Below, piece after piece: positions 1 through 64,000 of a DNA stretch of 64,000 nucleotides. The position numbers and the translations under genes are program-made. The DNA comes from an uncultured Paracoccaceae bacterium (GTDB lineage: Bacteria; Pseudomonadota; Alphaproteobacteria; Rhodobacterales; Rhodobacteraceae). The first letter of the stretch is position 1, and each line of letters opens with the position of its first letter. The stretch covers positions 1 to 64,000 of the forward strand of contig CANMDF010000005.1 in NCBI GenBank assembly GCA_947496605.1. Reading direction: 5' to 3'. The notes under the pieces were generated by a model. The model worked only from the letters and a program-made list of their open reading frames with translations. It was not told the DNA's origin and did no database searches.

Positions 1-261
1 ACCTGAAGTCGAGCGCAACGTGTTGCAAGCATACATGCCGATCTCGCCACCCCCTGCCCCATAGGCAATCATCGTTCCCTCGAGCATTTCCTGCCCGTCC
101 AGAATGTCCATCGCGCGTATTTGGACAGCCTCATCAAGTTCCTGAAACGTCGACAGCGCTGCCGCATGGCAATCAGGTTCATGCGTGAAGTCCTGTCTCG
201 TCTCCAATTCCGATCCCGTCTCGAAATTGAACACAACGATGATCAGCAGAATTCTCATCAT
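1..261 (-). CDS. Hypothetical protein, truncated by window edge
   Basis: An open frame on the minus strand starts at a double ATG (MMRILLIIVVF...) and stays open for 87 codons to base 1. It was absent from the ORF track, presumably because it has no stop in the window. A good Shine-Dalgarno (GAAGGGG) sits 4 bases before the first ATG, which is the main support. The first 11 residues are hydrophobic, so export or membrane attachment is possible. No family is recognised. It is divergent from ietA, and the gap between them holds a dyad shared with the transfer promoters. Confidence 0.6.
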   Translation of the reverse strand, partial: MMRILLIIVVFNFETGSELETRQDFTHEPDCHAAALSTFQELDEAVQIRAMDILDGQEMLEGTMIAYGAGGGEIGMYACNTLRSTSG

Positions 262-367
262 TGAACCCCTTCTGTGCGAAAACCGGAGCCTGACGGCCCC
301 GGCTTCCAGTGAAACTTGCGTTTTCACCTTGCAGGATCATCGCCGTCCCCGGCTGTTTCCTGATTTT

Positions 368-396
368 ACAATACCGTATTATTGTAGTTTTTACAA
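368..396 (-). promoter_or_regulatory. Shared operator dyad with a minus-strand promoter
   Basis: Bases 368-386 read ACAATACCGTATTATTGTA, an imperfect dyad (ACAATA...TATTGT). Nearly the same sequence lies in the mobC promoter (30440-30458) and, inverted, in the virB promoter (48474-48492). On the minus strand TTGTAA (391-396), a 17-base spacer and TATTGT (368-373) make a plausible sigma70 promoter for the truncated gene ending at the left edge. The regulator is unknown. Confidence 0.5.
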
Positions 397-588
397 CCAT
401 CAACCTTGTTGGTCAGCTGGGTCGCAGATCAAAAATAAGCGTACAAAACCAAGACACACAGCGGAACTTCGCCTCAAACCATTGTTTGGCTGACCAAACG
501 ACCAAATCAGCGCGAAATTTGAATTATCGGGTGACATTTTGCGATATCTGTCTATGATTCAAAGGATAGGGAACAGCATTGAAAGTGA

Positions 589-1608
589 TTGAAAGTGGCG
601 CGAAGTGATCTGGTCGTTGATCTAGTAAAGGCCGGAGTAACTGGTGATCAAGCATCCGTACGCATGACCGCAGAGGCGATCGCAGCGGATGAGCGTGCCA
701 AAAAACACACTGGGGTCGCGGACAGGATTGTGCGTGCTCTGACCATAACGCCAAAATCTGCCTCAAATGACCGTCCTGTCTCCAACGGAACAAGATTACG
801 CGACGGGAGTGGCTCGATCCAACGTCGCGAACCGCACCGTTCCATGGATCAACTGTTTCTGGACAAAGGGGTCCGAACTGCGTGCCAAGAGCTAGTTGAA
901 GAGCAACACCGAGGTGACGTCTTGCGTGCCCATGGTCTCGAACCACGGCATCGCATGCTGCTCACGGGTCCACCCGGCAATGGCAAAACGTCCCTAGCAG
1001 AAGCATTGGCCTACGAACTGGCGCTGCCGCTGTTCATTGTGCGCTACGATGCGATCATAACCAGCTATCTTGGTGATACCGCAACACGGCTGAGGCGCAT
1101 GTTTGACTTTGTTCGAACCGAGCCATGTGTGCTTTTTTTTGATGAATTCGACGCGATTGGCAAGGAGCGCGGTGATACACACGAAACGGGTGAGATCAAA
1201 CGCGTCGTCACCACACTTCTTATGCAGCTTGACGACCTACCGACTTATTGCGTGCTGGTAGGCGCCACCAACCATCCAGAGCTGCTTGATCGCGCAACCT
1301 GGCGCCGGTTTGAAATCAAACTCGAGCTTGGACGGCCCAGTGATGAGGTCATGACCGAATATTTCGCCGCGCGCATGAAGGAATTTTCAGACAACTTCGG
1401 CTACACCGCAAAACGATTGCGCAGCGCTGTTGCACCACTCAATTATTCAGAAGCAGAAGACTTTTTTATGGATATTCATCGTCGCCTCGCCTTGGCTCAA
1501 GGCAATGTCACCTTCCGTACACTGGTCAAAGATCGCGTCAAAGCATGGGCTATGCAGCACGGAAGGATAATCGGAGATGACAGATCGGCCGATCCTACGG
1601 CTGCCTGA
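589..1608 (+). CDS. ietA: AAA-family ATPase IetA of an IetAS defence/maintenance pair
   Basis: This 339-residue protein carries a Walker A (GPPGNGKTS, about residues 126-134), a Walker B with FFDEFDAIG, and an arginine-rich sensor region (LDRATWRRF), all typical of classical AAA domains. The N-terminal ~90 residues are unassigned. The next gene, overlapping by 32 bases, encodes a subtilisin-like protease. That ATPase/protease pairing is the ietAS pair, first described as a stability and incompatibility (toxin-antitoxin-like) module of Agrobacterium Ti plasmids and later listed among anti-phage systems. The only in-frame starts are TTG at 589 or GTG at 595, because a stop lies at 586. The function is inferred from the pairing and not demonstrated here. 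Confidence 0.85.
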   Translation: MKVARSDLVVDLVKAGVTGDQASVRMTAEAIAADERAKKHTGVADRIVRALTITPKSASNDRPVSNGTRLRDGSGSIQRREPHRSMDQLFLDKGVRTACQELVEEQHRGDVLRAHGLEPRHRMLLTGPPGNGKTSLAEALAYELALPLFIVRYDAIITSYLGDTATRLRRMFDFVRTEPCVLFFDEFDAIGKERGDTHETGEIKRVVTTLLMQLDDLPTYCVLVGATNHPELLDRATWRRFEIKLELGRPSDEVMTEYFAARMKEFSDNFGYTAKRLRSAVAPLNYSEAEDFFMDIHRRLALAQGNVTFRTLVKDRVKAWAMQHGRIIGDDRSADPTAA

Positions 1609-4186
1609 GCCAAGACCCGACGTCAGGTTGCCGGGAACGCCCGACAGACGACGGCGCCCCCAAGGCTTGGGACGGCAAGGCCAATCCGCGCGCCTAGGCG
1701 AAGCGTTTGAACGATTGGACGCTGCGTTTAGAGGCGAAAACGCCGAAGTCTTGCTACGGCAGGACCCGTCTGGCATCGCGCCAGAACGCGCACTGGTTTT
1801 TGAAACGGTCGTATCAATCACGCGCTTTCAAAATGCGGCTGCAAACGCAGGTTTTGAGCTTCTAATCGAAGATCCCTTGGGCGATGATTATGACATTCCC
1901 GAAGAAATGGTCGACGATTATGTCGACGCAGCTTCCCCTACACTTTATGCAACGATGCCGTCGACAAGCGACCTGCAGAGGCTTTTGTCGCTGTGGCGTT
2001 CCTATCAGGCCCAAGAAGACGCCGAACGCGGTTTGGCACCTTGGTGGACGCTCTTTTCCATGTTGTCAGACATCCGGGTTTGGGGACCGCAAGACAGATT
2101 GACGCCGGAAGTCCGCGCCGAACTTGCCTACCGTCTCAACCAAGGTGATGACCAACCTCTTCGCCTGGAACTCGAAATTTGGCCTACGGCCAACGCCACG
2201 TTGCGCCGCAGATGGCTCAGGGATAGCCGTGCAAAGATTGAAGCTTTAGGCGGGCGCATTCTCGCATCAAGTGAGATAGACGAAACCGATTTCGTCTATC
2301 AAGCTGTTCTGGCCGAGATGCCTGCCGACGCTGTGCGGGAAATGCTTGCCAACCCTATGGCGCCTGAAGGCGTCGCCAATCTCGATGGCCTACAGTTCAT
2401 TTTGCCACAAATGGTTGCCCAATCGCTGCCTGATGACAGTGATGCGGCGCAACCGCTTGAGGACGCTTTGGAACCGTTCTCTGGCGACGCACCCATACGT
2501 GCCGTCTTGCTCGACGGAACCCCCATTGCCGGCCATCCAGCTCTCAACAACGGCGTGGTCATCGAAGACGTTCACGACCTTGTGCGGCTGTCACAAGTGG
2601 AGCACAGACGCCATGCCACGGCGATGGCTTCGCTCATTTTGCGAGGAGATTTACAAGCTGACGGGGCCCCAGTTCCAGACGCACGGCTGTTGTCTATCCC
2701 GATCCTGATCGACGATGCCCACGGTGCATCTTCCCCCAATGACCGGCTTTTTGTTGATCTCGTTCATGTCGCTCTTGCCCGCGCCTTCCTGGGTGAAGAC
2801 GCATTGGCACCCGAGGCCCATTTGGTGAATTTTTCAGTGGGAATCCGGCAGGGCCATTTTGCTGGACGCATCGGTTCGCTCGCGCGGCTCCTGGACTGGT
2901 GGTCCGAACGCCATGGCATCCTGTTCATGGTTGCCGCCGGCAATGTCAGCGACGACTTGAACGTCGCGGGTACAACCTTCACCGCATTTGATGACGCTGA
3001 TCAAACTGAGCGTCGAAGACTGGTTGAAAGCGCTCAAAAAGAGTCCAGGCAGTTTCGCACCCTTATGGCACCCGGCGAGGCAATGAATGTCCTGACAGTT
3101 GGTGCATCCTCTCAGGACTTAAGCGCACCGAGGATAGGTCCACCAACGGGATCAATCATCCTCAACGATGCCGATGACCCCTACCCTGCCGTTTCTTCTG
3201 CGATAGGTCTTGGCGCTTTTCGTTCCATCAAACCCGACTTCATTGCTCCTGCCGGTGAGCACGAACTGCGCGCGTCATCCTCCGCCGACGGCGTAAGACT
3301 GCGGGTCGTGGACCGGACGCAGCGCTCGGGTTTAAACGTAGCGACGGTACAGCGTGGTGCCGCCAACACCTACAAAACCCGCGGCACCAGCTGCGCAAAC
3401 GCACTTTCCTCACGGGCGGCGCTGTTTTCTCTTGCCGCCTTGACTGATGCTGATGGACCATTTGCCGAACAGCCCCTCTCACCCCGTGACAAAGCGTTGC
3501 TGACAAAGGCTCTTTGTGTAAATGCGTCCTCATGGCCGGCTGCGGCCGTTGAGAAATTCACAGCAGAGTTCGCCCCAAACCCAAGACGGCACGCGCAGGC
3601 CAGAGAAGAAGTCTGTCGCTACTATGGCCACGGGCTCTTGAACGATCAGCGCATGCGAGAGGCCCCGGCCCAAGGGGCAACACTTGTCGGACTTGGCACA
3701 TTGCGTAAAGATCGTGCTGCCATTTTCGATGTTCCGCTTCCACCGTCGCTGAGTGGCGAAAGAATTGGGCGCTCAATGGTGGTGACCGTTGCCTGGTTTA
3801 CCCCCATCCGGGTCACACGGGCACGCTACCGTTTAGCAGCACTAGATGCCGTTCCACATGGCTACGATCTCTTCGGAGAGTTCACCGAGGATGACGGATG
3901 GGCACTCGCCATGAAGAGTGGGCAGTTGGACGCCAATCTTATCAAGCGAGGAACCGTCTGGTCTCGACGGCTGACGCACAGCAACCCAGTTGTTCCGAAC
4001 TTTGCGACAGACTTACGGCTCCCTGTCCGCGTTCAATGTCGCGACAGCTCTGGCGGCGGGTTGAGTCCCGACGATGACATTCGTTTTGCTTTGGCAATCT
4101 CTATGGAGCTGGAGGCTGAGACCAACTACGATATTCGTGAAGAGCTTGAAACGGCGCTTCGGGTTGGTGTGCGCCAGGAGGGTTAA
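1577..4186 (+). CDS. ietS: Subtilisin-like serine protease IetS
   Basis: The 869-residue S8-family protease has all three catalytic residues in order: Asp313 in AVLLDG, His346 in RRHATAMAS, and Ser605 in RGTSCANA. About 300 residues precede the protease domain and about 250 follow it. No signal peptide is visible, so the protein is probably cytosolic, as expected for a partner of the IetA ATPase. Its ATG lies inside the end of ietA with AAGGATAATCGGAG before it, indicating translational coupling. In the Ti-plasmid pair the protease is the toxic partner and the ATPase the protective one; in phage defence the two act together. Which role applies here is not visible. Confidence 0.87.
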   Translation: MTDRPILRLPEPRPDVRLPGTPDRRRRPQGLGRQGQSARLGEAFERLDAAFRGENAEVLLRQDPSGIAPERALVFETVVSITRFQNAAANAGFELLIEDPLGDDYDIPEEMVDDYVDAASPTLYATMPSTSDLQRLLSLWRSYQAQEDAERGLAPWWTLFSMLSDIRVWGPQDRLTPEVRAELAYRLNQGDDQPLRLELEIWPTANATLRRRWLRDSRAKIEALGGRILASSEIDETDFVYQAVLAEMPADAVREMLANPMAPEGVANLDGLQFILPQMVAQSLPDDSDAAQPLEDALEPFSGDAPIRAVLLDGTPIAGHPALNNGVVIEDVHDLVRLSQVEHRRHATAMASLILRGDLQADGAPVPDARLLSIPILIDDAHGASSPNDRLFVDLVHVALARAFLGEDALAPEAHLVNFSVGIRQGHFAGRIGSLARLLDWWSERHGILFMVAAGNVSDDLNVAGTTFTAFDDADQTERRRLVESAQKESRQFRTLMAPGEAMNVLTVGASSQDLSAPRIGPPTGSIILNDADDPYPAVSSAIGLGAFRSIKPDFIAPAGEHELRASSSADGVRLRVVDRTQRSGLNVATVQRGAANTYKTRGTSCANALSSRAALFSLAALTDADGPFAEQPLSPRDKALLTKALCVNASSWPAAAVEKFTAEFAPNPRRHAQAREEVCRYYGHGLLNDQRMREAPAQGATLVGLGTLRKDRAAIFDVPLPPSLSGERIGRSMVVTVAWFTPIRVTRARYRLAALDAVPHGYDLFGEFTEDDGWALAMKSGQLDANLIKRGTVWSRRLTHSNPVVPNFATDLRLPVRVQCRDSSGGGLSPDDDIRFALAISMELEAETNYDIREELETALRVGVRQEG

Positions 4187-4240
4187 ACTTCCTCTTGCAA
4201 GCCATCCAGAGCTAAAATGGCGCAAGCATTCTGCCTTACG

Positions 4241-4303
4241 ATTCATCTTGCCAAAAATATCCTCGGGGGAGTGCCCGAAGGGCGCGGGGGCAGAAAGCCC
4301 CGG
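4241..4303. repeat. Dispersed intergenic repeat, copy A
   Basis: A block containing CCAAAAATATCCTCGGGGGA followed by a GCCCGAAGGGC hairpin and GGGGGC...GCCCC recurs at 25608-25670 with a few substitutions. From memory, sequences of this kind are common between genes in Rhodobacterales and often behave as transcription-end hairpins. Here it follows ietS, which fits a terminator role, although there is no long T-run. Confidence 0.6.
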
Positions 4304-4316
4304 CAGCGCTGCAAAT

Positions 4317-4336
4317 GGGCCGCCTGTTGGCGGCCC
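4317..4336. terminator. Hairpin between convergent ietS and small gene
   Basis: Perfect 8-bp stem GGGCCGCC / GGCGGCCC with a TGTT loop, lying between two genes that end towards each other. Neither side has a strong T-run, so it may be a weak bidirectional terminator. Confidence 0.5.
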
Positions 4337-4343
4337 TTCTGCC

Positions 4344-4544
4344 CTATTCGGTGACTTCGCCCTTGTTTGGCTGGAAGGCCACCAGTTCGGTGACACCAAC
4401 GGGAAAATCGAGCTTCAGGGTGAGGAAGGTCTCGCCTGTGTCCCGTTTTGTGTTCTCGAACACTGCGCCAACCCGGCGGTAAGTTGTCTTTTCCGTGCCG
4501 TTGTCCTCGTACTTTACAGGAACGGTGAGCGTGTAATGTGTCAT
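4344..4544 (-). CDS. Small conserved plasmid protein (66 aa), paralogue of 22296-22511
   Basis: The ORF track starts this frame far upstream, but AACAAGGAGA sits just before an ATG at 4544, giving a 66-residue product. It is clearly paralogous to the 71-residue product at 22296: both share TYRRVGAVFENT / SFRRVGAVFENT and LKLDFPV.VTELVAF. Both also lie behind the same structured leader. The composition suggests a small beta-rich cytosolic protein with no signal peptide. The function is unknown; the DUF736 gene behind a third copy of the leader suggests a related regulatory class. Confidence 0.8.
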   Translation of the reverse strand: MTHYTLTVPVKYEDNGTEKTTYRRVGAVFENTKRDTGETFLTLKLDFPVGVTELVAFQPNKGEVTE

Positions 4545-4650
4545 TGGGTTTCTCCTTGTTTCGATGAAGGTGAACAAACGCATCGAACGAGGGTGCGGCG
4601 CAGGCTGAAAATCGGAGGCTCCCCCGGAAACCGTTTTTCTGCTTGCCGTG
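4545..4650 (-). promoter_or_regulatory. Type-1 structured leader, copy 1
   Basis: Read on the minus strand, GGCAAGCAGAAAAACGG pairs with ..TTTTCAGCCTGC across an inner GC hairpin, followed by CATCGAAACAAGGAGA directly before the ATG. The same arrangement precedes 19507 (DUF736) and 22296 (paralogue). The distance between hairpin and ribosome site varies slightly, while the ends are strongly conserved. It may be a 5'-UTR regulatory element or a single-strand-active promoter. Confidence 0.65.
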
Positions 4651-4944
4651 GCACTACCACGGGTACGCCAAACCCGCGATGCGTCACCTCCATCTTTCCA
4701 GAAACAAGGAGAGCAAAACCCAAGGCTCCTACACGCCGGTCTCTGCCCAAGTTCGACATCGGCAAGAAGAGACATCGGTGATCCCGCAGGTGGCGCGGGA
4801 TCGAGGATGATGGGGACGTCGCGCCTTCCGCTCCGCTCTAGGCACGACGACGACTTTTCCATTGGTGTTGTCCGCCCAACAGACCTGGCCTGCCCAGTAA
4901 ATCGGCAAGCGCCCGACTAAAGCCGGTCGTCTCATGGCAGGGCC

Positions 4945-5146
4945 GTGTCCTCGGCTGCGCCTGCGGGCCGCACCACCCCTGCCCCACGACCAATTGACAG
5001 TTCATTCCAGCCCCGTGGGTCGGGCTACGCCCTCTCCCACTCTGTTCCGTCCGGAAACATGCGTTTCCGGTCAGATCAGATTGGCCAAGGCGCATCCCAT
5101 CGGCGGAAAGAGGTCAAAAGACCCGACCGCATCACCACAAGGAGGC
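4945..5146 (+). repeat. Type-2 leader repeat, copy A
   Basis: About 200 bases are shared, imperfectly, with 22756-22946. Common blocks include GTGTCCTCGGCT.CGCCTGC, CGTGGGTCGGGCT.CGCCCT and CCCATCGGCGGA. Inside is a perfect 8-bp hairpin at 5051-5070 (CCGGAAAC-ATGC-GTTTCCGG). The copy at 22858-22877 has the same shape but a different sequence. Each copy ends a few bases before a ribosome site and a plasmid gene. The stretch 4651-4944 before it shows no recognisable gene. Confidence 0.7.
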
Positions 5147-5151
5147 CAGAC

Positions 5152-5538
5152 ATGGCTATGGACGTGAACGACCGACACGCGGTTATTGCAGAACAGAACG
5201 ATTTGGTTCGGGCCGCACTCGCGGACCCCAAGGCGTTTAAGCAAGTCAATGAACAAGGAATCGCATTCAAGCTGGTTTGGACACCGGGGATCAATGAGGC
5301 GTTCCTCCTGACGGGCAAGATCAAGCACTTGGCCAAGGCTATCGCCGCATTCGATGCATTCGAGGCTGATGACGATCCCTATCAAGAACGGGACTTTGCA
5401 GCGCTCGAAGTCGAAGGCACCAAAGTCTATTTCAAGTTCGACTACTACAATCTGACGATGGACGGAGGGTCAGAAGACCCCGCTGATCCCGCGCAAACCG
5501 TGCGCGTTCTCACGGTCATGTTGCCCTCTGAATACTGA
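5152..5538 (+). CDS. DUF3768 family protein
   Basis: This is a 128-residue protein. The ATG at 5152 is chosen because AAGGAGG sits 6-7 bases upstream, and the longer ORF-track start runs through the leader repeat. The sequence (FKLVWTPGINE, ..LTGKIKHL.., KFDYYNL, DP..T.RVLTVMLPSEY) matches my memory of DUF3768, a family carried by alphaproteobacterial plasmids and integrative elements. It has no membrane segment. The function is unknown; it usually travels with ParB-like, DUF736 and ArdC genes, as here. Confidence 0.8.
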   Translation: MAMDVNDRHAVIAEQNDLVRAALADPKAFKQVNEQGIAFKLVWTPGINEAFLLTGKIKHLAKAIAAFDAFEADDDPYQERDFAALEVEGTKVYFKFDYYNLTMDGGSEDPADPAQTVRVLTVMLPSEY

Positions 5539-5545
5539 AATTGGT

Positions 5546-5565
5546 CACCCCGTGCAGGCGGGGTG
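5546..5565. other. Intergenic hairpin after DUF3768 gene
   Basis: CACCCCG-TGCAGG-CGGGGTG forms a 7-bp perfect stem just after the DUF3768 stop. There is no T-run, so it may protect or process the mRNA and not terminate it. Confidence 0.4.
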
Positions 5566-5604
5566 CGCCATAGGCGCTGCCTGCGTCGGAAAGGAGGTGA
5601 ACAC

Positions 5605-5733
5605 ATGACCAGAGCAATTATCGAGCAGCGCAAACGCGAAGCAATCGCGCTTGTGAGAAAGGGAGGTCTCTCCGCCAAGATCGGCCTCGCCTTTCTGAAA
5701 CAATTTGGCGGTGAACGCCACCGGTTCGAGTGA
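5605..5733 (+). CDS. Small hypothetical protein (42 aa)
   Basis: The ORF is too short for the track but is supported by a near-perfect ribosome site, AAAGGAGGTGA, 4 bases before ATG. It encodes a basic, probably helical peptide (MTRAIIEQRKREAIALVRKG...). It sits between DUF3768 and the ParB-like gene in the same direction, so it is probably co-transcribed with them. No family is recognised. Confidence 0.55.
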   Translation: MTRAIIEQRKREAIALVRKGGLSAKIGLAFLKQFGGERHRFE

Positions 5734-5764
5734 ACCGACAAATGCCGCCTAAGCGGCCTCGCCT

Positions 5765-5780
5765 CACCCCTTTCGGGGTG
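5765..5780. other. Hairpin in the leader of the ParB-like gene
   Basis: CACCCC-TTTC-GGGGTG is a 6-bp stem 45 bases upstream of the ParB-like start. A second small stem (GCCGC-CTAA-GCGGC) lies just before it. This could be a weak terminator of the upstream small genes or part of the leader. Confidence 0.4.
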
Positions 5781-5825
5781 GGGCATCGATACCAAAATTT
5801 TCACCATGAAACAAGGAATGCCCCA

Positions 5826-7637
5826 ATGAACGACCAAACAGAAATCAACCCAATCATCCAAGAAATCCCTTTCGCTGATCTTCATATCTCGGAGCTGAAC
5901 CCGCGTTCTGTCGTCAATGATGCCAGTATCGCAACGCTTGCCGAAAACATCCGCACCTATGGTCTGATCCAGAACATCGCGGGCTGCCCCGAAAAAGATG
6001 GCATCGGTATTGTGGTGGGTGGCCGTCGCTATCGCGCCCTTGCTTTGTTACAAGACGATCCGCGCTTCCAAACGGTAACAGTCAAGATCGCACCCGATCA
6101 GGCAACCGCCGAGTTTTGGGCGACAAGCGAAAACGCGCAGCGCGAAGCCTTGCATCCAGCGGATGAAATTTGCGACTTTCGCGCGATGGAAAAGCGCGGG
6201 GCAAGCGTGGGCGATATCGCAATGGCCTACGGCGCGACTGAGGCCCACGTCTATCGCCGCCTTGCTCTGGCAGGTCTGCCCGATCCCGTCATCAGCGCCC
6301 TGCGGGATGGCGAAATCAGTCTCTCCAACGCCGCTGCCTTCACCATCAGCGATGATGAAAAGTTGACGCTGGAAGTGTTGGAGCATGTACGCGGAGAAGG
6401 CGAAAGTGATCACCGTATCAAGAAGATGCTCAAGCCCGATTCAGTCAAAGACAGTGATCGCCGCGCGATCTTTGTGGGCCTTGACGCCTACAAGCAAGCC
6501 GGTGGTCGCGTTGGTGGCGATCTATTTGCCGAGGAAACCCTTTTTGACGACCCAGACCTGCTTGCCGACCTCTTTGCAAAGAAGTTGGAAACGGCTGCTG
6601 CTTCGTTGGTGGTTGAGGGCTGGAAATGGGCTGACACCATCGACGACAGCTATGTCGGTTACTACCAGATTGAGCAGATGAAGCTGGCCCGTATCTATGC
6701 AGAAGGTGGCGTTCTGTCTGACGATCTGAGCGAGGAATACGACAACCTCGCGGAATTGGCCGAGGGAGATGTCCTGAGCGAGGAAGGCCAAGCACGGCTG
6801 GATGCCTTGCAGAGCGTGTTGGATGGCGACTTTACGGACGAGCAAAAGGCCCACGCGGGTGTTTTGGTCTTCGTTGATCACAGCGGACAGTTGCAGATCG
6901 AGCAAGGCTTGATCCGTGGTGAAGACAAGAAGGCGGCTATCGAAGCCGGAATTCTTGCCAAGTCCAACCATGGCGGTGGCACAGCCGCAAAGTCACCGAT
7001 CTCGCAAAAGCTGGCCTCTGATTTGGAACGGATCGCACGGGGCGCACGTCAGTCTGCCGCGCTCCGCGATCCAGACCTCATTCTTGCGCTTTTTGCTTTC
7101 CAGCTTTCGGGCAAGTCTGGTTACACCCGCCCCTTTGGCTTGCGCCAAGACGAAGTGCCAAATCTGCCGACTACGGAATTTGCAGGCTACAGCATGGACG
7201 ACCGTCTGACGACGCCAACCAAACCTGCCAAATTCGGCAGTGACATGGCTCGTGTGTTCCGCGCCTACAAAGCCAAAGGGACAGAGTTTATCATGGAGGA
7301 AATCATTCGGCATCTGGCCGCGCTGATGACGCTTGATAGCGACATGGCCGAAGTGGTGGACAAGGCGGTTGAGACCAATATTCGGGACAATTTCACGCCG
7401 AACGCCGAGAACTTCTTTGGCCGCGTGGGTGGTCCCTACATGGTGGCCCAGTGGCAGGAGCTTCTTGGTTTGGAAGCCGATCATCCGACTGTCACAACCT
7501 TTTCCAAGCTCAAAAAGGCTGAGAAGGCGGGCAAACTGGAAGACCTCTTTGGTGATCCAGAGACCCGCGATGCCCATGGTCTGGATGATGCCGCAACAAT
7601 CCGCATCGCCAACTGGCTTCCCGAAGGCATGAAATGA
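5826..7637 (+). CDS. Large ParB-like protein (ParB/Srx N-terminal domain)
   Basis: The product has 603 residues from the ATG at 5826 (AAGGAA upstream). The N-terminus has the ParB/Srx fold: IPFADLHISELNPR..., then LAENIRTYGLIQNI and the GGRRYRAL box, followed by a helix-turn-helix-like segment (VGDIAMAYGATEAHVYRRLALAGLP). The remaining ~400 residues are an acidic C-terminal region with no assigned domain. Classical partition ParB is about 300 residues and sits beside ParA; this one is twice as long and far from the parA gene at 29 kb. It is therefore more likely the accessory ParB-like nuclease/DNA-binding protein common in plasmid leading regions than the partition protein. That distinction is inference. 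Confidence 0.82.
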   Translation: MNDQTEINPIIQEIPFADLHISELNPRSVVNDASIATLAENIRTYGLIQNIAGCPEKDGIGIVVGGRRYRALALLQDDPRFQTVTVKIAPDQATAEFWATSENAQREALHPADEICDFRAMEKRGASVGDIAMAYGATEAHVYRRLALAGLPDPVISALRDGEISLSNAAAFTISDDEKLTLEVLEHVRGEGESDHRIKKMLKPDSVKDSDRRAIFVGLDAYKQAGGRVGGDLFAEETLFDDPDLLADLFAKKLETAAASLVVEGWKWADTIDDSYVGYYQIEQMKLARIYAEGGVLSDDLSEEYDNLAELAEGDVLSEEGQARLDALQSVLDGDFTDEQKAHAGVLVFVDHSGQLQIEQGLIRGEDKKAAIEAGILAKSNHGGGTAAKSPISQKLASDLERIARGARQSAALRDPDLILALFAFQLSGKSGYTRPFGLRQDEVPNLPTTEFAGYSMDDRLTTPTKPAKFGSDMARVFRAYKAKGTEFIMEEIIRHLAALMTLDSDMAEVVDKAVETNIRDNFTPNAENFFGRVGGPYMVAQWQELLGLEADHPTVTTFSKLKKAEKAGKLEDLFGDPETRDAHGLDDAATIRIANWLPEGMK

Positions 7638-7643
7638 AAATTC

Positions 7644-7665
7644 GGCAGGGCGCTCGCGCCCTGCC
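7644..7665 (+). terminator. Terminator-like hairpin after ParB-like gene
   Basis: GGCAGGGCG-CTCG-CGCCCTGCC is a perfect 9-bp stem 7 bases after the stop, followed by CCTTCT. It is a likely terminator or mRNA end, although the T-run is poor. Confidence 0.6.
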
Positions 7666-7697
7666 CCTTCTACTGACGGACGAAGTGGAGATCGACG

Positions 7698-7979
7698 ATG
7701 CAGCCAGACTTTACAGCTTACAAACACCCTGTCCTCGCTGTCGCCTGCCCGGACTGTAAGAGGACTGCAGGCGTCTGGTGTGTGCGTCCAAGCGGTCACA
7801 AGGCCGCCGGACTTCATAAATCGCGCCGCGTAGCGGCGGACTGCTTGTTTGTCGCTTTCCATGGGTCAGACGCCAGTATCGAACGAAATGGCGATGGTTG
7901 GATGATCGATCCAGTTGGACGCGTTGAACGAAACCGGCTCGAAGCTGCAACCAGCGTTCAGGGGGAGCTTTTCATGTGA
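7698..7979 (+). CDS. Small zinc-binding protein
   Basis: This 93-residue protein has a CPDC...GVWC.RPSG...LHKSR pattern near its N-terminus. The C-x2-C...C...H spacing resembles the small zinc-finger domain seen in phage and plasmid DNA-associated proteins. The C-terminal half is unassigned. The GGAG ribosome site supports the ATG. It lies downstream of the ParB-like gene and ends just before a strong terminator. A nucleic-acid-binding role is inferred. Confidence 0.7.
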   Translation: MQPDFTAYKHPVLAVACPDCKRTAGVWCVRPSGHKAAGLHKSRRVAADCLFVAFHGSDASIERNGDGWMIDPVGRVERNRLEAATSVQGELFM

Positions 7980-8037
7980 CGACGACGTGCGCCTCACAGC
8001 GCACGAACATTCTAATCCTTGTGGTGAGGATCAACTT

Positions 8038-8063
8038 GGCTCCGCTTCGGCGGGGCCTTTTTT
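8038..8063 (+). terminator. Rho-independent terminator
   Basis: GGCTCCGC-TTCG-GCGGGGCC, an 8-bp stem with a UUCG tetraloop and one G-U pair, is followed directly by TTTTTT. It ends the 5.1-8.0 kb transcription unit. Confidence 0.9.
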
Positions 8064-8376
8064 GTGAAAGGCTACATAGTTTGACTTTTTCGGTCTCCAG
8101 AACTCAGCCTTTTGGCAAAGCGGCCCTTTGGCTGGGGAGCGGCGAAAGAGTTAATAAGGCCTAAATTGCAAATGCTGCTGTCGGCACGAAGGGCTTAGAC
8201 TTGCAGAAAGTCGACTTTGACAAAGTTGTCGACGGCCCATTCCTGCCGTTCACACCCAACCTTAGATGCTGCAGGTGCAGCCCGCTTTGCGGTCATTCGC
8301 CGCGAATGCAAAACCTAAGATGTCGGACTCACAATTTTCGGGCAATCTGATGGTTGGACGTTGGGTGCACTTTGCA
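8064..8376. other. Gene-free stretch with a compound palindrome
   Basis: No convincing gene is seen in these ~310 bases. At 8210-8233 an inner CTTTG-A-CAAAG palindrome is flanked by two GTCGAC sites, making a compact compound dyad. It could be a binding or recombination site marking the left border of the accessory island; there is no other evidence for this. Confidence 0.35.
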
Positions 8377-9528
8377 TCAAAGGACAACAAGCAGTTTCTT
8401 GGCTGCGTCGATTACAGCCTCGAGTTTTTCGGGGTTGAGCGCAAAGTATCCTGTTCCGCCAGCCGGTATCGCCCACTTAATCGCGGTTTCAACGATTAGA
8501 TCGCCCTTTGCCAAACACCAAGAGAAGCCCTTTTGTAAGGCCGCTACAAGTAACTCGATGCTTTTTTGCAGAACGATTGGGTCAGGATCGTCTCTGGCAA
8601 TTTCACCTTTAATGTCTTCCAAGGGTTGCCAGATAATGACCAACTCTTTTGCGATAGGCGCATCTTCCAGCGGCGTTGGGGGCAGATTGCCACCTATCCC
8701 GTGCCGATCGACAGTTGCTCGCTTTAATTCCGCTTCAAGCTCTTTGATCCGGTCTTCTAGGTTTTGTTTCGCAAGAATCTTCTCGATTTCTTCAGCGACC
8801 GCATCGGGACCAGCCTGCCAGATCGGGTTCTTGATCATAGCCACTTGCCGCTGCAAACTTAAATCGAGTGGTGCACCATCGAGAAAGCTCTGGCACCAAG
8901 AACGCCAAAACGACCAGCGCTTTTCTGTACCAAAGTAATATAACAAGCCTAAACCGTTCTGGCGGCCTCGCGCAAAGTGCCTAATAGTCCGGTGGCTTTC
9001 CTCTTCAGCATCTATCCAAGCGATGAAGTTTTCTCTGGCAGGGTGGCCAGCTAGGATTTCGAAACTCGCATTGAATGCAACTTCAGTAAACGTGGAGTTG
9101 TCCAGCCCGGGAGAGAACTTATCGCCAACGAGAGAAGCTAACAGGAAGGCCATGGTATCACCGATCCCGAAGAAAAGCCGGTTCTTCGCTTCCGCATAAA
9201 GCTCGGCTCGTTCCATCGCGTTCAACTGCTTATCGAGATGTGCGGCACTTCTTGGGGCAGACGCGTGGTCGTGTTCAAGCGCAACTGGCAAATCTTGCGC
9301 ACAGTCGTGAGCAGCGTCGACTAATTGTTCCCTATCAGAAGGCTCCGCCAGAATTGTCCACGCAGTCAACTGCGAGCGTAAGACTGAGAGTAGTGTATGT
9401 GGAGCAAGCCGTAGGTCATTGCTTGCAGCTTCGGCTCTGTAGGGTCCAGACAGCACAATTGCAGCAAACACATGCTCCCAGGTAAGTCGAAGCCTACCAA
9501 GATGCTTCACGCCATGTTCTTCGTTCAT
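8377..9528 (-). CDS. Hypothetical protein with a GIG.N.PP-like motif
   Basis: This 383-residue protein is of unrecognised family. The N-terminal ~220 residues look helical and soluble. A short coiled-coil-like stretch follows (EEIEKILAKQNLEDRIKELEAELKRA), then RHGIGGNLPP, which resembles a GIGHN.PP motif I recall from alphaproteobacterial hypothetical proteins. The C-terminus has hydrophobic patches (IVETAIKWAIPAGGTGYFAL) but no clear membrane helix. AAGGG abuts the ATG, an unusually short spacing. It lies in the island between plasmid-housekeeping genes and repA, beside defence-type genes. Confidence 0.65.
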   Translation of the reverse strand: MNEEHGVKHLGRLRLTWEHVFAAIVLSGPYRAEAASNDLRLAPHTLLSVLRSQLTAWTILAEPSDREQLVDAAHDCAQDLPVALEHDHASAPRSAAHLDKQLNAMERAELYAEAKNRLFFGIGDTMAFLLASLVGDKFSPGLDNSTFTEVAFNASFEILAGHPARENFIAWIDAEEESHRTIRHFARGRQNGLGLLYYFGTEKRWSFWRSWCQSFLDGAPLDLSLQRQVAMIKNPIWQAGPDAVAEEIEKILAKQNLEDRIKELEAELKRATVDRHGIGGNLPPTPLEDAPIAKELVIIWQPLEDIKGEIARDDPDPIVLQKSIELLVAALQKGFSWCLAKGDLIVETAIKWAIPAGGTGYFALNPEKLEAVIDAAKKLLVVL

Positions 9529-9551
9529 CCCTTGTCAACGCCCCTACAACT

Positions 9552-9563
9552 CTTGGTACCAAG
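9552..9563. promoter_or_regulatory. 12-bp palindrome upstream of 8377-9528
   Basis: CTTGGTACCAAG is perfectly palindromic, with a further TACCATG next to it, 24 bases before the minus-strand start at 9528. It could be an operator for that gene. Confidence 0.35.
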
Positions 9564-9707
9564 TACCATGACCAGGATATTGCAGGTGAGCAATTTCTCT
9601 GGTGTTTCTTGCAACTGCCAATCGTTTCGTGGAACGCCTCAAAAGTTCCAGAAGCTCAGCTTGGAATTCAAGGATTAAGGCTCGCGTGACAACGGACCGC
9701 CCTTGAC

Positions 9708-11321
9708 TCAAGCCTTGATTTCTCCTGCTCCCGTTTCGACGGCCTCTCGGAAGTCCGGTGCATCATAAAGTACAACGTGATCTACACCCTTAATATATTC
9801 AGCGATCTCATCCCTTAGGCTTTCGCCGCCATAGTGTGGATCGCCGTGAACGAGTTCGTTGATCATCATATTGCGCAAGTGGGAGACTGGCCCAGTCCTG
9901 GGCAAGGCTGCGACATCACGGATGTAGCTTTCAAGAAGACCGATGATGAAATCGTCAGTCAGCCGTCTGCTCATAACGACCGTTCGCATTGCGTTCACGC
10001 AGTCTTTCACCGCCCAATATGGGATACTGGGTCCATCGACGCCCTGTAGGTTGTTCGTGCGTAAGTGCGAACTGTCGGCAGGCAAATCACCGACAAGGCG
10101 TATCCACTTTCGAAGGCGGCGGGTTGCTTCATAGATGAGCCGGTTGCCCAAGGTTGGAAACTCAGCTGCAATCTCTACACGGTCATCCGTAACGTTGTGA
10201 ATTGCCTCCAGCTCCCGAACGATGACTGACATGTACATGAGCCACATATGATCAGGGACGTCTTGCCGAGCCGCTGATGTCACCATGATGTCAAAGAAGT
10301 GGATGGTGTTGTAAGTCGGGTCAGACAATAACTCTTCGTCATCTGGGCAAGGACCGTTGAGCAGTACTGCGTAATCGCGATCAGCGCGGATTAGTCGCGC
10401 CGCCTCATCTCCGACAGGCTTCCATATCCCGTACTTAGCTCCGACCTTTGCATCACCGAAGAAGCCTGTGAGGAGGACGCTCTTTGGTTCAATTACATAT
10501 CCGAACGGGTGGGAGCAGTTTTGGGTCGCTTTCAGTTCCTTATTGAAATGACTGGCCTTGTCGTTAACCGCATCTCTAAAGAACCGGGTTCGAAATTCAT
10601 CATGCTCCCATCCCATGCGATCCATCAGTTCCATCGCAAAGCCCGGCTTTAGGCGCACCAGTAGCTTCCGCACACCTTCGGATTGAAGGATTAGGTCTTC
10701 AATTTCCAACGCTGCATGATGCGCCTTGCGTCGCTCGGGAACCAATGACGCCAGCGGTTTGATCATTCGCGCTACCCATTTGGGAACCAGCGGCTTGTCG
10801 TCATCGAGAACAGCAAGGAACGGGTTGGTAGTTTTTTGATGTGTGTCTAGTATCCAATGATGGAAACGCTGGCCAAGCAGTCTCTTCTCGGAGGCGCATC
10901 TAATCGTTTCCAGATACGGACCTACTAATTCAACAAGCTCAAGATACCGGCCCTCGTCGTGCAACCGTTCAGAAAGTGTCTTAAGGTTTGAAAGGCTTAT
11001 TGCGCGTGGTTTCGCATTTGCATGCAGCAAGAGCGCCAATACCAGCCAAGTAACAACAACCAGAAACGCCGCCTCCTGATTAGAAAAGCCCTCTGAACTC
11101 TCTTGGAAGCCAAATTGGGTGAAAACCCAACTAAGGCTGTCAGGTGCGATTGATTTTAGCTCGAAGAAGAACTCCAAAAATCCAACCAAAGTGACCGCAA
11201 CCGTGCCAAGCAACAACTGCCGATACATGTTTAGTCGAAGTCTCAGGCGGCTGATTGGGCTCAGGATTGCGTAGGTTGCGATCATCAAGCCTATAAACGT
11301 GAGAAATCCATCTAAACTCAT
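9708..11321 (-). CDS. Hypothetical membrane-anchored protein
   Basis: The 537-residue protein has three hydrophobic N-terminal segments (about residues 5-22, 35-53 and 85-102) followed by a ~430-residue soluble region with no recognised domain. The start is supported by AGGGAG 5 bases before ATG. It stands divergent from the next gene across 110 bases. Membrane anchoring with a large cytosolic part is a common layout for effectors of defence systems, but nothing in the sequence proves that role. It could equally be a host-derived accessory gene. Confidence 0.7.
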   Translation of the reverse strand: MSLDGFLTFIGLMIATYAILSPISRLRLRLNMYRQLLLGTVAVTLVGFLEFFFELKSIAPDSLSWVFTQFGFQESSEGFSNQEAAFLVVVTWLVLALLLHANAKPRAISLSNLKTLSERLHDEGRYLELVELVGPYLETIRCASEKRLLGQRFHHWILDTHQKTTNPFLAVLDDDKPLVPKWVARMIKPLASLVPERRKAHHAALEIEDLILQSEGVRKLLVRLKPGFAMELMDRMGWEHDEFRTRFFRDAVNDKASHFNKELKATQNCSHPFGYVIEPKSVLLTGFFGDAKVGAKYGIWKPVGDEAARLIRADRDYAVLLNGPCPDDEELLSDPTYNTIHFFDIMVTSAARQDVPDHMWLMYMSVIVRELEAIHNVTDDRVEIAAEFPTLGNRLIYEATRRLRKWIRLVGDLPADSSHLRTNNLQGVDGPSIPYWAVKDCVNAMRTVVMSRRLTDDFIIGLLESYIRDVAALPRTGPVSHLRNMMINELVHGDPHYGGESLRDEIAEYIKGVDHVVLYDAPDFREAVETGAGEIKA

Positions 11322-11431
11322 CTGTACTCCCTAGGCTTAGTCGAGGCCCTAATGCCCTGCCGCACCCAAGGTACCTCGACAATGCTGAACTTTTTGGCTT
11401 TCAGGTACCGACTTCCGTCAATGCTCAGCGT

Positions 11432-12271
11432 ATGTATCCCACAGACCTAGCCCTCTTTGAAAGCAAAGACATGTCCATGAAAAAACACTCGATACAGTCC
11501 TGTGAGGATATTCTCCGAAAGCAGATAGAGTACAATACGGAGCATAATGTCCTGGGCAGCGAAACAGCCGTTGCTGAGTACCTGCTGGCCCGGACAATAG
11601 AGCTTCAAGACGCCTACCTCGAACTCCATGAGAAACTTGGCTCTAGGCCTCCTGCGCTTGAAGTGTTCCTTGGACTGCTTTTGAGTGTCGCGGCCTTCTG
11701 GAACCCCGAACGACTGTCAGAAGCACGATCACAAAGGAAACGCCTTGAAGAGATCAACGACAGCATTGCAAGCAAAGCTTCCGAGTTGGCCGAACTTCTT
11801 GAACATCGAGCAGTAATTGAGAACGCTTCCCAATTTGGCGGCGGTACTCACTATCACGGTATCAACGTGATTTTGGAAGCGGCTACGGAAAACCATCTGT
11901 TTAATTCTTGGGTGAGGGAAGACCTAAAAAACTTGAGTGCGCGGTTTGATTTGAAGTATTGGCCATCTTTGGCGGATGTTGTCCAAGAAATCGCTCGTGA
12001 TGCATCGGAGGCCGAGATCACTTCGCACGACCCGATTACCTGCGCTTCAACCTCAAGCAGACGCATCTCTCTTGCAGATTTTTTGCGAGCTCTGCGCGCG
12101 GCGATTTTTGAAAATTCGGCTAGGAACTACGGGCAAATTCCCAATGACTTCAGGCTGACGGACGGTGCGCTGGCGTCGTTGACGAACTGTGCGCTCGACT
12201 TGCAGCCCAACGCAATCATCGACAGCCAATACGTCAAACGCCTGCGCCAACGAGATCGGGAGTTAGAGTAG
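11432..12271 (+). CDS. Hypothetical protein
   Basis: This 279-residue protein matches no family I recognise. It is mostly helical, with one moderately hydrophobic stretch (ALEVFLGLLLSVAAF, residues ~73-87) followed by a charged, coiled-coil-like segment (EARSQRKRLEEINDSIASKASELAELLEH). Internal ATGs at 11471 and 11477 are possible starts, since no clear ribosome site precedes 11432. It ends 220 bases before the PHP/SMC-like ATPase in the same direction, so they could share a transcript. The 12272-12491 gap shows no gene. Confidence 0.6.
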   Translation: MYPTDLALFESKDMSMKKHSIQSCEDILRKQIEYNTEHNVLGSETAVAEYLLARTIELQDAYLELHEKLGSRPPALEVFLGLLLSVAAFWNPERLSEARSQRKRLEEINDSIASKASELAELLEHRAVIENASQFGGGTHYHGINVILEAATENHLFNSWVREDLKNLSARFDLKYWPSLADVVQEIARDASEAEITSHDPITCASTSSRRISLADFLRALRAAIFENSARNYGQIPNDFRLTDGALASLTNCALDLQPNAIIDSQYVKRLRQRDRELE

Positions 12272-12491
12272 TTCGTTCTAACAGCCACTGGGCAGCTGCG
12301 CTGTTGGCCACCTACGACCTTTGTTTCTATCAGGGAGGCTAAACCTACTGCGCTGCCGCGAGCGGACTGCTGGAATGCTCAACACAATGTCCTTATAAAT
12401 CGATGAGCGCAAACCGGGTTTCGTTTGAGCAGCTGATCGGATACATCGGACGCCATTTGGTCGAGCATCTTTCATTTGAGGTTTCTAAGTC

Positions 12492-15485
12492 ATGGTAACC
12501 AATTCCAAGTCAGGCTCACAATGGCGCCGATGGGATCTTCATCTCCACACGCCGGACACCAAATTAGCTAACGGTTACAAATCCGGAAATGGAGATGCCT
12601 GGGATATTTACTTAGATGCCCTCGAAGCATCGGATGTTCAGGTCTTTGGCCTTACCGACTATTTTTGCTGCGACAACTACTTCCATGCGGTCGAGAAATA
12701 CCGCGATCGCTTCCCCGACGGTGAGAAGGTGTTCTTCCCCAATATTGAGCTCCGGCTCTCTGATGCAATCGGTAAGCAAGGCAACAGTCCAGACATGCAT
12801 GTTGTCTTTGATAACAAACCGGAGATTTGTTCCAGAGAGAAGATCAAAACCTTTCTCCAGAATCTAAAAACGCATCTTACTGATGAGAACGATGTTGAGG
12901 TTTCCTGTGCTGACCTTGCCAGTAAAGGAAACTACGACCAGGCCACAGTGAGCCTAAAGGGTATTCGTGACGCACTGGCAAAGACCTTTGGTGAAGCAAA
13001 GCCATATCTGTTGATATTCCCAGCCAAGAATGACGGGATGAAGTCGCAGGATACGGAATCGCCGCGAAAAGTCAGTATTGCTGAGGAAATCGACAAGGCT
13101 GTACATGGCTTTTTCGGGGGACGCGATAGCACCCAGTATTTTCTCGATAAGGAGCGATACGAGGAAGGGGAGGCAAAGAATAAACCTGTTTTTGATGCCA
13201 GTGATGCTCATAGCTTTGAAGACCTGGAAAGGCTCAGTGGCGATGTTACCGGTTATGAGGCAACTTGGATCAAAGCAAATCCTAGTTTTGAAGGCCTCAA
13301 GCAAACGCTCTTTGAACCGGAAGCAAGGGTGTTCATCGGAGAAGAACCCCCTGTTCTTCAGCGCAGGAGTTCAGAGGCCACCAAATTCATCGACCACCTG
13401 GGTATTCAGAAAATTCCGGCTTACGGAAACGAGAATGGATTGTGGTTCAAACAAGTCGATGTTCCACTCAATCCTGAGCTCACTGCGATCATCGGCAACA
13501 AAGGGAGTGGGAAAAGCGCTCTTGCTGACATTCTCGGGCTTCTCGGGGACTCCCGGGCAGAAGATAGCTTTTCATTCCTGGCAAACTCTCGGGGGAACGT
13601 AAAGTTTAGGCAGCGAGGGTTTGCTGAGAATTTCGAAGCCACTCTTACTTGGGCTGATGGAAACACAGTTTCGAAGAATCTCAGCGAAGGCGTTCGGTTT
13701 ACTGAACCCGAGAAGGTCAAGTACCTTCCTCAGAACTTTTTCGAGACCCTTACCAACGAAGTTCAGGAAGTCCGCCAGTTTCAAACCGAGATCGAAAACG
13801 TCGTGTTCTCGCATGTTGAAGAGACTGATCGTCTGAATCAGAGCAGCTTCAAGGAACTCGAAGGGCTCAAGACCCAAGAAAGCCGAGACAAGGTCAGCGA
13901 CCTGAAACAAAATCTTCGAGAGTTGCACCACCGGCTTGACCATTTGAAGAGCCGAAATCAGCCTGAATTCAAGGACACGCTCAAAAAGGAGCTTGAGAAG
14001 CTCAAGGCCGAGTTCAAGGCGCTCGAAGCTTCCGCTCCGGCTAAGGTCCAGAAACCTTCAGAAGAAAGCTCTGAGCAGCAAGCTATCAGCAAAGAGATAG
14101 AAGCGTTCGGCGCGTTGCTGGTTGATCTTGAACTGCGAAGAAAGGAACTGACTGGGCAGCTTGCAAATGCGAAAGAACGGTCAGAAAAACTAAAGCGCCT
14201 CAACGGCAAGCTCACGGAACTAAGAGCCTACGTCCAAAGCGAAAAAGAGAGTATAGCAGTACTCTGCAAGGATCTTGGTCTCAACGCTGACGAAATCATA
14301 AAGTTCAGCTTCGACACTTCGTCGCTTGTCGAGCTTGATGGATCGATCAAGAATGAAATTGCAGCGCTCACAACAGACAGCAAGCTTCAGTTCCCAGAAG
14401 AACAAGAATTTGGGAAAGCTGGCGACTACAACAGCATTCCCGATATTGACGCGGTGATAGAGGCACTGAACCAGAAGAATTCATCTTTGAAAGAACAGCT
14501 AAGTGCTCCGGGCAAGAGGTATCAATCCTACCTCCACAAGACAGCTGAGCTTGAGAAGCAAAAGGCTTCTCTTCTCGGGGATGAGGAGCAACCCGCTACT
14601 AAAACGATCCGTCATACTGAGAACCAGATCGCATATATCGAGCAGGAGCTCGAAACTGAAATTGCCGCTCTTGAGGTAGAGCGGAAGGCAATCTCTAAGA
14701 GTATCTTTGAAGCCAAGGAACTGGTTCTTACCTTCTATACTGAGCTCAAGCAAAGTGTCGAAGACAAGCTCGGCATCTTTAAGGAAGACAATTTTCACGT
14801 AAGCCTTGAGGCGTCCTTTGTTCTTGCTTCCAGTTTTTCCGACCGATTTTTCGAGTTTATCAGCAAGTCGGTTCGGGGACCTTTCCAAGGAGATGGCGAA
14901 AAGGCACTGCGAGACTTTGTTGCGGAAGTGAACTGGGGAGATTTCGAGTCCGTCTATAGTTTTTGCGAGACGGCCCTTCAAGAAATTGAAGCGCATGACT
15001 TCGCCAAACAAATCAAGCAGAACAAGACGGGAAAGGAGTTCTGCGATTTCCTGTTCTCACTCGACTTCGTCGAGGCGATGTACGAATTGCGGCTCGGAAA
15101 CAAGAACCTCTCCCAGTTATCTCCGGGTGAGAAGGGCCTACTTCTTCTCGTATTCTATCTCCATTTGGACATGGAAAACACTCCTCTCATTATCGATCAG
15201 GCCGAAGACAATCTGGACAACGACAGCATCTTTTCTGTCCTTGCAAAGTGCATCCGTAGCGCCAAGAAGAACCGTCAGGTCATCTTAGTGACGCACAACC
15301 CGAACTTGGCTGTGGGGGCTGATGCAGAGCAGATCATCTATGTGAAGCTCGCAAAGCACAAAAACTACAAATTTTCATATGAATGTGGCGCAATCGAGGA
15401 AGCTAGAACCAACGCTAATGTGGTGAAAGTCCTTGAAGGGTCAAAACCAGCCTTCATACAGCGGCGTCTGAAATATCAAATCTAG
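12492..15485 (+). CDS. PHP-domain SMC-like ATPase, TrlF family / Ppl-type defence protein
   Basis: The 997-residue protein has two parts. Residues ~12-300 form a PHP phosphoesterase-like domain: WDLHLHTPDT, FGLTDYF, and the later FDASDAH metal-site motif. From ~330 an ABC/SMC-type ATPase follows: Walker A GNKGSGKS (335-342), a Q-loop (YLPQNFFETL), a coiled coil of ~270 residues, the signature LSPGEKG (~876), Walker B PLIIDQAED (~897) and a switch histidine in VTHNPN. This is the TrlF family architecture, and PHP plus ATPase is also the layout of the single-gene anti-phage protein Ppl. GAGG precedes the ATG. Defence is the best inference; the substrate is unknown. Confidence 0.85.
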   Translation: MVTNSKSGSQWRRWDLHLHTPDTKLANGYKSGNGDAWDIYLDALEASDVQVFGLTDYFCCDNYFHAVEKYRDRFPDGEKVFFPNIELRLSDAIGKQGNSPDMHVVFDNKPEICSREKIKTFLQNLKTHLTDENDVEVSCADLASKGNYDQATVSLKGIRDALAKTFGEAKPYLLIFPAKNDGMKSQDTESPRKVSIAEEIDKAVHGFFGGRDSTQYFLDKERYEEGEAKNKPVFDASDAHSFEDLERLSGDVTGYEATWIKANPSFEGLKQTLFEPEARVFIGEEPPVLQRRSSEATKFIDHLGIQKIPAYGNENGLWFKQVDVPLNPELTAIIGNKGSGKSALADILGLLGDSRAEDSFSFLANSRGNVKFRQRGFAENFEATLTWADGNTVSKNLSEGVRFTEPEKVKYLPQNFFETLTNEVQEVRQFQTEIENVVFSHVEETDRLNQSSFKELEGLKTQESRDKVSDLKQNLRELHHRLDHLKSRNQPEFKDTLKKELEKLKAEFKALEASAPAKVQKPSEESSEQQAISKEIEAFGALLVDLELRRKELTGQLANAKERSEKLKRLNGKLTELRAYVQSEKESIAVLCKDLGLNADEIIKFSFDTSSLVELDGSIKNEIAALTTDSKLQFPEEQEFGKAGDYNSIPDIDAVIEALNQKNSSLKEQLSAPGKRYQSYLHKTAELEKQKASLLGDEEQPATKTIRHTENQIAYIEQELETEIAALEVERKAISKSIFEAKELVLTFYTELKQSVEDKLGIFKEDNFHVSLEASFVLASSFSDRFFEFISKSVRGPFQGDGEKALRDFVAEVNWGDFESVYSFCETALQEIEAHDFAKQIKQNKTGKEFCDFLFSLDFVEAMYELRLGNKNLSQLSPGEKGLLLLVFYLHLDMENTPLIIDQAEDNLDNDSIFSVLAKCIRSAKKNRQVILVTHNPNLAVGADAEQIIYVKLAKHKNYKFSYECGAIEEARTNANVVKVLEGSKPAFIQRRLKYQI

Positions 15486-15796
15486 TGATCATACTCACAA
15501 AGCGTGCTTCTCGGATGGCTGCTTTCTGTGCCGAAGCTCTGAACCCGCACACGCGCAGCGAAGGTCGGCTTCCCGCCCCTTCTGTTTTTCGCTGCTGTCG
15601 CAAAGCGCGTAATGTTGGCTCCTAGAAGCTTACCCGACGGCCGGAACTATTGCTCTTCTTGGAAGATAGAATGCCATTCAAATCCGCAGATCATGAATTC
15701 TACACGTTTGACTCTGCGCTGAAGACCAGAGGATAGCCAACGGCGAAGGGCCGATTAACTGCGGACGTCCCAGCATGTAGAGCATCTGCCAACCGC
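15486..15796. other. Gene-free stretch
   Basis: About 310 bases between the PHP ATPase and repA, where the two genes converge. No gene, repeat or strong terminator was recognised. Confidence 0.5.
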
Positions 15797-16852
15797 TTAC
15801 GGTTTGCCGCGCTTTTCAAACCAGCTTTGGCAGAACTTGATGAAATGCCTCTCTGGGTGCTTGGGTTCAATTTCTTCCTTGCCGCACCATGCGCGCCATT
15901 CTTGCTCGATCATGCGCACATCCCATCCGGGGGCAGCGGTTCGGGCATCATGGTAAGCCTCGGGATCGAGCCTGCCCTCATAGACCTCGACGACTGGCAT
16001 TGGCACAGTGCCTTTGCTGCGGAAGACAACAATGTTGCCCTCCAAGGACGGGTCGTAGTCTGGAAAGTGATCATGCTGGTCACTGTCTGCGATGATGTTG
16101 CCGATCAGACGCTTGAACTCTTTTGGCGAAGAATGTGAACCGCATTTCAAACGCAGCTTCTCAAGCCCGATGCGCCATTCTGAAGACTTGCCGCAATGTT
16201 TGCGTGCTATCTCATACATCCGTCGCTCAAGCGGCTTTTTCAAGCGGAAGTAATCGCGGCTGATCGTCAGGACTTCCTTGGCTTGGATCGCGTTAAACAC
16301 CCAGTCCGACAGGGTAACCTGCACTTCCTGAAGCACACCGTCATTGTCTCGGCGGATCGTCTTGGCGCTTTCAACAAGGCCAAAGACCTGCCACTGGCGT
16401 TCCTCACCTGTGTGTATGTTTGTTTTGATCGATGTCCCGCGTAGGCGTTCCAGTGCATCTTCGGCACGATTATAGGCACTGCCGCCTGCGGGCTTACCAG
16501 TTGCAACGATGTAGTCGCTGATCTTGAAGCTCACCGTCTTTGAGATGTCTTTTTTCTCGTTCAGGGCTGCAATCAGCTGAGAGATGCAAAAGATCAGAAT
16601 GTCGCGGTCGAAGACCGTCGCCATGCCCTTCGCAGATGGTGAGATTTCGATGTAGTTGTCGCCGTTCTCGTATCGCCGTGTTTGATGGTCTGGCTTCTTT
16701 GAGATTGAGAAAACAGGATGCTCCATCCCGGCCATGTCACTCTTGGGAGCGGCATCAAAGATGTCGCAGATAAACAGATCCGGTTGTTGAAACCGATCTG
16801 GCAGAAGCGGGTTCGCTAGTCGCTTCACTGGCTTATCACCCACCATTGTCAT
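15797..16852 (-). CDS. repA: Plasmid replication initiator RepA (RPA type)
   Basis: This 351-residue initiator matches the RPA-domain family (replication initiator protein A) of alphaproteobacterial plasmids. Recognisable segments are GDNYIEISPSAKGMATVFDRDILIFCISQL, the winged-helix-like KKPLERRMYEIARKHCG, and the C-terminal RHFIKFCQSWFEKRG. It binds iterons and opens the origin. Nine iteron copies lie at its upstream edge, and the first overlaps codons 4-9 of the gene itself (VGDKPV), suggesting autoregulation. Its size is normal for the family. No incompatibility group can be assigned from sequence alone. Confidence 0.9.
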   Translation of the reverse strand: MTMVGDKPVKRLANPLLPDRFQQPDLFICDIFDAAPKSDMAGMEHPVFSISKKPDHQTRRYENGDNYIEISPSAKGMATVFDRDILIFCISQLIAALNEKKDISKTVSFKISDYIVATGKPAGGSAYNRAEDALERLRGTSIKTNIHTGEERQWQVFGLVESAKTIRRDNDGVLQEVQVTLSDWVFNAIQAKEVLTISRDYFRLKKPLERRMYEIARKHCGKSSEWRIGLEKLRLKCGSHSSPKEFKRLIGNIIADSDQHDHFPDYDPSLEGNIVVFRSKGTVPMPVVEVYEGRLDPEAYHDARTAAPGWDVRMIEQEWRAWCGKEEIEPKHPERHFIKFCQSWFEKRGKP

Positions 16853-17085
16853 GTTACTGGCCTATTACCCACCGATTCTCTTCCTTACTGGCTTATCACA
16901 CACTACTGGCTTATCACACACCAAGTCAATCCTTTGGCTTATCACCCACCTTTTGGTCAAGTTTTGCTGGCTTATCACCCACTCGAATTATGAGTGACTC
17001 AAGAAACTCAATAAATTCAGCACACTGGCTTGCGACACACCAATGGGTGGCTTATTGCACACCGCTTTCTGGCTTATCACCCACC
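16827..17085. repeat. oriV: Iteron array, replication origin
   Basis: Nine 18-base copies related to ACTGGCTTATCACCCACC start at 16827, 16856, 16887, 16905, 16933, 16966, 17024, 17046 and 17068, all in the same orientation. Copies 3 and 4 abut; the others are spaced irregularly. Copies 7 and 8 are the most degenerate. The core is TGGCTTATCACCCACC. Same-direction repeats next to repA are the classical iteron origin layout. Confidence 0.92.
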
Positions 17086-17330
17086 GGCCGTTTTGTAAGG
17101 GTCTGATATTGTGGGCTGAATCCCAACTTTTTGAATCGTAACCCAATATTTTAACTCATATATAACACACGTTGCTTCGGCACTATGACGGCAGACGGCA
17201 GTCTTAAGATAGCAGTGCTTTGAATTTTGCTGAGAATGAGATCTGGAATTGTCTGTAGTTAAGCCACAGTACGATGGCTAAGATACGCAGAACTTGAAAT
17301 TAACGGCCGATTCCGTATATTGATCCAGCT
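17086..17330. other. AT-rich origin-adjacent region
   Basis: About 245 bases follow the iterons. The part around 17110-17170 is AT-rich (ATATTTTAACTCATATATAAC) and carries an imperfect inverted pair (ATATTGTGGG ... CCCAATAT). It is a candidate DNA unwinding element. No gene is seen. Confidence 0.5.
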
Positions 17331-17588
17331 ATGACCGACACGATGCAAACAGCCATGCTGACCACAGTGAACGCACCGTTCCAGACTTATCTGGATGCGG
17401 AAGCTCTCGCGTGTGCAATTTGCGCTGGTGAGATCACACTTGGCCAAGTCTCGTCGTTTTACACTGAGACAGATGTTGAAGCGCAGAAGGCATTTGCTGC
17501 GGCGCATGGGATTTCTACTGCAACCTTGGTCGAAACTGCGGCCAACTTTTCAAACTGGTCCGGCCAGTCTGTTGCCCTAGCGGCGTGA
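17331..17588 (+). CDS. Putative antitoxin partner of AbiEii-like toxin
   Basis: This 85-residue protein overlaps the next gene by 4 bases (GTGA), an arrangement typical of toxin-antitoxin operons. The sequence (DAEALACAICAGEITLGQVSSFYTETDVEAQKAFAAAHGIS) is helical and acidic, and it lacks the winged helix of classical AbiEi antitoxins. The antitoxin assignment rests on position only. No strong ribosome site precedes the ATG. It could also be a small fused-function subunit of the transferase. Confidence 0.6.
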   Translation: MTDTMQTAMLTTVNAPFQTYLDAEALACAICAGEITLGQVSSFYTETDVEAQKAFAAAHGISTATLVETAANFSNWSGQSVALAA

Positions 17589-18250
17589 GCGCCCCACAAA
17601 TTGCATCGCGATGGCAGGAGCTGCTGGAGGCGGCGTTCGACATCATCGATCACGTCAACAAGGACCATGACCTTCTAACCGAATGGACCTTTGGTGGCGG
17701 AACAGCAATGATGATCCAAATCGACCACCGTGAAAGTCACGATGTCGATCTGTTTCTCGATGATCCTCAACTCCTCCCCTATGTCGAAGCCGCCGTTGCA
17801 GAGATGCAATTCGCTCTTGGTGAAGCCACGTACAACGGGGATGGGACCGGCCATCTCAAGGTCGCTTTCGACGGGATTGGGGAAATCGATTTTATTGTGA
17901 CTGGTCACGTCTCGGACCACCCTACGAGCCTACATGAGATCGAGGGTCGGTCGGTTCACCTCGAAACCGTTCCAGAGATCATAGGCAAAAAGATCCGCTA
18001 TCGCGGGTCGCGTATCCAGCCGCGCGACATCTTCGATATCGCGGCTGCGGTCAAAGCTGGCCAAGAAGCCGAGATCATCGCTGTCCTATCAGAAGTTCCT
18101 GAATATGTCGCAGCCACAATCCAGCGCATCGAAGGGCTTTCCAAGGAATTCGTATCGACCAACATTTCTCAGCTGGTGCTCAGAGACGAGACCCGTGATC
18201 TGGTGGAGACGGCTTTTGACACAACCTTGGCTCTGCTCAAGAAGGTCTAG
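17585..18250 (+). CDS. AbiEii/AbiGii-type nucleotidyltransferase
   Basis: The 221-residue protein has the nucleotidyltransferase core FGGGTAMMIQIDHRESHDVDLFLDD, the G-G-T...R.S.D.D pattern of the AbiEii/AbiGii toxin family. Further downstream it has IGKKIRYRG...QPRDIFDIAAA, matching the family's second conserved block. Members of this family add nucleotides to tRNA or other acceptors and arrest growth or abort phage infection. The start is GTG, overlapping the stop of the preceding small gene. The antitoxin partner is non-canonical, so the toxin role is likely but not certain. Confidence 0.8.
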   Translation: MSAPQIASRWQELLEAAFDIIDHVNKDHDLLTEWTFGGGTAMMIQIDHRESHDVDLFLDDPQLLPYVEAAVAEMQFALGEATYNGDGTGHLKVAFDGIGEIDFIVTGHVSDHPTSLHEIEGRSVHLETVPEIIGKKIRYRGSRIQPRDIFDIAAAVKAGQEAEIIAVLSEVPEYVAATIQRIEGLSKEFVSTNISQLVLRDETRDLVETAFDTTLALLKKV

Positions 18251-18912
18251 CCGTATTTGCCCACCCAATCCGGTGCCGGTCCGACTGGAAATGACCATTC
18301 ATAGCCAGACTTCTCTGTTAGACGGGCGAGAATTTTAGTCAAACGCTCATGCATATGGGCGTCAATGAACCTGATCAGCTCTTCCCACTCGTCTCGGCCA
18401 CCGACGAAAAACCCCATGCTCAGTTGCACGCCAACGCGGAACCCGCCGTCGTCAAAATCTACTGTAACACCACTCTCGACAGTCTCATGACCGTCATTAT
18501 GTGCATATCTTTTGTTTCGAAGACTGATGATGTCGTCGTGAACAGATCTGAGATGCATCGGAATGCTTGTTCTTTGGACGTTGCTAGCGCCCTTCCCACT
18601 TGCGAACAGTCGGGCATAGGTCACGATAAAGGCTGTCGTGAGAACCTCTTGCTCCATCATTGCATCGGCAGTCAGTTCGAACTTCGTGGTGCGCAGACGG
18701 TGATAGATATAGCTTAGGCTCGATGAGGTTGGGATTGCATTCATTAAGCGCACAAGGCCTTGGATGTCCTTGTCCACTATCCTCAGGACGTCTTCACCTT
18801 GCTGCTTACGTGCCGCGGCGGCCTCCCGATACTCTTTCGGCAAATGCTGAAAGAGCTCTTCGGGCACGTAAACGAACTCATCATCTTCCCATAGAACCTG
18901 CTGTTTTGTCAT
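18247..18912 (-). CDS. Hypothetical protein with a HEPN-like R-x5-H motif
   Basis: This 221-residue protein converges on the AbiEii-like gene with a 4-base overlap. The helical middle region contains ISLRNKRYAHND, which fits the R-x(4-6)-H signature of HEPN RNase domains. A beta-rich C-terminus follows (ESGVTVDFDDGGFRVGVQLSMGFFVGG). HEPN proteins often act with nucleotidyltransferases in toxin-antitoxin or defence modules, and one lies directly next door, but on the opposite strand. The assignment rests on one motif and is tentative. Confidence 0.65.
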   Translation of the reverse strand: MTKQQVLWEDDEFVYVPEELFQHLPKEYREAAAARKQQGEDVLRIVDKDIQGLVRLMNAIPTSSSLSYIYHRLRTTKFELTADAMMEQEVLTTAFIVTYARLFASGKGASNVQRTSIPMHLRSVHDDIISLRNKRYAHNDGHETVESGVTVDFDDGGFRVGVQLSMGFFVGGRDEWEELIRFIDAHMHERLTKILARLTEKSGYEWSFPVGPAPDWVGKYG

Positions 18913-19400
18913 CTTAGCTGCTCACTCATCCCTGCACAGGGAACTGACACATCTTCCAGTTCAGCATTGGCTGATGTGACGACCCAAGCTTCATATCACC
19001 TTGCCGAAGGGTCCAAAATCGCTGTCCTCGTCTTTTCTGCTCCATTGCAGTTACTTGCTACTGGACCTGTTCAATCAAAGCCATGCTCTTGCCGATCACC
19101 AGTTTGGCCGTCAGCTCCGGTCTTGGCCTGACACAGACTGCTGGTCACTTGGGCCGTGGTGTCCAAAGCGCCGTGCAAGGCCCTTTTTTCTTGAGGGGGC
19201 GAGCGATCGATCTCAAAGACGTTGCGGCTGGTCTGCGATCTCAGTGAAAGCGCTAGTCCGTCAGCATGATTTGTCAGATCACCACCGGTCTACCCCCTGG
19301 TTTCTCTTAGATGGGGATGAAGGGAACGCCGAACGTATGTACCTTCAGCTCGTCCATCGTGATCCCCGCCTCTGGCGCAGATCAAGAGACCCCTTTGGAG
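18913..19400. other. Gene-free stretch
   Basis: About 490 bases between the HEPN-like gene and the type-1 leader. The track's 194-residue frame here reads through the leader and into DUF736 out of frame, so it is rejected. Nothing else is recognised. Confidence 0.45.
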
Positions 19401-19506
19401 CTTCAGCAAGCAGAAAAACGGTTTCCGGAGGACCCTCCGTTTTTCAGCCTGCACACGTCCCGCGCACCCTTCCTGCTTATCCCCATCGAAACAAGGAGAT
19501 AGACCA
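19401..19506 (+). promoter_or_regulatory. Type-1 structured leader, copy 2
   Basis: CTTCAGCAAGCAGAAAAACG opens a hairpin whose 3' arm is CCGTTTTTCAGCCTGC. Inside it CGGAGG-AC-CCTCCG forms a second perfect hairpin. CATCGAAACAAGGAGA then precedes the DUF736 ATG. This is the most regular of the copies (others at 4545-4650, 22181-22295, and a variant at 28222-28271). Confidence 0.68.
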
Positions 19507-19827
19507 ATGGCAATCGATGGAAAAATCACGCGCACTGACGACGACGCATTCACTGGCTGGATCGCATCACTCACCTTCGACGTAGACATCGTTCTTACGA
19601 AGAACCCTCACAAGAAAAAAGAAACGCACCCAGACTTCGAGATCACCACGCGCACCCCTCGCAACCGCCTGATCCGTATCGGATCGGCCTGGGAGCAGAC
19701 CAGCCAAGCGGGCAACGACTACCTCTCGCTGGCCTTTGATGTGAACGGCACCAAGGTTCGCGTCAACGCCCTGCAAGGCGAAGGCAGTGAAGATGGCGAA
19801 TATCGCCTGGTTCCGCTGGCAGGCTAA
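19507..19827 (+). CDS. DUF736 family protein
   Basis: This 106-residue protein carries the DUF736 features I recall (FTGWI.SLTFD.DI.L..NP, DFEI....NR.IRIGSAWEQTS.AG.DYLSLAFD). The family is almost confined to alphaproteobacterial plasmids and integrative elements, and its function is unknown. AAGGAG lies 7 bases before the ATG. It sits behind the type-1 leader shared with two small paralogues, which suggests common regulation. It has no signal peptide or membrane segment. Confidence 0.88.
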   Translation: MAIDGKITRTDDDAFTGWIASLTFDVDIVLTKNPHKKKETHPDFEITTRTPRNRLIRIGSAWEQTSQAGNDYLSLAFDVNGTKVRVNALQGEGSEDGEYRLVPLAG

Positions 19828-19837
19828 CGGCAAAGCA

Positions 19838-19859
19838 AGGGGCGGCGACAGTCGCCCCT
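19838..19859 (+). terminator. Hairpin after DUF736 gene
   Basis: AGGGGCG and CGCCCCT pair across an 8-base loop 11 bases after the DUF736 stop. There is no T-run, so it is a weak terminator candidate. Confidence 0.45.
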
Positions 19860-20072
19860 CGCATCCCACAGAAAGCGGTAGGTTCATCAAGCCGGAAGTG
19901 ATCCTGACAATTATCGCCTTCAATCACCGACGAGGGCACCCCCTCAGTTCAAATCGTGCTGCCAAGATGCAGCGGTTGTCTGAACAGCGGTGTTTTGCCT
20001 CTTCATGAGACGCCTAAGTTGTGTGCAGAGCGAATAGGACTGGCAGTTTTTTGTGCTTGCAAGTCACGCATA

Positions 20073-20122
20073 GCTGCAATGCAGCATTATCATTTGTTGC
20101 AGCGCAGCATTTTGCGTAGGTT
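20073..20122 (+). promoter_or_regulatory. Putative promoter with two GCAGC dyads, upstream of anti-SD RNA
   Basis: GCTGCAATGCAGC (20073-20085) is a perfect odd dyad, and a related TTGCAGCGCAGC follows at 20097. TTGTTG (20094-20099), a 17-base spacer and TAGGTT (20117-20122) make a possible promoter, with the second dyad in its spacer. CTGC-N3-GCAG is the kind of site reported for the polyhydroxyalkanoate regulator PhaR in Rhodobacter. This is inference from motif shape. Confidence 0.4.
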
Positions 20123-20128
20123 GGGACC

Positions 20129-20302
20129 AGAAATTGATGTCAGCTCCTTCTCCTCCCAGAGAACCTGACATCGCAGCAATGGACTTTCATCCTCCTCCCG
20201 AGAGGCCATTGCGTCCAGAATTGGTTGTTGCACCTCCTCCCGCGGCGACTGTTTCACAAACGAGCGGTGTCCTCCCTCCCGAGGCACCGCTCTTTTGCTT
20301 TT
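20129..20302 (+). ncRNA. Candidate small RNA with four anti-Shine-Dalgarno hairpins (cuckoo/CcsR-like)
   Basis: Four successive hairpins each expose a C/U-rich anti-SD sequence. H1 (20136-20172) has stem GATGTCAG/CTGACATC and CTCCTCCC in its loop. H2 (20176-20212) has GCAATGG/CCATTGC with CTCCTCCC. H3 (20224-20249) has GTTGTTGC/GCGGCGAC, with wobble pairs, and CTCCTCCC. H4 (20262-20292) has GAGCGGTG/CACCGCTC with CTCCCTCCC, then TTTTGCTTTT as terminator. Exposed CUCCUCCC loops are the hallmark of the alphaproteobacterial cuckoo RNAs (CcsR in Rhodobacter, alpha-r14 relatives), which usually have two such loops. Four in one transcript, on a plasmid, is unusual. The exact 5' end is a guess from the putative promoter. 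Confidence 0.72.
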
Positions 20303-20328
20303 AATGGACACTTTTGGGACCCTACCCT

Positions 20329-20736
20329 TCAGCACCAAGAGGATCGCTGTCCGCCTGAATACCGTCGCGCGAGATCCTCACGGATAAGAATATCGCCGAC
20401 ATTCTGGCCATCGACAAAAAGTGTGCCGAGGCCACGCCCGTATTTGTCGCGGCCAGGCTGTGCGGCGAAGCTGATCTCTGTTGCAGCACGCACCAGGGCG
20501 CGCATCCGTGCTGTCGCCTGATCCCCGCGCAGCTTTTCGCTTTCGCATTCGGCGCGGTAAGTTTCCGGCGTATCAAACCCGGTCAATCGGTAGCGTTCCC
20601 CGTCTACATCAATGGTATCGCCGTCGATGACATAAATCTGGCTTGCGGAGAGTATCTTGGGCTGCGGTCGTTCGCTCAGCCAGTAGATCCCACCCAGCAC
20701 AAGGGCAAACAGCACGATGACATTCTGTGCTCTCAA
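20329..20736 (-). CDS. Thermonuclease-family (SNase-like) protein
   Basis: This 135-residue protein has an N-terminal hydrophobic segment (VIVLFALVLGGIYWL) that could be a signal anchor, so the enzyme probably acts outside the cytoplasm. The SNase fold is recognisable: YVIDGDTIDVDGERYRLTGFDTPET holds the first catalytic Asp and Arg/Asp region, and GRDKYGRGLGTLFVDGQNVGDILI holds the YGR core motif. Its start overlaps the SRAP stop (ATGA), so they form one operon. Small SNase genes are common on conjugative plasmids. The function in transfer or DNA scavenging is unproven. Confidence 0.85.
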   Translation of the reverse strand: MRAQNVIVLFALVLGGIYWLSERPQPKILSASQIYVIDGDTIDVDGERYRLTGFDTPETYRAECESEKLRGDQATARMRALVRAATEISFAAQPGRDKYGRGLGTLFVDGQNVGDILIREDLARRYSGGQRSSWC

Positions 20737-21419
20737 GCTGATGTCTCAATTGGGTCTGAGCCATGTTCGGTGCCCTTCCTTACAATCTGCATCTCTTCAG
20801 CTGGAAACGGCTCCAGCAACGCGAGTGCGTCGTCAGTGCTGCCATGCAACCACTGATCGTAGTTTTCTGGCCGCAAAATGACCGGCATCCGCTCTGGATG
20901 GACTGTTTCCGTTAGAGCGTTCCCCGTTGTTGTCAGAAACGTGTGCGTTTCACAGCTCTCGGGCCCATCTTTTGTCTCATATTTCGATGCTTGCCAAAGG
21001 CCTGCGAAAGCAAAGGGGGGGCGCGGCTCATCGCCATGGAGCGCAAACCAATGAAAGACCTGTGGATTGCCGCCCGGAGGCCATTCACAATACGAGCTGG
21101 CAGGCACAAGGCAGCGTCTGTCTTTGAATGCGAACTTCCAGAACCCCGACGTGGCTACCTTGTCTGATCGGGCGTTGTTCCAGACACCTGGTGAGATGAT
21201 ATTTCCCGTCTTCTTTGATTTCTTGGTGCTCCGGAATCCCCAGCTTAAGCTGACCAGTTTGCGCGCGCCGTCTTCATCAAGGCGAACGACCGGAGCATTA
21301 TACTTGGGATAGATCGCGCTGAGCGGTTCCGCATTTCCTAGCTGATCTTGCAACGGCTGGACTTTGAACAGCTGTCGCATGGCTTCGACCGCGGTTGTAT
21401 TTGAGTACAAGTTACACAT
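20733..21419 (-). CDS. SOS-response-associated peptidase (SRAP/YedK/HMCES family)
   Basis: The true start is ATG at 21419, because the protein must begin MCN: Cys2 is the catalytic residue that forms a thiazolidine link to abasic sites in single-stranded DNA. The family blocks are present: MCNLYS, SLSWGFR, NNARSDKVATSGFWKFAFKDRRCLVPASSYCEWP (conserved Asn, Arg and Glu) and the active-site His in ETVHPERMPVIL. At 228 residues it has normal family length. It shields abasic lesions in ssDNA, which fits protection of incoming plasmid strands. It lies in an operon with the SNase-like gene and an upstream cysteine-rich gene. Confidence 0.9.
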   Translation of the reverse strand: MCNLYSNTTAVEAMRQLFKVQPLQDQLGNAEPLSAIYPKYNAPVVRLDEDGARKLVSLSWGFRSTKKSKKTGNIISPGVWNNARSDKVATSGFWKFAFKDRRCLVPASSYCEWPPGGNPQVFHWFALHGDEPRPPFAFAGLWQASKYETKDGPESCETHTFLTTTGNALTETVHPERMPVILRPENYDQWLHGSTDDALALLEPFPAEEMQIVRKGTEHGSDPIETSA

Positions 21420-21702
21420 CGATGTCAGTCCCGCTATCCGGCGTACTTTGGAAATTTGGCCGATAATACTGAATTTTGCACATGTCGAACAGCATGGCAT
21501 TGGGATCAGCTGCCTTCGGACACACTTCCCTGGCAATTACAGTTTTCGCGTCAGGTGCGTAGCTGTCCCAGCCAACGAGGTCGCAATACCGCTTGTGTGA
21601 GTAGACACCGATGCGCTGACAGTCCCAGCAAACCAACACGATGGTCTTTTGCGGCAAGTCGCAAACACGGGGACAGGCTTTGATTTTAGGGTTCGGCGAC
21701 AT
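21412..21702 (-). CDS. Cysteine-containing hypothetical protein
   Basis: This 96-residue protein (ATG at 21702; the track's 21726 start is TTG) ends 8 bases inside the SRAP gene, indicating one operon. It contains several cysteines in pairs or near-pairs (CPRVCDLP, VCWDCQRIGVYSHKRYC, VCPK, MCKIQYY), suggesting zinc binding. It matches no family I recognise. Its role may be linked to DNA repair through its neighbours. A GAAC....GTTC palindrome sits just upstream. Confidence 0.62.
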   Translation of the reverse strand: MSPNPKIKACPRVCDLPQKTIVLVCWDCQRIGVYSHKRYCDLVGWDSYAPDAKTVIAREVCPKAADPNAMLFDMCKIQYYRPNFQSTPDSGTDIDV

Positions 21703-21712
21703 TCGCAATAAA

Positions 21713-21724
21713 GAACATTTGTTC
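21713..21724. promoter_or_regulatory. GAAC-N4-GTTC palindrome upstream of SRAP operon
   Basis: GAACATTTGTTC lies 11 bases before the 21702 start. It has the form of the Gram-positive LexA box; the usual alphaproteobacterial LexA site is GTTC-N7-GTTC, so the match is not to the expected family. It is of interest because the downstream operon contains an SOS-associated gene. Confidence 0.35.
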
Positions 21725-21754
21725 AAATAGTGATTGGCCCTTCAGCTAAGCTGA

Positions 21755-22030
21755 TCAGGCTCTAGGCTGCGGCCGAAGCCAGCTTTGCTGTCTTCGCCCA
21801 TCCGGGTCACGATCCTTAGGGCATGTCCGCTGCAAGCAGGCCGAACAGACGTTGCCATCTTCTCCATCGGATTGGAACAGCACTGCTTCCGCCATTTTTG
21901 GGCGGGTCATGTCGCTGGCAACCAGCACTTGCGCCAGCTGTGGCCAGGCACATCGAATGCAGTGAACAAACGGCAGTGGGTTGAGTGAAGAGGTGCGGTC
22001 CGTTGGATCGTTGCGATGTGATCGCTTCAC
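21755..22030 (-). CDS. Possible small CxxC-containing protein
   Basis: A 91-residue frame with a GTG start contains HCIRCAWPQL and VCSACLQRTCP, two cysteine pairs that could hold one zinc ion. There is no clear ribosome site and no recognised family. It precedes the SRAP operon in the same direction. An overlapping longer minus-strand frame (21816-22358) lacks such features. Coding status is uncertain. Confidence 0.35.
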   Translation of the reverse strand: MKRSHRNDPTDRTSSLNPLPFVHCIRCAWPQLAQVLVASDMTRPKMAEAVLFQSDGEDGNVCSACLQRTCPKDRDPDGRRQQSWLRPQPRA

Positions 22031-22180
22031 CGATCGCGCGAGCTGTCATGTCTTTGCCGTTTTGAAAAAACTGACAGGAAGTTCCGGTGTGGATGATTTG
22101 GTCGTCGCCGTTTCGAGCCGCCTTGTTTCTTGTCGATGAATGGGTTGCAGATCTCGGCCGATCACGTTCCCTGCGCTGCG

Positions 22181-22295
22181 CTTCGGCAAGCAGAAATACG
22201 GTTTCCACCCAAGGGCGGACCCTCCGCATTTCCGCCTGCGTGATCCTCCTTAACCGATCCGCTGAGTAACCCTCATCGAAACAAGGAGATCGAAA
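22181..22295 (+). promoter_or_regulatory. Type-1 structured leader, copy 3
   Basis: CTTCGGCAAGCAGAAATACG, the 3' arm CCGCATTTCCGCCTGC and the distal CATCGAAACAAGGAGA match the copies at 4545-4650 and 19401-19506. The inner hairpin is GCGGA-CCC-TCCGC, different in sequence but alike in form to the other copies. Confidence 0.66.
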
Positions 22296-22511
22296 ATGTC
22301 TAACAAAATGTTCACCCTCACTGTTCCCGTCACGTTCAAAAAAGATGGCAAAGACCAAACCAGCTTCCGCCGCGTCGGCGCCGTCTTCGAAAACACCCGC
22401 GACAACGGCGAGCCGTTCCTCTCCATCAAGCTCGACTTCCCAGTAGCGGTCACTGAGCTGGTCGCCTTCCCACCAAAAGCAGATGGCGATGATGGCGACG
22501 TCACAGAATAA
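22296..22511 (+). CDS. Small conserved plasmid protein (71 aa), paralogue of 4344-4544
   Basis: The start is fixed by AAGGAG 8 bases upstream. The protein MSNKMFTLTVPVTFKKDGKDQ... shares most of its length with the 66-residue product at 4344 (FRRVGAVFENT, LKLDFPVAVTELVAFPP) and ends in an acidic tail. Two diverged copies in one window, both with the same leader, suggest duplication followed by parallel regulation. It is likely cytosolic. The function is unknown. A strong terminator follows. Confidence 0.82.
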   Translation: MSNKMFTLTVPVTFKKDGKDQTSFRRVGAVFENTRDNGEPFLSIKLDFPVAVTELVAFPPKADGDDGDVTE

Positions 22512-22527
22512 GGTCCCCCCAGACCTT

Positions 22528-22554
22528 GGGGCGGCAGCAATGCCGCCCCTTTTT
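22528..22554 (+). terminator. Rho-independent terminator
   Basis: GGGGCGGCA-GCAA-TGCCGCCCC, a 9-bp perfect stem followed by TTTTT, 16 bases after the stop of the 71-residue gene. Confidence 0.92.
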
Positions 22555-22755
22555 CTTGTTCCAAGAATGGCTGCGTCAAGAGAGCAATGAGAAAGGCCTC
22601 CTCAGGGGCCTTTCACGATTGAGAGAAGGTCGGGCCGGCTTCCGCTTTGCTCTCGCCCGCCCGGCACTATCCAGTTTCCATATCCGCCCAACATCCCGTC
22701 CGTGGCCGGTCAAGGGGCAAGCGCCGCGACAAGCGCGTCGGCTTTGGCGTCTCCC

Positions 22756-22946
22756 GTGTCCTCGGCTACGCCTGCGGGCCGCGCCAGAGACGCTTGCGCC
22801 CCCGTGACAGTCCCCGTTCAGGCCGTGGGTCGGGCTTCGCCCTCACCACTTGTTCCGCCGAATACATACGTATTCGGACGAAAAAAGAGCCGAGGCGTAG
22901 CCCATCGGCGGAGGGACAGCTTTGTCCCCTGCCCCACCACAACGGA
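22756..22946 (+). repeat. Type-2 leader repeat, copy B
   Basis: It is the counterpart of 4945-5146 and precedes a different gene. The internal hairpin at 22858-22877 is CCGAATAC-ATAC-GTATTCGG. Against copy A's CCGGAAAC-ATGC-GTTTCCGG, two base pairs have changed on both sides of the stem, so the pairing is kept. That favours a functional structure over simple duplication. Confidence 0.72.
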
Positions 22947-22957
22947 AAGGCTGAACG

Positions 22958-23365
22958 ATGCCCCTACCCAAGCTCGTACACACCAAACGACTGACCGAAA
23001 CCAATATCCGCGAACTCAGTGTCTATTATGACAAGGGCGGAATGAACTATTGGGACTATTCCCAAAAACCCAAAGGCATCTACTTCTCCACAGGCCTTTA
23101 CGAACAGGTGCCGGGGTCTGGCATCAAATCTTGGAAAACCGGGCAACCGGGCGATGGGTACATCCTCGTGACGCCCTTGGAGCGCTACAGCAAAAAGGCA
23201 CTTCGCCTTGTGCATGAACGTGTCACCGAACATGCGGAGCAAATCCACGCCATGTTTGATCACGGCGGCGACGTTGAAAACCTCAAACGCCTCTTGCGCG
23301 GCGAACCTTTCACACCCGTTGAAATCGACGATGCAGACACCACCGTTCAGAGAGCGGAGGCGTAA
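22958..23365 (+). CDS. Hypothetical plasmid protein (135 aa)
   Basis: This soluble protein has no recognised domain. Its N-terminal half is aromatic and probably beta-rich (SVYYDKGGMNYWDYSQKPKGIYFSTGLYEQVP), and the C-terminal half is helical (ALRLVHERVTEHAEQIHAMFDHGG). GGAAAGG lies 10 bases before the ATG. It is the first gene of a tight rightward operon with the next two, behind the type-2 leader. It resembles other uncharacterised alphaproteobacterial plasmid proteins, but no function can be given. Confidence 0.72.
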   Translation: MPLPKLVHTKRLTETNIRELSVYYDKGGMNYWDYSQKPKGIYFSTGLYEQVPGSGIKSWKTGQPGDGYILVTPLERYSKKALRLVHERVTEHAEQIHAMFDHGGDVENLKRLLRGEPFTPVEIDDADTTVQRAEA

Positions 23366-23368
23366 GAG

Positions 23369-23962
23369 ATGGATACCCAGATCACAGCCACCGTCACCCT
23401 CAACTTTGATATCCCCGAAGGATTGGACGCCCAAGTTCAACGCGCCCGGATCGAAGACGATCTGGGGCGGCTCTATGACGCCGACAGCATAACCGGCATT
23501 GCATGCACTGGCTTTGAGGTCGACGCAATCAAGCACTTGCCGACATCACGCATCCACTTTCTATGTGCGGGCTGCGGATCGCCAGACGTTCGCGCCGATG
23601 CCTACGCCGCTTGGGACGTCGAAGCCGGTCTATGGGTCATGCATTCGGTCTATGACGAGAAATCCTGCGAAAAGTGCGGCTCAAGCTGCAGCCTGATCGA
23701 AGTTGACGAAGCGACAGGCTTGGAAATTCGGGCCTTTGCTATGGTCAACGATGAACACGGATCGCGACAGGCCCAAGAGGGTGAAACGCCTGCGTCTTAC
23801 GACGTGATGGTGACGACCAATCCCACCTCAGACGGTGAGATTCACACCTTGCACGAATTGGACGACCTGAACCACGCACAGATGCAAAAGGCCATCGCCG
23901 TGATGCAGGACACATACCCATTGGCCCCTGTCACCTGTCATTTTTGGGAGGAAGTGCAATGA
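23369..23962 (+). CDS. Hypothetical protein with paired CxxC motifs
   Basis: This 197-residue protein begins 3 bases after the preceding stop and overlaps the next gene by 4 bases, so it is in the middle of a three-gene operon. FLCAGCGSPDVRADAYAAWD...SCEKCGSSCSLIEV forms two CxxC knuckles typical of a zinc ribbon. The N-terminus is beta-rich (TATVTLNFDIPEGLDAQVQRARIEDDL), similar to plasmid proteins with no known role. Nucleic-acid or protein binding is likely, but the function is unknown. Confidence 0.72.
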   Translation: MDTQITATVTLNFDIPEGLDAQVQRARIEDDLGRLYDADSITGIACTGFEVDAIKHLPTSRIHFLCAGCGSPDVRADAYAAWDVEAGLWVMHSVYDEKSCEKCGSSCSLIEVDEATGLEIRAFAMVNDEHGSRQAQEGETPASYDVMVTTNPTSDGEIHTLHELDDLNHAQMQKAIAVMQDTYPLAPVTCHFWEEVQ

Positions 23963-25425
23963 ATGTGCAGAATCCTGAAATCCTTAGCGACGACGAGCTG
24001 ACCGTACCGCAGTTGCCCGCGCTCAAGACCGAAATCCGCGCCATCGTTGATGCCAGAGATGCCGCAATTGCCAAGATTATTGAAGCTGCCGAAACGTTGG
24101 AAAATGCCTATGCCTTATCCAAGGAGGCGGAACGGCTGGCCGCAAAAGCCCATATGGGCCGCAAGTTCTATGGGCTGGACCGATCCGAGCGCGGCGACTT
24201 CAAAGCTCTATTCCGCGACGGCTTTGATCTGGAAGCCTCCGTTGAGACCTACCGCCAACAAGTGGATGCCTCGATCTGGACCTATCTCTTGGAACATACA
24301 GGCATGACCGAAATGATGGATGTGACAGCTGCCCGCGCCTTTGAACAAGACCTGCGCGACGGGGTGCAGCCGGTTACCATGGAAACGCTACGCGCGACCT
24401 TTGCCGATCTGATGGGCAACGCCGATCTGATCTTTGCCCGAGGCCTTGCCACGGCCTTTTCCAAGCTGGACGCGCGATTCAAAAGCCATGATGCATTCAA
24501 GCTGGGTAGCCGCATGATCCTGACACGTGTGTTTAGCGAGTTTTCGGGCAGTTTCAGTTATTCCGGCTGGGAACGCGAAACCATCATCGATATAGAGCGC
24601 GTCTTCGCCAAGCTTGATGGCATGAAGGCAAATGGCGGAATGCTGATGCAGGCGATTGAAGACTCACGGCGCGGCGGCGGCTACGGTCCAAAGCAATCGC
24701 TCACCGAAAGCACCTATTTCCGCATTCGTGGCTTCAAAAACGGCAATGCGCATTTGTGGTTCACCCGCGATGATCTTGTCGAGAAGGCCAACAAGGTTCT
24801 GGCGGACTTTTGCGGCGAGGTCATCCCAGACGCGGCCCCTGCTGATATGGATGGCGAGGCGTTCCGGTCAGGGTCAAACCTGCCCGCGAAAGACCTGCAG
24901 TTCTATCACTCGCCCGAGGGTGTCACTGACCGCTTGTTGAGTGATCTCTATTTGGCGGAGGGCGCACATGTGCTGGAGCCAAGTGCCGGGACGGGTCATA
25001 TCGTCCGCGCACTTCTGGCCAAAAAACCGGATGTGAAGGTCACAGCCGTTGAGCTTCACCCCGACCGTGCGAACCAATTGCGCAAGCTTGAAGGCCGCAA
25101 CGTTCAGATTGTCGCGCGGAATTTCCTCAATGAACCCACTTTCCCCGTCTATGACGCAGTGGTGATGAACCCGCCATTTTATGGCACCCATTGGATGGAT
25201 CACATCCGCCATGCTTGGGATTTCGCCAAAGACGGTGGCAAACTGGTCGCTGTTTTGCCGGTGAGTGCATCCGTCTCCGACACGCCCAGGCATTTGGCCT
25301 TCCGCCGATGGGCCGAGCGCGTCAATGGCGGACGCACTTGGGGGATGTTTACTGATCTTCCACCTGAGAGCTTCGCCGAATGTGGCACCCGTATTAACAC
25401 CGTCATCCTGACTTTGCGGAAATGA
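23959..25425 (+). CDS. DUF4942 protein with class I methyltransferase domain
   Basis: This 488-residue protein starts at ATG 23959 (GGGAGGAAG upstream; overlaps the previous gene by 4 bases). Residues ~1-270 match the DUF4942 type (helical, with a central RGFKNGNAHLWF). From ~315 a SAM-dependent methyltransferase follows: motif I VLEPSAGTGHIVRAL and catalytic VVMNPPFYGTHW, the NPPF form of N6-adenine methyltransferases, then VAVLPVSASV. No restriction partner is seen, so it is probably an orphan methyltransferase. It may mask plasmid DNA from host restriction, in keeping with the neighbouring ArdC. Confidence 0.83.
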   Translation: MNVQNPEILSDDELTVPQLPALKTEIRAIVDARDAAIAKIIEAAETLENAYALSKEAERLAAKAHMGRKFYGLDRSERGDFKALFRDGFDLEASVETYRQQVDASIWTYLLEHTGMTEMMDVTAARAFEQDLRDGVQPVTMETLRATFADLMGNADLIFARGLATAFSKLDARFKSHDAFKLGSRMILTRVFSEFSGSFSYSGWERETIIDIERVFAKLDGMKANGGMLMQAIEDSRRGGGYGPKQSLTESTYFRIRGFKNGNAHLWFTRDDLVEKANKVLADFCGEVIPDAAPADMDGEAFRSGSNLPAKDLQFYHSPEGVTDRLLSDLYLAEGAHVLEPSAGTGHIVRALLAKKPDVKVTAVELHPDRANQLRKLEGRNVQIVARNFLNEPTFPVYDAVVMNPPFYGTHWMDHIRHAWDFAKDGGKLVAVLPVSASVSDTPRHLAFRRWAERVNGGRTWGMFTDLPPESFAECGTRINTVILTLRK

Positions 25426-26274
25426 CATCGGGGGCGTTGCTTTATGCTGCGTCCCCTGCCCTCTTTGGTAGTCTGTCCTGGCTCCGGCACTTCGGCCAAA
25501 CCCAGGACAGACGTTGCGCTGTTCGCGCGGAAGTTTGGCCAGACGGTAGCTTGCCTGGGCCTTCGCATCGAGGAGTCCGCCTCATGACGATCAAGATCGC
25601 ATCCCTCATTCATCTTGCCAAAAATATCCTCGGGGGAACGCCCGTAGGGCGTGGGGGCCGACAGCCCCCTGCTACCTATACGGCCCGCGGTACGGTTCAC
25701 CGACAAGCTGGATGTGTGGGCATCCCAAAACGAAACTGGTCGCTGCATGAAGTGAGCGAAAGTAGATGCAGTGTGCTTTGTTCGTCGACCAAAGTGTATG
25801 CGGCCTGCTGGCATAGTTTCCCGTGCCGACATGACGTTGCAGCCACTGTCGGGTCAGCTCGTTTGTGGCGGGATCAGCGCGCACACTGATACGAACCGGG
25901 AATTCCCGGTCCATGATATCGTAACGATGTGGTGACTTACTACCCATGACAAAGAACATAAGCAGAACATAGCAGGCTGATCCAGAGGGTGAGGCCCTCT
26001 GCGATTAGGAATTTCCTGGTCCCTTGGGGTTCGGACAAGCCGAACGCCACTACGGGACGTTTGCGGCATGGATGCCGCCGACAGCAAGCAAAATAGACAT
26101 TCCCGTGTTGGCGGTTACTCCGCCTGCCCGCGCCAGTCATGTCGATTTAGCTCGCCGTCTCCCAATCCTTTCTTTCATCGCATTCGAGGTTTCAGGATCA
26201 GGCGCATTCGCGCTGTCCCTCAACCCCGACCCATTGGGTGGCAGACCCAAGCGACACCACAAAGGAGACCCGTC
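25426..26274. other. Long gene-free stretch containing repeat copy B
   Basis: About 850 bases without a convincing gene. The track frames here have shadow-like composition. Positions 25608-25670 carry copy B of the dispersed CCAAAAATATCCTCGGGGGA repeat found at 4241-4303. The last ~100 bases before ardC contain CACCACAAAGGAG, resembling the ends of the type-2 leaders, but the rest of that leader is missing. Confidence 0.5.
25608..25670. repeat. Dispersed intergenic repeat, copy B
   Basis: Matches 4241-4303: ATTCATCTTGCCAAAAATAT, then CCTCGGGGGA, a GCCC..AGGGC hairpin and GGGGGC...GCCCCC. It lies downstream of the DUF4942 gene, as copy A lies downstream of ietS. Confidence 0.62.
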
Positions 26275-27174
26275 ATGGCAAAATTTGATGTCTATGAGGA
26301 AGTAACAAATCAGATCATCGCAGCGCTAGAACAAGGCGTGAAACCGTGGGAATGCCCGTGGCAGAGAAACGCGGCAGCCCTTCCATTGCGTGTCACAGGA
26401 GAAAGCTATCGGGGGATCAATCATATTCTTCTGAACCTCAAGGCATGGGCGCAAGGGTATCGGAATCCAGTGTGGATGACGTTCAAACAAGCAAAGGGTT
26501 TGGGCGGGATGGTACGCAAAGGCGAGAAGTCATCGCTTGTCGTGAAGTATGGCACGTTCGAAGCAAAGGACGAAGCGCCGGAAGGTGAGACCGACGCCAA
26601 GATGCGGGGATATCTGAAAGCCTATCGCGTGTTCAACGTGCAGCAAATTGACGGGCTAGAGGAGCAGTTTCCGACGCCTGATGAGGCCAAGCCTTTGGCA
26701 ACGCGGCCTATCGAACAGCTTTCGCACATCGCGGCGGACGTGATCGAGAAAATGGGTGTGGGCTACGCGGAAGGCGGGGACCGCGCGTGCTATGTCCCGT
26801 CTTTGGACAAGGTTCACATGCCTGAGTTGTCGAAATTCAAGGGCGCGGAGTTGTTCTATTCAACCCTGTTTCACGAGTTGTCCCATGCGACTGGCCACAA
26901 GCGCCGATGCGACCGGACGAAGGAAAAAGCCGGGTCGAAGTTTGGGAACGCTGTCTATGCGATGGAAGAGCTTGTGGCTGAGATATCGGCAGCAATGATG
27001 GGGGCGCAGCTTGGCTTTCAACCCGCTCACATTGAAGACAGCGCGTCCTATGTTCAGTCATGGCTGACGGTCTTGCGGGATGACAAGCGCGCCATTGTCA
27101 AAGCGGCAGCAGCGGCACAGCGCTCCGCCGATTATCTCATGTCGAAATCAGGAGAGGTTGTAGAGGCCGCGTAG
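26275..27174 (+). CDS. ardC: ArdC family antirestriction protein
   Basis: The 299-residue protein starts at ATG 26275 (AAAGGAG, 8 bases upstream), and the longer track start is rejected. The N-terminal ssDNA-binding ArdC domain is clear (YEEVTNQIIAALEQGVKPWECPW, ..SYRGINHILL, NPVWMTFKQAKGLGG.VRKGEK). The C-terminal metalloprotease-like domain has FHELSHATGH and the later Glu in MEELVAEISA. ArdC protects entering plasmid DNA against type I restriction. Its length is normal. It sits with other leading-region-type genes and is probably expressed early after transfer. Confidence 0.93.
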   Translation: MAKFDVYEEVTNQIIAALEQGVKPWECPWQRNAAALPLRVTGESYRGINHILLNLKAWAQGYRNPVWMTFKQAKGLGGMVRKGEKSSLVVKYGTFEAKDEAPEGETDAKMRGYLKAYRVFNVQQIDGLEEQFPTPDEAKPLATRPIEQLSHIAADVIEKMGVGYAEGGDRACYVPSLDKVHMPELSKFKGAELFYSTLFHELSHATGHKRRCDRTKEKAGSKFGNAVYAMEELVAEISAAMMGAQLGFQPAHIEDSASYVQSWLTVLRDDKRAIVKAAAAAQRSADYLMSKSGEVVEAA

Positions 27175-27210
27175 GCCCCTGCCCTACTGTCGTTGGATGC
27201 AATTTGCAAT

Positions 27211-27627
27211 TCAGATGCAAGAAAAGGCGACTGGCTCGCCGAGGTCCACAGTTTGCGTGTTGGCACCAACACTGAGCTCAACACGCGCCGCATTGCGCAA
27301 GCCGTCAAGAAGCGGTTGCCAAACAGCCTCGCGAAGGTCGCGATTAGACAATCGACCATGGACAAGAGGCGCTGTGATCGTTTCGCCGCTTGGAAAGGTA
27401 AGAGTTGCATCTGTGTTCAGATCAGAGTTTCCGCCCACGACGATCAGCACCATGGTTTCTGTGCCGCCATAAACGCGGTTCGGGTCACAGACGAGGCGGA
27501 TTGTGGCCCCGCCATCTGTAGCTGAGTAGAGATCAAGACCGCGCGCAAAACTATGCTCCCATGCGAAGGCAGGAGCCGGGCTGAGAGCCACCACCGCCAA
27601 AAATATATGAAGTCTCTTGAACTGCAT
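27211..27627 (-). CDS. Exported hypothetical protein
   Basis: This 138-residue protein starts at ATG 27627, so that MQFKRLHIFLAVVALSPAPAFA forms a signal peptide cleaved after AFA. The mature part is beta-rich with two cysteines (LVCDPN.., FSCI) that could form a disulphide. It has no recognised family. It converges on ardC, which ends 37 bases away. A periplasmic location is predicted; the function is unknown. Confidence 0.68.
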   Translation of the reverse strand: MQFKRLHIFLAVVALSPAPAFAWEHSFARGLDLYSATDGGATIRLVCDPNRVYGGTETMVLIVVGGNSDLNTDATLTFPSGETITAPLVHGRLSNRDLREAVWQPLLDGLRNAARVELSVGANTQTVDLGEPVAFSCI

Positions 27628-27680
27628 TGGCTGGCATCCTTTCGGTGCCAACCTACCATTTTCAGGTCAAAATGGGAAGT

Positions 27681-27905
27681 TCATGGCCCTTCGTCGGCGG
27701 CTTCTACCCACTTGTTCTGCCAAATATCAAATGAGGCTGTCTTCGCCCCTTTGGGGTTTAGGATTTTGAGAGTGCCGGTCGTTTGACTGTCCTGCATGTA
27801 ACATGATCCAAACAGTTTTAAGGTGTCTTCGGATGAAGCAAATACGATACCCAGATCAAGGTCTTCGTCTTCGCTCTGCATCGAGTAGAGATCAGGCATA
27901 TTCAT
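27681..27905 (-). CDS. Small hypothetical protein (74 aa)
   Basis: The ATG at 27905 (MNMPDLYSMQSEDED...) is chosen over the track's longer start because the region upstream codes for the 55-residue gene in another frame. The 14-base overlap with that gene suggests coupling. The protein is acidic at the N-terminus, with SCYMQDSQTTGTLKILNPKG in the middle and DIWQNKW near the end. No family is recognised. Confidence 0.6.
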   Translation of the reverse strand: MNMPDLYSMQSEDEDLDLGIVFASSEDTLKLFGSCYMQDSQTTGTLKILNPKGAKTASFDIWQNKWVEAADEGP

Positions 27906-28059
27906 AAACCACGTCCTTTTCGTCGCGTGGGATATCATCGTACCACTTTGGGTCGATATCTCCGGTGTTCCATTCAAAAAGATAGCCAACAATCTCGCGG
28001 GTCTCGGCATCGCGGATGCGGGCAATTGCTTTCCCTTCTTTCTTTCGTTTTCGTGCCAT
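27892..28059 (-). CDS. Small basic hypothetical protein (55 aa)
   Basis: This ORF is not in the track. ATG at 28059 follows AGAGGGACACAGG and opens a 55-residue frame: MARKRKKEGKAIARIRDAETREIVGYLFEWNTGDIDPKWYDD, and so on. The basic N-terminus and acidic, aromatic C-terminus look like a real protein. Short proteins with REIVGYLFEWN-like sequence occur on alphaproteobacterial plasmids as far as I recall. It is followed by the 74-residue gene with a 14-base overlap. A large hairpin and a leader variant lie upstream. Confidence 0.6.
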   Translation of the reverse strand: MARKRKKEGKAIARIRDAETREIVGYLFEWNTGDIDPKWYDDIPRDEKDVVYEYA

Positions 28060-28119
28060 CCTGTGTCCCTCTATGAGGCGTTTCAGAGGGGCCTGACTCC
28101 GCCAGTGGCGAAGTCTCCG

Positions 28120-28167
28120 CTGCTTTGTCCAGCCGAATGGCCCATGCCATTCGGCTGGACAAAGCAG
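28120..28167. repeat. Perfect 22-bp inverted repeat
   Basis: The left arm 28120-28141 (CTGCTTTGTCC...GAATGGC) and right arm 28146-28167 are exact reverse complements around a CCAT loop. No T-run flanks it. It sits in the leader of the small genes at 27.7-28.1 kb. The unusual length and perfection suggest a selected structure, such as a cruciform, a single-strand initiation site or an RNA stem. Confidence 0.8.
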
Positions 28168-28221
28168 AGAGGGCGCAGCCCGTCCTGCGGCCGGAACCGG
28201 ATTGAAGACAGGGGGCCGGAG

Positions 28222-28271
28222 GGCTGAAAATTGGGGGGACCGCGCGCAGCGTGGGGGTGCCGATTTTCTGC
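28222..28271 (-). promoter_or_regulatory. Variant of the type-1 leader hairpin
   Basis: On the minus strand GCAGAAAATCGG ... CCAATTTTCAGCC repeats the outer stem of the type-1 leaders (GCAGAAAAACGG ... CCGTTTTTCAGCC). The inner part is different and it is about 160 bases further from the next start (28059). It is a likely diverged member of the family. Confidence 0.45.
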
Positions 28272-28454
28272 GTGGAGGCTGGCGCGTTCGCGCGACATCA
28301 CAACCCCTGTTGAAAGCCGGGGCCGGATGGCAGGCGGATCGTAAAGCAGATCAATGCCGACGCGCCTAGAGCGAAGCGGAGGGGGCGTTGTCCCCTGCTC
28401 CAATCAATCCCGCCTATTGCGGGATTTCTCTGGTCTTAATGCGTTGGAGTTCAG

Positions 28455-29159
28455 CTAGGTGTATTTCTTAGTCAGCTCAGCGATCACGTCATCCAGCATT
28501 TGCCAAAAGAGCGTTTCGAACTGTCCGCGTACCATGGCGGGATCGGAGCGCACTCGTAGGGGGTCATGTTCATCGCGCATGGCATCTAGGATTGCGCCGT
28601 CGAGGCGTTTTGATGTGTGATATCCGTCTTGCATCGGAAGTCGGTCTGCGTCGGGTTTGGGGACAAACGTTGGTGAAAGAACGAACTTCTCCGTGGCACG
28701 TCGCCCAGCAAGCATCACAATATCTCGCTGCTGCAGCCCCTTTTCAATCAACGGCTGCATGGCCTGAGCTTGGTCGATCTTAACAGCGGCATCTAGAGTG
28801 ATTTGCCTGTCACCGCGTGGCAGATTGGATGCGTTTGGCTCCTCTGCCGGTTCTTGTTTCGGTCTCGCTGCTATCGGTTTTGCTGCAATCGTCTTTGCTT
28901 TTGGTGCTTTAGGCTTGGTGACAGGTTTCTTTGGCTTCGATGCTGAAGTCTTGGTTTCTGCTGCAGTTGCCTTTGGCTCAACAACGCCAGCTACTTCTTT
29001 GGGGTTTGTCGCGTCTTGGCTGGGACTTGTCGATTGTTCGTTAACGCCGGGAATTTTGACGTCTGGCGGCATGTCACTTTCTACCGCGCGGAAGCGTTCG
29101 AATGTGTGTGAATAGTTTGGATCGGCACCGGTAATCTTCGGTTTCTTGCGGCGTACCAT
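28455..29159 (-). CDS. Putative partition/transfer accessory protein (VirC2-like position)
   Basis: This 234-residue protein starts one base into the end of the ParA gene, so they form one operon. Residues ~40-115 are a low-complexity Ala/Lys/Pro linker (KPKKPVTKPKAPKAK). The C-terminal ~110 residues are folded (RQITLDAAVKIDQAQAMQPLIEKGLQQRDIVMLAGRRATEKF), recalling ribbon-helix-helix-type DNA-binding partners. Together with the VirC1-like ATPase it resembles a VirC1-VirC2 or ParA-ParB pair that would bind the heptad repeats upstream. The family assignment is inference. Confidence 0.6.
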   Translation of the reverse strand: MVRRKKPKITGADPNYSHTFERFRAVESDMPPDVKIPGVNEQSTSPSQDATNPKEVAGVVEPKATAAETKTSASKPKKPVTKPKAPKAKTIAAKPIAARPKQEPAEEPNASNLPRGDRQITLDAAVKIDQAQAMQPLIEKGLQQRDIVMLAGRRATEKFVLSPTFVPKPDADRLPMQDGYHTSKRLDGAILDAMRDEHDPLRVRSDPAMVRGQFETLFWQMLDDVIAELTKKYT

Positions 29160-29872
29160 TATTCATCCCCCAAGATTTCTGAGAGAATGTCTTGGGCCTC
29201 TTCTACGGCTTCGTCAAAGTGCTTGGCGTGTGTTCGAAGAAGTGCATATCTTGATGTGCGTCTTTTTTCGGCGATGTCATGGAGGAAGCCATCTGCGTCG
29301 GCATCCATGTGCTGGTTGCGGTGCATGAAGTAGTTTTCCATGATGGGGAATAGACGTAGAGCTTCGTCCTCTATCTTCTTTTGGGCCATAGTGGGTTTGT
29401 TCGGCACGTCGGCGAAGATGATACGTAAGCTAGGCAGTGCTGTCGGATCGTCAGTGCGATCACGAAGCCCAACATACCAATTGAACGTGTCTTTCGTGAT
29501 CGAGAGGTCTTTCTCTGAGAGCTTCATAGGCACGACGAGGAAATCGCTACTTGCTGCCAGATCATCTGCCCAGGCACCGGCTGCGCCTTGTGTGTCGACG
29601 AAAACTATGTCGGTTTCGCCAGATTGCCAGGCTTCTTCAATCACCTTTTCGAGGTCACTTGAAAATTCAAGTTGCTGTACTCTTACCAATGGGTCATCGA
29701 TCTCGACCCGGTGAAACCACCGATACAATGCTTGCTGTGGGTCGGCATCGAGAACGAGACAGCGTTTGCCGTCTTTGACAGCAGCGCTGGTGATTGCCTG
29801 CATTAGCGTTGTTTTTCCTGCGCCGCCTTTTCGCGTCATCACTGTGACGACTTTCATATCATCATTCTGCAT
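29159..29872 (-). CDS. ParA/MinD-type ATPase, VirC1-like
   Basis: The 237-residue protein has the deviant Walker A RKGGAGKTTL, then VLDADPQQALYRW and DIVFVDTQGAAG (Walker B region), the hallmark of small ParA-family ATPases. It lacks the N-terminal DNA-binding domain of type Ia ParA. With its partner gene and the repeat array just upstream it could drive plasmid partition. By position beside mobC, relaxase and virD4 it could instead be VirC1-like and recruit the relaxosome to the secretion channel. Both roles are plausible. Starts at 29872 or 29857 are possible. Confidence 0.82.
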   Translation of the reverse strand: MQNDDMKVVTVMTRKGGAGKTTLMQAITSAAVKDGKRCLVLDADPQQALYRWFHRVEIDDPLVRVQQLEFSSDLEKVIEEAWQSGETDIVFVDTQGAAGAWADDLAASSDFLVVPMKLSEKDLSITKDTFNWYVGLRDRTDDPTALPSLRIIFADVPNKPTMAQKKIEDEALRLFPIMENYFMHRNQHMDADADGFLHDIAEKRRTSRYALLRTHAKHFDEAVEEAQDILSEILGDE

Positions 29873-29882
29873 TCTTCTGCTC

Positions 29883-30150
29883 TCTCGTGTGTTGCGTGTC
29901 GCTTTTCGCGTGTCGCTTTGATTTTGTTATTGTTCGCGTTCTGCTTGTCACATGACGCGTGTCGCGTGTCAATTATCGCTGGCCGCCTGTCGCGTGTCCT
30001 TTGTCCATGATGCGTGTTGCGTGTCGCGTGATAGAATATGCGTATTGCGTGACGCGTGCTCAGAACAGCGTGTCGCGTGGAAGGGGCTACTTCTCGCGTA
30101 TCAATGTTCGCTTGTTGCGTGACGGAGACCGCGTGTCGCGTGTTGAATGT
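29883..30150. repeat. Degenerate GCGTGTC heptad array, candidate centromere
   Basis: More than a dozen copies of GCGTGTC and close variants (GCGTGTT, GCGTGAC, GCGTGAT) occur in ~270 bases, often as tandem pairs such as GCGTGTCGCGTGTC, separated by short AT-rich spacers. The array lies directly upstream of the ParA operon. Heptad arrays before small ParA genes typically bind a ribbon-helix-helix partner and serve as both centromere and operator. The minus-strand 115-residue frame through it (many TRHA repeats) is an artefact. Confidence 0.72.
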
Positions 30151-30185
30151 CGAGTGGGGCTCAGAGGTGTATTTATCATCCGATA

Positions 30186-30430
30186 GGAGGGGACGGATCA
30201 ACTGCGCGGACTCGAACGACTGCGTAGCGCCACGGAGAGGGGTGCTACAGCGTCATCTCGCAAAAATATGGGGAGCGGTAGCCCTCAGGCTGTTGCGGTC
30301 CTACAGGGAGCGATTTTCAAAGCTTAGGATCACGCGAGTTTGGCTGGCTGGCAAGTTTCTACATCTGTGGCCTCGGTTTTGCAAACCTCGGCGAGAAACG
30401 GAATACATACCTCAATTCAAACAAAACAGC
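30186..30430. other. oriT: Probable oriT-containing intergenic region
   Basis: This is the only gene-free DNA between the ParA operon and mobC/relaxase, where oriT is expected. Short inverted repeats are visible (AGCC-CTCA-GGCT around 30273; GGTTT-TGC-AAACC around 30378). I could not identify a nic site, so the call rests on position. Confidence 0.4.
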
Positions 30431-30434
30431 AGTA

Positions 30435-30462
30435 TTGACACAATACCGCATTTTTGTATTCT
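30435..30462 (+). promoter_or_regulatory. mobC-relaxase-virD4 promoter with shared operator
   Basis: TTGACA (30435-30440), a 16-base spacer and TATTCT (30457-30462) form a strong sigma70-type promoter; mobC starts 45 bases later. The spacer is filled by ACAATACCGCATTTTTGTA, a near-copy of the dyads at 368-386 and 48474-48492. A protein bound there would block RNA polymerase, so repression is the likely mode. Confidence 0.7.
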
Positions 30463-30507
30463 TTCGGTATGTATGAGGATGGCAGGAAATAGGGGTTCTT
30501 TGTTCGT

Positions 30508-31080
30508 ATGCCTAAAGGACGAATTCTAACACCAAACGAGCGCCTGGTGATAGTGCGTGAGGCGTCGAAAGGTGCTGACGTGAAAGGGCTTGCCCTGCGA
30601 TTTGGGGTCACGCGGCGAACGATCCACTATACAATCAAGCGCGAAAAAGATCGGCGTCGGGACACTGGGATAAGAACTGCCGCCGCAAGCGTAACGGTGA
30701 CACCAGACGAGATGGACGCGTTTGATCTGGCGATTTCAAAACATGGATTTGGCAGTCGGGCAGACGCATTGCGGGCGCTGATGCAGGCGACGAATGGCAT
30801 TTTCGTCCCCGATGATCACCTGTCTGGCGAGCTGGCCGGGTTCCGTGCCGCCCTAAATCGTGTTGGTAACAACATCACCCAGATTGCGAGGCGGATGAAC
30901 GAAGCAAAAAAGCGCGGTATGCCTGCGCCGTGGTCGGACAGGCAGTACGAGGAAATCAGGGCGCTCGCAGGTCTGATTTTGGAGATGGGGGATCAAGCTG
31001 ATTTACTCATCAAACGGCGCAAGGATGCCATGACGGTGACGGTGAACGAGGTGTTGAGGGAGTTTGCTCTTGGCACGTAA
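30508..31080 (+). CDS. mobC: Relaxosome accessory protein MobC/VirD1-like
   Basis: This 190-residue protein has an N-terminal helix-turn-helix (ERLVIVREASKGADVKGLALRFGVTRRTIHYTIK). It is followed by the MobC-type region (SVTVTPDEMDAFDLAISKHGFGSRADALRALM..., LAGFRAALNRVGNNITQIARRMNEA), the block that helps the relaxase melt oriT. The C-terminus overlaps the relaxase start. The extra HTH is unusual for MobC and makes it a candidate for binding its own promoter dyad, although no direct evidence shows this. Confidence 0.83.
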   Translation: MPKGRILTPNERLVIVREASKGADVKGLALRFGVTRRTIHYTIKREKDRRRDTGIRTAAASVTVTPDEMDAFDLAISKHGFGSRADALRALMQATNGIFVPDDHLSGELAGFRAALNRVGNNITQIARRMNEAKKRGMPAPWSDRQYEEIRALAGLILEMGDQADLLIKRRKDAMTVTVNEVLREFALGT

Positions 31081-34000
31081 TAACGCCGTCGAGGCTGTCA
31101 CAGGTGAGGTGTTCCGGGAGGGATGGGACCGTGTTCGCGGTTCTATGCAAGGTCTCAACAGTAAGAAGCACGGACAACTCTATCGCGCTGCACGCGGTCA
31201 TCGTTCGGCGGTGTTCAAGGCCATCAAGAACGGCGGGACGCACACGAAGGGCCAGCTCAGCAATCAGCTTTCCTATATCACGCGCGATCATAAGCTGGCG
31301 CATTTCGTGGATAGTCGTGGCACATTCGATGGCAAGACGAAGTTCGATGACAAAGTCATCAAGAAGATCACGGATCGATTTGCCGAGCGTTGGGACAGTG
31401 GTTTCCGCCCGAAGATGGGCAACACCACGCACATGCTCATGTCGTTTCCGAAAGGTACGAAGTCGGAGGACGTGAGAGACATCGCGTCTGACGTATGTGA
31501 GCGGTTCTTTGAAACCTATGATGGCCACTTCGATTATGTGATTGCCGTCCACAAGGATCGGGATCATCCGCACGCCCACATCGTCTTGAACAGACGGTCC
31601 CAGGAGGGTGAGTTTTTCTATCTGGGTCGTGATCATCGGTTCAATTACGACGATTTTCGCTTCGCAATGGTGGAAGAGGCCGAGAAGTACAGTGTGAAGC
31701 TGGAAGCGACGCGGCGGGTTGATCGCGGTCTTGTCCATTATCCGCCCAGGACGCGGGAAATCTACGCGGTCAAGCAAGACGCTGAAAACGGTGCGATGCG
31801 CGAACCCGAACAGAGAGAGCGGGTAGGGCGCGATCTGGCACGAACAGTGGCAGAGATTGCCAGCACGAGACTTGTCTATCACTCGCTCGCTGCGGAGGCC
31901 TCAACCGACAGCCGAGAAGAAATTTCCGAGGCCCTTCTGAAAGCGGCAGAGCTTTTGGGCAAGGGAACAACCATTCAGCATGATGGAGACATTTACATGG
32001 GAGCCGCCGAGGACTTTGACGATCTGAGAGGGCAATATGCCGAAACCGTTGAGGAAGTGCAGGCCCGCATCGCACGGCTTCCTGAAGGTGAACGGGCGGC
32101 CAATGAACGAAGGCTGAACGACATCCAAGTCGGCCTCCGTCGGATGCAGCCGCTTGGTCTGCGATCTGTGACGCTTGAGCAAAAGCCTTCAGAGGGCGGG
32201 ATTTATTCTGAGACGAATATCAACAGCGAGCTTGTTGGGCGATTGCAGGATGGGAGCACGCGAGCCCAGATTGACAACGCTTTGAGAGGGACCGGGATCA
32301 GGGCTGATACCGTCGTCAACCGCATCGCGACCGGCGCACCAAACGCGGCGCTAGAGCGTCAATGGGTTGCCGATGATCTTGCAAAGGTTGCCGAGGCGCA
32401 GGGTTTGAACCTTGAACGCAAGGACGACTTAGAGGCTGCGCGTGAGCGCTTGAACCAAGTGCATGTAGAGTTAGGCACCGCACTCGAGCGGGCAGAGGTG
32501 CTGCGCGATGACGGCGTGATTGAAGAAACTCGCGAAATCCGCTTCCACTTTGATCAAGAGCGATTGGACGACACGACTCGGGCGGTGCGCCAAGAATTGA
32601 GAGGGCAGGGGGTCAATGAAGCGCAGCTTGACGCCCGTGCCATTGAGATTGAAAACCGGGCGTTTGACCGGGTTAAGGCAGAGCAGCGGGACTATCTCGC
32701 AACGCGGCCTGAAATTCTTTCTGATCCAGGGGCTGTCTACCGCACAGACGAAGAGGGTAGGGGGCGGATCACAGATCGGGAGCTAGCGGATCGGCTTGAT
32801 CGGGAGATAGACGTCATCCTTGACCGTTCGCCCGCCAATCAGAGCATTTCCGAGGCCGTCGCATCCGATTTCAAGGATCGCTACCCCGACATGCCCGATC
32901 ACGTTGCACGAGGCTTGGGCGATACCTACGAGACGAGCTTCCGTTTGAATAATGAGCAGGAGTTGCGCGAGGCAGAGCTTGAAGCCGCCGATGGTGAGAC
33001 TGCACGAGAAGCCGCGCTTGAAGCGAACCGGAATGACAATGGGATCGCGCAGACTGAAGCCGATGGTATCTCGTCAGCTGATAGGCGTGAGTTCGATGAA
33101 CTCGAACGTCAGTTTGCGCTCACAGATTTCAATTATCCCTATTCGGATGACCCGAACGCGCGTGATGTAGGGCGCGAACAAGCGCAACGGGCGTCAGATG
33201 CATTTCGCTCGTTTGCGGCGAGGTCGCCACTACACGCAGCTATGGCTTCGAGTGCATGGGATCGCGCAACGGATATTATGCGAGGGCCAGAGGGATATCT
33301 GAGGCAGGAGAAGCGAGAGCCAATTCTGGAACGCGCTGAAGAATGGGAGTTGATGGGAAGACCAATCACTCTGGAGGAGATGGAGCGTGCGATTGAAGAT
33401 GATCGAAATGATGACATCCAATTGGAGTGGCTGCAAAATTCGGGAATTGAACGTGCCGAGCAAGAAGGCATAGCCGCTCAAGAGAGCCGCAACATTCGCG
33501 CGATGGAGATAGACCAAACCAGTCTTGATCGTATGAGTTCGCGGGTGCGTGATGAAATCATGGCTGAAAATGCTGAAACCGAGAGTTTCGATCAACGCTA
33601 TGAGCGTGCGGAAGCCATGGCTGCGAGCGGGGCCATCGAACATACGGCTCGGGCCCGCATTCTGCAAGAGCGTGAAGAATACCTCAGTCAAAGACCGGAG
33701 CTTGCCGCAGAGCGGGTCCTTCCATACTCGGATCTTCCTTTTGGCGCGAAGATCGAGGACCGCGAGCGCGTCGATCAGATCAGTCGCGAAGTGGACCGGG
33801 TTATGGCTGATCGTGACAATCGCGGAGAGGTTTCAACAGCCGTCGCCGATGATTTCCCCGCCCGTTATCCAGACATGCCGAACCATTTGGCCCGTGGCCT
33901 TGGCCGGACTTATGAGGTCGCAAGTGAGGCGCGCGATAGGGAAGCTATTCGTGATTATGAAGAAACCCGCATCGAGAACGAAGAAATCCGGCGCGTGGTT

Positions 34001-34321
34001 GAGCATGAGAGGTCTGACGACGTGTCGCCGTCGCTGGCAACGGACGAGCAGCGTCTCAGCTATCGCGAGCAGGTCGAGAAAGAGCTTGACGATGAGCAGA
34101 TCGAGCGGTTGCGGGAAGGTGACAGCGACGCCTTGGAGAACATGTCTGACGACAGGCTAGACCGTCTCTACGCTGCGAAAGCCTATCTACAATCGGATGC
34201 AGCAACGGCGAACTCTGAAGCCTATCGCGAGGTCGTGGAAGAGATCGCCGAAGAGCAGTATGAGTTGCAACGAGACCGGCTAGTCGACTCTGAACGCGAA
34301 GGAGGGCCGGTCCATGGGTAA
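31070..34321 (+). CDS. VirD2-like relaxase with large repeat-bearing C-terminus
   Basis: The TTG at 31070 is preferred over 31064 because GAGGGAG then lies 7 bases upstream. The N-terminal ~270 residues form the relaxase: YITRD with the likely nicking Tyr, and the metal motif HKDRDHPHAHIVLNRR, closest to VirD2-type enzymes. It nicks oriT and pilots the strand to VirD4. The remaining ~800 residues are helical and highly charged. They hold a duplicated ~85-residue unit (about residues 541-625 and 870-950), each with RYPDMP.H.ARGLG.TYE. At ~1,083 residues it is much longer than Agrobacterium VirD2. It overlaps virD4 by 8 bases. Confidence 0.9.
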   Translation: MARNNAVEAVTGEVFREGWDRVRGSMQGLNSKKHGQLYRAARGHRSAVFKAIKNGGTHTKGQLSNQLSYITRDHKLAHFVDSRGTFDGKTKFDDKVIKKITDRFAERWDSGFRPKMGNTTHMLMSFPKGTKSEDVRDIASDVCERFFETYDGHFDYVIAVHKDRDHPHAHIVLNRRSQEGEFFYLGRDHRFNYDDFRFAMVEEAEKYSVKLEATRRVDRGLVHYPPRTREIYAVKQDAENGAMREPEQRERVGRDLARTVAEIASTRLVYHSLAAEASTDSREEISEALLKAAELLGKGTTIQHDGDIYMGAAEDFDDLRGQYAETVEEVQARIARLPEGERAANERRLNDIQVGLRRMQPLGLRSVTLEQKPSEGGIYSETNINSELVGRLQDGSTRAQIDNALRGTGIRADTVVNRIATGAPNAALERQWVADDLAKVAEAQGLNLERKDDLEAARERLNQVHVELGTALERAEVLRDDGVIEETREIRFHFDQERLDDTTRAVRQELRGQGVNEAQLDARAIEIENRAFDRVKAEQRDYLATRPEILSDPGAVYRTDEEGRGRITDRELADRLDREIDVILDRSPANQSISEAVASDFKDRYPDMPDHVARGLGDTYETSFRLNNEQELREAELEAADGETAREAALEANRNDNGIAQTEADGISSADRREFDELERQFALTDFNYPYSDDPNARDVGREQAQRASDAFRSFAARSPLHAAMASSAWDRATDIMRGPEGYLRQEKREPILERAEEWELMGRPITLEEMERAIEDDRNDDIQLEWLQNSGIERAEQEGIAAQESRNIRAMEIDQTSLDRMSSRVRDEIMAENAETESFDQRYERAEAMAASGAIEHTARARILQEREEYLSQRPELAAERVLPYSDLPFGAKIEDRERVDQISREVDRVMADRDNRGEVSTAVADDFPARYPDMPNHLARGLGRTYEVASEARDREAIRDYEETRIENEEIRRVVEHERSDDVSPSLATDEQRLSYREQVEKELDDEQIERLREGDSDALENMSDDRLDRLYAAKAYLQSDAATANSEAYREVVEEIAEEQYELQRDRLVDSEREGGPVHG

Positions 34322-36440
34322 GGGTCGCATTGCATTTGGCGTCCTCATTCTTACGCTGTTGGCACTCACCATCGGCTATGTCGTTTCTTCTGCTGTCTTG
34401 ACGTTCAAGGACTTAGGTTTTCAGGCCGATATCGACTTTTTCTATCTCGCGGAGAACTACTTATATCTTCGCCAGTACAGGCCTGAAGACTACCGGCTTG
34501 TGAACCTCATCATGGCTGGGATCGGCATTGCTGGTTTGATGATGAGCGTTGCCGTGTCCGGTTCGGCGCTGACCAAGTTCGGCCTCACGCATTGGCAGAA
34601 GAGCGGGGAGCTGGCGAAGAATGGGTTTTTTGGAAAGCCCGGAACAGGTTTCATTCTCGGTAAGCTGGCGAAGCCAAAACGCAAAGGCAAATATCTGGTT
34701 GCTAAGACCTTCCCGCACGCGCTCATTGTTGCGCCGACCGGTCGAGGCAAGACGACCGGTTTCGTCATACCCAATCTTCTAACGTGGGAAGGCTCTGCCG
34801 TTGTCCTGGATGTGAAGGGGGAGAACTTTGAGGCGACCGCACGACATCGTTGCAAACAGGGAGATAAGATCTTCCGCTTTGCGCCGACCGATTTTGAGGA
34901 TCGCAGAACGCATCGCTATAACCCTTTGCTTCGCATTTCCGAATTGAAGGACCCGGCGCAGCAACAGATGGAGCTGCAACTACTCGCAACACTGTTTCTG
35001 CAGAATGAGAACGACCGCGTTCAAGGTCTCTTGAAAGGTGGGATCGATCTATTCGTCGCCGCAGGTCTCTTGGCACTCGAGCGCAAGAAGCCCACGCTTG
35101 GAGAAATCTACCGCATCGCGGCATCTGGCGGGAACAAGCAGAAGGAATATATGGCGCGCGGCGTGGAGGTGGAGAACGAAGCTGCGAAGCTGATTTTCAC
35201 GCGGCTCGCCTCGACCAACAACGAAACGCTGACTTCCTATGTGTCGCTGTTAATGACTTCGGGCTTGGACCAATGGCAGAACCCGGCGATTGACGCTGCA
35301 ACACAGGAGTCAGACTTCGATTTCCGGAAAATTCGAAAGGAGCCATTCAGCGTCTACCTAATTGTTCAGCCTCTGATGGTCGAACCAATGGCGCCACTGA
35401 TCCGGCTGTTCTTTTCTGACCTTCTGGCGTCGATGCAGGACAAGGAACCAGGTCCGGACGAGCCTTGGCCGGTCATGATTATGCTCGATGAGTTCAACCG
35501 GCTTGGAAAAATGCCCATTGTGACGAAAAGCATCGAGACGCTGCGAGCGTATCGCGGGCATCTGGCAATCGTCACCCAAACGATCCCGGCGCTTGATGAA
35601 ATCTATGGGGAAAACACCCGACGCGCTTTACAAGGGAACGCTGGGGTAAAGCTCTACCTTACCCCATCGGATGAAAAGACGGTCGAAGAGCTGACTAAGG
35701 CTGTCGGAAAGACGACAAAAAAGGTTGTCACGCAGTCGCGGGCAATCGGCAAAATGCCTTTTGAGGGTCGCAGTCAGTCGGTGAGGACGGAGGAAGTCTC
35801 ATTGCTTCCGGAGGACGAAGCCAGGCGCTTGCCGCTTGATGAAATCGTTATGGTGATCGACGCGCAAATGCCTATCCGAGCAAAGCGTATCGAGTACTTC
35901 AACGATCCATTCTTCACGGGCATCCATGCTGCGCAAAAAGGGGATCTTCCTTTCCCTGAGAATGAGGTTTCCACTTCTATCGCCACAGCCGAAGAAGAAG
36001 TCGAGGAAGAGGATTTGACAGTCGAGGCCGGGGTTGAAACGCCTTCACCAGAGCCAACAGTAAGTCCACCGACTGACGCGGCGGCCCAGTTGCCTGCGGC
36101 GACGCCGACACCACCGCCAGCGCAAGGCAAGTTGCCAATTGAACCTGTTGATCGTCCAGCTCCGCCGCGCGAGTCTATTCAAATGGCTATGGCTACCAAA
36201 CAACGTGAGACACTGCGCACGTCTAAGAGAAAGAAGGCCAAGGGTGTGGTGGCAGTTGATGCGGATCAGCAGCGTCAAATCGAATTGAACCTAGCGATGC
36301 AAACCGAGTTGATCTTAGAAGTGCCGACTGATGCGGATGTAGCCGAGCTGCAAAAGGCCATGGGTGATCTGGAAGACTTCAGAGATAGCTTGCCTGAGGA
36401 GGCGGACGTTACGCGGGGGCTAACTGCGAAAGCTGTTTAA
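34314..36440 (+). CDS. virD4: Type IV coupling protein VirD4
   Basis: The 708-residue protein has two N-terminal membrane helices (IAFGVLILTLLALTIGYVVSSAV; LVNLIMAGIGIAGLMMSVAVSG), Walker A VAPTGRGKTTGF, Walker B PVMIMLDEFNRLGKM and conserved VTQTIPALDEIYG. It couples the relaxase-DNA complex to the T4SS channel at the inner membrane. The C-terminal ~180 residues form a long Pro/Ala/Glu-rich tail not present in the shortest homologues. It is third in the mobC-relaxase-virD4 operon and ends 17 bases from a convergent small gene. Confidence 0.95.
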   Translation: MGKGRIAFGVLILTLLALTIGYVVSSAVLTFKDLGFQADIDFFYLAENYLYLRQYRPEDYRLVNLIMAGIGIAGLMMSVAVSGSALTKFGLTHWQKSGELAKNGFFGKPGTGFILGKLAKPKRKGKYLVAKTFPHALIVAPTGRGKTTGFVIPNLLTWEGSAVVLDVKGENFEATARHRCKQGDKIFRFAPTDFEDRRTHRYNPLLRISELKDPAQQQMELQLLATLFLQNENDRVQGLLKGGIDLFVAAGLLALERKKPTLGEIYRIAASGGNKQKEYMARGVEVENEAAKLIFTRLASTNNETLTSYVSLLMTSGLDQWQNPAIDAATQESDFDFRKIRKEPFSVYLIVQPLMVEPMAPLIRLFFSDLLASMQDKEPGPDEPWPVMIMLDEFNRLGKMPIVTKSIETLRAYRGHLAIVTQTIPALDEIYGENTRRALQGNAGVKLYLTPSDEKTVEELTKAVGKTTKKVVTQSRAIGKMPFEGRSQSVRTEEVSLLPEDEARRLPLDEIVMVIDAQMPIRAKRIEYFNDPFFTGIHAAQKGDLPFPENEVSTSIATAEEEVEEEDLTVEAGVETPSPEPTVSPPTDAAAQLPAATPTPPPAQGKLPIEPVDRPAPPRESIQMAMATKQRETLRTSKRKKAKGVVAVDADQQRQIELNLAMQTELILEVPTDADVAELQKAMGDLEDFRDSLPEEADVTRGLTAKAV

Positions 36441-36457
36441 GAGGGCAGTGGGGCGCT

Positions 36458-36739
36458 TCAATGCAGCGTCCGCGGAGGATGATCGAATAGGATTACGCGG
36501 AATCCTTCTGGATCGGAAGGCGGTGTAACGAGCAGGAATATTTCGTGTGATCCCTCTTTCTCATATAGGCAGCGATACTTACCCTTGTGATCGCCTTCGT
36601 CGGTAATTTCATCGTAGCGACAGGTGTAAGTAATCCCGGCGCTCTCCCATTCCGAGATACCTAATAAAGTGATCAGAGAGAGCGGTGTCCCATCGAGCAT
36701 GATGAGCTTTTGATCAACAACGATTTGTTCCATGGGCAT
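36458..36739 (-). CDS. Small hypothetical protein in the transfer region
   Basis: The 93-residue soluble protein (MPMEQIVVDQKLIMLDGTPLSLITLLGISEWESAG..., CRYDEITDEGDHKGKYRCLYEKEG) is probably beta-rich and lacks a signal peptide. A shorter start, at M3, is possible. It lies between virD4 and virB6, on the virB strand, 57 bases downstream of virB6. It is probably the last gene of the virB transcript. No family is recognised. Confidence 0.65.
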   Translation of the reverse strand: MPMEQIVVDQKLIMLDGTPLSLITLLGISEWESAGITYTCRYDEITDEGDHKGKYRCLYEKEGSHEIFLLVTPPSDPEGFRVILFDHPPRTLH

Positions 36740-36796
36740 CCGACTTGTTAATGCGAAGACGGCCCGCGATGCGAGCCGTCTAGGGGATGTTGAATG

Positions 36797-37891
36797 CTAG
36801 CGCCCAATACGCTTGTTGCGGTCTATTTGCGCTTGGTAGTTTGGCGCTTGCCCTGCGTTGGGGTTGGTCGACGGCTGTGTGTTTGCGGGTTGTTGTTGCA
36901 AAGGAAGACCGTATCCTGGTCGAGTGGGCATTGGTTCCCTTCCCATCATGGCTCTTGTCTGAAGACCTGCTGCTGTAGCACCTGAGGCATTGCCCATGAG
37001 ATATGCGTTGCGAGCTTGTTGCGAACCAAAGAAACCGCGACCAAAGTCATAGCCGCCGCCGAGCCCGCCAGTCATCGCAGGCATCATTATGTTGCCTGAT
37101 ATAGCACGCACAATGAACGGCGTCGCTATGATGAAGCCCTTAGCCATGAGTACCATCATGAAAAATGGGACAAGAGCACCAATGTTTGGTGCTGCCGTAG
37201 GGTCACCAAGTTCGCCAAGTAGAGAAGTTGAGACACCTGTGATCGTTGAAAAGACACCTGCGATTATGATGGGGTATATGGCAAAAGACACAGCTGCTGT
37301 TAGCCATCTCGCGAAGTAGTCTTTTGTAACATCGAAAAGAGTAAGAAAAATCATAATAGGCGCAAGGCCAAGGAGAAGGGAGATCATGAGGCGGGACGCG
37401 ACCATAAGAAACGCAGCGAGTGCGCCCAAGAGAGAGAGCAGGAATACACCAAGGTTGGAAAGGATGGCCCCAGCCATCCAGTTCAGTTCTTCTCCTGCGG
37501 CGTTAAGGTAGTTGCCAAAATCGGCGATCATTAGGTCAAATTGTTCTGCGTAGGTGCCCGAAGGACCTGGTGTGCCGCCGCCAACGGCTGCAATCAGTGA
37601 TCCGGCGATACTGTCAATGCCGCTCAAGATGGCCGAGCTCAACAAGTTAAACTGTGTCCAGTTTTGAGCAAATATCCCTATTAAGACGATCTTCGCACCC
37701 AGCCAAAATGCTGATTTCCCGTCCATAGCTCGGTATTGGAAAACCATATTGATGCAAACGAGGATCAGAACGAAGGTCACGCCGACGGTCGTCATTGTGC
37801 CGACTGTTGCTGCCACTGCACCAAATTGCGTTTCTGCGGCGTCGTCCAGAAAGCCCTGAGACGTATCGACAAGGTACGAAACGACACTCAT
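36797..37891 (-). CDS. virB6: T4SS inner-membrane protein VirB6
   Basis: The 364-residue polytopic protein has about six membrane helices, including VAATVGTMTTVGVTFVLILVCINMVF, FLLSLLGALAAFLMVASRLMISLLLGLAPIMIFLTLF and FAIYPIIIAGVFSTI. The conserved LAPIMIFLTLF region is typical of VirB6/TrbL. It forms part of the inner-membrane channel. The C-terminal ~75 residues are a Gly/Ala/Pro/Gln-rich tail. It lies downstream of virB11 with two small genes between, unlike the canonical virB5-6-7 order. Confidence 0.9.
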   Translation of the reverse strand: MSVVSYLVDTSQGFLDDAAETQFGAVAATVGTMTTVGVTFVLILVCINMVFQYRAMDGKSAFWLGAKIVLIGIFAQNWTQFNLLSSAILSGIDSIAGSLIAAVGGGTPGPSGTYAEQFDLMIADFGNYLNAAGEELNWMAGAILSNLGVFLLSLLGALAAFLMVASRLMISLLLGLAPIMIFLTLFDVTKDYFARWLTAAVSFAIYPIIIAGVFSTITGVSTSLLGELGDPTAAPNIGALVPFFMMVLMAKGFIIATPFIVRAISGNIMMPAMTGGLGGGYDFGRGFFGSQQARNAYLMGNASGATAAGLQTRAMMGREPMPTRPGYGLPLQQQPANTQPSTNPNAGQAPNYQAQIDRNKRIGR

Positions 37892-37905
37892 GTTTTTCTC
37901 CTACA

Positions 37906-38307
37906 TTACCAGTTGCCGACGGCTTCACACAGCGCTTTGACGGAAATGCGCACAGCAGTGCCCTGGTCTTGGAATTCACGCCGGGTTTGCATCAATTCAA
38001 ACTCTTCGACGTGTAGATAATTGTCGTTGAATCGCTGAATGGCGTTGTCCCACGAAGGATACAGGGTTTCGCATTCACAATCTCCTGCTTCCGAAACGCG
38101 CTCATATCCTTCCAACCGGTAGATCGACTGTATCAAGAGTCGCTTGCTACTTTCGCGGACATGCAAGTTTCGCATCCATTCTGGTTCAGGCGGACGTTCC
38201 TGACAAAACTCGTAATTGCGCTCCATCGTTGGCACTAATCCCTCAGCTGATGTGAGCGACGGCGACAAGCAGACGGCAGCCGCGAGCAGTAGGCTGAATG
38301 TCTTCAT
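37906..38307 (-). CDS. Exported hypothetical protein in virB operon
   Basis: The 133-residue protein has a signal peptide (MKTFSLLLAAAVCLSPSLTSA) and a mature part with four cysteines (EFCQERPPEP, DCECETL, ALCEAV), suggesting disulphides in the periplasm. It lies 14 bases upstream of virB6 and overlaps the preceding small gene by 4 bases. The position recalls entry-exclusion genes found next to virB6 in other transfer operons, but the sequence does not establish this. No family is recognised. Confidence 0.7.
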   Translation of the reverse strand: MKTFSLLLAAAVCLSPSLTSAEGLVPTMERNYEFCQERPPEPEWMRNLHVRESSKRLLIQSIYRLEGYERVSEAGDCECETLYPSWDNAIQRFNDNYLHVEEFELMQTRREFQDQGTAVRISVKALCEAVGNW

Positions 38308-38528
38308 GCTCGTTTCTCCTTTTCACCTTGCATCTCTTCTTCCGAAAACTCGTATTGGAGCAACACGGTGTAGAGCCCCTGCATCCCTTGCATGTGCGTC
38401 ATCGAGATGATCTTCCAACCATTGATTGTGTACGAGGCAATTGCTTGTTCCATGTCTTCATGTTTGAATTTTTTGTCCTGAACAAATGTAAGAATTTTCG
38501 GCATGTAGCTTTTTCCATTGCTCATCAT
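38304..38528 (-). CDS. Small hypothetical protein, DUF4177-like shape
   Basis: The 74-residue protein overlaps both the virB11 stop (ATGA) and the next gene. KHEDMEQAIASYTINGWKIISMTHMQGMQGLYTVLLQYEF has the layout of DUF4177-type small domains (a helix ending in GW.ii, then two strands). It has no signal peptide, so it is likely cytosolic beside the VirB11 ATPase. The function is unknown. Confidence 0.65.
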   Translation of the reverse strand: MMSNGKSYMPKILTFVQDKKFKHEDMEQAIASYTINGWKIISMTHMQGMQGLYTVLLQYEFSEEEMQGEKEKRA

Positions 38529-39511
38529 AGGGCCTCCTTTCCTAGTTCTGTGCCAGGCAAATAGAATTCGGTAATCCCACGCTTGCCGTCTTCACGGCCC
38601 GCCTGAATGATCACGTCAATTGAGCTTTCGATGTAGTCTACCATATCCCTATAAGGTATTGGGACTTCTGTCTTTAACGCTGCGATTGCTAGGCGCTGGA
38701 CTGCCAGTTGAGGCGTTTCCGCGTGTAGGGTGGTCATCGATCCGCCGTGGCCAGTGTTGATGGCCTCAAGGAACGTCATGGCCTCTTTACCGCGTACCTC
38801 ACCCAGAATGATCCTGTCAGGGCGCATCCGGAGGGTGGAAGTCAGCAAGATATCGGCCGTCTGGTGTGGCGCGTCGCGGTTTGAAATCAACGTGACCGAA
38901 TTCGGTTGCGTTGGCAGCAGCTCTGCCGCTTCTTCAATGGTCAAAATCCTTTCAAGGTCATCGACGTAAGAAAGGATTTTCCGTGCCGCCACTGTCTTCC
39001 CTGTAGACGTTCCGCCAGAGACGATCATGTTGAGCTTGTTTTCAACGCAATGACGGATGGCCGCGTCGATGTCACCGCTAGCCACGACTTGGCGAAGCTG
39101 TCGGTTCTTTTCTTGGCGCCGCTCTTCCAGCTTACGTTCTTTTCCATAGAGGAAGCCCAATTTGATTGAATCGAGGGGCAAGCTGGAAAAGAACCTCAAA
39201 CTGATCGACATGCCCCGGTTTACGGCGGGAGGTGTGATGACCTGTGCGCGGATCGGGCGGTCACGATAGCTGATTGAGACCGAGACGATGGGCTTGTCCT
39301 TGGAAAGTGGCGTTCCGGCGTCAGACGCGATCTGGTTGCCGAGGTCTTTGACTTGATCCTCTGTCAGAGTTTGTGAAAGGCGAGACATGAAATGGTCGCC
39401 TTGGAACTCTCCCCAGCAAGAGCCATCCGGGTTGATGCAGATTTCGATCACATCTTCCCGTTTGGCGTCCTCTAGCCGGTCAATTGAGGATTGAAGGTAG
39501 CTCAGCGACAT
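38525..39511 (-). CDS. virB11: T4SS hexameric ATPase VirB11
   Basis: The ATG at 39511 (MSLSYLQSS) lies 4 bases after the virB10 stop, while the longer track start is a TTG deep inside virB10. The protein is ~328 residues. Motifs are Walker A VSGGTSTGKTVAA, the Asp box LTIEEAAELLP, Walker B RPDRIILGEVRGKEA and the His box GHGGSMTTLHAET, all typical of VirB11/GspE ATPases. It is a cytosolic hexamer that powers pilus assembly and substrate export with VirB4 and VirD4. Confidence 0.94.
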   Translation of the reverse strand: MSLSYLQSSIDRLEDAKREDVIEICINPDGSCWGEFQGDHFMSRLSQTLTEDQVKDLGNQIASDAGTPLSKDKPIVSVSISYRDRPIRAQVITPPAVNRGMSISLRFFSSLPLDSIKLGFLYGKERKLEERRQEKNRQLRQVVASGDIDAAIRHCVENKLNMIVSGGTSTGKTVAARKILSYVDDLERILTIEEAAELLPTQPNSVTLISNRDAPHQTADILLTSTLRMRPDRIILGEVRGKEAMTFLEAINTGHGGSMTTLHAETPQLAVQRLAIAALKTEVPIPYRDMVDYIESSIDVIIQAGREDGKRGITEFYLPGTELGKEAL

Positions 39512-39515
39512 AGGA

Positions 39516-40910
39516 TCAGAAAATCTCCAAGTCACGATCAACCATGACTGTGATGCGCGCTCCTTGGTCGACGTAGATCACAGGTTTGATTGAAAGGTAT
39601 TCACCGATGATACTGCCTGTTGCGTCGGCGAGGTCGTCGCCAACGTCTTCCAGCACATCTTCGGCAAGTTCATCTTCGGTTTGGTTTGCGGCAACGGTTG
39701 GGGCGGCGGATATCAGAGAGATTAGCGCTGCGGAGCCGAAGCGCTCGGTAAAGCGTGTGTCAACGAAACCAGTTGTTCCAGAGCGTCCAAGTTCATCGGC
39801 TCCAAAGGAGCTGATCTGAACGGATTGATTGGTCGGTAGGATGATGCGGTCCCAAGCAACGGTTACACGGCTTTGAGCAATCTCCGCACCAGAACGATAA
39901 CGACCAATGAGCCGTGATCCAGCTGGGATGAGGAGGCGTGACCCGTCATAGCTGTAGACGTTCTCAGATGTGATCGCTCTTACTTGGCCCGCAAGTTCGC
40001 TAGAAATAGCGGTTTCCAAAGCTGCCTGAATGACGGTGCCCTGAATGACCGTATTTGAGGGATTTGCGATAACTTCGGATTGGGTCACTTGAGATGGGAG
40101 GGCACCGTTGAGAACGAAGTCAGTGACATCTCCGAATGTACGTTCTGCCAGTTCGATCCCTGGACCGCCATTTGTTGCTCCGCCAAAGGCGATTGTTGGT
40201 GATTGTATGCGGGCTTCCTGGAAAGCGCGTTCTTCGTCCGCGCGGCGCTGTAATTCGGCCAAACGCCGGGCCTCTTCTTCGCGGCGCAGTCGCTCTTGTT
40301 CCCGCAAACGCAGTTCGTCTTCGGTTGGGCCAACAGGCGCAGGGGCGGGGGCATTTGCTTCCAATCGCGCTAGATCGAGGTCCATGCGGAGCTCCTGAAG
40401 CTCACGATCGCGCTCCGCCATTTCTGCGGCAAACTGTTCCTGTGCCGCTTCCGAAGCAGCCTGCAACTCTGCCAGTTGTGCGGTCAGCGCATTCATTGCG
40501 TCTGCAGCTGATGTGTCCTCTTCAACAACAGGTTCAGAGGCATTTTGTATCGCCTCAATCTGAGCTTGAAGTGCTGCGATCTGAGCAAGGAGTTCGGCAT
40601 TGGGCTCAGGATTGGTAGCTGGGACCTCTACGATTTCAGGTTCGGGTGGGGCAGGGGGCACGAATGGCTCAATTGCTCCGAAGCCATCGCCCTCTGGTTG
40701 GAATTCGTCAGGTGTCGCGGTCGGCAACACGACTTCTTCCTCGGGCTGGTTCAACATGTAGAAGAATGCACCCGCCATTCCGATCAAAGCGACAAAGAGA
40801 ATAGCAATCACAGGCGAGCGGCGTTGCGATGCAATTGGCGCGCCCGCAGCACCGGCTTCGAGACGCGCAAGACGTTGGTTTACTTCTGCTTGGTTCGGAT
40901 CATCGCTCAT
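39516..40910 (-). CDS. virB10: T4SS core protein VirB10
   Basis: The 464-residue protein starts at ATG 40910, giving the ATGA overlap with virB9. It has one N-terminal membrane helix (VIAILFVALIGMAGAFFYML), a Pro-rich then coiled-coil, Glu/Ala/Arg-rich periplasmic segment (~80-230), and the C-terminal TrbI/VirB10 beta-barrel domain (VIQGTVIQAALETAISS, AGSRLIGRYRSG, RVTVAWDRIILP, GTTGFVDTRF). It spans inner to outer membrane and forms the outer-membrane gate. Its length and order are normal. Confidence 0.94.
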   Translation of the reverse strand: MSDDPNQAEVNQRLARLEAGAAGAPIASQRRSPVIAILFVALIGMAGAFFYMLNQPEEEVVLPTATPDEFQPEGDGFGAIEPFVPPAPPEPEIVEVPATNPEPNAELLAQIAALQAQIEAIQNASEPVVEEDTSAADAMNALTAQLAELQAASEAAQEQFAAEMAERDRELQELRMDLDLARLEANAPAPAPVGPTEDELRLREQERLRREEEARRLAELQRRADEERAFQEARIQSPTIAFGGATNGGPGIELAERTFGDVTDFVLNGALPSQVTQSEVIANPSNTVIQGTVIQAALETAISSELAGQVRAITSENVYSYDGSRLLIPAGSRLIGRYRSGAEIAQSRVTVAWDRIILPTNQSVQISSFGADELGRSGTTGFVDTRFTERFGSAALISLISAAPTVAANQTEDELAEDVLEDVGDDLADATGSIIGEYLSIKPVIYVDQGARITVMVDRDLEIF

Positions 40911-41599
40911 GATGTGCCCCCCGTTGCATTTGCTTGAATGCAGACCACAGTTTCGCCAAGGCGCAACACCCATTGAGAGTTCACGCCAGATACGCGGATC
41001 ACGCGAGGATCTGTTTGTTGGGAATTGACGGTGCGTTCGCGGCCGTTTGAGTAACGGAAGATTGCTGGGACAGGAGCTTTCCGAGCGAATTGGAAGTATG
41101 TGAACGTGCCGTCATCCCAGATACGCGTTGGTGTTATCTCTGATCGTGAGCTGGCGCCGTAGTTGTAGTTCGGTGCCTGCGCAGCGACGGCATTCTGAGG
41201 TCGTCTTTGTTCATCAGGATAGCGGAACTGGACCACATAGAAGGTGGGTGAGGACACTTCTTTCACGTTGAAATAGTAACTGCGGCGGTTGGTGTAGACG
41301 GTCACATTGGTGTGGACGCCGCGCGCGACCGGCTTAATCGCGAACGCCTGCCCGCCAGGCACGCCATCAAGTTCAAATCCCTCGGTGTCACCGGATAGGA
41401 TCGAGCGGATAGTTTCACCGTCTCCAAATTCAACAGTGGTCACATGCGTGAGCGAGACATTCAGGCGGAAAACCTGGCCGTCTTGATAGGTGGCAATTCG
41501 CACTCGTGCGTCGTTGGGGCCGCGGCGCGGCGTGGCTTCAGCAAGAGCTGTCGATGCGGCGAACATCAATGCCAGCAGGGCTATTCCGAGACTGCGCAT
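40907..41599 (-). CDS. virB9: T4SS core protein VirB9
   Basis: The 230-residue protein has a signal peptide (MRSLGIALLALMFAASTALA). The mature part has the VirB9/CagX blocks: VFRLNVSLTHVTTVEFGDGE, GVHTNVTVYTNRRSYYF, YVVQFRYP and the C-terminal IWDDGTFTYFQFARKAPVPAIF. It forms the outer ring of the core complex with VirB7 and VirB10. It overlaps virB10 by 4 bases and is separated from virB8 by 1 base. One cysteine near the C-terminus (VVCIQAN) could pair with the VirB7-like lipoprotein. Confidence 0.93.
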   Translation of the reverse strand: MRSLGIALLALMFAASTALAEATPRRGPNDARVRIATYQDGQVFRLNVSLTHVTTVEFGDGETIRSILSGDTEGFELDGVPGGQAFAIKPVARGVHTNVTVYTNRRSYYFNVKEVSSPTFYVVQFRYPDEQRRPQNAVAAQAPNYNYGASSRSEITPTRIWDDGTFTYFQFARKAPVPAIFRYSNGRERTVNSQQTDPRVIRVSGVNSQWVLRLGETVVCIQANATGGTS

Positions 41600-41600
41600 A

Positions 41601-42254
41601 TCAGTTCTCCAATCTGTCTGAACGGATCGAGTATTCGATCACTGTGAAGCCAAAGGGGTTCGTCCAAACCTGATCAATCGTACGGGCTTCTTCGGGCCGG
41701 AACTCGAAAAGCATGGTCGCAGTGAACATGCCAGCTTGGACGCCTTGAATGGAGGTGAGCCGCTTGCGCAACCGGACAGTCGCGCGGTTCTCGCCAATCA
41801 AGTTTACGCTGAGAATTTCGACATCCAGCGTAGAGTTGCTGCCGTAGACGGTTGGCGGATACTGGGCGTTCGCGCTGTTCCATTGGGCGCGCACAGAGGC
41901 TTCGGCGCGGCCATCTGAACGTTGCAAAACACTGTTGATCCGGACGTCGTTGTCCAGCTGATTGTAGACCTCACGATCAGTTACATAGCGGAAGATTTCA
42001 GCTTCGATCACTGCCTGATTGCCAGTGACCGCGCTTGCGCCAACAGAGACTTCAGGCAACGCAAACCCCGTTTCGGGATCGTAGGGCACGACCACCGGGG
42101 GTGGGTCCACATCGAGAATGGCGACAGCGACGGCACCCAGGCATCCGAGAAGACCAAAGGTTAGTCCGGCTAGCCCGAGCTTCTGCCAGAGGCGTTCACG
42201 GCGCAGCGCACCGTAGACCAGCTCTTCCTCAATGATCTCTTTCTCGTTGTCCAA
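41601..42254 (-). CDS. virB8: T4SS assembly factor VirB8
   Basis: The 217-residue bitopic protein has a short cytosolic N-terminus (EELVYGALRRERLWQKLGLAGL), one membrane helix and a periplasmic NTF2-like domain (VTGNQAVIEAEIFRYVTDREVYNQLDNDVRINSVL..., SINLIGENRATVRLRKR-type strands, NPFGFTVIEYSIR). VirB8 nucleates the inner-membrane complex. It is in the expected position between virB5 and virB9. Confidence 0.92.
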   Translation of the reverse strand: MDNEKEIIEEELVYGALRRERLWQKLGLAGLTFGLLGCLGAVAVAILDVDPPPVVVPYDPETGFALPEVSVGASAVTGNQAVIEAEIFRYVTDREVYNQLDNDVRINSVLQRSDGRAEASVRAQWNSANAQYPPTVYGSNSTLDVEILSVNLIGENRATVRLRKRLTSIQGVQAGMFTATMLFEFRPEEARTIDQVWTNPFGFTVIEYSIRSDRLEN

Positions 42255-42272
42255 TATCTCAATCCCTCAATG

Positions 42273-43118
42273 TTAATCGCCGAGGTCTGGAATGGTAAAT
42301 TCCATGAAGTTTTGCTCTTCAGCGATGGTGGCTGCATCGATGACACCACCGGTGCCGTCGCCTACGGTTTGAACGGCTTCGAGCTGCCACATCGCGACGA
42401 GTGCAATGGCCAGTTCAGCCGTTACACGCGTATTCAGGTCGACGCTTTCTTTGAGTTCGTCCATGTCATCAATCAGGCCAACAAGGCGGTCGACGCGCTC
42501 AAGCGATTGGCCCGCATCCTCGTAGCTGTTCTGCGCTGCAGACGAGACGAGGGCGCCGGTGGTCGCTTGCGTTGCGATACGTTCAGCTCCAGCGTTACCG
42601 CTCGTTGCCATTTCGTTGAGCGTGTCTTCATCAAAACCGAGGTCTGCAAGAACGCGACCCATCTGGGTTTGGATTTGGCCTGCGCCGGAACCGCTGAGGC
42701 CTGAAAAGTCACCAGTTCGAATTGCCTGGATCGTCGCTTGAATATCACCAAACTCTTGATCGAGAATGCCGTTCAACTCGGCTTCCATCTCGGTCGCGAT
42801 CACTTCTGGGAGTTCAGCCAGTCGAGTAAGAGCAGCATAGGTTTCTTGGAGCTGGGCCAATTGATCCGTGAGTGTGGAGAGTTGTTCTCGAAGCTGTACG
42901 AGCTGCTCGTTTTGCAGCAGTTCATCTTCGATCATCTGGCGAAGTTGCTGGATATTTTGGGCAATGTTCTGCGTATCGACGACGGGCACACCTTGCGCAA
43001 AAGCAGGGGTAGTGATCATGGTTGTGGGTGCAGCCAGGCCGAAAGATAGAAGGGCGGTTAAGGCGAATGTCCGAACGGTGTTGCGGACGTAGGTGATGTG
43101 AAGCGTTAAGGCGCGCAT
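42273..43118 (-). CDS. virB5: T4SS minor pilin VirB5
   Basis: The 281-residue protein has a long signal peptide ending TPAFA, then GVPVVDTQNIAQNIQQLRQMIEDEL, a helical bundle with repeated LREQLSTLTDQLAQLQETYAALTRL, and ..VDLNTRVTAELAIALVAMWQ near the C-terminus, the VirB5/TrbJ pattern. It caps the pilus. Its start shares one base with the stop of the upstream chimera (TAATG). Both termini closely resemble those of that upstream protein. Confidence 0.88.
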   Translation of the reverse strand: MRALTLHITYVRNTVRTFALTALLSFGLAAPTTMITTPAFAQGVPVVDTQNIAQNIQQLRQMIEDELLQNEQLVQLREQLSTLTDQLAQLQETYAALTRLAELPEVIATEMEAELNGILDQEFGDIQATIQAIRTGDFSGLSGSGAGQIQTQMGRVLADLGFDEDTLNEMATSGNAGAERIATQATTGALVSSAAQNSYEDAGQSLERVDRLVGLIDDMDELKESVDLNTRVTAELAIALVAMWQLEAVQTVGDGTGGVIDAATIAEEQNFMEFTIPDLGD

Positions 43119-44278
43119 TAGTCTAGGTCCTCTATGGTGAAGTTCATGAATTCTTGTTCTTGCATCCGAGCTGCCGCGAGACGCAGTTGTTCAGCGCTTA
43201 AGGGTTGGGTCCGAGCGGCTTGCAATCTTGTCCTTGCTGCTATGAGACGGACCAGTTCGGCTCTGGCGTAGGTGTTCAACGCCATGGACTCCTGCACATC
43301 GGCGGTGGAGCCAATGCGGGTCACAATATCCCGCACGCGAAGGGCGGCTTGACGGATCGCAGTAGGGGAATTGCTGCCATAGAAGGCTGCACCCGTGCCC
43401 ATCATCGACAGGTTCGAGTTCGCCAGTAGGGCAGGGTCGATCGTGCCGAGCGCTTCGATCCCGCCGATCCGCGCCAAATACTCGTTGTATTTCTGCGGAA
43501 TGACGGTGACGTAGTGCTGTGTTTCTTTGAAAGGAGGCACACCGCTATATTCGATCACGCGACCCGGACCTGCATTGTAGGCAGCCAGCGCAAAGATGAT
43601 GTTGCCATCAAACCGGTTGAGCTGTTGTGCTAAATAACGTGCGCCGCCCTCTACTTGTAGATACGGGCTGGTTCGGTATGCGGGATTGATGCCGAGATCC
43701 CCAGCGGTTCCGGGCATGATCTGTGTCAGACCATAGGCACCGACAGGGCTCTCTGCGCGGATCACGAACCGGCTTTCTTGCCAAATCAGAGCTTGGATCA
43801 ACGCTCGCCATTGGACCACTGAAAGACCAGCTGCCGAGACGCCAAGGCGACTATGGGTTTCTTGCGCCACGCGTATGATGAGCTGTTCGATGTTCTCCGC
43901 CGCATCGCCAAACATCTGATCACCAGCGGGATTAGGGTCGACATCGGCGGTCCCATAGACCGCTTCCACTGATCTGTTGGAATCTCCACTGCCATCTTCG
44001 AGGCCAGTGACCATTCCTGAAATCGCAACGCCGCCCGCTTCAAAACTCGTTTGTGCGTCCAGAATGGCGTCCAGAATTGAAAGCTGTTCGCGCTCAATCT
44101 CGGATATGGCCTCTTCAACCGCGAGTGTGTCACCCTGGACGGCCAGATCGGCTTCCCGATCCGCTGTTTCGATGATGTCGCGCGCTGTCAGCCCAGAGTC
44201 GACAACCGGCACGCCCTGGGCAAACGCGCTGGTCGAGACGCTGAGCATCAACAGTGTTGCGACGGTGAGCTTACTCAT
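43118..44278 (-). CDS. VirB5-like protein with embedded lytic transglycosylase domain
   Basis: The 386-residue protein starts at ATG 44278 with signal peptide MSKLTVATLLMLSVSTSAFA. GVPVVDSGLTARDI follows, as at the VirB5 N-terminus. The centre (~145-270) is an SLT lytic transglycosylase: ALIWQESRFVIRAESPVGAYGLTQIMPGTAGDLGI with the catalytic Glu, and FALAAYNAGPGRVIEYSG. The last ~90 residues again parallel VirB5 (ESMALNTYARAELVRLI; QEFMNFTIEDLD versus NFMEFTIPDLGD). It therefore looks like a VirB5 scaffold with a peptidoglycan-cleaving domain inserted. A separate virB1 is also present. Confidence 0.86.
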   Translation of the reverse strand: MSKLTVATLLMLSVSTSAFAQGVPVVDSGLTARDIIETADREADLAVQGDTLAVEEAISEIEREQLSILDAILDAQTSFEAGGVAISGMVTGLEDGSGDSNRSVEAVYGTADVDPNPAGDQMFGDAAENIEQLIIRVAQETHSRLGVSAAGLSVVQWRALIQALIWQESRFVIRAESPVGAYGLTQIMPGTAGDLGINPAYRTSPYLQVEGGARYLAQQLNRFDGNIIFALAAYNAGPGRVIEYSGVPPFKETQHYVTVIPQKYNEYLARIGGIEALGTIDPALLANSNLSMMGTGAAFYGSNSPTAIRQAALRVRDIVTRIGSTADVQESMALNTYARAELVRLIAARTRLQAARTQPLSAEQLRLAAARMQEQEFMNFTIEDLD

Positions 44279-44447
44279 TGGCAATGTCCTCCAAATCGAG
44301 CAGATCATCACCGCCAAGTGCTTCGAAATTGCAGTCCATTAGTGCAGGGCCGCGCGACACGAAGCTAAAGCAGTTTGCTTGTGGCTCTTGGTATTCGGCA
44401 CAACCCGCGATCAGGCAAAACAGCAGGAAACAGGGTAGTTTTCGCAT
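44271..44447 (-). CDS. VirB7-like lipoprotein (58 aa)
   Basis: This ORF is missing from the track. ATG at 44447 shares one base with the virB4 stop (TAATG) and opens MRKLPCFLLFCLIAGCAEYQEPQANC..., a short signal peptide with lipobox LIAGC. The mature part has two more cysteines (NCF, DCNF) and an acidic tail; it ends 8 bases inside the next gene. GGAGG precedes the start. Size, lipobox and spare cysteines fit VirB7, the outer-membrane lipoprotein of the core complex, and no other virB7 is seen. Confidence 0.78.
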   Translation of the reverse strand: MRKLPCFLLFCLIAGCAEYQEPQANCFSFVSRGPALMDCNFEALGGDDLLDLEDIANE

Positions 44448-46807
44448 TATTGGAGCCTCCAGAAGTCAGGCCGATCCCGATAATCGGAGCCGACGAGTTT
44501 TTCACCTGCTTCCATCCCGCCAAGGATGGTCAGGTTGTCGCCAAGAGCGCTAAGGTCTGCGTCTATAACGACTGAGCCTTGGTCATCTCGAATGAGTGCC
44601 AAGCGTGAGTTCGTGCCTGTGTTGAGAAGCGTATCCAGCTCTTTTCCGTAGAGATTGAGCATCTGATAGTCCGAGGCATTGGCACGAATGTTCGGGAGAA
44701 GAACCTGCGTCGGCACGGCCTCAACGATGGTTTTGCCTGTACGCGTCCGTTCGAGCTGGCTCGCATACTGCGTCATCATTACGGCCACGGTGTTCTGTTT
44801 TCGAGCTGTGACCAGCCATTGTGACAAGCGTTCAGCAAAATACTCGTTGTCGAGCGCCTTCCATGCTTCATCAATGATGATGATTGTGGGGCGGCGGTCT
44901 TCGATCTTTCGCTCAATCCGGCGAAACAAATAGCTGAGAACAGCCATTCGTTCCTTGTCGCTTTCGCTGTCGAGGATCCCGGTCAAGTCGAAGCCAACTA
45001 AATCCCCATCCAGCGAGAAAGTATCTTCAAGACTATGGCCGAAAATCCAGCCGAACCGGCCTTTCTCTGCCCATTCAAGAACGCGCTGGTTGAGATCGCC
45101 ATCGTCGTCCATCGACATGAAGAGTGATGCGAAGTTCTGCCAGTCCCGGAGGTTTGGATCAGTGGCTTGCGCGTTCTGGCGAACACATTCCACGATCCTG
45201 TTGGTCTGAGCCGGTGTGAGCGGCTTGTCCTCGCGGTAGAGCAGGGAGCCGAACCAGTCGGAGAGCCATGCGATCCCGCGCTTGTCCACTTCCGTCCAGA
45301 GAGGGTTAAGCCCTGTGGGCATCCCGCCCTGGATCGTTGTGTAGCTGCCCCCGTTGGCTCGCACAGCCATTTCCATACCTTGTCGATAGTCGAAGACGAA
45401 GACACGCGCACCAGCACGCACTGCCTGCGTCATGAGAAACGCTGCAAAGACCGATTTACCGGAGCCGGGACGGCCCATGATCAACGTGTGACCACTGGTG
45501 GGCTCTTTTTCAGGTGATCCGGCCTCATGAAAAGAGAAGCGATAAGCGCTTTTTTCAGGGGTCGGGAACATCGAGATAATGCTTCCCCACGGGACTTCCT
45601 GCGCTTGCTTTCCAAGCTGTGTCCGATGAAACGGCGCAAAATCCGCAAAGTTGACGTTCGTCACGGTGCTGGCGCGCAACCTCTTGGGTTGATTGCCGGG
45701 ATGTTGACTGAAGTAGTGTGTATTTGCGCCCAAGCTATCACTGATCATTGTCACCCCCTCGGACGCGGCAGCGTTGACGATTTCAGCGCCGAGAGCTTCG
45801 AGGCCTTCGAGGGTGTCGGAGAATACGGTGACGACCATGTGGTGATCACCCATGCTTGCTCGCTTCGAGGCCAAATCGTCAGCAAGAAACGGGAGTTGTT
45901 CTCGCGCTGAGATTTCTGCGTCATCTGTGGCCTGTCGTCGCTTGGCCTCGCGTTTGATCCTCGCAATCGTCAAGTTTGTGTTCACTGGTGTGAATGAGTG
46001 CGTGACAATCATATCGACGGGCAGGTTCAAGCCATCGAACATCGTGCAGGAGGTGTTCTGTGGATAGTCTTTAACGCTGTAGCTTTTGCCGTAGCGTTTG
46101 CCAGCAACGCCCTCAGAAAGTTCAAAGTAGTCGCCGAAGAAGGTTGCCCGCGTATTTGCAACAGAAGACGACATAAAACCGAATTTTGACGTGTGGTAGA
46201 GTGGCAGTTCTTGCCCGGTGTTCAACGCGCCGAGAAACCCGACCAACTCACCCTTTTCAGCGGAAAGAAGGGTTGGCTTCAGTTCAGCTAGCCCGGACAT
46301 AAAGATGCCGACGGCTTGGTTAAGGCGGCTGACCCTTTTAGCGGTTTCCTCGCGCAGCGTTTCAGGGGACGGCTTGCGCATGTATCGCATGAACGTCTTT
46401 GGAGGAGGGCGGTGGATTACCGTCAACGTTAACGTTTTGTCACGCAATCCGCTTTTCTCCATTTTAGTCCGCCAGAGGGCGTCAACCTCTGCTGCAAAAG
46501 TGCGTCCTTCGATGGGTTCTAGGTCCACCTTGATCGACTTGGAAACCTTGTGAACATAGTAACTGAACTCTTGGCCAAGCTGTGCAATCAGGCGGGCGAA
46601 TAGGGCACGTGTGTTGTCGAGATAGTCGTCATCGGTTGTGTAGCTGTTCACCCCGGTAATGCGGATGCATTGGAACAGCTCGTTGACGCGCGTGCGCACC
46701 GTATGGTCATCAACGAGACTGACATACGGCAACATGTGCGCCAGTTGCCTTTCGTGCTGGAACCACTGTGGCATCAGCGTCCGTTCATCCAAATCATCAC
46801 GGGGCAT
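44447..46807 (-). CDS. virB4: T4SS ATPase VirB4
   Basis: The start at 46807 (MPRDDLDERTLMPQW) has GGAG 7 bases upstream; ATG 46822 is an alternative. It yields ~786 residues, normal for VirB4. It has the N-terminal CagE/VirB4 domain and a C-terminal RecA-like domain with Walker A GRPGSGKSVFAAFL and Walker B PTIIIIDEAWKAL, then WLVTARKQNTVAVMMTQ. It energises pilus assembly at the inner membrane. It overlaps virB3 by 11 bases. Confidence 0.94.
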   Translation of the reverse strand: MPRDDLDERTLMPQWFQHERQLAHMLPYVSLVDDHTVRTRVNELFQCIRITGVNSYTTDDDYLDNTRALFARLIAQLGQEFSYYVHKVSKSIKVDLEPIEGRTFAAEVDALWRTKMEKSGLRDKTLTLTVIHRPPPKTFMRYMRKPSPETLREETAKRVSRLNQAVGIFMSGLAELKPTLLSAEKGELVGFLGALNTGQELPLYHTSKFGFMSSSVANTRATFFGDYFELSEGVAGKRYGKSYSVKDYPQNTSCTMFDGLNLPVDMIVTHSFTPVNTNLTIARIKREAKRRQATDDAEISAREQLPFLADDLASKRASMGDHHMVVTVFSDTLEGLEALGAEIVNAAASEGVTMISDSLGANTHYFSQHPGNQPKRLRASTVTNVNFADFAPFHRTQLGKQAQEVPWGSIISMFPTPEKSAYRFSFHEAGSPEKEPTSGHTLIMGRPGSGKSVFAAFLMTQAVRAGARVFVFDYRQGMEMAVRANGGSYTTIQGGMPTGLNPLWTEVDKRGIAWLSDWFGSLLYREDKPLTPAQTNRIVECVRQNAQATDPNLRDWQNFASLFMSMDDDGDLNQRVLEWAEKGRFGWIFGHSLEDTFSLDGDLVGFDLTGILDSESDKERMAVLSYLFRRIERKIEDRRPTIIIIDEAWKALDNEYFAERLSQWLVTARKQNTVAVMMTQYASQLERTRTGKTIVEAVPTQVLLPNIRANASDYQMLNLYGKELDTLLNTGTNSRLALIRDDQGSVVIDADLSALGDNLTILGGMEAGEKLVGSDYRDRPDFWRLQ

Positions 46808-47075
46808 AACTGTCTCCGCCATGGATTTTTCTATTTCTCGTGCGAGGGGTTTCCTGAAGGACCGCCATGAGGACATCTATGAAACGGGGATCCCAATCGG
46901 CTGCTTTCCACAGAACCGGATACAGAGCTGCGCCGATGCCAAGCACCGCAAAGCTCTGTACCCAGATAAACAATAGGGCCGTGCCGAACATCCAGACTAC
47001 CGCGTACATGATTGGCAGCCCAAACAGCGTTGATGGTCGAACTAGACCTTGGAACAGAGTTGATTTCTCAGCCAC
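46797..47075 (-). CDS. virB3: T4SS inner-membrane protein VirB3
   Basis: The likely start is GTG 47075, behind AAGGGCG and 10 bases after the virB2 stop; the track's longer start would overlap virB2. It is a ~92-residue protein with one or two membrane helices (TLFGLPIMYAVVWMFGTALLFIWVQSFAVLGIGAALYPVLW) and the conserved WDPRF.DVL motif of VirB3. It works with VirB4. Confidence 0.88.
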   Translation of the reverse strand: MAEKSTLFQGLVRPSTLFGLPIMYAVVWMFGTALLFIWVQSFAVLGIGAALYPVLWKAADWDPRFIDVLMAVLQETPRTRNRKIHGGDSYAP

Positions 47076-47085
47076 GTTTGCGCCC

Positions 47086-47373
47086 TTATGCCCCGAAAAC
47101 CGTCGCAACGATTGTAGGTGCTGCGGCAATGCCCATTAGTCCGGCCAACACCCAGATAGCTTGCCGAAGATCAATGATGTTGAACCACCAGCTTGCGAAC
47201 ACCCCCATCAAAGCGAGTGTTCCGAGGACGACTCCAAGCGGGCCAGTCATCGCGTCCACGATGCCTTGAAAGAAGCTGACAAAAGGCGAAAGGTCGACCG
47301 ACTGAGCCATGGCTGGTTCGGCGATAACGACAAAGACTGTCATTGCGGTGAGTAATAGTTGAATTGGCCTCAT
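47086..47373 (-). CDS. virB2: Major pilin VirB2
   Basis: The 95-residue prepilin has a signal peptide ending AEPAMA, then two hydrophobic segments (MTGPLGVVLGTLALMGVFASWWF and IWVLAGLMGIAAAPTIVATVFGA) separated by a short polar loop, the VirB2 layout. It overlaps virB1 by 4 bases. Confidence 0.88.
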   Translation of the reverse strand: MRPIQLLLTAMTVFVVIAEPAMAQSVDLSPFVSFFQGIVDAMTGPLGVVLGTLALMGVFASWWFNIIDLRQAIWVLAGLMGIAAAPTIVATVFGA

Positions 47374-48011
47374 GAGTTTTCTCCTTCAAGCCTGTTGAAC
47401 ACGGCCAGCACCCGCTGAACGTGGTTTTGCGTTTCACGGTAAGGTGGGATGCCCCTGTACTGCCTGACGGCATCGGGGCCAGCGTTGTAAGCAGCCAAAG
47501 CAAACCGCGCGTCACGGAAGGTCGCCAATTGGGCGGCCAGATAACGTGCGGAGCCGTCAAGATTTGCCCGCCAATCATAAGGGTCGACGCCAAGGTCATC
47601 GGCAGTTCCCGGCATGAGTTGACCAAGGCCAATCGCGCCAACATGCGAGCGTGCATTTGGGTTGTAGGCGCTTTCGACTTCAATGTTGGAGCGGAACAGC
47701 AGCCGCCATTCCGTTACCGTGAGACCGGCTGCGCGCAAACCTTGGTGGCTCGCATATCGCAAGGCGGTCTCATCTATCGCGGCAAGAATGTGAGGGCGGG
47801 GAACGGCAACGCGTGGCGCAACAGCAGCTACACGGAATGACCCGTCGCTTGGTTCTTCAGTTGCGTTGGTGTCGGATGTGGCATTGGCCCCAAAAATGGC
47901 AAGGGGGGCGTCCGAATTTCCTTGGCCGATACCGTCGTTGTAAGTTCGCGCAAATCTCTCTTGGGATTGCGAGGCTGAGAGCGAGCCATCGCTTTCCATC
48001 GTGAAGACCAT
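47370..48011 (-). CDS. virB1: Lytic transglycosylase VirB1 (start unclear)
   Basis: The SLT domain is clear: LLFRSNIEVESAYNPNARSHVGAIGLGQLMPGTADDLGV with the catalytic Glu, and FALAAYNAGPDAVRQY. It opens gaps in peptidoglycan for T4SS assembly. The first ATG (48011, MVFTMESDG) lies just after what looks like a signal peptide, SLLAFLFAANGASA, which is encoded in frame upstream (to about 48068) but has no ATG, GTG or TTG. The real start is therefore non-canonical, coupled to the upstream gene, or damaged by mutation. The coordinates use the first normal ATG. Confidence 0.8.
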   Translation of the reverse strand: MVFTMESDGSLSASQSQERFARTYNDGIGQGNSDAPLAIFGANATSDTNATEEPSDGSFRVAAVAPRVAVPRPHILAAIDETALRYASHQGLRAAGLTVTEWRLLFRSNIEVESAYNPNARSHVGAIGLGQLMPGTADDLGVDPYDWRANLDGSARYLAAQLATFRDARFALAAYNAGPDAVRQYRGIPPYRETQNHVQRVLAVFNRLEGENS

Positions 48012-48054
48012 TTGTGCGGATGCACCATTGGCTGCAAAAAGGAAAGCTAGGAGG

Positions 48055-48432
48055 CTAGTCTTCCTTAGAAATGTCTTCCGACTGAGACAGTGTAAAGGTC
48101 CAGCGCTGACCTTCGTAGACAGGGAATGCGATGACGGAGAAGCCGAGGTCGATAAGGAACGAGACCAATCCGGTGACTGTTTTGAATGTCCTGATCTGGA
48201 TGTAATCACCGGCGTTTCTGGCGCGGGCGGTGACGAGTTGTTTTTCGACACCCTCGTCGTTGACAGCACGAAGAACCCAGACCCCATGCCACACCGAATT
48301 CTTCCGGTAAGCATCAACCTTGCATACAACTTCGACGTGATATCCAGATTCAATAAGGTCTTTGAATCCTGCTTCTGTAACCACATTCGGCGCTTCTTTT
48401 GCTAAATCCATCGCCATAGCGCGCTCTTTCAT
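48055..48432 (-). CDS. First gene of virB operon, hypothetical
   Basis: The ATG at 48432 (MKERAMAMDLAKEAP) lies about 30 bases after the predicted transcription start; ATG 48417 is also possible. The track's longer start would begin upstream of the promoter and is rejected. The ~125-residue soluble protein has AGFKDLIESGYHVEVVCKVDAYRKNSVWHGVWVLRAVNDEGVEKQLVTARARNAGDYIQIRTFKTVTGLVSFLIDLGF, probably an alpha/beta fold. No family is recognised. Its end runs into the start region of virB1. Confidence 0.7.
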   Translation of the reverse strand: MKERAMAMDLAKEAPNVVTEAGFKDLIESGYHVEVVCKVDAYRKNSVWHGVWVLRAVNDEGVEKQLVTARARNAGDYIQIRTFKTVTGLVSFLIDLGFSVIAFPVYEGQRWTFTLSQSEDISKED

Positions 48433-48469
48433 TCGTTGGGCGCACCGAGGCATTCGCTTCGATGAGCCA

Positions 48470-48516
48470 TAGTTACAATAATACGGTTTTGTGTGCAAGA
48501 TACGGTTTTGTCTTGC
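48470..48516 (-). promoter_or_regulatory. virB operon promoter with two operator copies
   Basis: On the minus strand TTGCAC (48493-48498), a 17-base spacer and TAACTA (48470-48475) form the promoter. The spacer is ACAAAACCGTATTATTG, the dyad shared with the mobC promoter. A second copy of ACAAAACCGTAT lies just upstream (48501-48512), itself framed by TGCAAGA...TCTTGCA. The divergent small gene starts at 48589, so both directions could be controlled. Confidence 0.68.
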
Positions 48517-48588
48517 ATATACCCTCAAACCCGACGACATTAATTCGCACGCAAGCGCAAATTTCTCAAGCATTGAAGGCACAAAGCC

Positions 48589-48876
48589 ATGAAGGCATGT
48601 AAGTCAGCCGCTTTCTATATTTATGTATTTTTGTTGATATGTCTTTCCGGAGCCGCAGCAGCTCAAACGTGCTATGCGCCACAGCGCCCATTTGTTCCTA
48701 CTGATCCAGATGATGTCAAAGAGTATCGGGATCTCATTGGTCGCGACTTTGAAACATACATCGCTGACATCCAAAGCTACTTTAGATGCCTTGAAGTAGA
48801 ACGAGCGCGCGCCTTCGAAGAGGCGAGGGAGGTTAGTGAAGAGTATGGGACGTTTCTTCAAATATCGGAGGAATGA
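48589..48876 (+). CDS. Small exported hypothetical protein
   Basis: The 95-residue protein has a signal peptide (ACKSAAFYIYVFLLICLSGAAAA) and a short mature part with two cysteines (QTCYAPQRPFVPTDPDDVKEYRDLIGRDFETYIADIQSYFRCLEVERARAF). It is divergent from the virB operon across ~155 bases that hold the shared operators, so it is probably co-regulated with transfer. Small periplasmic proteins of this type often flank Rhodobacterales vir clusters as far as I recall. The function is unknown. Confidence 0.72.
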   Translation: MKACKSAAFYIYVFLLICLSGAAAAQTCYAPQRPFVPTDPDDVKEYRDLIGRDFETYIADIQSYFRCLEVERARAFEEAREVSEEYGTFLQISEE

Positions 48877-49403
48877 TGTGAGTAACTGTTGCAACCAAGT
48901 AAAATGTCACTGGTTGAGCAAAGCAGAAGTGTCACCAAGAACGCTGACGATAGCAAAGCTTAACAAGGCGGGGACCTCACATATCGCAGCCCTAACTGGC
49001 TTTGCGGGGGCAGGCGGAGCGGACGCTCGCGCTCAAAGCAGCGAAGGTGTCAAAAGAGCCCAAAATACAGCATGCTGCAATTCGCACCAAGGTCTGAAAA
49101 CAGGTGCGGAGCGGTCGTTCGAGGATGGTTTAGTGCGTCTGTCCGGCGATGGATTGGGCGGATTTCAATTGAAATTCAATAATCTAACTCATACCGTGTG
49201 CACTGTATGTGCAACTTGAAATCGCCTTCTAGCGCGCCCAGAAGAGTGTTTGGCGGGACTATTGACTTGATACCATTGCGGCTCGTTTGAGCGAGTAAGA
49301 ATGGTCTGTCCGATATCAGCTGGATGAATGATGGGTGTGCGTATCAATGACGCGACAGTTTCATGAAAACTTTGGGTCCTATGCGGTCGAGACTCCAAAA
49401 ACC
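48877..49403. other. Junction between transfer region and metabolic cargo
   Basis: About 530 bases without a convincing gene. A 127-residue frame (48836-49219) has shadow-like composition. No insertion-sequence ends, integrase or attachment site were seen at the change from vir to phn genes. Confidence 0.5.
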
Positions 49404-50597
49404 TTAGCCAACTTTATTGCCTTGGCTCCAGACGCCGCGGAGAAGAGGTGTTTCGCCGATTTGGCGCACACGCAGAACATCACCGCGCAATCCTGTTTTC
49501 AAAGCACCACGGTCATGCAACCGCACGGCACTCGCAGGGTTGATGGTCACGGTAGCAATAGCGCGGGGAAGATCATTCCAAATATCTGCAAGGCGGAAGG
49601 CCGACAATAGCAGCGCTGAGGGCACGTAGTCTGACGAGACAATGTCGAGAAGATCGGCTTTTGCGAGGGCCTCTGCCGCAACATTGCCGGAGTGAGATCC
49701 GCCGCGGATCAGGTTGGGTGCGCCCATCATCACGGCAATTCCGTGCACGCGGCAGGCGGCTGCGGCTTCAACCGTTGTGGGAAACTCGGCAAACCCCACG
49801 CCGTTCACCGCTGAGGTTCCAACATGATCGGCCGTGGTATCATCATGGCTGGCCAGAACTGCACCCAGACGGCGGGCTTCTTTCACTGCACCCACCTCGT
49901 GCTTTGCCCCGAGGCGTTTTTGCAGACCCAACAGGGTCTCAACATGTTCGGCAAACTCTGCGTCGTTCATCCCGCGCTTCTTTGCGACGTATGTTTTCAG
50001 CGCGGTCAGATCGCGAAACTGGCGCTGGCCCGGGGTGTGATCCATCAGGCTGACGATGCCGACCCTGTCTGACGATCCGAACGCCGCCAGTTCCTCAAGC
50101 AGCGTCTCTGAACAGATTTCGGCCCGTAGATGGAGGAAATGACTGATCTTGAAATACCCTTGTGCGCGCGCTGCCAAGAGTTCATCCGCCAGCTTTCGGG
50201 CGTAGTCAATGTAGCGTCCTTTGCCGCTATGGATGGACCCCACCCGCATGGCGTCAAACACCGTCGTGATGCCAGTGGACGCCAGCTCAGCATCGTGCGC
50301 GATCAGGGCGGGCAAATGTGGCCAGTCCACCTCTGGGCGCGGTTCGATATGGCGTTCGACATTGTCTGTATGCAGTTCGACAAGACCGGGAATAACGAGA
50401 TCACCGGCACAATCCAGGGCACCGGTTGGGACATGATCCCCTTCAGTAATGTCACAAATGACGCCTTGTTCGATTGTCACCGCACCAGTGAGTATCTGAT
50501 CCTCCAACACAAGCTGCGCATTGGCGAGACATAGGTCGCTTGACACATCGTTGTCACAAGCCTTTGTCAAAGAGGACGTGGGAAAAGGGGAATTCAT
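49404..50597 (-). CDS. phnM: PhnM, ribose 1-methylphosphonate 5-triphosphate diphosphohydrolase
   Basis: The 397-residue amidohydrolase has metal motif VIPGLVELHTDNVERH, further His/Asp in LASHDDTTADHV, and GAPNLIRGGSHSGNVAAEAL, diagnostic of PhnM. It removes diphosphate from the PhnI-GHL product to give the substrate of PhnJ. It is the last gene of the leftward cluster but is separated from phnN by an opposite-strand gene. Its ATG overlaps the start codon of that divergent gene by two bases; an internal GTG at 50546 is another possible start. Confidence 0.93.
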   Translation of the reverse strand: MNSPFPTSSLTKACDNDVSSDLCLANAQLVLEDQILTGAVTIEQGVICDITEGDHVPTGALDCAGDLVIPGLVELHTDNVERHIEPRPEVDWPHLPALIAHDAELASTGITTVFDAMRVGSIHSGKGRYIDYARKLADELLAARAQGYFKISHFLHLRAEICSETLLEELAAFGSSDRVGIVSLMDHTPGQRQFRDLTALKTYVAKKRGMNDAEFAEHVETLLGLQKRLGAKHEVGAVKEARRLGAVLASHDDTTADHVGTSAVNGVGFAEFPTTVEAAAACRVHGIAVMMGAPNLIRGGSHSGNVAAEALAKADLLDIVSSDYVPSALLLSAFRLADIWNDLPRAIATVTINPASAVRLHDRGALKTGLRGDVLRVRQIGETPLLRGVWSQGNKVG

Positions 50598-51267
50598 GTC
50601 ATACTCTCGATTTGCAATTTACTTTGTGCCGCCGGTAGGGCCCTTGGCCGATTTCGGCGCATCTTGGCTCGGTTGGGATGTTTTGCATGGCTGTGAGGCA
50701 TCCCAGCCCAATATGCCGGGTCTGGATGACATCACGATGACACCGCGCAAATACGGGTTTCATGCGACTTTGAAACCGCCATTTCGTCTGGCAGAAGGGC
50801 AAAATGTGCCGGCTCTGGAAGCTGCCGCATCTGACCTTGCTGTCAGCCTCGCGCCGGCCATATGTGACGGCTTGGAATTGACGACTTTGGGCGGTTTTCT
50901 GGCGCTGACCCCGCAAGACGATATGCAAGCAGTGCGCCGGGTTGCTGGGGCCTGTGTGCGAGAGCTTGATCAATTTCGCGCCCCGGCTTCCCAAGCAGAA
51001 CTCGCGCGCCGTCGCAAAGCCGGTCTGAGCCCGCCGCAAGAGGCGCTGTTGGCGCAATGGGGCTATCCTTACGTGATGGAGGAATTTCGGTTCCACATGA
51101 CCCTGACGGCGCGGCTGCAGCAGGATGACATCGCCGTATGGTCGGCTGCTGTGCGGCGTCATTTGCCGGACCTGCCTAGCCTTTTTGTGTTGGATCAGAT
51201 CGCTTTGTGCGGTGAGCGGGAAGATGGCCGGTTCGAGGTGATCCATCGCTACAAACTCACCGGCTGA
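50596..51267 (+). CDS. DUF1045 family, 2H-phosphoesterase-like phosphonate protein
   Basis: The 223-residue protein from ATG 50596 (AAAGGGG upstream) has FAIYFVPP...GWDV and the paired motifs YGFHATLKPPF and FRFHMTLTARL, the two H-x-T signatures of 2H phosphoesterases. DUF1045 proteins regularly sit between phnM and phnN in alphaproteobacteria; a role in hydrolysing a cyclic phosphate released by C-P lyase is a reasonable inference. It runs opposite to the phn genes, overlapping the phnN end by 19 bases. Confidence 0.85.
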   Translation: MSYSRFAIYFVPPVGPLADFGASWLGWDVLHGCEASQPNMPGLDDITMTPRKYGFHATLKPPFRLAEGQNVPALEAAASDLAVSLAPAICDGLELTTLGGFLALTPQDDMQAVRRVAGACVRELDQFRAPASQAELARRRKAGLSPPQEALLAQWGYPYVMEEFRFHMTLTARLQQDDIAVWSAAVRRHLPDLPSLFVLDQIALCGEREDGRFEVIHRYKLTG

Positions 51268-51809
51268 AGCAGCGCCGCGCCCCGGGCGATGGTCTGAGAC
51301 AGCGGACCATCGTTTGCGAGGTTGATCACCTTGAGCCCAGCCGGCAAGGGCTTGTCAGCCTGGGCAAGGCGTTTGCTGATCTCTTTTTCCGTCTCACGGG
51401 CCCGCGCGGCCAGACGGTGCGCAAGTGTTTCGGGTTTCGCGGTGATGTTGAGAACGACGAAGCGTGGGAAAATCTCGGCCGCTTGGGCCAGAGCCTTGCG
51501 GGAGAAATTGACAAGGCAATCGGTGCCCTTGCCAAGTTGGTATTTGACGGTGATCGGAATGCCGTAGTGCAGGCCATGCGCGCCCCAATACACTGCAAAC
51601 GCCCCATCCTGCACCATAGCTTCAAATCGTGGTACAGACACCGCATCGTAGTCCTCGCCGCCCAAGTCGGGCGCACGTGTGATGACGCGGCGCACCAGGT
51701 GCAAATCGGGTATTGCGTCGTGTAGGCCCGCCATCACGCTGTCTTTGCCAACACCCGATGGGCCGACAACCGCGATGAGGCGTCCCCCGGACTTTGAGGC
51801 AAGCGTCAT
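51249..51809 (-). CDS. phnN: PhnN, ribose 1,5-bisphosphokinase
   Basis: The 186-residue kinase has P-loop AVVGPSGVGKDSVMAG and the guanylate-kinase-like VRRVITRAPDLGGEDYDAVSV motif. It phosphorylates ribose 1,5-bisphosphate to PRPP, recycling the C-P lyase sugar. It overlaps phnL by 4 bases at its start. Its size is normal. Confidence 0.93.
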   Translation of the reverse strand: MTLASKSGGRLIAVVGPSGVGKDSVMAGLHDAIPDLHLVRRVITRAPDLGGEDYDAVSVPRFEAMVQDGAFAVYWGAHGLHYGIPITVKYQLGKGTDCLVNFSRKALAQAAEIFPRFVVLNITAKPETLAHRLAARARETEKEISKRLAQADKPLPAGLKVINLANDGPLSQTIARGAALLQPVSL

Positions 51810-52489
51810 GCAGCAATTCCGGGGGTAAAGCGGCCGACATCAATTTCGCGATCACAGACGCGGGTACGGGCTGCCTCATCATGGAAAATACCGATAATGG
51901 CCGCGCCGCGCGCTTTGGCGTCCTCGATCAAGGAGAGCACCACCTCGCGGTTCGCAGCGTCTAGGCTCGCGGTGGGTTCATCAAGTAACATCGCAGGGTA
52001 GCTGTGGGCAAAACCACGTGCAATATTGACTCGCTGTTGCTCGCCGCCTGAGAAGGTCGTGGGAGACAAGGACCACAGCCTTTCGGGGATGTTTAATTGG
52101 GTCAGAAGCGCCGATGCGCGGTCCTGCGCTTCGTCTGCCGGTACTCCTAAAGCGCGCAGAGGCTCAGCAACCACATCGAGCGTTGGCACGCGCGGCACCA
52201 CACGCAGAAACTGGCTAACATAGCCTAGCACATCACGGCGCAATTTGATGATGTCGCGCGGCTCAGACCGCACGATGTCCAAACCGCCAATGCGAATTTC
52301 ACCTGCCTGCGTCAGGTAATTGCCGTAGATCATCCGCATTAGCGTGGATTTACCAGCACCAGAGGCCCCAGTGAGCGCGACGCATTCGCCAGGGGCAACC
52401 GCGAAGGACACATCGCTGATCACCTCGATCACGGCACTTCCCTGATTGTGCAGGGTAAAGGTTTTGGAGACGTCTTTGAGTTCAATCAT
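51806..52489 (-). CDS. phnL: PhnL, ABC-type ATPase of C-P lyase
   Basis: The 227-residue ABC protein has Walker A LTGASGAGKSTLMRM, signature TTFSGGEQQRVNIARG and Walker B PAMLLDEPTASLD. The motif TQAGEIRIGG is PhnL-like. With PhnK it binds the PhnGHIJ core. It begins 3 bases after the phnK stop. Confidence 0.93.
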   Translation of the reverse strand: MIELKDVSKTFTLHNQGSAVIEVISDVSFAVAPGECVALTGASGAGKSTLMRMIYGNYLTQAGEIRIGGLDIVRSEPRDIIKLRRDVLGYVSQFLRVVPRVPTLDVVAEPLRALGVPADEAQDRASALLTQLNIPERLWSLSPTTFSGGEQQRVNIARGFAHSYPAMLLDEPTASLDAANREVVLSLIEDAKARGAAIIGIFHDEAARTRVCDREIDVGRFTPGIAA

Positions 52490-52492
52490 GGC

Positions 52493-53263
52493 TCATACCT
52501 GTAAAACGGAACTGACAAGAAGCTGGCTATAGGCATGCTGCGGATCGTCCAGTACCTGATCTGTCAGGCCCGCCTCGATCACGCGGCCTGATTTCATCAC
52601 CATCAGGCGGTCCGCCAGCAGGCGAACAACAGCTAGGTCATGGGTGACGATGATCGCTGACAACCCCATGTCGCGCACGAGTCCGCGCAGCAGATCCAGC
52701 AGTCGCGCTTGAACCGACACATCAAGACCGCCTGTGGGTTCATCCATGAACACGAGACGCGGGCCCGTGACGAGGTTGCGGGCGATCTGCAAGCGTTGCT
52801 GCATCCCGCCCGAGAATGTTGTGGGTCGATCATCTACACGGGACGCATCAATCTCGACCCGCCCCAGCCAGTCCGTGGCCTTGTCGCGGATATCGCCGTA
52901 GTGACGCTCTCCCACAGCCATCAACCGCTCGCCTACATTGCCGCCGGCGCTGACGCCCATGCGCAGCCCGTCACGGGCGTGTTGGTGGACAAAGGCCCAA
53001 TCGGTACGACCGAGCATCCGCCGCTCCGGCTCTGACATGGTAATTGTGTCGCGGGGGCCGTCGGTGCGGGTGTCGAACACCACCTGTCCCGCATCGGGGG
53101 TCAGATGCCCTGCCATGCAATTAAGCAAGGTGGATTTACCTGACCCGCTTTCGCCAACGATCCCCATAACCTCACCGGGATACAGGTTAAAAGACACATC
53201 GGCGCAACCGATATGCGCACCATATCGCTTGGTGATGCCTTGAACGGAAAGCAAAGGTGTCAT
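52493..53263 (-). CDS. phnK: PhnK, ABC-type ATPase of C-P lyase
   Basis: ATG 53263 (MTPLLSVQGITKRYG) overlaps phnJ by 4 bases, giving 256 residues. It has Walker A GESGSGKSTLLNCMAGHL, signature TTFSGGMQQRLQIARN and Walker B LVFMDEPTGGLDVSVQ. Extra PhnK motifs are WAFVHQHARDGLRMGVSAGGNVGERLM. It docks as a dimer on the PhnJ subunits. Confidence 0.94.
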   Translation of the reverse strand: MTPLLSVQGITKRYGAHIGCADVSFNLYPGEVMGIVGESGSGKSTLLNCMAGHLTPDAGQVVFDTRTDGPRDTITMSEPERRMLGRTDWAFVHQHARDGLRMGVSAGGNVGERLMAVGERHYGDIRDKATDWLGRVEIDASRVDDRPTTFSGGMQQRLQIARNLVTGPRLVFMDEPTGGLDVSVQARLLDLLRGLVRDMGLSAIIVTHDLAVVRLLADRLMVMKSGRVIEAGLTDQVLDDPQHAYSQLLVSSVLQV

Positions 53264-54111
53264 GCTGCGTCCTTTCCTTTGTGGCCCGCTGCCTGGCGCG
53301 CTTCGCAATAGTCGGTGTCAGAGCAGACAAACATCCGCCCACCTAAGTCATCGATGATCAACTCATCCAGATAGCTGTCTGTCGCACCGCACATCCCGCA
53401 GGGGTGATCAGCCTTGGACGCCTCAAACGGATGATCCTCAAAGTCGAGGCTGACCACTTGGGTATAAGGGGGCAGCGCGTAAATTCGTTGTTCGCGCCCC
53501 GCGCCAAAAAGCTGGATTGCGGCCATATCGCCCAGTTTGGGGTTGTCGAATTTGGGGATCGGCGAGGGATCCATTACATAGCGTCCTTCGACCTTAACCG
53601 GATAGGCGTATGAGGTTGCGATATGACCGTGGCGGCTGATATCTTCGTAAAGTTTCACATGCATCAGGCCATATTCTTCAAGGCTGTGCATCTTACGTGT
53701 CTCGCTTTCACGGGGTTCAAGAAAACGCAGCGGTTCGGGGATAGGCACCTGATAAACAAGGATCTGACCCTCGTGCAGCGGTTCTTCGGGGATGCGGTGC
53801 CGGGTCTGGATCACAGTGGCATCACTTGTCGCAGTGGTCGTCGCAACACCTGCTGTCCGCTGAAAGAAAGTCCGTATTGAAACGGCGTTTGTGGTGTCAT
53901 CGGCCCCTTGGTCGATCACCTTGAACGTGTCCTTGGGCGTCAGCACCGCAGCCGACACCTGCACGCCGCCTGTTCCCCAGCCATAGGGCATTGGCATCTC
54001 ACGAGAGGCGAAAGGGACCTGATAGCCGGGAATAGCAAGTCCCTTAAGGATCGCGCGGCGGATCATGCGCTTGGTCTGTTCGTCCAAATAGGCGAAGTTA
54101 TACTCGGTCAT
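53260..54111 (-). CDS. phnJ: PhnJ, radical SAM C-P lyase
   Basis: The 283-residue enzyme has all four key cysteines with the family spacing: C238-x2-C241-x21-C263-x5-C269. These correspond to the 4Fe-4S ligands and catalytic cysteine of E. coli PhnJ. It cleaves the C-P bond of alpha-D-ribose 1-methylphosphonate 5-phosphate. It overlaps phnI and phnK by 4 bases each. The full cysteine set argues it is functional. Confidence 0.96.
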   Translation of the reverse strand: MTEYNFAYLDEQTKRMIRRAILKGLAIPGYQVPFASREMPMPYGWGTGGVQVSAAVLTPKDTFKVIDQGADDTTNAVSIRTFFQRTAGVATTTATSDATVIQTRHRIPEEPLHEGQILVYQVPIPEPLRFLEPRESETRKMHSLEEYGLMHVKLYEDISRHGHIATSYAYPVKVEGRYVMDPSPIPKFDNPKLGDMAAIQLFGAGREQRIYALPPYTQVVSLDFEDHPFEASKADHPCGMCGATDSYLDELIIDDLGGRMFVCSDTDYCEARQAAGHKGKDAA

Positions 54112-55196
54112 TCCGCTGCCTCCTGCACCTGTTGCGCACCCGCTTCGCGACGGAGCTTGCGCACCAGTTCCAATTCAGATTGAAAATCGACGTAATGGGG
54201 CAGTTTGATATGTTCTAGGAACCCCGTCGCCTGAATGTTGTCGGCGTGATACAAAACGAATTCTGCGTCCTGTGCAGGTGCACCAACGTTATCCTCGCCC
54301 AATTCTTCCCAGCGTAGCGCGCGGTCGACCAAGGCCATGGAGATTGCCTTGCGCTCGGTCTGGCCAAAGACGAGCCCATAGCCGCGCGTGAACTGCGGCG
54401 GCTCGGTTTTCGAGCCAGTGAATTGGTTGACTGTCTCGCATTCGGTCAGGATCACTTCTCCGATCTCAACGGCAAATCCCAGTTCGGGGATGTCCATCTC
54501 AACCGGCACCGACCCGATCCGCAACTCGCCCACAAAGGCATGGTTGCGCCCGTAGCCGCGCTGCGTGGAGTAGGCGAGGCCAAGGGTAAAACCTTCGTCC
54601 GCGCGGGTCAGCGCTTGCAGGCGCAAGGCGCGGTCGGCGGGCATTTCCAGCGGTTCGCGGGTCAGGTCTGGGGGCGGCGTATCGTCATGGGGGGCCTCTT
54701 CGATCAGCCCTTCGCGGTTCAGGAATTCGGTGACATGCGGGACATTGCCCGTCTCGGCGTCACGGGAGGGCGCATCGGCCACTTCACCATCTGCGGCCAG
54801 TTTGAAATCGAGCAAACGGTGCGTGTAATCAAAGGTCGGACCCAAGACCTGCCCACCCGGCAAGTCCTTGAACGTGGCCGAGATGCGGCGATCACAGGCC
54901 ATAGCGCCGGTATCCACAGGCTCGGACGCCCCAAAGCGTGGCAGCGTGGTGCGATAGGCGCGAATGAGGAAGATCGCTTCGATCAGATCGCCGCGCGCCT
55001 GTTTGATCGCGAGTGCCGCAAGGTCCGGATCATAAAGCGACCCTTCGGCCATGACACGATTGACGGCAAGACTGAGTTGCGCGCGGATTTGCGCGATGCT
55101 GAGTTCCGCAATATCCGTGTCACCGCGGCGTTCTTCGGCGAGCCAGGCATGGGCATTCTCGATTGCCCGCTCTCCACCTTTGACTGCTACATACAT
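54108..55196 (-). CDS. phnI: PhnI, nucleosidase subunit of C-P lyase
   Basis: The start is ATG 55196 (MYVAVKGGERAIENAHAWLAEERRGD), the conserved PhnI N-terminus; the longer track start reads into phnH. The product is 362 residues, normal for the family. With PhnGHL it swaps the base of ATP for the phosphonate. YGRNHAFVGELRIGSVPVEM and QFTGSKTEPPQFTRGYGLVFGQTERKAIS are characteristic. Confidence 0.95.
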   Translation of the reverse strand: MYVAVKGGERAIENAHAWLAEERRGDTDIAELSIAQIRAQLSLAVNRVMAEGSLYDPDLAALAIKQARGDLIEAIFLIRAYRTTLPRFGASEPVDTGAMACDRRISATFKDLPGGQVLGPTFDYTHRLLDFKLAADGEVADAPSRDAETGNVPHVTEFLNREGLIEEAPHDDTPPPDLTREPLEMPADRALRLQALTRADEGFTLGLAYSTQRGYGRNHAFVGELRIGSVPVEMDIPELGFAVEIGEVILTECETVNQFTGSKTEPPQFTRGYGLVFGQTERKAISMALVDRALRWEELGEDNVGAPAQDAEFVLYHADNIQATGFLEHIKLPHYVDFQSELELVRKLRREAGAQQVQEAAE

Positions 55197-55197
55197 G

Positions 55198-55800
55198 TCA
55201 GGATGCTCCTGCGTGCGCGCGCGCTGGAACACTTGAGCGCGAAACTTCGGTTGAGCGGGGCAAGGCCGCGAGGCGTTCGCCACAGGTGAAAATGAAATCC
55301 AGCCCCAGCGGGAACAGCCTTCGGTTGGCCTGAAACGCCTCCACTTCCGGCAAGGAAAGCGCGGCGTGATCCTTGATGCCCGGACCGGTCAGAGTTGCAC
55401 CCGAGGTGACGAGCGCGTCGCATTCGACGATCAGCGTAGCCGAGCGGTCAGGATACTCGGACGTGCCGATCGGATAGACCGCAAGCGGCACCAGCGCGTC
55501 CCATTTGCCCACCGCGAACATGCAATGCGCCGGGCCAACAAACGGGGCACCTGTGTGAAAGGACAGCCACGCCCGCACCGCATCGCAATCCATGTCGCCC
55601 GCCAGATAAATTGGTGTTTCCGTATCGCAGAGCGTCAGCAGAACAGCGCCCATCGCGGGCGACACAGGGGCAGGGGGTGCGGCCCCTTCGATATCCCGAA
55701 GGGTGCCGGGGCGGGCCATGGCCTCCATCACACTACGAAAGGCGTGGGCTGACTGGGTGGCTGGATCCGCAAAGCCGCCGGACAGGGTGTTTGCCTGCAT
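55198..55800 (-). CDS. phnH: PhnH, C-P lyase core subunit
   Basis: The 200-residue subunit has FADPATQSAHAFRSVMEAMARPGTL at the N-terminus and GPGIKDHAALSL, IFTCGERLAALPRSTEV near the C-terminus, all PhnH hallmarks. It forms the heterooctameric PhnGHIJ core. It lies 1 base upstream of phnI and shares one base with phnG. Confidence 0.95.
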   Translation of the reverse strand: MQANTLSGGFADPATQSAHAFRSVMEAMARPGTLRDIEGAAPPAPVSPAMGAVLLTLCDTETPIYLAGDMDCDAVRAWLSFHTGAPFVGPAHCMFAVGKWDALVPLAVYPIGTSEYPDRSATLIVECDALVTSGATLTGPGIKDHAALSLPEVEAFQANRRLFPLGLDFIFTCGERLAALPRSTEVSRSSVPARAHAGAS

Positions 55801-56255
55801 CAGTCTTCTCCTCGGGTCATGGTAAAGAAATCAACTTTTGTCGCGGCTGCCTTGGCCGCGCGGGCGGCTTTCATGGTGGCCATCCCTGCCTCCAGAGGCT
55901 CAAGGACCGCCTCGCGCAGCCTACTTGCCATTGCGGTCTGCATAAGCGCATCGACCAGAGCGGCGACCTCGGCATCTGCTTTGCGACGCCCTTGAATATA
56001 GCTGTGCCCGACTTCGCCAGTTTCCAACGTCAAGGCGCAGCGGGTAATCGTCATCTCGCCCAGATTGAAGGGTGCGCCAGTGGCACCAGCGCGCGCGCGG
56101 ACCATCGTGCTGCCAATTTCCGGCGCACGCAGCCACGTAAAGGCAGGGCGCGATATTTCAGCATCCAACAGTGCGGCCACACGGCCTTCGGGCGCTTTAG
56201 CCAGCAGACCCATCCACGCCTTACGGGGATTATTTTCGCTCACAGTGTCTTTCAT
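55800..56255 (-). CDS. phnG: PhnG, C-P lyase core subunit
   Basis: ATG 56255 (MKDTVSENNPRKAWMGLLAKAPE) gives 151 residues, normal for PhnG. Typical blocks are WLRAPEIGSTMVRARAGATGAPFNLGEMTITRCALTL and GHSYIQGRRKADAEVAALVDALMQ. It is the first gene of the leftward operon, divergent from phnF over 81 bases. Confidence 0.94.
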   Translation of the reverse strand: MKDTVSENNPRKAWMGLLAKAPEGRVAALLDAEISRPAFTWLRAPEIGSTMVRARAGATGAPFNLGEMTITRCALTLETGEVGHSYIQGRRKADAEVAALVDALMQTAMASRLREAVLEPLEAGMATMKAARAAKAAATKVDFFTMTRGED

Positions 56256-56261
56256 CTCGAC

Positions 56262-56300
56262 AACTTGTCTCTTTCCTATACAACTATACATATCTTATCA
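56262..56300. promoter_or_regulatory. phnG-phnF divergent control region
   Basis: The 81-base gap between phnG and phnF includes AT-rich CCTATACAACTATACATATC with a TATA-CAAC-TATA dyad. GntR-type regulators bind short AT-rich dyads between divergent genes, so this is the likely PhnF operator, controlling both directions. Confidence 0.45.
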
Positions 56301-56336
56301 TATTGATGTCCTCATGACAGAAGAGTTTTGTGAAAT

Positions 56337-57056
56337 TTGCGTGACAGTTCTGACAAAACCCCAATCTGGAAGGCCATCGCTAACGCATTGCGCAGCGATT
56401 TGGCCGAAGGACGTTATGCGCCGGGGGACAAGTTGCCGACCGAGGCTGCGCTGGCAGACCGCTTTGGCGTGAACCGCCACACGGTGCGCCATGGGATTTC
56501 TGTATTGGTCGAGGAAGGGCTAGTGCGCACCCGTCGCGGTGCAGGGGCCTTTGTCGCCGCCACGCCGACCGACTATCCGATTGGCAATCGGGTGCGGTTC
56601 CACGAAAATCTGATTGCCGCAGGCCGCAGACCCGAAAAGCGCATGCTCGCGTTGGACGAGCGTACTGCGACGATTGGCGAGGCTCAGGCCTTGCAGATCG
56701 AGGCAGGCGATCCAGTCTGTGCTTATCATGGGCTTTCATTGGCAGATGGTCAGCCGATTGCCGTATTTGAAAGCCTGTTTCCACTGGCGCGCCTTGGAGG
56801 GATTACCGCTGCATTGAAGGAAACAAGCAGCGTCACACAAGCTTTAAGTGTTGTAGGCATCGACGACTATACGCGTGCCTCAACCCGCCTGACCGCAGTT
56901 CGCGCCACGGCAACCCACGCGCTGCTGTTGCATGTTGCCGAAGGCGATCCGCTGCTGAGATCGTCGAGTCTAAATCATTCCCAAGGTGGGCTGCCCGTAG
57001 AATACGGCCGCACTTGGTTTGCAGGTGACCGGGTAACGCTGACGCTTGAAGCGTAG
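56337..57056 (+). CDS. phnF: PhnF, GntR-family regulator of phosphonate genes
   Basis: The 239-residue protein has an N-terminal GntR winged helix (PIWKAIANALRSDLAEGRYAPGDKLPTEAALADRFGVNRHTVRHGISVLVEEGLV) and a C-terminal UTRA ligand domain (YHGLSLADGQPIAVFESLFPL, PVEYGRTWFAGDRVTLTLEA). It starts with TTG (56337), with GAAGAG upstream. It probably represses the phn operon until the effector binds. Confidence 0.9.
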   Translation: MRDSSDKTPIWKAIANALRSDLAEGRYAPGDKLPTEAALADRFGVNRHTVRHGISVLVEEGLVRTRRGAGAFVAATPTDYPIGNRVRFHENLIAAGRRPEKRMLALDERTATIGEAQALQIEAGDPVCAYHGLSLADGQPIAVFESLFPLARLGGITAALKETSSVTQALSVVGIDDYTRASTRLTAVRATATHALLLHVAEGDPLLRSSSLNHSQGGLPVEYGRTWFAGDRVTLTLEA

Positions 57057-57182
57057 GGCTTGCTCATCAGCACAGCACCCGTAACGGGGCTGGCTTGCCG
57101 ATGGTCTTGGAATGTCTGATCGGTCTTAAAGCTGTCGTCGTCTGTATCGCGTGTTACAAAACCTTCATTTTCTAGATCTCTA

Positions 57183-57204
57183 TAATTCATATATTCGTGA
57201 ATTA
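57183..57204. promoter_or_regulatory. Probable ArsR operator overlapping start codon
   Basis: TAATTCA (57183-57189) and TGAATTA (57198-57204) are perfect inverted arms; the last base is the A of the ATG. TATAAT overlaps the left arm as a likely -10. The ATTCA...TGAAT form is typical of ArsR/SmtB operators, so arsenite-relieved autorepression is likely. Confidence 0.7.
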
Positions 57205-58052
57205 TGGAAACATTGATTCCCAACCGCCTTTCGACACTTGGCCATCCCCAACGGCTGGCGCTATTCCGGCTGCTGATGCGACGCTATCCCGACTGCGTTC
57301 CGGCGACAGAATTGGCGCAGGCACTCGGACTAAAGCCGAATACACTGTCGACCTATGTGAACGCGCTGATGCAAGCCGGTTTGATCAGCCAAGAGCGTAT
57401 TGGCACGTCCTTGCGCTATGCAATCGACATGGATGCCACCCGCGAGACCGTCGATTACCTTCTGCACGACTGTTGCAGGGGGAGGCCTGAAATTTGCGCC
57501 CCCAATGCCTATTCCGCGATTCACGGAGACATTCAAATGGCCGACCGAAAATTCAACGTCCTGTTCATTTGCACAGGCAACTCTGCACGGTCCATCTTTG
57601 CCGAGTCCATCTTGCGCGACCTCGCCGGTGATCTTTTTATTGCCTACTCGGCAGGCATCAAGCCGCGCTCGGAACTGAATTCGTTTGCACTCGAGGTGCT
57701 GGAACAGAAGGGGCATGATGTATCAGTCCTTCGTTCCAAGAACATTTCTGAGTTTCAAGGGGCGGATGCCCCAAATTTCGATTTCGTCTTCACCGTCTGC
57801 AATCAGGCGGCCAATGAAGAATGCCCCTCGTGGCCCGGCCAGCCCATCAACGCGCATTGGGGCCTGCCTGATCCGGTCAAGGTTGATGGTTCTGATGCCG
57901 AAAAGAGTCTCGCCTTTCACCAAACCTACGGCGCGCTAAGGAACCGCATGATCGCGTTTTCGGCTTTGCCCTTTGCTTCGCTGGACCGGTTGTCGTTGCA
58001 AAAAGCTGCCGACGGGATTGGCCAATCTACTGACAAAGGATCACAGATATGA
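57204..58052 (+). CDS. ArsR-ArsC fusion: arsenic-responsive repressor plus arsenate reductase
   Basis: The 282-residue fusion combines residues 1-~100, an ArsR/SmtB winged helix ([34 protein letters not shown]) with Cys90, Cys91 and Cys98 at its end, a likely As(III) site. From ~115 it has a low-molecular-weight phosphatase-type domain with the C-x5-R loop CTGNSARS (Cys123, Arg129). It reads as sensor and reductase in one chain. It overlaps the GAPDH gene by 4 bases, beginning an arsJ operon. Whether the reductase half is catalytic is not proven. Confidence 0.88.
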
Positions 58053-59047
58053 CTGTTTACGCACTCAACGGCCTGGGCCGCATCGGCAAGCTGGCCTTGA
58101 AGCCGTTGCTGGAACGGGGGGCAAAAATTGCATGGATCAATGACGCGGTGGGTGATCCCGAGATGCATGCCCATCTGTTTGAGTTCGACACGGTCCACGG
58201 CCGCTGGAAGGCCAATTTCGCCCATGATGAGGGTAGCGTGACAATTGACGGCCAGCGTCTGCCGTTCATTGGCACCCGCGACATCGCCGCGCTGCCGCTG
58301 GAGGGTGTTGATGTGGTGATCGACTGCACTGGTGTCTTCAAGACAGAGGCAAAGCTCGCCCCCTACTTTGACGCAGGCGTAAAGAAGGTGGTTATATCTG
58401 CGCCGGTCAAGGACGGTGACGCCGCCAATATCGTATACGGCGTGAATCACGACATCTACGAAACGGACCGCCACCGCATTGTGACCGCAGCAAGTTGCAC
58501 GACCAATTGCCTTGCGCCAGTTGTAAAGGTCATTCACGAAAACCTGAGGATCAAACACGGCTCTATCACAACGATCCACAATGTGACCAATACACAGACC
58601 ATTGTGGACCGTCCGGCGAAAGACCTGCGCCGTGCGCGCTCTGCCCTGAATTCCCTGATTCCGACAACCACTGGTAGTGCAACCGCCATCACGCTTATTT
58701 ATCCGGAACTGACGGGTCGCCTGAACGGTCATGCCGTTCGTGTGCCTCTACTTAACGCGTCGTTGACCGATTGCGTCTTCGAGGTAGAACAAGAGACCAC
58801 TGCAGAAGAGGTCAATGCACTGTTTAAGGCAGCATCGGAAGGGCCGTTGAAGGGTATCTTGGGCTATGAGGAACGCCCACTCGTTTCCACTGATTACACC
58901 AATGATGAAAGATCGAGCATTGTCGATGCGCCTTCTACCATGGTGATCAATGGCACGCAGGTGAAGGTCTACGCGTGGTATGACAACGAGATGGGTTATG
59001 CGCACCGCCTGGTGGATGTGGCCTGCTTGATTGGGGACAGTCTGTGA
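58049..59047 (+). CDS. ArsJ-associated glyceraldehyde-3-phosphate dehydrogenase
   Basis: The 332-residue GAPDH has NAD site [11 protein letters not shown] and the catalytic Cys150 in [11 protein letters not shown], then [14 protein letters not shown] and [11 protein letters not shown]. It is located between arsR-arsC and arsJ, overlapping both by 4 bases. In this setting it uses arsenate in place of phosphate to form 1-arseno-3-phosphoglycerate, which ArsJ exports. It is distinct from the housekeeping enzyme by context. Confidence 0.92.
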
Positions 59048-60306
59048 CCGAAAGCGCTGCGCGCCCCGAAGGGCTGTCGGCCTATATCGCGGTCACGGCG
59101 GCCTACTGGGCATTCATGCTGACCGACGGCGCATTGCGCATGCTGGTGCTGCTGCACTTTCATACCCTGGGTTTCTCTCCGGTCCAGCTAGCCTATCTGT
59201 TTGTCCTTTATGAAATCGCGGGCGTCATCACCAATTTGTGCGCAGGCTGGATTGCCGCGCGGTTTGGCCTGACGTCGACGCTGTATGCAGGGCTAGGGTT
59301 GCAAGTGCTGGCTCTGCTGGCCTTGGCGCAGCTTGATCCTACTTGGGCGATTGGCACATCGGTCGCCTTTGTAATGCTTGTGCAGGGTGCAAGCGGCGTG
59401 GCCAAGGACCTTGCCAAGATGTCGTCCAAATCCGCCGTCAAATTGCTCGCGCCGTCACAGGACGGCGCACTTTTTCGCTGGGTGGCACTTTTGACAGGAT
59501 CCAAGAACATGGTGAAGGGCGCGGGGTTTCTGCTGGGCGCTGTATTGCTGGCGACACTTGGATTTGTCTGGGCTGTCTTGGGCATGGCCGCGATCCTTGC
59601 CGCAATTCTGCTGGCCGTTTTGATTGCCATGCCGCCGGGGCTGCCGAAGGGACGCAAGGACACAACATTCTCCGAGGTGTTTTCCAAGTCGGCCAACGTT
59701 AACTGGCTTAGTGCGGCACGGGTATTCCTGTTCGGGGCGCGGGACGTCTGGTTTGTCGTCGGCATTCCGATCTATTTCTACGCTGTGCTGTCGGATGGCA
59801 CTACGGCAGGCAACCGCGCTGCATTCTTCATGATCGGGACGTTCATGGCCCTGTGGGTCATCCTCTATGGCCTTGTTCAGGCCAACGCGCCCCGCATCCT
59901 GCGCGCAAGCGGGCGGTCCGAGGCGGACCTGATTGGCGCGGCCCGCACATGGGGCTGGGGCCTTGCTGCGGTTCCGGTGATGCTGACATGCGCGGCTGTC
60001 ACTGCCACGGAGCCGCAGATGTGGCTCACCCTTACGCTTGTCATCGGACTGTTGATTTTCGGGGCGGTCTTCGCGGTAAACTCATCGCTCCATTCCTACC
60101 TGATCTTGTCCTTCACAAAGGCAGAGCGGGTCACGATGGATGTGGGCTTTTACTACATGGCCAATGCGGGTGGGCGGCTGGCCGGAACCTTGCTGTCCGG
60201 GCTGACATATCAAGCAGGTGGACTGGCGCTGATGTTGGGCACTGCGGCTGGAATGGTTGCAGCGTCGGCTATCACGGTGGGTTTCTTGAAGCTGGAGAAT
60301 GGATAG
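59044..60306 (+). CDS. arsJ: ArsJ, organoarsenical (1-arseno-3-phosphoglycerate) efflux permease
   Basis: The 420-residue MFS-type transporter has ~11-12 hydrophobic segments. Its N-terminus [39 protein letters not shown] and later [39 protein letters not shown] are ArsJ hallmarks. It exports the unstable arseno-sugar phosphate made by the neighbouring GAPDH; outside, it hydrolyses to arsenate. It completes an arsR/C-gapdh-arsJ operon. Confidence 0.93.
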
Positions 60307-60327
60307 AAATGATCGGATCGCGGCCCT

Positions 60328-61200
60328 TCAGACCTTGTATCGCTCTTCAAACTCGAAACGATAGGGCGAATGGACAATACTTCGGGGCGAAAGCCCGTAA
60401 GTCTCGTTTCTGAGAAAGTCCATCATCCCCTGCGCATCATCGGAGAATGTGGCAATCGTTGCAGGCGAGATCGGCCCGCCGATTGCGATCTCTACGGGTT
60501 TGTCGGCCCTGCGACGAAATTCCTTGAGCAAGAGCGCCACGCGCAGATTATAATGGATATGGCTGGCAAGCTGAAACAATCGCGAGTTCTGACCGTTAAA
60601 GAAAACCGGAACCACGGTCGCATTTGATTTGGTAATCATGCGCGCCGTGAACCGACGCCAGCCGGGATCAAATGGCCGCTGGAACGGTTTTGCTGCGGTC
60701 GATACGGTCCCACCGGGAAAGACGCCTATCGCGCCGCCTGCCTTAAGAAATTCCAAGGCCTTCGCGCGGGTCTCCAAGTTCAGCTTTACCGCGTCTTTAG
60801 TGTTGTCAAAACTGATGGGTAGAATAATCCGGTTAAGATCCGGCGCGTCCTGAAACACACTATTTGCCAGAATGCGGAAATCACCACGCCGCGTGGACAG
60901 CAGGTATCCCATTATGAGCCCGTCAAGGATACCAAAAGGATGATTTGCGACGACAACCAATGGACCCTCCGCAGGAATGTCCGCGATAGCTCCCGAAACC
61001 ACATCAAGGCTTAACCCATAGCGGTTGATCATGACTTCCCAGAAACTGCGGCCCTGCGCAATTTCGGCATCATAGTCTCGCGCCCGCTGGATCAGATGAA
61101 GCCGGCCGGTTGCATTCTCGATCAGCTTGATGACTGCTCGACCAGAGCGTGATTGTGCGGACTTGGCATAGGAAACCTGAGAACGGTCACGTCTATCCAT
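60328..61200 (-). CDS. PlsC-like lysophospholipid acyltransferase
   Basis: The 290-residue protein has acyltransferase motif I NHPFGILDG (N-H-x4-D) and a motif III-like IGVFPGGTVS with Gly in place of the usual Glu. ATVVPVFFNGQNSR follows. It resembles hemolysin/OlsA-type enzymes acting on lysophospholipid or lyso-ornithine lipid at the membrane. Phosphate-starved alphaproteobacteria swap phospholipids for ornithine lipids, so linkage to phn genes fits, but the substrate is inference. Confidence 0.85.
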   Translation of the reverse strand: MDRRDRSQVSYAKSAQSRSGRAVIKLIENATGRLHLIQRARDYDAEIAQGRSFWEVMINRYGLSLDVVSGAIADIPAEGPLVVVANHPFGILDGLIMGYLLSTRRGDFRILANSVFQDAPDLNRIILPISFDNTKDAVKLNLETRAKALEFLKAGGAIGVFPGGTVSTAAKPFQRPFDPGWRRFTARMITKSNATVVPVFFNGQNSRLFQLASHIHYNLRVALLLKEFRRRADKPVEIAIGGPISPATIATFSDDAQGMMDFLRNETYGLSPRSIVHSPYRFEFEERYKV

Positions 61201-61270
61201 CTGCTTTGACCCTTATGATAAGACTGCCATTTCCTAGCGGCGCAACGCTACAACTTTGTGACGTCTGGTG

Positions 61271-61900
61271 TCAGATCGTGCCCTCGTAGCGCTCCAGAAA
61301 TTCCTCGGCGCTGAGGTTGCGAAAATCATCAAGCGCGCCGCGCAGGCGTGCGTGCGGCCAATCCCACCATGCAAGCTCCAAAAGCCTGTCAACAATCCGC
61401 GGTTCAAAACGAGGACGCAGCGGGGCAGCGGGGATGCCTGCCACGATCATGTAGGGAGGCACATCCTTTGTCACAATTGCACCGCCTGCGATAACTGCCC
61501 CATGGCCGATGTTCACTTCGGGCCGGACCTGCGCGCTATGGCCAAGCCATGTATCATGACCAATCACCGTGCGACGGCTACGCCTGTGGGCGAACCAAGC
61601 GTCATCGTGATCTGCATCTTCGAAATAATCGGCCGAGCGATAGTGAAAGTGATGCAGGCTCGCTTTTTCCATCGGGTGGTCTGTGGCGCCGATCCGCACG
61701 AAGGCTGCAATGTTCGAGAACTTGCCCACGGAGGCATTGGCAATGTCGGCAAATCGGTCGCAGTATGAATAGTCATCCATTTCGCAATGCGCCAAGCGGC
61801 TACCGCGTCCGATTTCCACATACTGTCCGAATGTTGCATCTGTGATCTCGCAATCGGGATGAATAAAGGGGACATCCGGTTTTAATCTGGTCGCATTCAA
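61271..61900 (-). CDS. Phosphonate-associated hexapeptide acetyltransferase
   Basis: TTG 61900 overlaps the upstream stop (TTGA) with AGGA upstream, giving ~209 residues; ATG 61924 is the alternative. The protein is a left-handed beta helix: ATFGQYVEIGRGSRLAHCEMDDYSYCDRFADIANASVGKFSNIA, then VIGHDTWLGHSAQVRPEVNIGHGAVIAGGAIVTKDV with many hexapeptide turns. It matches the phosphonate-metabolism subgroup of hexapeptide transferases found in phn clusters. The probable role is acyl transfer onto an aminophosphonate or a related product. Confidence 0.85.
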   Translation of the reverse strand: MNATRLKPDVPFIHPDCEITDATFGQYVEIGRGSRLAHCEMDDYSYCDRFADIANASVGKFSNIAAFVRIGATDHPMEKASLHHFHYRSADYFEDADHDDAWFAHRRSRRTVIGHDTWLGHSAQVRPEVNIGHGAVIAGGAIVTKDVPPYMIVAGIPAAPLRPRFEPRIVDRLLELAWWDWPHARLRGALDDFRNLSAEEFLERYEGTI

Positions 61901-62538
61901 AACGCTCGTTCCTCGCCATTCCACCGAAAGAACTTGCCGGTATGCTCAAGGGTAATGCCTTCTGCCAAAGCGACGATCCCTGCCGCGACCTCACACGGGG
62001 TAAGATCGGCCTCTGCCCCACCCATATCGGTTTGCACCCAACCGGGATCGACAAGCACGACGGCAATGCCGTCAGGGTGCAAGTCCGTCGCCAGGCCTTG
62101 CATGACCTTATTTACCGCAGCCTTGGAGGCGCGGTAGGCAATACGATCCGATTTGGCATAACCCATATATGACATCTGACTTGAAACTGTCAGGATACGG
62201 GGCCTGCTGCTACGCCGCAAATGATCCAGACAGGCCGTGCTGACGGCCAGAGCACCAGCGACATTGACCGCAAATGTATAGGCCATTGCAGTCCAATCCA
62301 TATCGGTTGTAGGGCTGTCCGGTCCGATAATACCTGCATTATTGATGACAATATCAATCGGATGGTTGATCGCTGATATCGCGTCCCGAACTTGCTGGGG
62401 ATTGCTGACATCAAAGATGACATCGCCACCCTGTCCCGCACGCGAGGCGCGCAGCACGTCATGCCCGCGATCCCCTGCACGTGCAGCCAGTGCCGCGCCA
62501 ATCCCCCGGTTGCTTCCCGTAATCAGGATGCAGGCCAT
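61897..62538 (-). CDS. Short-chain dehydrogenase/reductase
   Basis: The 213-residue SDR has cofactor motif ITGSNRGIGAA, NNAG, and catalytic Ser (TVSSQMSYMG) with Y-x3-K (YRASKAAVN). The PGWVQTDMGG motif is typical of classical SDRs. It overlaps phnE by 1 base and the hexapeptide gene by 4. SDRs recur in phosphonate clusters, but the substrate is unknown. Confidence 0.88.
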   Translation of the reverse strand: MACILITGSNRGIGAALAARAGDRGHDVLRASRAGQGGDVIFDVSNPQQVRDAISAINHPIDIVINNAGIIGPDSPTTDMDWTAMAYTFAVNVAGALAVSTACLDHLRRSSRPRILTVSSQMSYMGYAKSDRIAYRASKAAVNKVMQGLATDLHPDGIAVVLVDPGWVQTDMGGAEADLTPCEVAAGIVALAEGITLEHTGKFFRWNGEERAF

Positions 62539-63851
62539 TAGTCCTTGCGCCCGATCAGCTTGCCGCGCAGCCAGCCCGAGAACCAGTCCATGAACATCAC
62601 CATGGCGATGATCAGGACGATATAATAAGCGACTTCTTCCCAGTCTTTCTGGGTCTGGATTGCTTGGGTCAGCATAAGGCCGATGCCACCGCCTGTGATG
62701 GCGCCGATGATGGTGGCAGAGCGGGTGTTGGATTCAAGGAAGTAAAGGATTTGGGCCAGAAGCACCGGCACAATCTGCGGTATGACGCCAAAGCGATAGC
62801 GTTGGAGCGGCTTGGCTCCGGTCGAGGCGACGCCCTCGATTTGCTTTTGATCTACGTTTTCCAAAGCCTCCGAGAAGATTTTGCCAAAGGTGCCGGTATC
62901 CGTGATCAGGATTGCCAATGCGCCAGTAAGCGGGCCGGGGCCAAAGGCACGGGCCAGGACCACCGTCCAGATCAGCGCATCGACACCACGCACAAAATCG
63001 AACAGGCGGCGGGTGGCAGCGCGTACCAACATCAACGGCGAGAACCGTTTGGCTGCGAGAAAGCCCAACGGCAGGGCGATGATGGCTGCCCCCATCGTGC
63101 CAAGGAAGGCCATCAGGATCGTCTCGCCAATCGCCCAAGCCACATCCTTGTGTCGCCACATGGCGTTGTTCCACCAATCGGACACTGCCCCAGTGATATT
63201 GCCGCGCGCAGGGTCGATCTGGTCGCCAAACAGTATCTTGGCCAAGGACTGTCCGTAGTAGGGGCTGTCGAACGTGAACCAGAACAGCTCCCAACCGGGG
63301 AAATAATTGAAAACCTCGGTCCGAGCGCCCGTCAAGGTTATGCGGCCTTCGGCCGTGGTGATGCCCACGCGGCGGTCCGAGGCAGAAATCCAATCGGGCA
63401 GATCATCGGGCAGGTTGGTCGTGACGGTGCGGCCCTCGGCCTGCGCCTCGATCAGTTGGAAGCCGGGAATTTCGATCTCGGTCCGGTTGTCTGGCAAATA
63501 GCGCACAATGATGTCACCGCCCAGATCAATGATGATGACTTCATCCCCCCTCACCCAATCGGGGCGCTGGCCCTCCGGGTAGGTACCCTTGCGTTCGCCT
63601 TCGACGGCATAGGTCACATCTCCCGATCGGTTGTCCCGGGTGACATGCACCTTGTGGGACCAGCTGTCGGAAGCCAGCGTCACGGCGTTTTCCATATTGG
63701 CGCGTCCTGCAAGACCAGGCAGGTCAAACGCGAAGAAGATATAGACGAAATAAACTGCGATGACCGCCGGGATGCCAAAGCCGATCAAGCGCTTGCGCTG
63801 AAAGAGCTTTTCGGCCTCAAACTTGGTCGCGTCCAGATCAATAGTGGTCAT
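62538..63851 (-). CDS. phnE: Phosphonate ABC transporter permease PhnE
   Basis: The 437-residue permease has an N-terminal membrane helix (IGFGIPAVIAVYFVYIFFAFDLP), a ~180-residue extracytoplasmic domain, then the transport domain (AIGETILMAFLGTMGAAIIALPLGFLAAKRF; VLARAFGPGPLTGALAILITDTGTFGKIFSEALENVDQKQIEGV, the EAA loop; GGGIGLMLTQAIQ). The long N-terminal domain is usual for the second PhnE in Rhodobacterales. It overlaps the upstream phnE by 4 bases, as in tandem phnE pairs. Confidence 0.92.
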   Translation of the reverse strand: MTTIDLDATKFEAEKLFQRKRLIGFGIPAVIAVYFVYIFFAFDLPGLAGRANMENAVTLASDSWSHKVHVTRDNRSGDVTYAVEGERKGTYPEGQRPDWVRGDEVIIIDLGGDIIVRYLPDNRTEIEIPGFQLIEAQAEGRTVTTNLPDDLPDWISASDRRVGITTAEGRITLTGARTEVFNYFPGWELFWFTFDSPYYGQSLAKILFGDQIDPARGNITGAVSDWWNNAMWRHKDVAWAIGETILMAFLGTMGAAIIALPLGFLAAKRFSPLMLVRAATRRLFDFVRGVDALIWTVVLARAFGPGPLTGALAILITDTGTFGKIFSEALENVDQKQIEGVASTGAKPLQRYRFGVIPQIVPVLLAQILYFLESNTRSATIIGAITGGGIGLMLTQAIQTQKDWEEVAYYIVLIIAMVMFMDWFSGWLRGKLIGRKD

Positions 63852-64000
63852 TGGCTTTGTCCCTCAGTCAAACGATTGCGGTAGCGGCTGGACACTTGAT
63901 CGAAGAATACGATCGTGCCGAACAGAAGGATGAAAATCGCGGCGGCTTCATCAAAACGTCCTGGCCCCCAGGCCATAGCGTTTCGCAACTCATAACCAAG
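63848..64000 (-). CDS. phnE: PhnE-type permease, C-terminal fragment at window edge
   Basis: The last 50 codons of a second permease run in from the right edge: LGYELRNAMAWGPGRFDEAAAIFILLFG..., ending RNRLTEGQSQ. The TGA overlaps the next ATG (ATGA). The pattern FDEAAAIFILLFGTIVFFDQ.S...R.RL matches PhnE C-termini. The rest, and probably phnD and phnC, lie outside the window. Confidence 0.85.
   Translation of the reverse strand, partial: LGYELRNAMAWGPGRFDEAAAIFILLFGTIVFFDQVSSRYRNRLTEGQSQ

Follow-up and report, generated by a model that had tools for sequence, protein, structure and literature searches.

Covarying, hairpin-rich leaders of plasmid leading-region genes that may fold in the entering DNA strand

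Two repeated, hairpin-rich leaders that precede genes of a conjugative plasmid or element belong to a widespread and apparently undescribed control element, and comparison with homologues supports selection on their structure. The evidence suggests that the element folds in the single DNA strand that enters a new cell during conjugation, so that the genes needed first by the plasmid can be switched on at once. In this respect it would work like the Frpo/ssi single-strand promoters of plasmid F, to which it is unrelated in sequence. We assign this reading a probability of about 0.62; that the minus strand is the folded one is supported statistically, whereas the promoter step is inferred from sequence and has no measurement behind it.

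The window, by which we mean the whole 64,000-nucleotide stretch of DNA analysed, is the start of contig 5 (CANMDF010000005.1) of a 3.47-Mb genome (GCA_947496605.1) of an uncultured Paracoccaceae bacterium. It carries part of a conjugative plasmid or element, with genes for RepA, a VirC1-like protein, a relaxase and a coupling protein, and type IV secretion genes beyond. Leader 1 precedes a DUF3768 gene and a large ParB-like gene, whereas leader 2 precedes a gene without a Pfam match and, further on, a DUF4942 methyltransferase gene and an ArdC-type gene (Table 1).

Anatomy and covariation of the leaders

A sequence-only reading had drawn attention to the central hairpins of the two leaders, CCGGAAAC-ATGC-GTTTCCGG and CCGAATAC-ATAC-GTATTCGG, in which two pairs have changed on both sides of the stem, and had taken this as direct evidence of selection on structure, pointing to either a cis-regulatory RNA or a structured ssDNA promoter. 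The observation is correct. Two changed pairs in two sequences would be weak evidence alone, and its description as direct was overstated, although it proved right. In an alignment of 17 distinct homologues, this hairpin (hairpin C) has 8 pairs changed on both sides, compared with 3.3 in shuffles, 21 double-changed cells, compared with 5.6, and a covariation score of 0.338, compared with 0.154; none of 500 shuffles reached this score, and slid registers gave at most 0.126. Two corrections are nevertheless required. Homology begins upstream of position 4945, at about 4871 or earlier, and the most conserved and most strongly covarying part of the leader is not the central hairpin but a capped stem (domain A) upstream of it.

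Domain A is the common part. It is made up of a stem of freely varying sequence (P2, continuing into an outer stem, P1), capped by CCGTGTCCTC, a variable apical hairpin (P3) and TGCGGGCCGCACCA. P2 and P3 maintain pairing through many double changes, with 83 double-changed cells against 27 in shuffles and a covariation score of 0.443 against 0.144 on 35 sequences. The sequence of P2 in leader 2 is wholly different from that in leader 1, yet it is paired. In contrast, the cap hardly varies and its changes are not compensated, so it looks like a recognition motif; a simple GTG/CAC helix within it was considered, but column 16 of the alignment changes without compensation and it was therefore not modeled as paired. 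In type-2 leaders, which are those of the window, domain A is surrounded by hairpins P0, B, C and E and a conserved block, D. A second architecture (family ii) and a beta/gamma architecture share the cap but have other surrounding hairpins.

Block D is nearly the reverse complement of the top of hairpin B, such that the leader could switch between local hairpins and a long-range helix around hairpin C. Apparent chimeras also occur among the homologous loci: in locus L080 (2400-2900) a family-ii leader is joined to the B-C-D part of a type-2 leader, and in locus L040 (at 3233) one copy breaks off just after TTTGACAGA, suggesting recombination or insertion within leaders.

Table 1. Positions in the window of the leaders, their parts and associated features
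Position	Strand	Feature	Evidence or remark
4241-4301 and 25608-25668		61-bp direct repeat	90% identical; unexplained
4813-4852	.	Leader 1, possible upstream hairpin X (low confidence)	Counterparts of varied sequence precede other type-2 leaders (read by eye)
4871-4881	.	Leader 1, conserved TCCGCCCAACA; TCCGCC is complementary to GGCGGA of D	Conserved in type-2 leaders; long-range pair possible only
4936-4983	- (strand inferred to fold)	Leader 1, domain A: P2 arms 4936-4942/4977-4983, invariant CCGTGTCCTC 4943-4952, P3 4953-4961, TGCGGGCCGCACCA 4962-4975	Covariation; covariance model R1 match 73.8 bits
4994-4999	+	Leader 1, TTGACA in outer stem P1; imperfect 5' partner near 4897-4901	Also in P1 of beta/gamma and other copies
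5015-5040	-	Leader 1, hairpin B (GTGGG...CCCAC)	Replaced by GCAGG/CCTGC or GCGGG/CCCGC in relatives
5051-5070	-	Leader 1, hairpin C	Covariation
5087-5107	.	Leader 1, conserved block D (AAGGCGCATCCCATCGGCGGA)	Possible alternative pairing with hairpin B
5112-5123	-		Different paired sequences in relatives (by eye)
5152-5538	+	Gene behind leader 1: DUF3768	Pfam E 3e-27; leader ends at its start codon
5730-7637	+	ParB-like gene	Follows DUF3768 here and in related plasmids
15797-16852		RepA
16818-16953		Repeats of ACTGGCTTATCACCCACC at the start of and upstream of repA	Probably replication iterons
19406-19506, 22165-22296 and about 4667-4600	+, + and -	Second repeated leader type: hairpin capped by CGGTTTCC...GGACCCTCCG	Ahead of a DUF736 gene (19507) and other genes
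22747-22793	-	Leader 2, domain A: P2 22747-22753/22787-22793, invariant block 22754-22763, P3 22764-22772, second block 22773-22786	R1 match 54.1 bits
22825-22849	-	Leader 2, hairpin B
22858-22877	-	Leader 2, hairpin C	Covariation
22892-22912	.	Leader 2, conserved block D
22913-22928	-	Leader 2, hairpin E (GGGACA...TGTCCC)	By eye
22958-23365	+	Gene behind leader 2, no Pfam family	Leader ends at its start codon; its homologue in locus L033 has a different leader type with the same cap
26068-27174	+	ArdC-type (ArdcN plus zincin) gene of the same leading region	Relatives in other plasmids follow the element
28120-28167		Perfect 22-bp inverted repeat with a 4-nt loop	Between the ArdC-type gene and the VirC1-like operon
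29159-29872		VirC1-like gene
29931-30152		Iteron-like CGCGTGTCGCGTGTC repeats	Between the VirC1-like gene and the candidate nic site; possibly a relaxosome or partition site
30480-30490	-	Candidate nic core TGGCAGGAAAT; nicked strand would be minus (ATTTCCTG^CCA)	Same core and orientation upstream of mobC/virD1 in pTB1, pLM19O2 and pTAV1
31064-34321	+	Relaxase gene (lagging side)	Pfam Relaxase E 2.5e-14
34314-36440		Coupling protein

Distribution and the genes behind the element

Searches of plasmid sequences with leader 1 found 189 records and those with leader 2 found 32, many of which cover the whole leader in Rhodobacterales. A 46-bp core is 98% identical in plasmids of Pseudomonas and Enterobacteriaceae, where it precedes a DUF932 gene followed by a ParB-like gene. 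Searches with the DUF3768 protein gave only one relative in genome contigs and one in viral contigs. A covariance model of the core (R1) matches 46 of 397 genomes of the window's family and 15 of 399 drawn from the phylum, including other classes, although the weakest few matches are probably due to chance. It also matches 13 of 14 plasmid records, with up to five copies each and, in most multi-copy records, all in one orientation. Altogether, we found about 90 copies of the cap in Alpha-, Beta- and Gammaproteobacteria. No match to Rfam was obtained for the window or for leader 1, even at E<=1, and nine homologous loci gave only tRNAs; neither was any description of the element, including by its core sequence, found in the literature, although with only open-access papers searched this is weak evidence of novelty.

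The genes behind the element are those of plasmid leading regions and include DUF932, DUF3768, DUF1419, ParB-like, ArdC/zincin, DUF736 and SSB genes, together with several unknown families. The gene family of 22958 and DUF3768 both occur behind type-2 leaders and behind family-ii leaders, so leader and gene have been exchanged. Some copies, however, have no evident gene downstream. Several family-ii copies (loci L012, L014, L016, L019, L022 and L054) lie beside a tRNA gene with no evident gene between, and sequences ending in TGACGTTC(N)ACA recur at the junction, which may be the end of an integrating element.

A recurrent position ahead of unrelated leading-region genes might also be expected of a double-stranded operator, or an extruded cruciform, bound by a plasmid protein that represses these genes in the donor, as in the CUP-controlled regulon of IncN plasmids, and the invariant cap could be a binding site for such a protein. 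An operator, however, has no need of compensatory changes in stems of freely varying sequence, nor of the loop and mismatch preferences on one strand described below, and we consider this explanation very unlikely.

Which strand folds and which is transferred

A DNA palindrome does not reveal which of its strands folds, and three tests were therefore applied. First, A·C mismatches on the plus strand, which are T·G wobbles on the minus strand, number 25 in 38 clusters of domain A stems, whereas G·T mismatches number 4; position-matched shuffles predict a ratio of 1.19 (p = 5e-4). With stricter clustering (26 clusters) the counts are 16 and 4 (p = 0.04). This asymmetry could partly reflect strand-biased mutation of the transferred strand (T-strand). 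Second, the apical triloops of P3 read GNA on the minus strand in 12 of 16 distinct hairpins (62 of 66 copies), and the tetraloops read GNNA in 5 of 8, with none on the plus strand; spurious loci were removed before the counts in both of these tests. GNA loops are described as extraordinarily stable in DNA, and the same probably holds for GNNA. Four of the five GNNA loops are GNYA and only one is a GNRA loop of the type expected of RNA, so DNA fits better than RNA. Third, folding energies favor the minus strand for both leaders of the window. Leader 1 has a z score of -4.05 on minus and -2.31 on plus, and leader 2 has -3.54 on minus, or, with flanks, -2.4 on minus and -1.82 on plus. Minus is also favored for loci L037 (-6.34) and L041 (-8.62), but for one family-ii leader the minus strand folds no better than the plus (-1.12 and -1.90, respectively). 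Consensus folding of B-C-D is likewise stronger on minus (DNA, -12.9 compared with -8.6). Together, these observations make the minus strand, as DNA, the likeliest folded molecule.

The alternative offered by the sequence-only reading, a cis-regulatory RNA, would require that the leader is transcribed from an upstream promoter as a 5' UTR and that the folded plus-strand RNA controls translation, stability or processive antitermination of leading-region genes. The structure does run to the ribosome-binding site, the RNA fold of leader 1 has a z score of -2.74, and the possible long-range B-D helix carries more G·T than A·C cells on the plus strand, with a few compensatory changes, which would suit a plus-strand RNA. 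In domain A, however, G·T pairs on plus are both rarer than A·C and rarer than expected for RNA stems, and the apical loops on plus are UNC/UNNC, which are not known stable RNA loops. Added to this are the absence of an Rfam match and of any promoter-like pair in the leaders, and the lack of an intrinsic terminator behind the hairpins on the gene strand: none lies within leader 1, and the two terminator-like sites near leader 2 are upstream on plus (22528) or on minus (22903). A plus-strand RNA is thus disfavored, and in our view unlikely, but it is not excluded.

The inferred polarity of transfer is consistent with folding of the minus strand. The candidate nic core of the window lies upstream of mobC/virD1, and pTB1, pLM19O2 and pTAV1 have the same kind of core in the same orientation. 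If, as similarity suggests, these cores follow the IncP/VirD2 rule, the nicked strand is minus and the T-strand runs leftward through 29 to 4 kb, where the leaders lie. All leader genes are on plus, pointing at the nic-like site and the relaxase, so the inferred T-strand is their template. Gene order relative to the relaxase is the same in pTB1, pTAV1, pFER2, pLM19O2, pBMUL01 (MobF) and PA83 of Pseudomonas aeruginosa. The second repeated leader type of the window, which also occurs in loci L082 and L066, includes a copy near 4.6 kb that points the other way and so would not follow this rule.

Relation to single-strand promoters and possible mode of action

The best explanation of these data is that the leaders are single-stranded-DNA regulatory elements, probably promoters, of the plasmid's leading region. 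In essence, the T-strand would enter the recipient 5' end first and fold into a row of hairpins centered on the capped stem, allowing the recipient's RNA polymerase to start transcription on the single-stranded template. The downstream establishment genes (DUF3768/ParB-like, the gene at 22958 and its neighbors) would then be expressed before the complementary strand is made, and conversion to duplex would remove both the structure and the signal. Recruitment of RNA polymerase, whether directly or through a factor that reads the invariant cap, is inferred, as is the timing of expression.

The closest known systems are the Frpo/ssi single-strand promoters of plasmids F and ColIb-P9, which are likewise structured non-coding repeats ahead of several leading-region genes, with the T-strand as template. 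The leading region of F carries SSB, ParB-like, anti-restriction, PsiB and DUF932 genes, and its Frpo sequences direct, and are needed for, early expression from the entering strand (PMC9849209; PMC11541004). There is, however, no sequence similarity between the two: R1 has no match in the leading region of F, and blastn searches with four leaders gave only chance hits (best E 0.06). The present element also differs in being GC-rich and in having an invariant capped stem. Furthermore, whereas Frpo reconstitutes both -35 and -10 boxes, no -10 box was recognized here. TTGAC lies in stem P1 of type-2 and beta/gamma copies, 15 nt before hairpin B in the type-2 copies inspected, but it is not evident in family-ii copies, no -10-like hexamer is found at 16-18 nt, and a consensus scan found no standard promoter-like pair. 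Either the fold replaces the need for a -10 box or a factor reads the cap. We therefore do not claim that the element belongs to Frpo. A tentative extension of this view is that the element represents a previously undescribed class, defined by an aptamer-like invariant cap (CCGTGTCCTC-hairpin-TGCGGGCCGCACCA) on a freely varying stem and used by conjugative plasmids and ICE-type modules in three proteobacterial classes, in which recognition of the cap, rather than a rebuilt -10/-35 promoter, starts transcription on the entering strand.

Frpo was described as acting both as a promoter and in primer RNA synthesis (Masai and Arai 1997, cited in PMC9849209), which raises the possibility that the folded T-strand here recruits a primase, primosome or RNA polymerase to start complementary-strand synthesis and that its location ahead of genes is secondary. 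The presence of several copies per plasmid in the leading region, mostly in one orientation, and the evidence for minus-strand folding would be compatible with such a role. However, copies sit directly ahead of the ribosome-binding sites of many different genes, and one gene family can carry different leader types with the same cap, which points to gene expression and makes a purely priming function improbable.

Two further systems invite comparison. The EGeRS1 regions of the Gram-positive plasmid pLS20 are the nearest analogue in appearance, being repeated, GC-rich regions with many inverted repeats directly upstream of the ribosome-binding sites of ardC and other establishment genes (PMC8708921). 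In pLS20, however, the transferred strand is the non-template strand, and ssDNA promoters are thought by its authors to be unlikely there, whereas the inferred T-strand is the template here. The CUP elements of IncN plasmids appear also to be conserved upstream repeats that control several leading-region genes, under the control of ArdK (see PMC6289460 on ArdK), but they are described as ordinary repressed promoters, whereas no promoter-like pair was found in the leaders and their structure covaries.

Single-strand promoters are established for F-type and ColIb-type enterobacterial plasmids. A widespread element of unrelated sequence in Alpha-, Beta- and Gammaproteobacteria would show that the expression of genes from the entering strand is a general strategy. 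It would also provide a searchable signature for establishment and anti-defense genes, many of which are still of unknown function, and a defined nucleic acid structure with which to test for the binding of RNA polymerase or other factors.

Follow-up and report, generated by a model that had tools for sequence, protein, structure and literature searches.

Conserved, structured single-stranded DNA serves on the transferred or viral strand as ssi/primosome assembly sites and G4-type primase sites, and control of the FinP/traJ type places a structured nucleic acid opposite a leader with a ribosome-binding site (RBS). In the F plasmid, ssb and psiB are directed toward oriT and tra. Single-strand promoters have been described for F-like and related plasmids (PMC11541004), and Frpo is, as cited in that article, promoter and priming site in one (Masai and Arai 1997, cited in PMC11541004). 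The 2024 survey (Samuel et al., PMC11541004) looked for relatives of five known sequences and for -35/-10 motifs; because of this basis, it is unlikely to have found the leaders considered here, a hairpin family on conjugative plasmids of marine and soil alphaproteobacteria. Searches limited to open-licence full texts gave no account of elements of this kind in alphaproteobacteria, and the family has apparently been undescribed so far.

The DNA analysed here, a stretch of 64 kb in all (the window), is a contig resembling a conjugative plasmid, with genome relatives in Rhodobacterales. It carries genes for a replication protein RPA (at 15.8 kb), a DUF736 protein of 106 aa (19507..19827, plus strand; Pfam PF05284, E 3.6e-15), an SRAP protein (20.7 kb) and a DUF736-like small protein of 71 aa (22296..22511, plus strand; PF05284 E 0.008, below the Pfam cut-off; aligned family A7). 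These are followed in the same orientation by a DUF4942 protein with a methyltransferase domain (23944..25425, plus strand) and an ArdC-type antirestriction protein (26068..27174, plus strand; PF08401 and PF18818). A MobC-like relaxosome protein (30508..31080, plus strand; PF05713 and HTH matches, both weak), a VirD2-like MOBP relaxase (31064..34321, plus strand; NCBIfam VirD2 E 1e-20; PF03432), VirD4 (34.3 kb) and VirB4 (44-47 kb) lie beyond. A second DUF736-like small protein, of 66 aa (4344..4544, minus strand), is a paralogue 60% identical to the 22-kb protein. The 71-aa protein is predicted to be all-beta (pLDDT 81), and its model gave no confident fold match, so that an SSB-like nature of all the downstream proteins is unsupported; the DUF736 model was left unused, its quality being too low (pLDDT 39).

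A preliminary description of this DNA had proposed three related structured leaders in front of plasmid genes, and all three are where it put them: the exact sequence GCAAGCAGAAA(A/T)ACGG stands at 4631-4646 (minus), 19406-19421 (plus) and 22186-22201 (plus), and the shared ribosome-site sequence CATCGAAACAAGGAGA at 4551 (minus), 19484 (plus) and 22274 (plus). With up to three mismatches allowed, the core matched eight times in the window against 1.3 expected by chance. A covariance model made from sphingomonad SSB leaders only, without any window sequence (R2), picked out over the 64 kb precisely the three leader places (best E 3e-5, 8e-4 and 2e-3) and no further place up to E 5; it matches both strands at each place because the element is a near-palindrome. 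The element as described was correct as to its core and incomplete beyond it, as the core of about 50 nt forms only the tip of a much longer imperfect hairpin, some 180 nt in length. The extended hairpin of the DUF736 gene spans 19310..19487 (plus strand, 178 nt, core 19404-19455; 65.9 bits with model R1, E 3e-5 with R2), that of the 22-kb gene 22111..22296 (plus strand, 186 nt, core 22184-22242; R1 74.5 bits, together with folds and covariation) and that of the 4.5-kb gene 4543..4724 (minus strand, 182 nt, core 4597-4648; R1 65.0 bits). A looser variant that had also been counted in the family, at 28219-28277 (minus), scores 15.9 bits (E 0.07 in the window) beside a chance-level match of 15.4 bits; by its sequence this core-like hairpin is marginal, at noise level, and its membership is not established. 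Between it and a 55-aa ORF lies a perfect long inverted repeat, TGCTTTGTCCAGCCGAATGGC..GCCATTCGGCTGGACAAAGCA, at 28114-28165. The downstream genes had been read as DUF736 and two paralogous small proteins, in agreement with the PF05284 match and with the paralogy of the 66-aa and 71-aa proteins. That the leaders are recent duplications is not borne out: they are 58-66% identical to one another, and each window leader resembles the one that precedes the orthologous gene in other species.

For the three window leaders, the coding and the template strand are each predicted to fold as a single hairpin of about 180 nt. Its conserved core reads CAAGCA(G/C)AAA(A/T)ACGG(C/T)TTCC...GGACCCTCCG..TTT..GC(T/C)TGC, and conservation extends to the tip and the internal loops, which are asymmetric. 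Most leaders hold the ribosome site inside the hairpin: in the small-protein classes it is paired by the hairpin base (GAAACAAGGAG with CTCCTTGTTTC), the stem base of the 22-kb leader pairing the RBS GAAACAAGG, whereas in the DUF736 class, represented by the 19-kb copy, the stem ends just short of the RBS and leaves it unpaired. When twelve diverse leaders are aligned, compensatory changes appear at 13 of the 35 pairs, pairs of the RBS region included, and covariation supports core and hairpin base alike. Sphingomonad copies have the core with one additional small hairpin inserted.

The preliminary description had proposed searching plasmids for the leader and its downstream genes, and the same core does recur, before DUF736, DUF736-like and SSB genes; the reuse of one leader before several plasmid genes, noted there within one contig, thus extends to a conserved family found on many plasmids. 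A blastn search with the window core led to plasmids of Sphingobium, Novosphingobium and Sphingopyxis, where it stands directly before SSB-family genes (PF00436). A pattern scan of 84,980 genomes gave at least 117 stretches, with Rhodobacterales, Sphingomonadales and one Nitratireductor among the matches listed; a loose two-arm regular expression was dropped as a search pattern, being swamped by chance matches, and the core pattern had no match in viral contigs. Three kinds of gene follow the core, namely DUF736, small DUF736-like (the 68-aa class being dominant) and SSB; in Rhodobacterales it is the first two. From core to start codon there are about 54-62 nt in most copies that have a recognised gene, up to 68 nt in one sphingomonad subclass and more in the Sphingopyxis DUF736 class. 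Sphingopyxis granuli pRW412b has two leaders, one before ssb and the other before DUF736. Plasmids of the 68-aa class were predicted to be conjugative in 152 of 161 cases, although counts in this class are not independent, because it is one recently spread lineage. Dinoroseobacter shibae pDSHI03, whose conjugative transfer has been achieved in the laboratory (PMC4886583), carries the leader. Of 198 genomes sampled from the taxonomic family, 28 have a match, five of these 28 with the chromosomal kind only; in a sparse class-wide sample, matches were confined to the window's genus, and the range given here is therefore that of the pattern scan.

Several further observations concern the surroundings of these copies. 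Four sphingomonad plasmids (L010, L011, L168 and L170) share a conserved leading-region block despite otherwise different content, in the order resolvase, hairpin leader, ssb, parA-like, RHH, relaxase. A diverged leader in a genome of a Rhodobacterales family (L175:2252-2307, minus) stands directly before an SSB-like gene (MNTFAEFEIIGRVGQI...) and may connect the rhodobacterial classes with those of sphingomonads. The chromosomal kind consists of palindromes of about 190 nt (L179:2955-3020, at G018:C1:635454, and L180, L181, L182 and L183) that have the core tip CGGTTTCC..GGA(C/G)CCTCCG but their own outer arms, CACCAAAGCAGC..GGCTCCGAAGCAGC. One or two occur per genome, between unrelated genes (neighbours include clpA, a class I tRNA synthetase gene and a FabH-like gene), with no obvious downstream gene at these palindromes, and their better fold is on the same strand as that of the leaders.

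The position of the leaders relative to the origin of transfer was read from a motif chosen after seeing the data, by comparison of loci: TGGCAGGA lies 5' of mobC and after the 68-aa gene in 72 of 73 loci, and in the reverse orientation in none of the 73. We take it to be a form of the VirD2/T-DNA-border nic sites, with cleavage at TCCTG|CCA on the complementary strand. An earlier nic motif with the last base fixed (ATCCTG/CAGGATR) was not found in the 68-aa class. The window copy of TGGCAGGA marks a predicted nic region at 30480..30487 (plus strand), the strand cleaved being the minus strand; upstream of it, at 29880-30200, runs a long series of degenerate GCGTGTCGCGTG-type repeats that differs from the corresponding region in the 68-aa class. 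In five Sphingobium/Novosphingobium plasmids, GCAGGATA precedes the relaxosome gene in the same orientation. The polarity of the nic motif places the predicted cleaved strand opposite the relaxase gene. Transfer is thus predicted, from sequence, to lead away from the relaxase and across the genes of the 68-aa class, DUF736 and SSB, for which the cleaved strand would be the template.

On relaxase-bearing contigs, 26 of 28 elements lie upstream of the relaxase on the same strand and point toward the origin, and the sphingomonad MOBP plasmids and the MOBF plasmid pRW412b have the same orientation and layout. The leaders accordingly stand in the predicted leading region, upstream of genes for which the cleaved strand (T-strand) would be the template, the exception being the 4.5-kb leader. 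The mixed orientation in the window had been held against a promoter acting on one strand. That objection falls away for the 19-kb and 22-kb leaders, which point toward the predicted nic site at 30480, and stands for the reversed 4.5-kb leader. Leaders facing away from the relaxase are this 4.5-kb copy, its orthologue on R. litoralis pROLI83 and one of three in genome G048; an opposite-facing small relative in pGal_E78 has no leader. In these small numbers, the weak strand preference of the 4.5-kb type (see below) and the leaderless pGal_E78 relative are what relaxed selection after inversion would be expected to give.

We then compared the folding of the two strands. With RNA parameters, the template strand is more stable than the coding strand in 77/77, 15/15, 5/5, 6/8 and 4/4 leaders of the five classes, and with DNA parameters in 77/77, 15/15, 4/5, 8/8 and 4/4. 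RNase P, taken as a control, is reversed, its coding strand folding better in 30/30 cases and its template strand in 0/30. Relative to dinucleotide shuffles (DNA parameters; at most eight sequences per leader class and three for RNase P), the mean z of the strand difference is 4.6, 1.8, 0.3, 2.2 and 1.9 by class, against -1.3 for RNase P. The 19-kb leader reaches -45.3 kcal/mol on the template and -37.8 kcal/mol on the coding strand (DNA parameters), and the consensus fold -36.1 against -27.9 kcal/mol; the preference of the 4.5-kb leader type is among the weakest. The better template fold arises in part because the template strand has G-T pairs where the coding strand of the core has conserved A-C mismatches. 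Mismatch counts in the unaligned arms (A-C in 50 contexts against G-U in 23) are not relied on alone, because the coding strand is C-rich; they and the consensus-pair counts, a weaker trend, are superseded by strand folding with shuffles and the RNase P control. A structured RNA leader should fold better on the coding strand than on its complement, and the leaders show the reverse. Since the template preference exceeds composition and is opposite to that of RNase P, it is apparently the complement of the mRNA that is under selection.

These features bring the leaders close to Frpo/ssi of F. Both are long imperfect hairpins in single-stranded DNA, predicted ones in the case of the leaders, upstream of early leading-region genes, ssb included, and in both these genes are directed toward oriT, with the T-strand as template. 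The neighbours are also alike, as F has antirestriction, ParB-like and SOS genes in its leading region, and the leaders have leading-region genes for ArdC (typical of such regions), a methyltransferase, SRAP and UmuDC-like proteins. The two differ in that the hairpin of these leaders is compact, sits immediately before the start codon and often has the RBS within it, whereas about 110 nt separate the F hairpin from ssb; in that the leaders have no recognised -35/-10 and a strong template-strand preference; and in that DUF736 and DUF736-like genes are among the genes downstream. The F-plasmid Frpo, used as a control, has a strong hairpin upstream of ssb without a clear strand preference, so that Frpo cannot be defined by such a preference. 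Model R1 had no match over 21 kb of leading region from F, nor did blastn of the leaders against E. coli genomes. By analogy, then, the leaders resemble the Frpo/ssi group in how they would work and are not members of it by sequence. A simple sigma-70 scan of the 68-aa class gave a good pair ahead of mobC at 65 of 68 loci but none in the leader (0/68); the window copies scan similarly poorly, with one weak pair (9 of 12) upstream of the 22-kb hairpin, and by eye no -35/-10 pair was recognised in the hairpin stem.

The preliminary description had drawn the analogy to single-strand promoters of leading regions, with which position, nic polarity, orientation and template-strand folding all agree. 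We therefore judge it probable, with appreciable doubt, that the leaders are leading-region single-stranded DNA elements, similar to Frpo/ssi, that turn genes on at entry; they may also form the plasmid-wide regulon, switched on together, that was proposed there. In this scheme the relaxase would nick the minus strand at about 30480, the T-strand would enter the recipient 5' end first, and the 22-kb and 19-kb genes would arrive early, as their complementary strand. While single-stranded, the T-strand would form, immediately before each gene, a hairpin of about 180 nt; its conserved tip may be recognised by a factor of the host or the plasmid, and the folded hairpin may be the entry point on the T-strand for RNA polymerase or primase. 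The downstream DUF736, DUF736-like or, in sphingomonads, SSB gene would be transcribed immediately, toward the nic site. By analogy, RNA polymerase would make mRNA at the hairpin, and possibly primers too. In the double-stranded plasmid the hairpin would be absent and the gene probably quiet, because no ordinary promoter is seen. We offer only tentatively a stronger form of the proposal, in which the family is a sequence-unrelated route to expression from single-stranded DNA, with the tip read by an alphaproteobacterial factor otherwise than through sigma-70 -35/-10 contact, in two orders on plasmids, the chromosomal relatives using the same tip for another single-strand function.

The main rival holds that the hairpins are ssi sites for a primosome or primase that prime complementary-strand synthesis on the T-strand, with gene proximity secondary. 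The strand and position evidence serves it exactly as it serves the promoter reading, Frpo has been cited as both promoter and priming site (Masai and Arai 1997, cited in PMC11541004) and no sigma-70 motif was found in the leaders. The chromosomal relatives, lying between genes, indicate that such a fold can occur where no gene follows it, which also counts against the promoter reading. A priming site, however, needs neither the spacing of about 54-62 nt between core and start nor a stem base that reaches the RBS, and plasmids have two or three such leaders each, in front of several types of gene; to our knowledge, ssi and G4-type sites are not placed at start codons, unlike these leaders. We consider this explanation possible but rather unlikely.

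The other explanations place function in RNA or in double-stranded DNA. Transcription of the template strand from within the gene, giving a structured antisense RNA that controls the gene's translation, would account for both the template-strand folding preference and the overlap with the RBS. It would leave the leading-region position and orientation unexplained, and the sigma-70 scan found antisense promoters within the gene in 0/68 loci against 65/68 at mobC. The sequence has no T-run at the expected 3' end, so that, unlike FinP/traJ, the leaders have neither a detected antisense promoter nor a terminator-like T-run; Rfam 15 covariance models at gathering score had no match in the window, and we regard such an RNA as improbable. 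An ordinary mRNA 5' leader on the coding strand, acting as an RBS-sequestering switch or attenuator, seems slightly less probable still: the RBS is paired in the coding-strand fold of most classes and the weak 9-of-12 pair lies upstream of the 22-kb copy, but the coding strand folds less well than the template, the DUF736 copy has its RBS unpaired, the best-sampled 68-aa class has no promoter ahead of the left arm and the Rfam search was empty here as well. A double-stranded operator or REP-like mobile palindrome without strand-specific function, suggested by the near-palindromic elements, by models that match both strands and by chromosomal relatives at varied intergenic sites, is very improbable given the conserved asymmetry of tip and internal loops, the regular orientation and start-codon spacing, and a strand preference that exceeds composition.

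Comparing the folding of the two single strands could reveal such elements where sequence similarity does not. If leading-region elements active on entry are indeed what these leaders are, the establishment genes of the large pool of conjugative plasmids in marine Rhodobacterales and in sphingomonads would be expressed on entry through an element unrelated to those known, and the genes downstream could work before the plasmid becomes double-stranded. The leaders would then point to unnamed genes, those for DUF736 and its small relatives, as acting in the first minutes.
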